Assembly: GCA_021647445.1 (NCBI GenBank)
Contig: JAKIUS010000006.1
Span: 1 to 13,372, forward strand
Source of the DNA: Geopsychrobacter sp.
Lineage (GTDB): Bacteria; Desulfobacterota; Desulfuromonadia; Desulfuromonadales; Geopsychrobacteraceae
DNA length: 13,372 nucleotides
Reading direction: 5' to 3'
Numbering within the stretch: the stretch's first letter is position 1; every line of letters starts with the position of its first letter. Positions 1 to 13,372 of the stretch are shown here, piece by piece. A program made the position numbers and the translations under genes. A model generated the notes under the pieces. The model did no database searches. It worked only from the letters and a program-made list of their open reading frames with translations, and had not been told where the DNA came from.

Positions 1-114
1 GAGAGTCACTTCGGCATCGGTATGATTAACCACCGCCAGATTGGCATAGGTACCTTGGGCAACATCATTATTCAACTGGATTTCAAGAGCAGGCTTAAGT
101 GGTTTTTCAGACAT
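1..114 (-). CDS. DUF3467 family protein, N-terminal 38 residues (cut by window edge)
   Basis: Partial gene. The visible part starts with ATG at 114 and runs off the left edge in an open frame of 38 codons. The translation begins MSEKPLKPALEIQLNN and continues with DVAQGTYANLAVVNH. The pattern 'LQIELxxxxAQGxYxNLAxIxHS' is how I recognise DUF3467, a family of small (about 100 residues) cytosolic proteins of unknown function in anaerobic bacteria. A good Shine-Dalgarno, AAGGAAG (119-125), sits 4 bases upstream of the ATG. The gene follows the CpdReg gene by only 11 bases, so it very probably shares its transcript. It has no signal peptide, which makes it the only apparently cytoplasmic soluble product of this operon. 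The rest of the protein is outside the window, so the family call rests on the N-terminus alone. Confidence 0.75.
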   Translation of the reverse strand, partial: MSEKPLKPALEIQLNNDVAQGTYANLAVVNHTDAEVTL

Positions 115-125
115 CAATCTTCCTT

Positions 126-1166
126 TTAGTCGAGGCGGATAGGGGCAACACGGATTTCAATCGGCTGATTGTGCTTGGCATTTATAATTAAACCATGATC
201 GGCGCGCCCTTCGTAAAGGCCAAAGAGCTCACCTGGGGCAGGGGAATCACCATAGGCCTGGCGCGCGCCGACATAATAGAGCCCCGCTTCACGAAAACTG
301 AGTTCGAAGGAACCATCGGCTTTGGTCTCGGCACTTAAAGCCACCGGACGCTGGTGGCCGATGACCGAATTTCGATAGGCGAAAAAATGCACTCCCTCCA
401 CAGGCAGCCCCGCTTCGTCGACAACGCGCCCACTCAAACGGATCGTGCCGGGCCGATCTGGCAAGGCGACCGAACCCTGACTCGGTTTGCGCGTAACCAG
501 CGGCAATTCCACCTGGGTGGTGGTTCCTGATTTCAGTAACAGCGGATTAGCCGCATAGACCCCCAACAGGTCACCACTGGCCAGCGGCCCGACCCGCGCA
601 CGGTTCTGCCGTTTACGCGCAACCAGATAATAATCACTCTCAGGCAGTCCATCAAAAACAAAAGAACCATCCTCAGCCGTCGGTGCCGAGAGCCGGTAGC
701 CCTGCCCCTTTAGATCTTCCGCAACATCGAGATAGAGCGAAACATAGGCACCGACAACCGGTTGACCATTACTGAGCACGCGTCCCTCTAATGCCGCCGC
801 ATACTCATCAGGGTAACCCAGGATAGTCGCCGCTGTCACCTTGACGGCCTGCAGGCCAGCCCAGATCGGCGCCGCCGATTCCATTACCAGAAGCGGATTA
901 CGGCCGCAAAAGGCAAAATATTTTCCATCTTCAGCATGGGCATAAAGGGCGACAAAACCCGCAGGAACTTCCAACAAAAAGTGACCCTCGGCATCACTTA
1001 TGACCGATGCTCCCAGCGTTTGTCCGGCAGGATTTAGATCGGCAAAGGCCTGCACAATCATCCCCGCAAGAGGGGCGTCGTTAAAGACTACCCGCCCTTC
1101 TATCTGGGCGGCCCCGACCCCAGAACTTAAGCAGCACAAGATCAACAGGATTAACAGCGACTTCAT
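126..1166 (-). CDS. Secreted protein of three carboxypeptidase-regulatory-like modules (CpdReg paralogue 3)
   Basis: 346 residues. A Sec signal peptide (about 1-19, MKSLLILLIL core, cleavage near GVGA) precedes three beta-sandwich modules starting near residues 21 (IEGRVVFNDAPLAG), 126 (LEGRVLSNGQPVVGAYV) and 243 (LSGRVVDEAGLPVEGVHFFAY). Each has the G-x-V-x(4-5)-G-x-P/L-x-x-G signature of CarboxypepD_reg-like (transthyretin-like) folds and a D/E-x-G-x-F turn. Modules 2 and 3 end in a shared extension, 'Y-x-x-x-AR...GP/AP..GD/GE....Y.G/AN'. There is no peptidase domain, so it is a structural or binding protein rather than an enzyme; its ligand is unknown. The ATG overlaps the stop of the beta-helix ORF upstream as ATGA. 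I see no good Shine-Dalgarno, so translation is probably coupled. It is a paralogue of the genes at 2489-3523 and 4707-5774. Periplasmic or extracellular location is inferred from the signal peptide. Confidence 0.85.
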   Translation of the reverse strand: MKSLLILLILCCLSSGVGAAQIEGRVVFNDAPLAGMIVQAFADLNPAGQTLGASVISDAEGHFLLEVPAGFVALYAHAEDGKYFAFCGRNPLLVMESAAPIWAGLQAVKVTAATILGYPDEYAAALEGRVLSNGQPVVGAYVSLYLDVAEDLKGQGYRLSAPTAEDGSFVFDGLPESDYYLVARKRQNRARVGPLASGDLLGVYAANPLLLKSGTTTQVELPLVTRKPSQGSVALPDRPGTIRLSGRVVDEAGLPVEGVHFFAYRNSVIGHQRPVALSAETKADGSFELSFREAGLYYVGARQAYGDSPAPGELFGLYEGRADHGLIINAKHNQPIEIRVAPIRLD

Positions 1167-2026
1167 AGCACAGGCCCGGCGTCCGTGACCGGCTCAGTCA
1201 GAACCGGTTGGAAACTGATTTTATCCAGGAGATAGCGGCCAGGACCGAAGCCCTCATAGGTGACCAGCGGTTTATCGTGACGATCATAAAAAAAGCTCAG
1301 ATTCTTATCATCCCCTGCCCCTTTTAGGATCTCAGTCTTTTCACCCCACCAGTTTCCCGACAGATCGACAACATCGACAAATTCCGTAGGGGCCTGGCCA
1401 AGCATAGAGTTCTTGCTGCCGCGCGCCTGCGCATTTTTCATGACAAGCTGTTTTGAGCCAGAACGTTTTTCCCAATCAGCACTCTGATAGATACCGAGTC
1501 GCGCCCCTTCGCCGGTTTTTTCAAAGTTGTTCTCTTTGACTTCCGGATAGGAGGAATAATCGATAAACAGGGCGAGCTTATTTCCAAAAAAACTGTTCTT
1601 GCTGATTTTTGGATTCGACTTGCGATTGCTATAGATGGCAGTCTCATTATCCTTAAAGAGGTTACGTTCAACCTGCGCCGAACCGAACTGATCGTTCTGT
1701 ACCGCCGTCTTGTTGCCGACAAAACGATTGTTAAGTACCTGCGGAAATGAAAATGAAAAATTTACCAGCGCATATTCATTATCCTGGAAAAAATTCCCCT
1801 CAACCTTAGGGCTATTCTGGGACTGATAACAATAAAGACCGACCCTGTTGCCGATAAAGCGATTATTCCGCACCAGGTCGGGATACTGTTGCAGAATCCC
1901 GATGCCCTGTTCGTTCTTTTCAAAGAAGTTATCTTCAATCAGTCCACGACTGCTGTTCGATGCAGAGATCCCAGATTTTGTATGACCGCTGAAACTGTTG
2001 CCGATTACCTTGGGCGAAGAACGCAT
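1163..2026 (-). CDS. Beta-helix protein, C-terminal part of a frameshifted gene
   Basis: 287 residues without a signal peptide, starting inside a beta-helix coil (MRSSPKVIGNSF). It holds at least seven coils of about 22 residues with the pattern 'P-x-V/I-x-x-N-x-F-x-x-N-x-x-G/A-L/I', for example NRFIGNRVGL and NLFKDNETAI, typical of right-handed parallel beta-helices. After the coils come a charged linker (SADWEKRSG, residues 181-189) and the terminal NWWGE motif (225-229). The paralogue at 3520-4707 has the same order and the same SATWEK...NWWG elements, but in one continuous frame. This ORF overlaps the preceding one (2005-2508) in the -1 frame by 22 bases. Joining them at the AAA run at 2026-2028 with one extra A gives a continuous beta-helix. 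The piece is therefore best read as the downstream half of one gene, broken or misread. The alternative is a separate product by reinitiation at the ATG at 2026. Confidence 0.8.
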   Translation of the reverse strand: MRSSPKVIGNSFSGHTKSGISASNSSRGLIEDNFFEKNEQGIGILQQYPDLVRNNRFIGNRVGLYCYQSQNSPKVEGNFFQDNEYALVNFSFSFPQVLNNRFVGNKTAVQNDQFGSAQVERNLFKDNETAIYSNRKSNPKISKNSFFGNKLALFIDYSSYPEVKENNFEKTGEGARLGIYQSADWEKRSGSKQLVMKNAQARGSKNSMLGQAPTEFVDVVDLSGNWWGEKTEILKGAGDDKNLSFFYDRHDKPLVTYEGFGPGRYLLDKISFQPVLTEPVTDAGPVL

Positions 2027-2508
2027 TTCAATCCGAGTCCGTTATCGGCAAAATGATTGTCACGAATCTCGGCGCTCGATTCGCGCAGCAACTTGATCGC
2101 CGCATCACAACGGATAAAGGAATTACCCTTTATCAGCGGCGAAGTCGCAATAATACCCAACGCCTGAGCACAGTCACTGAATTGGGCATGAACGATCCGA
2201 CTCCCCTTTGCAGCCTCAATAAAAGAGATTCCCTGCCAACCCTTAGATGTCGCAAAAACAACCGGTCGCTCCTGACTGCCGTCAATCACAAGCTGGCCCT
2301 GAACACTGATTTTATCAGCGGGGTTGGAAATGATGATCTTTGTCCCTGCGGCAATACGCAATACGCCCTGAGCGGAAACCTGCACCGGCCCATCAAGACG
2401 AACCTCCCCTTGCCACAAGATCTCTTTATCGATGGTCAACGGCTTAGCCAGTGTCAATGCGGGAATAAAAAGGACGATAAACAGTAGTCTAAGGATGCGC
2501 AGAAACAT
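2005..2508 (-). CDS. Beta-helix protein, N-terminal part of a frameshifted gene
   Basis: 167 residues. A clear Sec signal peptide (1-21, MFLRILRLLFIVLFIPALTLA) is followed by the N-terminal cap shared with the other beta-helix proteins here: LWQGEVRLDGPVQV and, further on, L-x-I-A-A-G-T. Three or so coils follow (IIATSPLIKGNSFIRC, SSAEIRDNHFADNG). At GLGLK the frame leaves the family: it reads CVLRPR and stops, whereas the overlapping frame continues sensibly as MRSSPKVIGNSF. A perfect Shine-Dalgarno, AGGAGG (2518-2523), supports the ATG at 2508, which overlaps the end of the upstream CpdReg gene by 20 bases. The full-length protein would be about 450 residues, similar to the 395-residue paralogue at 3520-4707. 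As it stands this half lacks most coils and the NWWG end, and would probably not fold into the complete helix. Confidence 0.8.
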   Translation of the reverse strand: MFLRILRLLFIVLFIPALTLAKPLTIDKEILWQGEVRLDGPVQVSAQGVLRIAAGTKIIISNPADKISVQGQLVIDGSQERPVVFATSKGWQGISFIEAAKGSRIVHAQFSDCAQALGIIATSPLIKGNSFIRCDAAIKLLRESSAEIRDNHFADNGLGLKCVLRPR

Positions 2509-3523
2509 TAATTTGAACCTCCTTACTCATCCGGGTCGCAGTCAATTGAAGTCCGCGATTATCTGGCGTCTGAAATTTACCATAGAGTTCGCCAGTGACG
2601 GCGGGTCCGCCGATCGCCTGCCGAGCCAGCAGCCAGAAATTACCCATTTCGGGAATCGGCAGCACGAAGCTACCATCAGGGGAAGTGACTGGCGAAATAT
2701 AGGCCGGAGTGCCCGTCATGGTTGAACTGCGATAGGCAAAAACCCGCACCCCGGAGACGGCCGCGCCCTGCGGACCGACGACCCGACCACCGATCCCTGA
2801 GAAAACGGCATCGGGATCATCTTCGAGCATCGAAAGACGGGTAATGGTCTCAAGCTTCACCTGCGTCAAGCGGTTCTTTTCGATATGAACCGGGTTGCCG
2901 TAGTAATAGTTAAAATAATCGCCGATTTCAATAGGACCATACTGTCCACCCTTCAGCCGCTTACGCGCCAGTAACCAATAATCGCCGGGCGGCAGCGACA
3001 TGCGAAAACTTCCCTTCTCAACCGGCTGAATAAACCAGGCAGGCCCTTTGAAATCACTCTCGGTCTTTTTATAGACATAGAGGTAGGTACGCTCCAGAGG
3101 CTGCCCCTGATACCTGATCTCCCCCCAGATCCCTGAACGCCTGCTCTCTTTATCGTGTTGGGTTTGAGGAATCTGGATTAAATTAAAACCTACTTGGCGG
3201 AACCCCTGCTGCGGCACAATGACCGGGGCGCCGCTGTAGTAGCAGAAATAGTCACCGGGCCCCGGAGTGCCGGAATCATTGCGCGCGGTCAAGTAATAAC
3301 GTCCCGGAGGCAATTCAAGGGTATAGGTTCCATCCTGCGCGGCAAAATCAGAGATCGCGAACACCTTACCCGCCGCAATCATATCGATCGCCGTATAAGC
3401 CCGCACCTGTACTCCTGGAATCAACTGCCCCCGCCAGGCGACCCGTCCCTTGACACCGGTCGCAGCCAACAGCGTACTCGGCAGCAGCAGCAAAAAGAAC
3501 ACAGCAATAAACAGATTCCTCAT
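2489..3523 (-). CDS. Secreted protein of three carboxypeptidase-regulatory-like modules (CpdReg paralogue 2)
   Basis: 344 residues. Signal peptide 1-20 (hydrophobic core FIAVFFLLLLPSTLLA), then modules near residues 24 (VKGRVAWRGQLIPGVQVRAY), 131 (IWGEIRYQGQPLERTYLYVY) and 243 (IGGRVVGPQGAAVSGVRVFAY). The first two carry the full extension: RYYLTARNDSG...GPGDYFCYYSGAP (76-99) and DYWLLARKR...GDYFNYYYGNP (181-211); the third has NFWLLARQAIGGP...GELYGKF. These extensions are rich in Tyr and Phe and lie after the beta-sandwich proper. The start is an ATG overlapping the stop of the beta-helix gene (ATGA); AGAGG (3531-3535) lies 7 bases upstream of it. There is no catalytic domain. Role inferred: surface structural or binding protein working with the adjacent beta-helix product. 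Confidence 0.85.
   Translation of the reverse strand: MRNLFIAVFFLLLLPSTLLAATGVKGRVAWRGQLIPGVQVRAYTAIDMIAAGKVFAISDFAAQDGTYTLELPPGRYYLTARNDSGTPGPGDYFCYYSGAPVIVPQQGFRQVGFNLIQIPQTQHDKESRRSGIWGEIRYQGQPLERTYLYVYKKTESDFKGPAWFIQPVEKGSFRMSLPPGDYWLLARKRLKGGQYGPIEIGDYFNYYYGNPVHIEKNRLTQVKLETITRLSMLEDDPDAVFSGIGGRVVGPQGAAVSGVRVFAYRSSTMTGTPAYISPVTSPDGSFVLPIPEMGNFWLLARQAIGGPAVTGELYGKFQTPDNRGLQLTATRMSKEVQINVSAHP
2518..2523 (-). promoter_or_regulatory. Consensus ribosome binding site AGGAGG inside the upstream gene
   Basis: AGGAGG on the minus strand lies 9 bases before the ATG at 2508, within the last codons of the CpdReg gene. It fixes the start of the split beta-helix gene despite the 20-base overlap. It also allows independent initiation, unlike the ATGA junctions elsewhere, which have weaker sites. 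Confidence 0.75.
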
Positions 3524-4707
3524 TTTAAAACCTCTAAACGGTTTGCCCGCTTGTCATAGGGGAACCAGCGCACCCGATCAAGGGGGTACTCGCCCCCACC
3601 CTCTTCAAACAGAGGACGATCTTGACCGTCGTCAATCCAGGCCGGATTCATATCCAAACCTCCCTGCTCCAATAGACGGGTTTCATCGCCACCCCACCAG
3701 TTTTCACGCGCGTCGACGGTACCATCGAGTTGCCGCGCACGGCGTTGCTCCTCACTGACCCGATCCTGCTTCTGACCACCGAAGGCACCGCGACTGGCGA
3801 GTTGATCCTGCCGAGCGAGGGCACCTTTCTCTTTTTCCCAGGTGGCCGATTGAAATTCAAGCATCAACGCCTGCTTGTTGGCGATAAAATTGTTGTGACG
3901 AATGAGCGGATAGGAGGAGAAACTGATGTGGATGGCCAACAGGTTCTGCTTGAACAGATTGGCTTCAATGACAGGATCGGAACGGCGATAAAGCTTGAGC
4001 GCCGTTTGATTGTCCTCAAAAATATTCTCCTCAATTCGCGGTTTGGCAGTCCGGTCGACCTTGATCGCCAACCGATTACGCATAAAACGGTTGGCCTTGA
4101 TGCGCGGATTACTGCCGAAATGCGAAATCATCAACCCTGTGTCGTTATCCAAAAACTGATTCTGTGAAAAATCCTGAGGTTGAGCCCGGTATATGTACGC
4201 GCCGAACTTGCCCTGATGTTCGAAGCGATTACCGCGCACGATGGAGGTCGACTCATCCTTGATAAACAGCCCGACCCGGCTGTTGTTCTGAAACAGAGAG
4301 TCGATAACCCTGGCGCGACTTTTTTGTCGCAACTCAATCCCCACCCGGTTATTTTCCACCATTAGATTTGTCAGCAGGGGCGCACCACCGATTACAGTGA
4401 TCCCGGTCTTTGCCCCACGAATACGACAGGTGCGCAAGACCGTTTTATCCGTGCTGTTTTTCAGCACCAGCCCCGGCCAATCCTCACCGCTGAAGCTGAC
4501 GTCACGGGCTTGCAGCGCGCCTTTGACTTCGATGACCGAAGTGGAAAAAACCTGTGTCCCCGGCGCAATGATCAGCTTGGCATCTTTCTCGATCAACAGA
4601 GGCTCAGTAAGACGAACCTCCCCTTGCCAATGCTCAGTGGTTGTAACCACGCGGGTGCTGACCACAGAGGGCAGCAGCAAAAACAGCAGACAGAGCGCAG
4701 ATTTCAT
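3520..4707 (-). CDS. Secreted right-handed parallel beta-helix protein (intact paralogue)
   Basis: 395 residues from the ATG at 4707; two upstream in-frame codons (GTG, TTG) are less likely starts. Signal peptide about 1-18 (MKSALCLLFLLLPSVVST). The N-cap HWQGEVRL...LIIAPGT (26-51) is followed by about nine coils from roughly residue 85 to 285, repeating N-x-F-x-x-N-x-x-G/A-I/L (NRFEHQGKFG, NQFLDNDTG, NIFEDNQTA, NLFKQNLLA). A charged, Gln- and Arg-rich linker (288-330) leads to the NWWGG motif (336-340) and a terminal strand ending YPLDRVRWFPY. Such folds occur in polysaccharide lyases, epimerases and surface adhesins. I see no lyase-type catalytic triad, so binding or scaffolding is more likely than catalysis. 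The start forms a TGATG overlap with the upstream stop, with GAGG 7 bases before it. It is paired with the CpdReg gene directly downstream, and is the intact counterpart of the split gene at 1163-2508. Confidence 0.88.
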   Translation of the reverse strand: MKSALCLLFLLLPSVVSTRVVTTTEHWQGEVRLTEPLLIEKDAKLIIAPGTQVFSTSVIEVKGALQARDVSFSGEDWPGLVLKNSTDKTVLRTCRIRGAKTGITVIGGAPLLTNLMVENNRVGIELRQKSRARVIDSLFQNNSRVGLFIKDESTSIVRGNRFEHQGKFGAYIYRAQPQDFSQNQFLDNDTGLMISHFGSNPRIKANRFMRNRLAIKVDRTAKPRIEENIFEDNQTALKLYRRSDPVIEANLFKQNLLAIHISFSSYPLIRHNNFIANKQALMLEFQSATWEKEKGALARQDQLASRGAFGGQKQDRVSEEQRRARQLDGTVDARENWWGGDETRLLEQGGLDMNPAWIDDGQDRPLFEEGGGEYPLDRVRWFPYDKRANRLEVLK

Positions 4708-5774
4708 CACCAAACCTCACGGACTAAGATATCACCAAGTTCAGTCGCTCTTTTCGGCACTACATCGATACCATGATCCGGACGTCCATCATAGGTGCCG
4801 ACCCATTCGCCAGGTTCAAGGGGACCACCAAAGGTACTGCGCGCACCGACAAAAAATTCACCGCCGTCCTCAAGATAGATTTTAAACTCGCCGTTTTTAT
4901 CGGTCGGGGCGGAGATAAAATTCGGTTTTCCGATCATACGATTATCACGGTAGGCAAATAGATAAATTCCGGTCACCGGCCTGTGTTCTTCATCGACCAC
5001 CTTGCCGGACAACCAGGTTGAGGTCTGGGTAAATTTGCCCTTGGAGAGCCGCCGATCACGACCTGCTGCTGTAATCGGTTTAAGGTTCCAGTCGAGCAAC
5101 TTAAGCTGTTCGCCAGCCTTGAGGATGATCGGATTCCCCGGGTATTCACCATTTAAGTCCCCGGGTTTGGGATCCCCGGCCCTTGAACCATCGCTGCGTT
5201 TGCGCGCCGCCAGCCAGTAGCGCCCTGCCGAGAGCGCGAGCTCAAAGTGACCCTGTTCATCAGCCTGAACCACCAGACCGTAGGCGGGTCCAGTCAGCCC
5301 TTCCCCTTGAGAATAGACATAAACAAAAGCATCGGCGACCGCACTACCAGCAAGACTCAGTTGACCCTGAGCCAGAGTCTTGCCATCTGAATGGATAGCC
5401 CCTTCAAAACCGACCTCTCTGACCTGCAGCGGTTCGATTTGACTGAAGCCCTTTTCAACCCTGACCGGATTTAGTGGATATTCCGCCATCAGCATCCGAT
5501 TGACCCCGCCACCCTGCTCCTTCTTCTTCGCCACCAGATAGTAATTGCCGGGTGGCAATACGGCATGAAATTCACCTTTGAGATCGGTTGTCGCCACACT
5601 GAACGGGGAAGAAGAACGCTCAGTGCCGCTCTTCAAGTAAAATTCCACCCGTGATTGACCGAGGGGCTGTTGGTTAAAGAGCAGCGCACCTTCAATGCCC
5701 GACTCATCAGAAGAGCAGCCCTGCAGCAACAGGATCAACAGGAACAGAATAGAAAAACGCCGTAACACAAACAT
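4707..5774 (-). CDS. Lipoprotein of three carboxypeptidase-regulatory-like modules (CpdReg paralogue 1)
   Basis: 355 residues from the ATG at 5774. A TTG one codon upstream gives a longer ORF, but the ATG makes a clean TGATG junction with the preceding gene and has GGAG 9 bases upstream. The N-terminus is a lipoprotein signal: MFVLRRFSIL, a leucine-rich core, then the lipobox LLQGC with Cys20. Ser at +2 predicts outer-membrane sorting. Modules begin near residues 27 (IEGALLFNQQPLG), 123 (FEGAIHSDGKTLAQGQLSLAG) and 255 (LSGKVVDEEHRPVTGIYLFAY). The second and third have the shared extension (RYWLAARKRSDG...GDLNGEYPGNP; FFVGARSTFGGPLEPGEWVGTYDGRPDHG). The DHG tail motif recurs in the paralogue at 126-1166 (RADHG). 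It is the only lipid-anchored member of the three, so it may tether the others to the membrane. That role is inference. Confidence 0.87.
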   Translation of the reverse strand: MFVLRRFSILFLLILLLQGCSSDESGIEGALLFNQQPLGQSRVEFYLKSGTERSSSPFSVATTDLKGEFHAVLPPGNYYLVAKKKEQGGGVNRMLMAEYPLNPVRVEKGFSQIEPLQVREVGFEGAIHSDGKTLAQGQLSLAGSAVADAFVYVYSQGEGLTGPAYGLVVQADEQGHFELALSAGRYWLAARKRSDGSRAGDPKPGDLNGEYPGNPIILKAGEQLKLLDWNLKPITAAGRDRRLSKGKFTQTSTWLSGKVVDEEHRPVTGIYLFAYRDNRMIGKPNFISAPTDKNGEFKIYLEDGGEFFVGARSTFGGPLEPGEWVGTYDGRPDHGIDVVPKRATELGDILVREVW

Positions 5775-8200
5775 CAAAGGGCTCTCCGAGGCAGCAGAAA
5801 AAGCGCAACAAGATAGAGGGCGGATCCCAACAGTATTGTCAGATTAAAACCAAAGTTCATCGCCACCACCACCGCCAGGATCGTCCCTAGGACGCTCGCA
5901 GCTCCATTGATCCCCCAACTCCAGGGGATTGCACGACCATCGCGATGCAACAGCGCCATGCCTAGGGGCAAGGGCATACCAAGCAGCAGCGCCAACGGAA
6001 TCAACAGCAGCATCGCAATCAGGCAGCGGAGCAATAAAGATAACCCGACCAGCGAGGTCAGGATACCTGGCAGCAGGTAACAATAGACAGGACTGAGCAA
6101 GACAAGTGCCAACAGTATCCGTTTTAAAAAGACGCTATCGCCCCCCTTGCTGGCGGAGAGACGACTGCCGATGCCGGAAAAGATCAGCAGAGAAAAAAGA
6201 ATAACCGCCAACGAATAGATCGGATGGCCGAGGAACAGGATAAAACGTCTCAACAGACCGATTTCGATCATCATAAAACCAAGCCCCAGACAACTAAAAT
6301 AACCCGCACGACGTAAGGCCAGCCGATTATCGGCTTCACGATTACGGCTTAAAAACAGGGGCAAGGCGAAAAACACGACAACCAGGAAGGCCGTCACCAG
6401 TAGGAGATTGCGTAAAATCAGAATGGCGCGATCCTCGAACGGGCTCCGTTCAGGGAAGGAGAAGAGATCGAGAAAGGCCGCGGGTTTAAGCATGTAATAG
6501 AAAAAGGGCCGATTGTCATTTGTCGGCGTGATATCGAAGGGGAAATCACGATAGAAGTCATCACTGCCATTGGCGGCAATTAAGGCCTTGAAGGTTTTAT
6601 CCCCCTCCGCAGCTCCCGGCAAATAGACCAGATCATAGTCTTGCTTACGCGCCTCTTCACGAAGAAAAGCGCGTTCGGTGGCGCTAAAAGCACTCTTTTT
6701 AAGCATGAAATTGGCGAGACCACGCTCCTTTATCACCGCAATATGGTACGCCGGATTCTCGACTCCTTCACGCTTCAACAGTTCAAGTCCTAAAGAGACC
6801 AGACGTAGGGTCTCACGCTCGAAAATAAAGCGCGAAATGGTCAACACCCCGGCCGGCTTGAGATGTGACCAATAATCCTGAAAAGCCTCCAGGGTATAGA
6901 GATTATTTTCAGAGAGGGTAAAGGCCCCGGCAGCGGGCGGCATCCGACCAAAGACCGCGGAGGCCTGAATAATGTCGAAATGCTCCTGGCTACGGCGCAC
7001 ATAGCTGCGTCCTTCCGCGATCTGCAATTCAACATCAGGCCGCTCATAGAGCGCACCGGTAAAATCAGCAAAACGCTTATTGACCGCCTCGACAATTAAG
7101 GGATTGATCTCCACCGGCACAATTCGTTTTGCCCCGTTGGCGATGGCGGTCAGGACATCCTTCCCCCCACCTGGCCCGATGATCAGAGTCTCCGCCTGCG
7201 GACGCAGCAGGTACGCTAGATTGATGACATTCTGGCGGAAAAAGCGCAGCGTCTCCTCCCCCTGCCAACGATACATGGTGGTATAGCCGGTGTCATCAAC
7301 CACCATACCTAGCTGCTCAGGCACTGGTCCGCGATAGTTACGCGACAGCCCCCAGGCACGCCCCATCTCTTCGGCTTGCGCTGGATAGACCGCAACCCGC
7401 GAAAAAGAGTTCCAGGATTTCCAGAGCAGATTCGGTTCGTAGCGACCACGCGCAAAATGAATATCGGCAAAGTGACCGAGCTGATTACCGATGGTCAAAG
7501 ACAAGAGCAACAGGGCAAAGATCGGCACCAAGGTTCGTAAGCGGCTACGCGCAGGGATCAGGAAGAAGGATCCCAAGAGAAAGCAGAGCCCGACCACCAG
7601 CAGGCCGGTAATCCCGCCCACCAGTTTCAAAACCAGGATAATCAACAAACAACCGGTTCCTGCCCCCAACAAATCGAAAAAATAGAGTCGCCCGATCTGC
7701 CGATGATAACGTCGAAACAACAGGGTGACAGTCAGTCCGCTGAAGAAAAAAGGCAGGGCGGTCGCGAGATAGAGAAGGGTCAGAAGAAAGATTTGACCCA
7801 TAGCGATCGATTGCCGAACGTTGCCCTGCTGAAAAGGTTGATAAAAGGGCTGATGAAAAAAGGACAGGACACGAAAGCCGAACTGGGGATCGGCCCGAAA
7901 AAGCAGAAATACGGCAAACAACAACAGGGTCGAAAGACCGGCCGCCAGGGCAAACAGACCGGGCAACTGTTCTTTCTCCTCAGCAAACCAGCGTGGGCGT
8001 AAATAGACCAGCAGAGCCGATGCGCCGAGCCCGAACAGGGCCAGGCTGATCGCCATCGAGGCAAAGTGATACCACATCAGCACCGAAAATATGCGTGTGA
8101 GCAACAACTCGTACATCAATGTTGCCATGCACAGGATAAAAATCCCCAGGCAATGTAAACCGAATTTATCCGGGTGCGGGGTATTATTCACGGGAACCAT
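5774..8200 (-). CDS. Polytopic membrane protein with spermidine-synthase-like (SAM-binding fold) domain
   Basis: 808 residues. About seven hydrophobic segments lie in the N-terminal part (roughly 17-35, 45-66, 80-101, 135-160, 172-193, 196-215, 221-238). A soluble Rossmann domain (about 265-570) follows, then about seven more segments (592-802). The soluble domain shows the nucleotide loop IGPGGGKDVL (341-350), the ribose-binding acidic residue in VEIN (363-366) and EGRSYVRR (396-403). It resembles aminopropyltransferases, but where they have the catalytic Asp in 'YDVIIxD' this protein reads FDIIQAS, with Ser414 at that place. It continues with MPPAAGAFTLSENNLYT (420-436) and PTNDNRPFF (559-567), motifs of a widespread uncharacterised membrane branch. 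Polyamine synthesis is therefore doubtful. The fold suggests SAM or decarboxylated-SAM binding at the membrane. The ATG at 8200 overlaps the upstream gene by 17 bases, with AAGGGGG directly upstream. It is encoded amid exported repeat proteins, so it may modify or export one of them (inference). Confidence 0.85.
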   Translation of the reverse strand: MVPVNNTPHPDKFGLHCLGIFILCMATLMYELLLTRIFSVLMWYHFASMAISLALFGLGASALLVYLRPRWFAEEKEQLPGLFALAAGLSTLLLFAVFLLFRADPQFGFRVLSFFHQPFYQPFQQGNVRQSIAMGQIFLLTLLYLATALPFFFSGLTVTLLFRRYHRQIGRLYFFDLLGAGTGCLLIILVLKLVGGITGLLVVGLCFLLGSFFLIPARSRLRTLVPIFALLLLSLTIGNQLGHFADIHFARGRYEPNLLWKSWNSFSRVAVYPAQAEEMGRAWGLSRNYRGPVPEQLGMVVDDTGYTTMYRWQGEETLRFFRQNVINLAYLLRPQAETLIIGPGGGKDVLTAIANGAKRIVPVEINPLIVEAVNKRFADFTGALYERPDVELQIAEGRSYVRRSQEHFDIIQASAVFGRMPPAAGAFTLSENNLYTLEAFQDYWSHLKPAGVLTISRFIFERETLRLVSLGLELLKREGVENPAYHIAVIKERGLANFMLKKSAFSATERAFLREEARKQDYDLVYLPGAAEGDKTFKALIAANGSDDFYRDFPFDITPTNDNRPFFYYMLKPAAFLDLFSFPERSPFEDRAILILRNLLLVTAFLVVVFFALPLFLSRNREADNRLALRRAGYFSCLGLGFMMIEIGLLRRFILFLGHPIYSLAVILFSLLIFSGIGSRLSASKGGDSVFLKRILLALVLLSPVYCYLLPGILTSLVGLSLLLRCLIAMLLLIPLALLLGMPLPLGMALLHRDGRAIPWSWGINGAASVLGTILAVVVAMNFGFNLTILLGSALYLVALFLLPRRAL

Positions 8201-10034
8201 CCCCCTTCGGTGCAGGTTGAACCAATTGTAAAGCGTGCAATTTCTGATCGCGACTGCCGAAATAGAGACGGTTCCCGGTCACCAACACCCGGGACTGAAT
8301 GGCTCCACCAGCCCGGTAACGTGCCAGAGTTCGGCCACTATCGAAATCAATCAGATGCAAGACACCATCGTTATCGCCGACCAGCAGACCAGCCGCACAG
8401 GCGACTGGCGAAGCATAGACCGAAGCACCGAGGCTGAAAGACCAGTGATCGCGACCCGTGACAGGATCTATTTTGCGTATTGTCCCTGAAGCCGTCACCA
8501 GGTACAGAGCATCCTTAACCAAAAGCGGAGTTGCATAAAAAGCGGCCTGCTTAAGGCGTCGTTGCCAGCGCAGCGCCCCATCATCAGCCAATGAGGTCAG
8601 AGTGCCCATTTTATCAAGCAGCAACAGTTGTTTTTTATAAGCAACAGGCGTCGTGATCAGAGGAGCATCCATCTTGTGTTGCCAGAGAAGTTGACCATTC
8701 AGGTCCAGCGCGGTGAGCTGTCTGGCTCCACTCGGCTGATAAATAACCCCATCAGCAACCAGCGGCTTGGCACGAAGGGGCATCCCGGCAGCAAACGACC
8801 ACTGTAATTGCTCGGTTTTGCGCTCGAAAGCATAGAGGGTACCATTCCAGGCTGGCAGCAGCAGAAGTTTGTCGGTAGCGACTAAACCCGCTTGACGATG
8901 GTCATCTGCGGGGCTGCCTGAATAGGTATAGATAAGCCGATCACGCCCGGTTTTCTGATCGATCGCATGCAGTTCTCGACGCCAGTTTTGTAAAAAAATC
9001 TGCCCCTCAGTCATCAGGAGTCCAGCATCGATGACATCGCCGGTGGGAGTCGTCCAGACAACCCGCCCTGCTTGATCAACGGCCCGCAGTGCACCATCCC
9101 AGGACGCAAAATAAATCAATCCGGCAGCAGTCTCGGCGGAGCTGTCGACAAAACCTTCAGTCGCCACCTGCCACAGAGGCTTAAAGGCCGCAGTATGCTG
9201 GATACCGGCCTCTGTTCGCCAGCTTAAAGCGGGGACAAACCGCACCATACCCAATTCGGCATCATCTTCATGATCATGGATCGATTGTGCAATCAACGCG
9301 AGCTCAGACTCACCCCACCAGTTGTTCGATACTGAAATATTATCGTTAAAGAAATCGCCCAATTGCAGATTCACCCCGTTGCGATAAATATTATTCCTAC
9401 TGATAACCGACGTCCCCGGCTTCTCAAAGAGGAAAATACCGGTGCGATTATCACGGATAATATTATCGATCAGGGTTACTTCTGAATCGCGAAAGTTGAT
9501 CCCCTTGCCCGTATTCTGCTCAACCAGATTGTATTGAAACAGAAAACGCGAACGACCCAGCCGCGAACCGTCAATATTGTGATGAATATAACTGTTGCGT
9601 ATATGCCCACGGGTGAAGTGGGCATGCAGGGTATAAGCACTGTCGCGAAATTCACACCAATCAAAGAGCAACTGACGGGCAAAATCGCTGCGAATTTCCA
9701 ACCAGTCTGCAGGCTGCGGGTCGGTTTCGGCGGAGAGAAAACGGATCGGCCTGGACTCTGTACCGACAGCGATCAGACTCCCCTTAACGATGATCGTCGC
9801 ATCGCCCAAACCATCGCGATCCGCATCGCGCCGCACAAACCGAATATTAGTCCCCGGCTCAATCCGCAGGGTGACGCCTTTTACAACCGTTACCGCTCCA
9901 TCGATAATCACCTCACCCTGCCAGTGGGTATCGGAGGTCAGCAACACTTTCCCCGTGAGGATTCGTGGCTGGGACCCCGGCAGCGGCATCATGCAACCGG
10001 TCAGAAAAAACAATATTAACGGTACTATTCGCAT
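8184..10034 (-). CDS. Lipoprotein fusing a beta-helix to a BamB-like PQQ-repeat beta-propeller
   Basis: 616 residues from the ATG at 10034. A TTG at 10082 extends the frame, but only the inner ATG is followed directly by a signal (MRIVPLILFFLTGC, lipobox LTGC, Cys14) and preceded by AGGA at 5-6 bases. Met at +2 predicts outer-membrane sorting. Residues 25-270 form a beta-helix with the shared N-cap HWQGEVII...LRIEPGT (37-62), a calcium-loop-like DADRDGLGD (70-78), several coils and the closing NWWGE (238-242). Residues about 285-605 carry eight propeller repeats, such as YFASWDGALRAVD, LPAWNGTLYAFE, YLVTASGTIRKIDPVTG and YFGSRDQKLHAL. They match PQQ_2/BamB-like repeats in spacing but show no sign of an alcohol dehydrogenase active site, so PQQ binding should not be assumed. 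It is the first gene of the operon, behind a terminator and a sigma-54-like promoter. It probably acts at the outer membrane as a scaffold or binding protein. Confidence 0.87.
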   Translation of the reverse strand: MRIVPLILFFLTGCMMPLPGSQPRILTGKVLLTSDTHWQGEVIIDGAVTVVKGVTLRIEPGTNIRFVRRDADRDGLGDATIIVKGSLIAVGTESRPIRFLSAETDPQPADWLEIRSDFARQLLFDWCEFRDSAYTLHAHFTRGHIRNSYIHHNIDGSRLGRSRFLFQYNLVEQNTGKGINFRDSEVTLIDNIIRDNRTGIFLFEKPGTSVISRNNIYRNGVNLQLGDFFNDNISVSNNWWGESELALIAQSIHDHEDDAELGMVRFVPALSWRTEAGIQHTAAFKPLWQVATEGFVDSSAETAAGLIYFASWDGALRAVDQAGRVVWTTPTGDVIDAGLLMTEGQIFLQNWRRELHAIDQKTGRDRLIYTYSGSPADDHRQAGLVATDKLLLLPAWNGTLYAFERKTEQLQWSFAAGMPLRAKPLVADGVIYQPSGARQLTALDLNGQLLWQHKMDAPLITTPVAYKKQLLLLDKMGTLTSLADDGALRWQRRLKQAAFYATPLLVKDALYLVTASGTIRKIDPVTGRDHWSFSLGASVYASPVACAAGLLVGDNDGVLHLIDFDSGRTLARYRAGGAIQSRVLVTGNRLYFGSRDQKLHALQLVQPAPKGDGSRE

Positions 10035-10086
10035 CGAAGTTCCTGTGGCCGGGAAGAGGGTCAATACATCTGCGCACCCCAAAAAG

Positions 10087-10118
10087 ATAATCCCCCAATA
10101 TCAGCAGGATATGTTCCA
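10087..10118 (-). promoter_or_regulatory. Putative sigma-54 (RpoN) promoter of the surface-protein operon
   Basis: On the minus strand the sequence TGGAAC-ATATC-CTGCT (10118 to 10103) matches the sigma-54 consensus TGGCAC-N5-TTGCW, with the invariant GG (-24) and GC (-12) at the correct spacing. It differs at one position in each half. The expected transcription start is near 10090, giving a leader of about 55 bases before the ATG at 10034. It lies just past the terminator of the upstream gene, which is where a promoter is needed. I found no convincing sigma-70 hexamers in this short gap. An enhancer-binding protein site was not identified. Confidence 0.5.
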
Positions 10119-10136
10119 AGTCGAGTAATCTAACAG

Positions 10137-10172
10137 AAAAAAAGAGAGCCGCGAAATGCGGCTCTCTTTTTT
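10137..10172 (-). terminator. Rho-independent terminator after the FG-GAP gene
   Basis: A perfect 9-bp stem, GAGAGCCGC (10144-10152) with GCGGCTCTC (10158-10166), encloses a 5-base loop. On the minus strand it is followed by seven Ts (As at 10143-10137 on the plus strand). It begins 26 bases past the stop of the FG-GAP gene. The other side carries six Ts (10167-10172), so the hairpin could also stop transcription from the opposite direction. It separates the FG-GAP transcript from the operon that begins at 10034. Confidence 0.9.
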
Positions 10173-10197
10173 CAGCAAAAATGTCTTCAGGAACTGC

Positions 10198-11679
10198 TTA
10201 TTTGATCGATGCAACCTGTCCGAGAGTCGGCTCGACAATTTTCAGGATCTGCCCGGTCGAAACACCCTCGATGCTTGCCTCAATACCACTGGGAAAGAGT
10301 GCAACAACATCATAGGTCGCGCCAGCGTCAAGACCAAAATGTGCGGTCAGAGGGTTTTGAGCGCAGAATCCGGTCGCTGTGGCAACAGCACGCTCAGCAA
10401 CCAACTTACCAGCCTGGTAGACCCTGATCCTGGTTCCAACGGCATCACGGTTAGAAACACTACCGATGGCATTAACCTCTAACCAATTGTTGTCATTCTG
10501 GTCATTGAGATAAAGTTTATTAGGCGCGCCCCAGTTCACAACATAGAGATCCAGGTCGCCATCGTTATCCACATCGGCAAAGGCAGTCCCCTTGGTCCGG
10601 ACCGTTGAACACTGAAGTTGTGGTTGCTCACCAGCAATATCGGTAAAGTAGCCCTTGCCATCATTGACATACATCTGATTGGCGAGTTTGCAATCCCCTT
10701 CATAGAGATCGAGGTCGCCATCGTTATCGATATCACCGAAAACTGGTCCTTTTCCCCAGCCCTTGTGGTCCTTCTTGATGCGATCCGAAGCGACAGTAAA
10801 GACCCCCTTACCATCGTTTAAATAGAGCCCGTTTTCACCAACATAGTTGGAGACAAAGAGGTCAAGATCGCCATCGTTATCGATATCGGCAAAAGCGGCA
10901 CCCAATCCCCAATTCGGATCAGCAACTCCGGCCTCACGCGAGACATCCTTAAATGTACCATCACCATTATTCAAGAAGAGGCTATTCGGCTCACCGGTCG
11001 GGTAACGTCCGTTGACGACGTAGAGATCTTGCAAATTATCACCGTTAACATCGGCCCAGACGCCCATCCAACTCCAGGAGAGGTCACCGACCCCGGCCAG
11101 ATCGGTCACGTCGGTAAAGGTACCATCACCGTTATTACGATAGAGTACATTCTTGGCTCCCGGACCATAGTTGGCACAGTAGAGATCGAGGCGTCCGTCA
11201 TTATCGTAATCGACAAAACTGGCCGAATAAGTAAAAAGCTTGAGGCCAACGCCAGCCTTCTCGGTCACATCTTCAAATTTACCGTTGCCGAGGTTATGGA
11301 ACAGACGATTCGCTTCAATTTCGTAACGCCCCCCTTTGGCAAGATAAAGATCGGGCAGACCGTCATTATCATAATCGCCAAAGACACTCCCCATGCTGAA
11401 CCCGGGATCATCAATGCCGGCACCGGCAGTCGCCGTGATATCCTCAAAGAGGCCATTGCCACTGTTGCGGAAGAGTTTGTTCGCTCCACCCTTGTTAGAG
11501 ATATAGAGATCCACATAACCGTCATTGTCGATATCAGCAAAGGCAACGCCTTTTCCAAGACCATCATCGGCAACGCCAGATGTCTTGGAGATATCAACAA
11601 ATTCCTGAGCAAAAGCAGGTCCGGCCAACAGAGCCATAACAACAAACAGAACGAATGAACGAACAGGCCACCTCATCAT
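10198..11679 (-). CDS. Secreted FG-GAP/VCBS beta-propeller protein with ASPIC/UnbV domain (CRTAC1-like)
   Basis: 493 residues from the ATG at 11679, chosen because AAGGAG lies 8 bases upstream and a proper signal peptide follows (MMRWPVRSFV... cleaved after AFA, residue 24). A longer frame starts at a TTG at 11730 and is unlikely. Seven FG-GAP repeats carry the calcium motif DxDNDGxxDLY near residues 49, 102, 157, 209, 265, 316 and 369. The fourth is the variant DVNGDNLQDLY. Seven repeats fit a complete integrin-like seven-bladed propeller. The C-terminal part (about 398-482) is an ASPIC/UnbV domain (NNWLEVNAIGS, VGTRIRVY, TAHFGLDAG, LFPSGIEASI). Such proteins are exported and thought to bind calcium and surface ligands; the exact function is unknown. 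It has its own upstream region and terminator, so it is probably monocistronic. Its repeat theme matches the neighbouring operon, which suggests a surface role. Confidence 0.9.
   Translation of the reverse strand: MMRWPVRSFVLFVVMALLAGPAFAQEFVDISKTSGVADDGLGKGVAFADIDNDGYVDLYISNKGGANKLFRNSGNGLFEDITATAGAGIDDPGFSMGSVFGDYDNDGLPDLYLAKGGRYEIEANRLFHNLGNGKFEDVTEKAGVGLKLFTYSASFVDYDNDGRLDLYCANYGPGAKNVLYRNNGDGTFTDVTDLAGVGDLSWSWMGVWADVNGDNLQDLYVVNGRYPTGEPNSLFLNNGDGTFKDVSREAGVADPNWGLGAAFADIDNDGDLDLFVSNYVGENGLYLNDGKGVFTVASDRIKKDHKGWGKGPVFGDIDNDGDLDLYEGDCKLANQMYVNDGKGYFTDIAGEQPQLQCSTVRTKGTAFADVDNDGDLDLYVVNWGAPNKLYLNDQNDNNWLEVNAIGSVSNRDAVGTRIRVYQAGKLVAERAVATATGFCAQNPLTAHFGLDAGATYDVVALFPSGIEASIEGVSTGQILKIVEPTLGQVASIK
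10542..10900 (-). repeat. DNA-level direct repeats inside the FG-GAP coding sequence
   Basis: Segments coding for the calcium loops of propeller repeats 5, 6 and 7 are nearly identical in DNA. The plus-strand block 'catagagatc' then 'aggtcgccatcgttatc' occurs at 10542-10569 and again at 10701-10728 with one or two changes. A shorter related block, 'gatcgccatcgttatc', lies at 10866-10881. Spacing is about 153-159 bases, one propeller blade. The near identity at synonymous positions suggests recent internal duplication or gene conversion between blades rather than a mobile repeat. Confidence 0.6.
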
Positions 11680-11797
11680 CGCAACATCTCCTTTTTCATA
11701 TCGATGATCGACAGAACGAATTATCGACAACTAAAATTTTAAAAAACTTATCGGACAACTAATTTGGATGTAATAATCACGAACTTTATCACAAAAA

Positions 11798-11834
11798 TAG
11801 TCAAGTGACGGCACATGCTGGCCAAGTAACGGCA
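11798..11834 (-). promoter_or_regulatory. Pair of 16-bp direct repeats, candidate operator upstream of the FG-GAP gene
   Basis: On the minus strand TGCCGTTACTTGGCCA (11834-11819) and TGCCGTCACTTGACTA (11813-11798) agree at 13 of 16 positions. Their starts are 21 bp apart, two helical turns, so two protein subunits would sit on the same face. The nearer copy ends in TTGACT, which could serve as a -35 element, but I see no strong -10 at 16-18 bases from it. This arrangement resembles response-regulator sites placed just upstream of or over the -35. The binding protein is unknown. The distance to the FG-GAP start codon is about 120 bases. Confidence 0.45.
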
Positions 11835-11843
11835 ACAAAGGGC

Positions 11844-11860
11844 GTAAAAACGCTTTTTAC
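11844..11860. other. AT-rich perfect palindrome, possible weak transcription end
   Basis: GTAAAAA-CGC-TTTTTAC is a perfect 7-bp inverted repeat with a 3-base loop, about 100 bases past the permease stop. It is the only hairpin I can see in the 11680-11960 gap and could be a weak terminator for the permease unit or a protein-binding site. It lacks a GC-rich stem and a following T-run, so the terminator reading is weak. The rest of the gap is AT-rich with no ORF or RNA gene that I recognise. Confidence 0.3.
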
Positions 11861-11960
11861 TTAATCCTCGTGTAAGATGTGCAAAAAACAGGCCTTAAAT
11901 CGCATGACAAAAAACTGTCGCCAACTACTTCTAATTGACCAGAGTTATTCATGAAACGCC

Positions 11961-12917
11961 TTATGTAAATGTTTGCAGGAGCAGACCCATCAACACCGAG
12001 ATCGAAATCCCTAGAGCGATAAATACCACAAGCAAACGCCGCTCAAACATCGCGCCGAGAGCTATCATGGCGGGCAGACTGGTCACGGGACCAGCCAAAA
12101 GCAGGGTCAGCGCTGCCCCCCGGTCAATGCCCATCTCAAGCAAGCCGGAGATAATCGGGATAATTGGAATCTGATTGGTCGGCAGTGGCAAGCCAATAAG
12201 CGCTGCCATCAATAACGACCAGAGACTCTGGGTACCAACCAACATTTTAATCCAGGAGACTGGGACCAGCGTGACAATCAGGGCCTCAAGCAGGATCGCG
12301 AGCAGCAGATAGCGACCGATGAAGAGAGCTGCATCCAGACTACGGTCAAAAATGAAACGCAACTGACTATCGCGCGGGACGATCTGCATGCGCTTGACCT
12401 GAACGCCAACCTCGGCACCGATGTCGGCCGCCGGGGCCAGAGAACCATCCTGACGATAGATCGGTTTAAGCAGAATCATTTCGCTATTCAGCCAACCGCG
12501 ACGTTCCAACAACAGGACCACAAAACCGGAGACAAGACCTAGGACCGCAGCGCCAACAACCTTATAAAGAGCCCATTCCCCACCTAAGCCACTCCAGGTC
12601 AGCAACAGAGCATCCGGGCCCATGACCGGTGAAGTCACCAATAGCGCCATCAGCGGAGCCAGCGGAGTGCCGACCATGGCGAGGGTAATAAAAACCGGCA
12701 GAATCCCACAGGCGCAGAGGGGAGAAACCATGCCGATAATAACCGCCACCGGGATGGCATAACTGCCGGCGCGGACGATTGAATCTCTAATTTTAAGATC
12801 GAGTTTGTAGCCCTTGATCAGACCGACCAGCAGCACCGAAAGCAGGAAAATCCACCACATCTTGGCGATTTCAAGCCAGACGACATCAAAAAACTGTTGC
12901 CACCAAGGGGCGTTCAT
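11961..12917 (-). CDS. Membrane permease of the ArsP/UPF0718 (DUF318) type
   Basis: 318 residues with about eight hydrophobic segments in two halves joined by a polar cytoplasmic stretch (about 140-190). The first half carries the family signature SPLCACGILP (65-74), close to the usual PLCSCG; the two Cys (68, 70) are the residues implicated in substrate handling in ArsP. The second half carries the repeat equivalent GLPLPTNQIPIIP (242-254) and LLAGPVTSLPAM (273-284). ArsP members export trivalent organoarsenicals; many relatives have unknown substrates, so the cargo here is uncertain. The ATG overlaps the upstream FmdE-like gene by ATGA, so the two proteins are translated together and probably act on the same metal or metalloid. 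No ArsR-type regulator is visible in the window. Confidence 0.8.
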   Translation of the reverse strand: MNAPWWQQFFDVVWLEIAKMWWIFLLSVLLVGLIKGYKLDLKIRDSIVRAGSYAIPVAVIIGMVSPLCACGILPVFITLAMVGTPLAPLMALLVTSPVMGPDALLLTWSGLGGEWALYKVVGAAVLGLVSGFVVLLLERRGWLNSEMILLKPIYRQDGSLAPAADIGAEVGVQVKRMQIVPRDSQLRFIFDRSLDAALFIGRYLLLAILLEALIVTLVPVSWIKMLVGTQSLWSLLMAALIGLPLPTNQIPIIPIISGLLEMGIDRGAALTLLLAGPVTSLPAMIALGAMFERRLLVVFIALGISISVLMGLLLQTFT

Positions 12918-13324
12918 TGTTCCGACCCGTTCTGCCCGATGAGCAAGAGTGAATTTTCCGGAGCTGTCCGAAAAGTCTTGAGTAAGGCATCACGTTCGGA
13001 TTCCGAATCTAAAGAACGATAGGAAGCCGCAAGTTTAAGCGCCTCGGGTCGCAGTTCAATGATCCAGTTATTTTTCTGATCGGAGATCAAAAGCCGGTGT
13101 CTCTCCTTAGTATCGACCTGCAACCCGCCAAAATCGAGGGCGAGACGAATGCCATCAACGGCACAGGTCTGAATTTTGTAAATGGCCGATTTTGTCCCAC
13201 CAACCAATCGACGCTGTGCCGCCCAGCCAATACGCAGCCCCAGAGTGCTCATGGGACAATAATGACCATGCTGCACAGCAAGAGCAGAAAACAACTTTGG
13301 GCTCGGGAGTTCAGAATGCGTCAA
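12914..13324 (-). CDS. FmdE-family protein (short, N-terminal domain only)
   Basis: 136 residues. The motif HGHYCPMSTLGLRIG (19-33) and the later TCAVDGIRLAL (53-63) mark the FmdE domain, first named in formylmethanofuran dehydrogenase operons. Cys23 and Cys54 with the His pair are likely metal ligands. The C-terminal zinc-finger-like domain found in longer FmdE proteins is absent. There is no signal peptide, so it is cytosolic. The start is TTG at 13324: an in-frame TAG at 13334-13336 blocks any longer start, and the next internal ATG (codon 25) would remove the HGHYC motif. A modest AGGG lies 8 bases upstream. Its stop overlaps the permease start by ATGA. Together they suggest a metal-binding cytosolic partner for the permease. 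No formylmethanofuran or molybdenum enzyme gene is present, so the original FmdE role does not apply. Confidence 0.8.
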   Translation of the reverse strand: MTHSELPSPKLFSALAVQHGHYCPMSTLGLRIGWAAQRRLVGGTKSAIYKIQTCAVDGIRLALDFGGLQVDTKERHRLLISDQKNNWIIELRPEALKLAASYRSLDSESERDALLKTFRTAPENSLLLIGQNGSEQ

Positions 13325-13333
13325 GGATGAACC

Positions 13334-13372
13334 CTAAGAATCAAAAGGCATAATGATGCGGGCAATCGTTTT
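13334..13372 (-). CDS. Possible 3' end of an upstream gene (13 codons, unidentified)
   Basis: In the same frame as the FmdE-like gene, the last 39 bases of the window read KTIARIIMPFDS and then TAG at 13334-13336. The stop lies 9 bases before the TTG start, a spacing typical of an operon, and the following Shine-Dalgarno abuts it. The fragment is too short to identify or to prove coding. Confidence 0.3.
   Translation of the reverse strand, partial: KTIARIIMPFDS

Follow-up and report, generated by a model that had tools for sequence, protein, structure and literature searches.

A locus of about 16 genes in the Desulfuromonadales is best explained as encoding a quinol-linked apparatus for redox chemistry and transport in the cell envelope, a reading to which we assign a probability of roughly 40%. 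The window, which is the whole 13,372-nucleotide stretch of DNA analysed, holds the middle of this locus and is a whole contig (C152) of a draft genome that is 71% complete. The genes form a genuine conserved unit. Eight labels as generic as hypothetical, carboxypeptidase-regulatory, beta-helix and spermidine synthase thereby give way to one unit of fixed gene order with a testable redox theme. The bacterial order concerned includes iron- and electrode-respiring species. In the proposed mechanism, NapGH, a NapH-NapG fusion polyferredoxin encoded downstream in relatives, would draw electrons from the quinol pool and deliver them to the periplasm. A DUF362 protein with a Tat signal, a single-lobe OpuAC-family protein (OPU), and an ArsP_1 permease with an FmdE-like protein would handle a small solute or a metal-type cofactor. 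Paired beta-helix proteins (BH1 to BH3 and BHPQQ) and proteins with CarboxypepD_reg (transthyretin-like) domains (CPR0 to CPR4), some of them lipid-anchored, may form a periplasmic or outer-membrane scaffold. Finally, the membrane protein SPM would be an inner-membrane protein of MFS fold whose predicted periplasmic domain, probably non-catalytic, would serve binding or docking. Together, the products would assemble into one apparatus through physical contacts.

All genes of the locus in the window lie on the minus strand. The first encodes an FmdE-like protein of 136 residues (12914..13324), whose orthologue in L002, a 22-kb relative locus with an SPM 84% identical, matches PF02663 (5.3e-10). 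It is followed by a 318-residue ArsP_1 permease (11961..12917; PF03773, 5.1e-39) and a probably exported FG-GAP/UnbV_ASPIC repeat (VCBS) protein (10198..11730; PF13517, 8.8e-65; PF07593, 2.8e-7). BHPQQ is a 616-residue lipoprotein made up of a beta-helix and then a PQQ-type propeller (8184..10034; PF13229, 8.5e-10; PF13360, PQQ_2, 5.9e-28), while SPM is an 808-residue protein with seven transmembrane segments on either side of a spermidine-synthase-like domain (5774..8200; PF01564, Spermine_synth, 1.1e-5). Beyond SPM lie the lipoprotein CPR1 (4707..5777; PF13620, 1.2e-10), the exported right-handed beta-helix protein BH1 (3520..4713; PF13229, 4.9e-28; PF05048, NosD, 2.2e-24), and the exported proteins CPR2 (2489..3523; PF13620, 1.7e-12), BH2 (1163..2508) and CPR3 (126..1166; PF13620, 3.1e-17), so that CarboxypepD_reg is matched in all three CPR proteins. 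The last gene is cut by the contig end after 38 codons (1..114); these 38 residues are 84% identical to an L002 gene that matches PF11950 (1.8e-28), in agreement with the DUF3467 assignment made in the original prediction.

The original prediction, which covered positions 1 to 10034, correctly placed its frames on the minus strand but counted eight of them, where there are nine from eight genes. It was similarly right that exported repeat proteins dominate, although these come from seven frames and six genes rather than six frames and five genes. The genes from BHPQQ to CPR3 are packed as it described, with overlaps of 4–22 bases at every junction, but CPR3 and the DUF3467 gene are spaced by +11 bases. 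Its two lipoproteins carry the lipoboxes LTGC (BHPQQ) and LQGC (CPR1), and the CPR1 lipobox cysteine, C21, is conserved in at least 93% of 26 rows. When orthologues were screened with a loose lipobox pattern, the result was unspecific, the permease being flagged in 22 of 22, and the lipoboxes of the window itself and their conservation were used instead. Scans with promoter and terminator consensus patterns were not informative (10 found versus 10.5 expected, and 25 found versus 16.9 expected with a standard deviation of 4.0, respectively).

BH2 is split into two frames in the window (2508-2005 and 2026-1163) by a net frame change near 2005-2026. Both pieces match the Pfam Beta_helix family, as do BHPQQ and BH1, with the first piece under the family cut-off. 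The gene is a single open frame of 450 residues in L002, and frame breaks in other relatives fall at other places (SPM in L009 and L018, BH2 in L009, CPR1 in L029), which makes an assembly error or a mutation private to this genome the most likely cause of the break in the window. On the same grounds, an uninterrupted frame in relatives and breaks elsewhere in other genomes, a programmed frameshift was rejected.

The layout of the locus was established from 32 fetched loci, of which 26 carry an SPM at about 60% identity or more, two of these being short fragments only. A contig of Geothermobacter hydrogeniphilus HR-1 is among the 32. The order begins with FmdE, the ArsP_1 permease, the FG-GAP protein, CPR0 in some loci, BHPQQ and SPM, and continues with CPR1-BH1-CPR2-BH2-CPR3, DUF3467, BH3, OPU, the DUF362 protein and NapGH. 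In L002, BH3, OPU, the Tat-signal DUF362 protein and NapGH indeed follow DUF3467, and upstream of FmdE come genes for an AAA ATPase and, close to a ThiF-type gene, for a protein of 107 residues. The unit thus does not stop at 10034, as first drawn, but runs on upstream through the VCBS, ArsP_1 and FmdE genes of the window and downstream past the contig end. Wherever a contig is long enough the same layout is found, with CPR1 after SPM in 21/21 loci and CPR2, BH2 and CPR3 in 20/20; in these counts a gene is split by a frame break in L009 and L018, and an over-long frame in L019 sorts BH1 before CPR1. FmdE and ArsP genes form 18 adjacent pairs among the 32 loci, and the upstream FG-GAP gene, like CPR0, occurs only in some loci, its presence at this position being confined to some families.

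Co-occurrence was computed in 136 genomes of the order, 88 of which are at least 90% complete. SPM orthologues are present in 40 of the 136 (G111, at 32% identity, was set aside) and CPR2 orthologues of at least 50% identity in 42 (G056, at 38–41%, was set aside). The two occur together in 39 genomes and singly in four, namely SPM alone in G130 (a contig edge) and CPR2 alone in G002 and G008 (contig edges) and G077. Among the 88 more complete genomes, 29 have both, none has only SPM, none has only CPR2, and 59 have neither. Furthermore, the pair lies on one contig and one strand in 35 of the 39 genomes, at a spacing of 2254–2589 bases, the other four pairs being on separate draft contigs. The original prediction held that these genes belong together and named rare co-occurrence as what would refute it; the opposite was found. 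Every fold in the locus is widespread, and a chance neighbourhood of common folds with no functional link might be proposed on that ground, but the co-occurrence and spacing counts refute it, and the separation of CPR and BH operon positions into distinct clades (weakly for BH1, 83/59) also speaks against it, leaving it practically no probability.

In a class-wide search (277 genomes, E ≤ 1e-60), all SPM matches of at least 60% identity fall within the order, and 12 genomes outside it have matches at 32–35%. Five of six loci with SPM at 33–36% identity contain no partner genes, two of the loci, L026 (6.2 kb) and L028 (3.1 kb), being short, while L025 (36%) does have them. Likewise, a CPR or beta-helix gene adjoins a distant SPM homologue (30–35%) in none of 10 neighbourhoods, L112 being only 5.5 kb long; in G140, a cluster of ArsP-ResB-OPU-CPR-beta-helix begins about 4.6 kb away from the distant SPM.

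The SPM protein was described in the original prediction as a 14-segment membrane protein with a Rossmann domain, and the structure model (pLDDT 84.4, pTM 0.86) bears this out, with 7 + 7 long helices around a domain. The two helix bundles superpose on MFS proteins, and the inserted domain has the overall fold of spermidine synthase/polyamine aminopropyltransferases. We take the GGGDG loop and the catalytic DSxD to be the aminopropyltransferase motifs, and the residues of 1inl were used to match them in the alignment. SPM has neither: the loop reads GPGGGKD or GPGGGRD in all 38 close rows, and QAS replaces DSxD in 19/19 close orthologues aligned. Loop charges place the domain in the periplasm in 25/25 aligned proteins, a topology that is based on charge counts together with the model. 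Because the catalytic motif is missing and the domain is predicted to be periplasmic, polyamine synthesis or SAM-dependent modification by SPM is unlikely. Rather, the spermidine-synthase fold seems to survive as a component without catalytic activity on the outer side of the inner membrane, and membrane proteins of this kind that are annotated as "spermidine synthase" are probably mislabelled.

These results bear on two alternatives. The first, in which the operon serves polyamines and SPM functions as a polyamine synthase or as a SAM enzyme of the cytoplasm, draws on the aminopropyltransferase fold and an acidic residue, E364, that is invariant in the alignment. However, SPM scores 26.5 bits against TIGR00417 (cut-off 249.55) and 31 bits against NF002010 (cut-off 260), and no further polyamine gene was recognised in the locus; with the motifs absent and the charge topology against it, this alternative is very improbable, and SPM as a polyamine synthase or cytoplasmic methyltransferase was rejected. 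The second is that of the original prediction, a surface-assembly operon in which the membrane protein chemically modifies or exports a component. The exported repeat proteins, the lipoproteins and the tight gene packing agree with such an operon, and the MFS fold of SPM would allow export. The modification claim is weakened by the loss of the catalytic motifs in all close orthologues aligned and by the predicted position of the domain away from the cytoplasmic SAM pool. Moreover, the locus contains redox and solute-handling genes that had been missed, ArsP_1 and FmdE in the window and NapGH, the Tat-signal DUF362 protein and the single-lobe substrate-binding protein in relatives, which point to redox and transport and not to a surface structure alone. 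The single outer-membrane or extracellular complex envisaged there is a hypothesis, surface location having been judged from signal and lipobox patterns. A surface-assembly operon of this kind is quite improbable. For the redox and transport reading itself, SPM is also a difficulty, as E364 and the glycine-rich loop could still bind a nucleoside-type ligand, which would be odd for the periplasm.

The redox genes were examined in the relatives. The NapGH protein of L002 has a NapH part, a NapG part and an internal twin arginine (SRRTLL); R302 and R303 are conserved in at least 93% of 16 rows, and the Fe-S cysteines are conserved. A strict RRxxFL-type pattern finds only 6 of 24 NapGH proteins and misses that of L002. 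Substrate-binding proteins of the OpuAC/choline type have two lobes that close on the ligand, whereas OPU has a single lobe. The DUF362 protein has a Tat signal and only two conserved cysteines, which give no indication of an Fe-S cluster and count against the redox reading. In FmdE, H19, H21, C23, C54 and H76 are conserved in at least 93% of 20 rows (with a weak match to 2glz, E 0.046), as are C68 and C70 of the ArsP_1 permease in at least 93% of 26 rows. NapGH (E ≤ 1e-100) is present in 61 of the 136 genomes, including 29/29 complete genomes with the module versus 17/59 without. Against the redox and transport reading, NapGH also occurs in 25 of 93 genomes lacking the module. Of 36 genomes, 23 have it no more than 25 kb from the module, and in 13 it was not found within that distance. 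For seven of these (G040, G049, G094, G096, G097, G108, G109) the downstream flanks show it apart, which means that module and NapGH can be separated; the remaining six may be explained by contig breaks. Two further points weigh against this reading, namely that no product has a known substrate and that the locus encodes no terminal enzyme.

The locus is modular in other respects as well. In G049 and G040, an AAA-FmdE-ArsP-CPR0-BHPQQ-OPU-DUF362-NapGH locus (L068, L069) stands apart from M2, the run SPM-CPR1-BH1-CPR2-BH2-CPR3(-BH3). G013 and G029 have AAA-FmdE-ArsP-BHPQQ-BH2-like-DUF3467-OPU without M2, DUF362 or NapGH there (L074, L079), G027 has a shorter BH2-like-DUF3467-OPU run (L075), and DUF362-NapGH is found on its own in L070, L072, L073, L080 and L082. 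M2 can in turn stand apart beside EB_dh-CPR4-HEAT-Fer4_5 (G040, G041, G049, G094, G096, G097, G108, G109, G131). A second operon, M3, has the order EB_dh-CPR4-HEAT-NapH-like-beta-helix-beta-helix-PhnD-like-TPR-Sulf_transp and was found in G004 (of the same genus as the window), G048, G047, G058, G001, G050 and G056, with genes in particular genomes cut by contig ends, merged or unrecognised. A comparison of OPU with the PhnD-like protein of M3 gave nothing; an OPU-like protein of M3 has a weak likeness to OPU (26% over 87 residues, including the signal peptide) and no Pfam match. Outside the order, the G140 cluster repeats the theme. This shared recipe of a NapH-type protein or ResB, a substrate-binding protein, a permease, CPR proteins and beta-helices is the main reason for the redox and transport reading.

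Beta-helix and CPR folds are common and a poor guide to function, which also counts against the redox and transport reading. In trees of 43 CPR and 44 BH rows (rows of fewer than 180 residues and most rows below 75% of the reference length were dropped), the operon positions form separate clades that are well supported except for BH1, indicating an ancient duplication of the CPR-BH pairs. Branches are very long for two M3 beta-helix rows and one L025 row. The grouping of CPR0 with CPR3 has weak support (85/57). BHPQQ and BH3 are nearest each other; the clade of 20 rows that unites them with an M3 row is supported at 99/99, the fork of the two themselves at only 86/26. BHPQQ keeps C127 and HAHF (H137, H139) and BH3 keeps HFC (H136, C138); HAHF is found in 17/19 BHPQQ orthologues and in the M3 beta-helix of G004, and HFC in 18/19 BH3 orthologues. 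A role in metal handling is possible for these three beta-helix proteins, judging from the motif.

Metal handling is central to another alternative, a Nos-like maturation system in which NosD-type beta-helices, NapGH and the permease would deliver a metal to an unknown periplasmic enzyme. NosD occurs with NosGH in epsilonproteobacterial nos clusters. Consistent with this alternative are the BH1 match to the NosD Pfam family, the NapGH-type protein of the locus, the metal-ligand-like residues conserved in FmdE and ArsP_1, and the HAHF and HFC motifs. However, the curated NosD copper-maturation model TIGR04247 gives at best 73.2 bits (BH1, 1.4e-20), far under its cut-off of 300. Furthermore, 18/20 BH1 and 16/20 BH2 proteins have no HxHF/HFC-type motif, and the NosF/NosY pair, NosL and NosZ were not recognised among the proteins scanned. 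Nos-like maturation is unlikely. Searches of solved structures with BH1, CPR2, DUF362 and ArsP_1 returned no useful match. A broader and tentative possibility is that the two sister operons, seen in Geopsychrobacter electrodiphilus and several other genomes, represent an undescribed class of envelope redox-transport machines. Their common parts would be a membrane Fe-S protein of the NapH type, an orphan substrate-binding protein, a permease of the ArsP_1 or the Sulf_transp type, CPR lipoproteins, and beta-helix proteins with the HxHF or HFC motif. In the larger operon the substrate-binding protein would have been trimmed to a single lobe, and an MFS-like carrier would have acquired a spermidine-synthase fold that has lost catalysis and acts in the periplasm as a sensor or docking domain.

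It is also conceivable that the locus serves extracellular electron transfer by assembling, exporting or anchoring multiheme cytochromes, with the beta proteins as scaffold or chaperones. Geopsychrobacter electrodiphilus, a cultured species that carries the locus, respires electrodes and iron. In the f14 genomes (G049, G094, G096, G097), 7/8 flanks of the SPM module have frames with at least 10 CxxCH motifs (up to 46), compared with 2/20 control stretches of 20 kb taken at even intervals from G049 and G097. ResB is a family known from cytochrome c biogenesis, and CPR0 paralogues lie near ResB in G004 (with one antisense frame between), G041 and G029, as a CPR2 homologue does beside ResB in G056; the G140 cluster also contains ResB (assigned by Pfam in G004, G041, G056 and G140 and by similarity in G029). 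In addition, the median number of PF14522 matches in genomes at least 90% complete is 8 with the module (n=29) and 3 without (n=59; p 9e-6), a difference confounded by phylogeny. Among the other flanks, however, only 3/30 stretches (L059, L062, L097; some overlap or repeat a genome) have a frame with at least 10 motifs, and the frames of the Geopsychrobacter locus L053 have only 7 and 4. The f14 genomes are one family and possibly reflect one inherited event, and a CxxCH check of the L002 core genes found no multiheme protein. A cytochrome role is possible, with a strong link in one family (f14), but it is not general, and as an account of the locus as a whole it is somewhat unlikely. It is nevertheless, with Nos-like metal maturation next, the chief competitor of the redox and transport reading.

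The redox and transport apparatus proposed here can be compared with several known systems. In keeping with the original prediction, which knew of no characterised system with this gene set, no description of it was found in the literature searched, and the terms looked for do not occur in PMC12133095 or PMC8235581. A PADLOC scan of eight proteins for a defence role returned weak AAA matches only. The Desulfuromonadia multiheme-cytochrome conduits and nanowire loci belong to the same organisms and are adjacent in one family, but the core locus contains no multiheme protein. Similar to the Nos maturation and electron-supply clusters (NosD, NosGH), the locus encodes both a redox protein of the NapGH type and beta-helix proteins that belong to the Pfam family NosD; it differs in scores far below the curated NosD model and in that no NosZ, NosFY or NosL was recognised in the proteins scanned. 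SV2A (12% identity) is likewise of the MFS type and has an insertion between TM7 and TM8, but the inserted domain is a different one; no shared function is claimed. The fused MFS/spermidine synthases of NF037959 (curated score 40 bits) resemble SPM in joining an MFS-type membrane part to a spermidine-synthase-like domain, and the f14 examples found by this model (L058 and L086, 100.7 and 111.4 bits) likewise have no DSxD (SQPSNP). SPM, in contrast, gives no match to NF037959 at E up to 0.1 and carries its domain between two 7-helix halves. Finally, the downstream gene of the relatives resembles the dual Sec-Tat polyferredoxin NapGH, as described in PMC5449189, in being a NapH-NapG fusion with Fe-S cysteines and an internal twin arginine. 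In contrast to that system, no nitrate reductase gene was recognised in the stretches read, and NapGH is instead tied to DUF362, a single-lobe substrate-binding protein, beta-helix proteins and CPR proteins.

An HAHF or HFC motif is common to three beta-helix proteins, namely BHPQQ (window 8184-10034), BH3 (L002:18379-19212, in the 22 kb locus of a relative) and the beta-helix protein of the second operon M3 (L100:12428-13498), and possibly constitutes a metal site. The beta-helix gene BH2 is divided by a net frame change at window 2005-2026 and is a single open frame in relatives. The locus also contains frame breaks in several other draft genomes, at different places.

M3 is a second conserved operon encoding EB_dh, CPR4, HEAT, NapH-like, beta-helix, PhnD-like, TPR and Sulf_transp proteins, and it is present at the relatives' loci L100, L103, L116, L118, L120-L123 and L127. 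Radical SAM/SPASM genes come after M3 in G004, of the same genus as the window, and in genome G050. In G140, which belongs to the class and lies outside the order Desulfuromonadales, L115:660-7322 holds an ArsP-ResB-OPU-CPR-beta-helix cluster. Of the two lobes of a substrate-binding protein, the OpuAC-family protein of L002 (19231-19827) retains just one. Upstream of FmdE in the same locus is an AAA ATPase (4018-4905) that has numerous conserved cysteines and up to 92% identity between genera.

Giant multiheme proteins, with up to 46 CxxCH motifs and up to about 2976 residues, adjoin the operon M2 in one family (L057, L085, L087, L088, L095). The fused MFS/spermidine synthase proteins (NF037959) at L058:8620-11154 and L086:8668-11202 resemble the membrane protein SPM in lacking the DSxD motif, and have SQPSNP instead.
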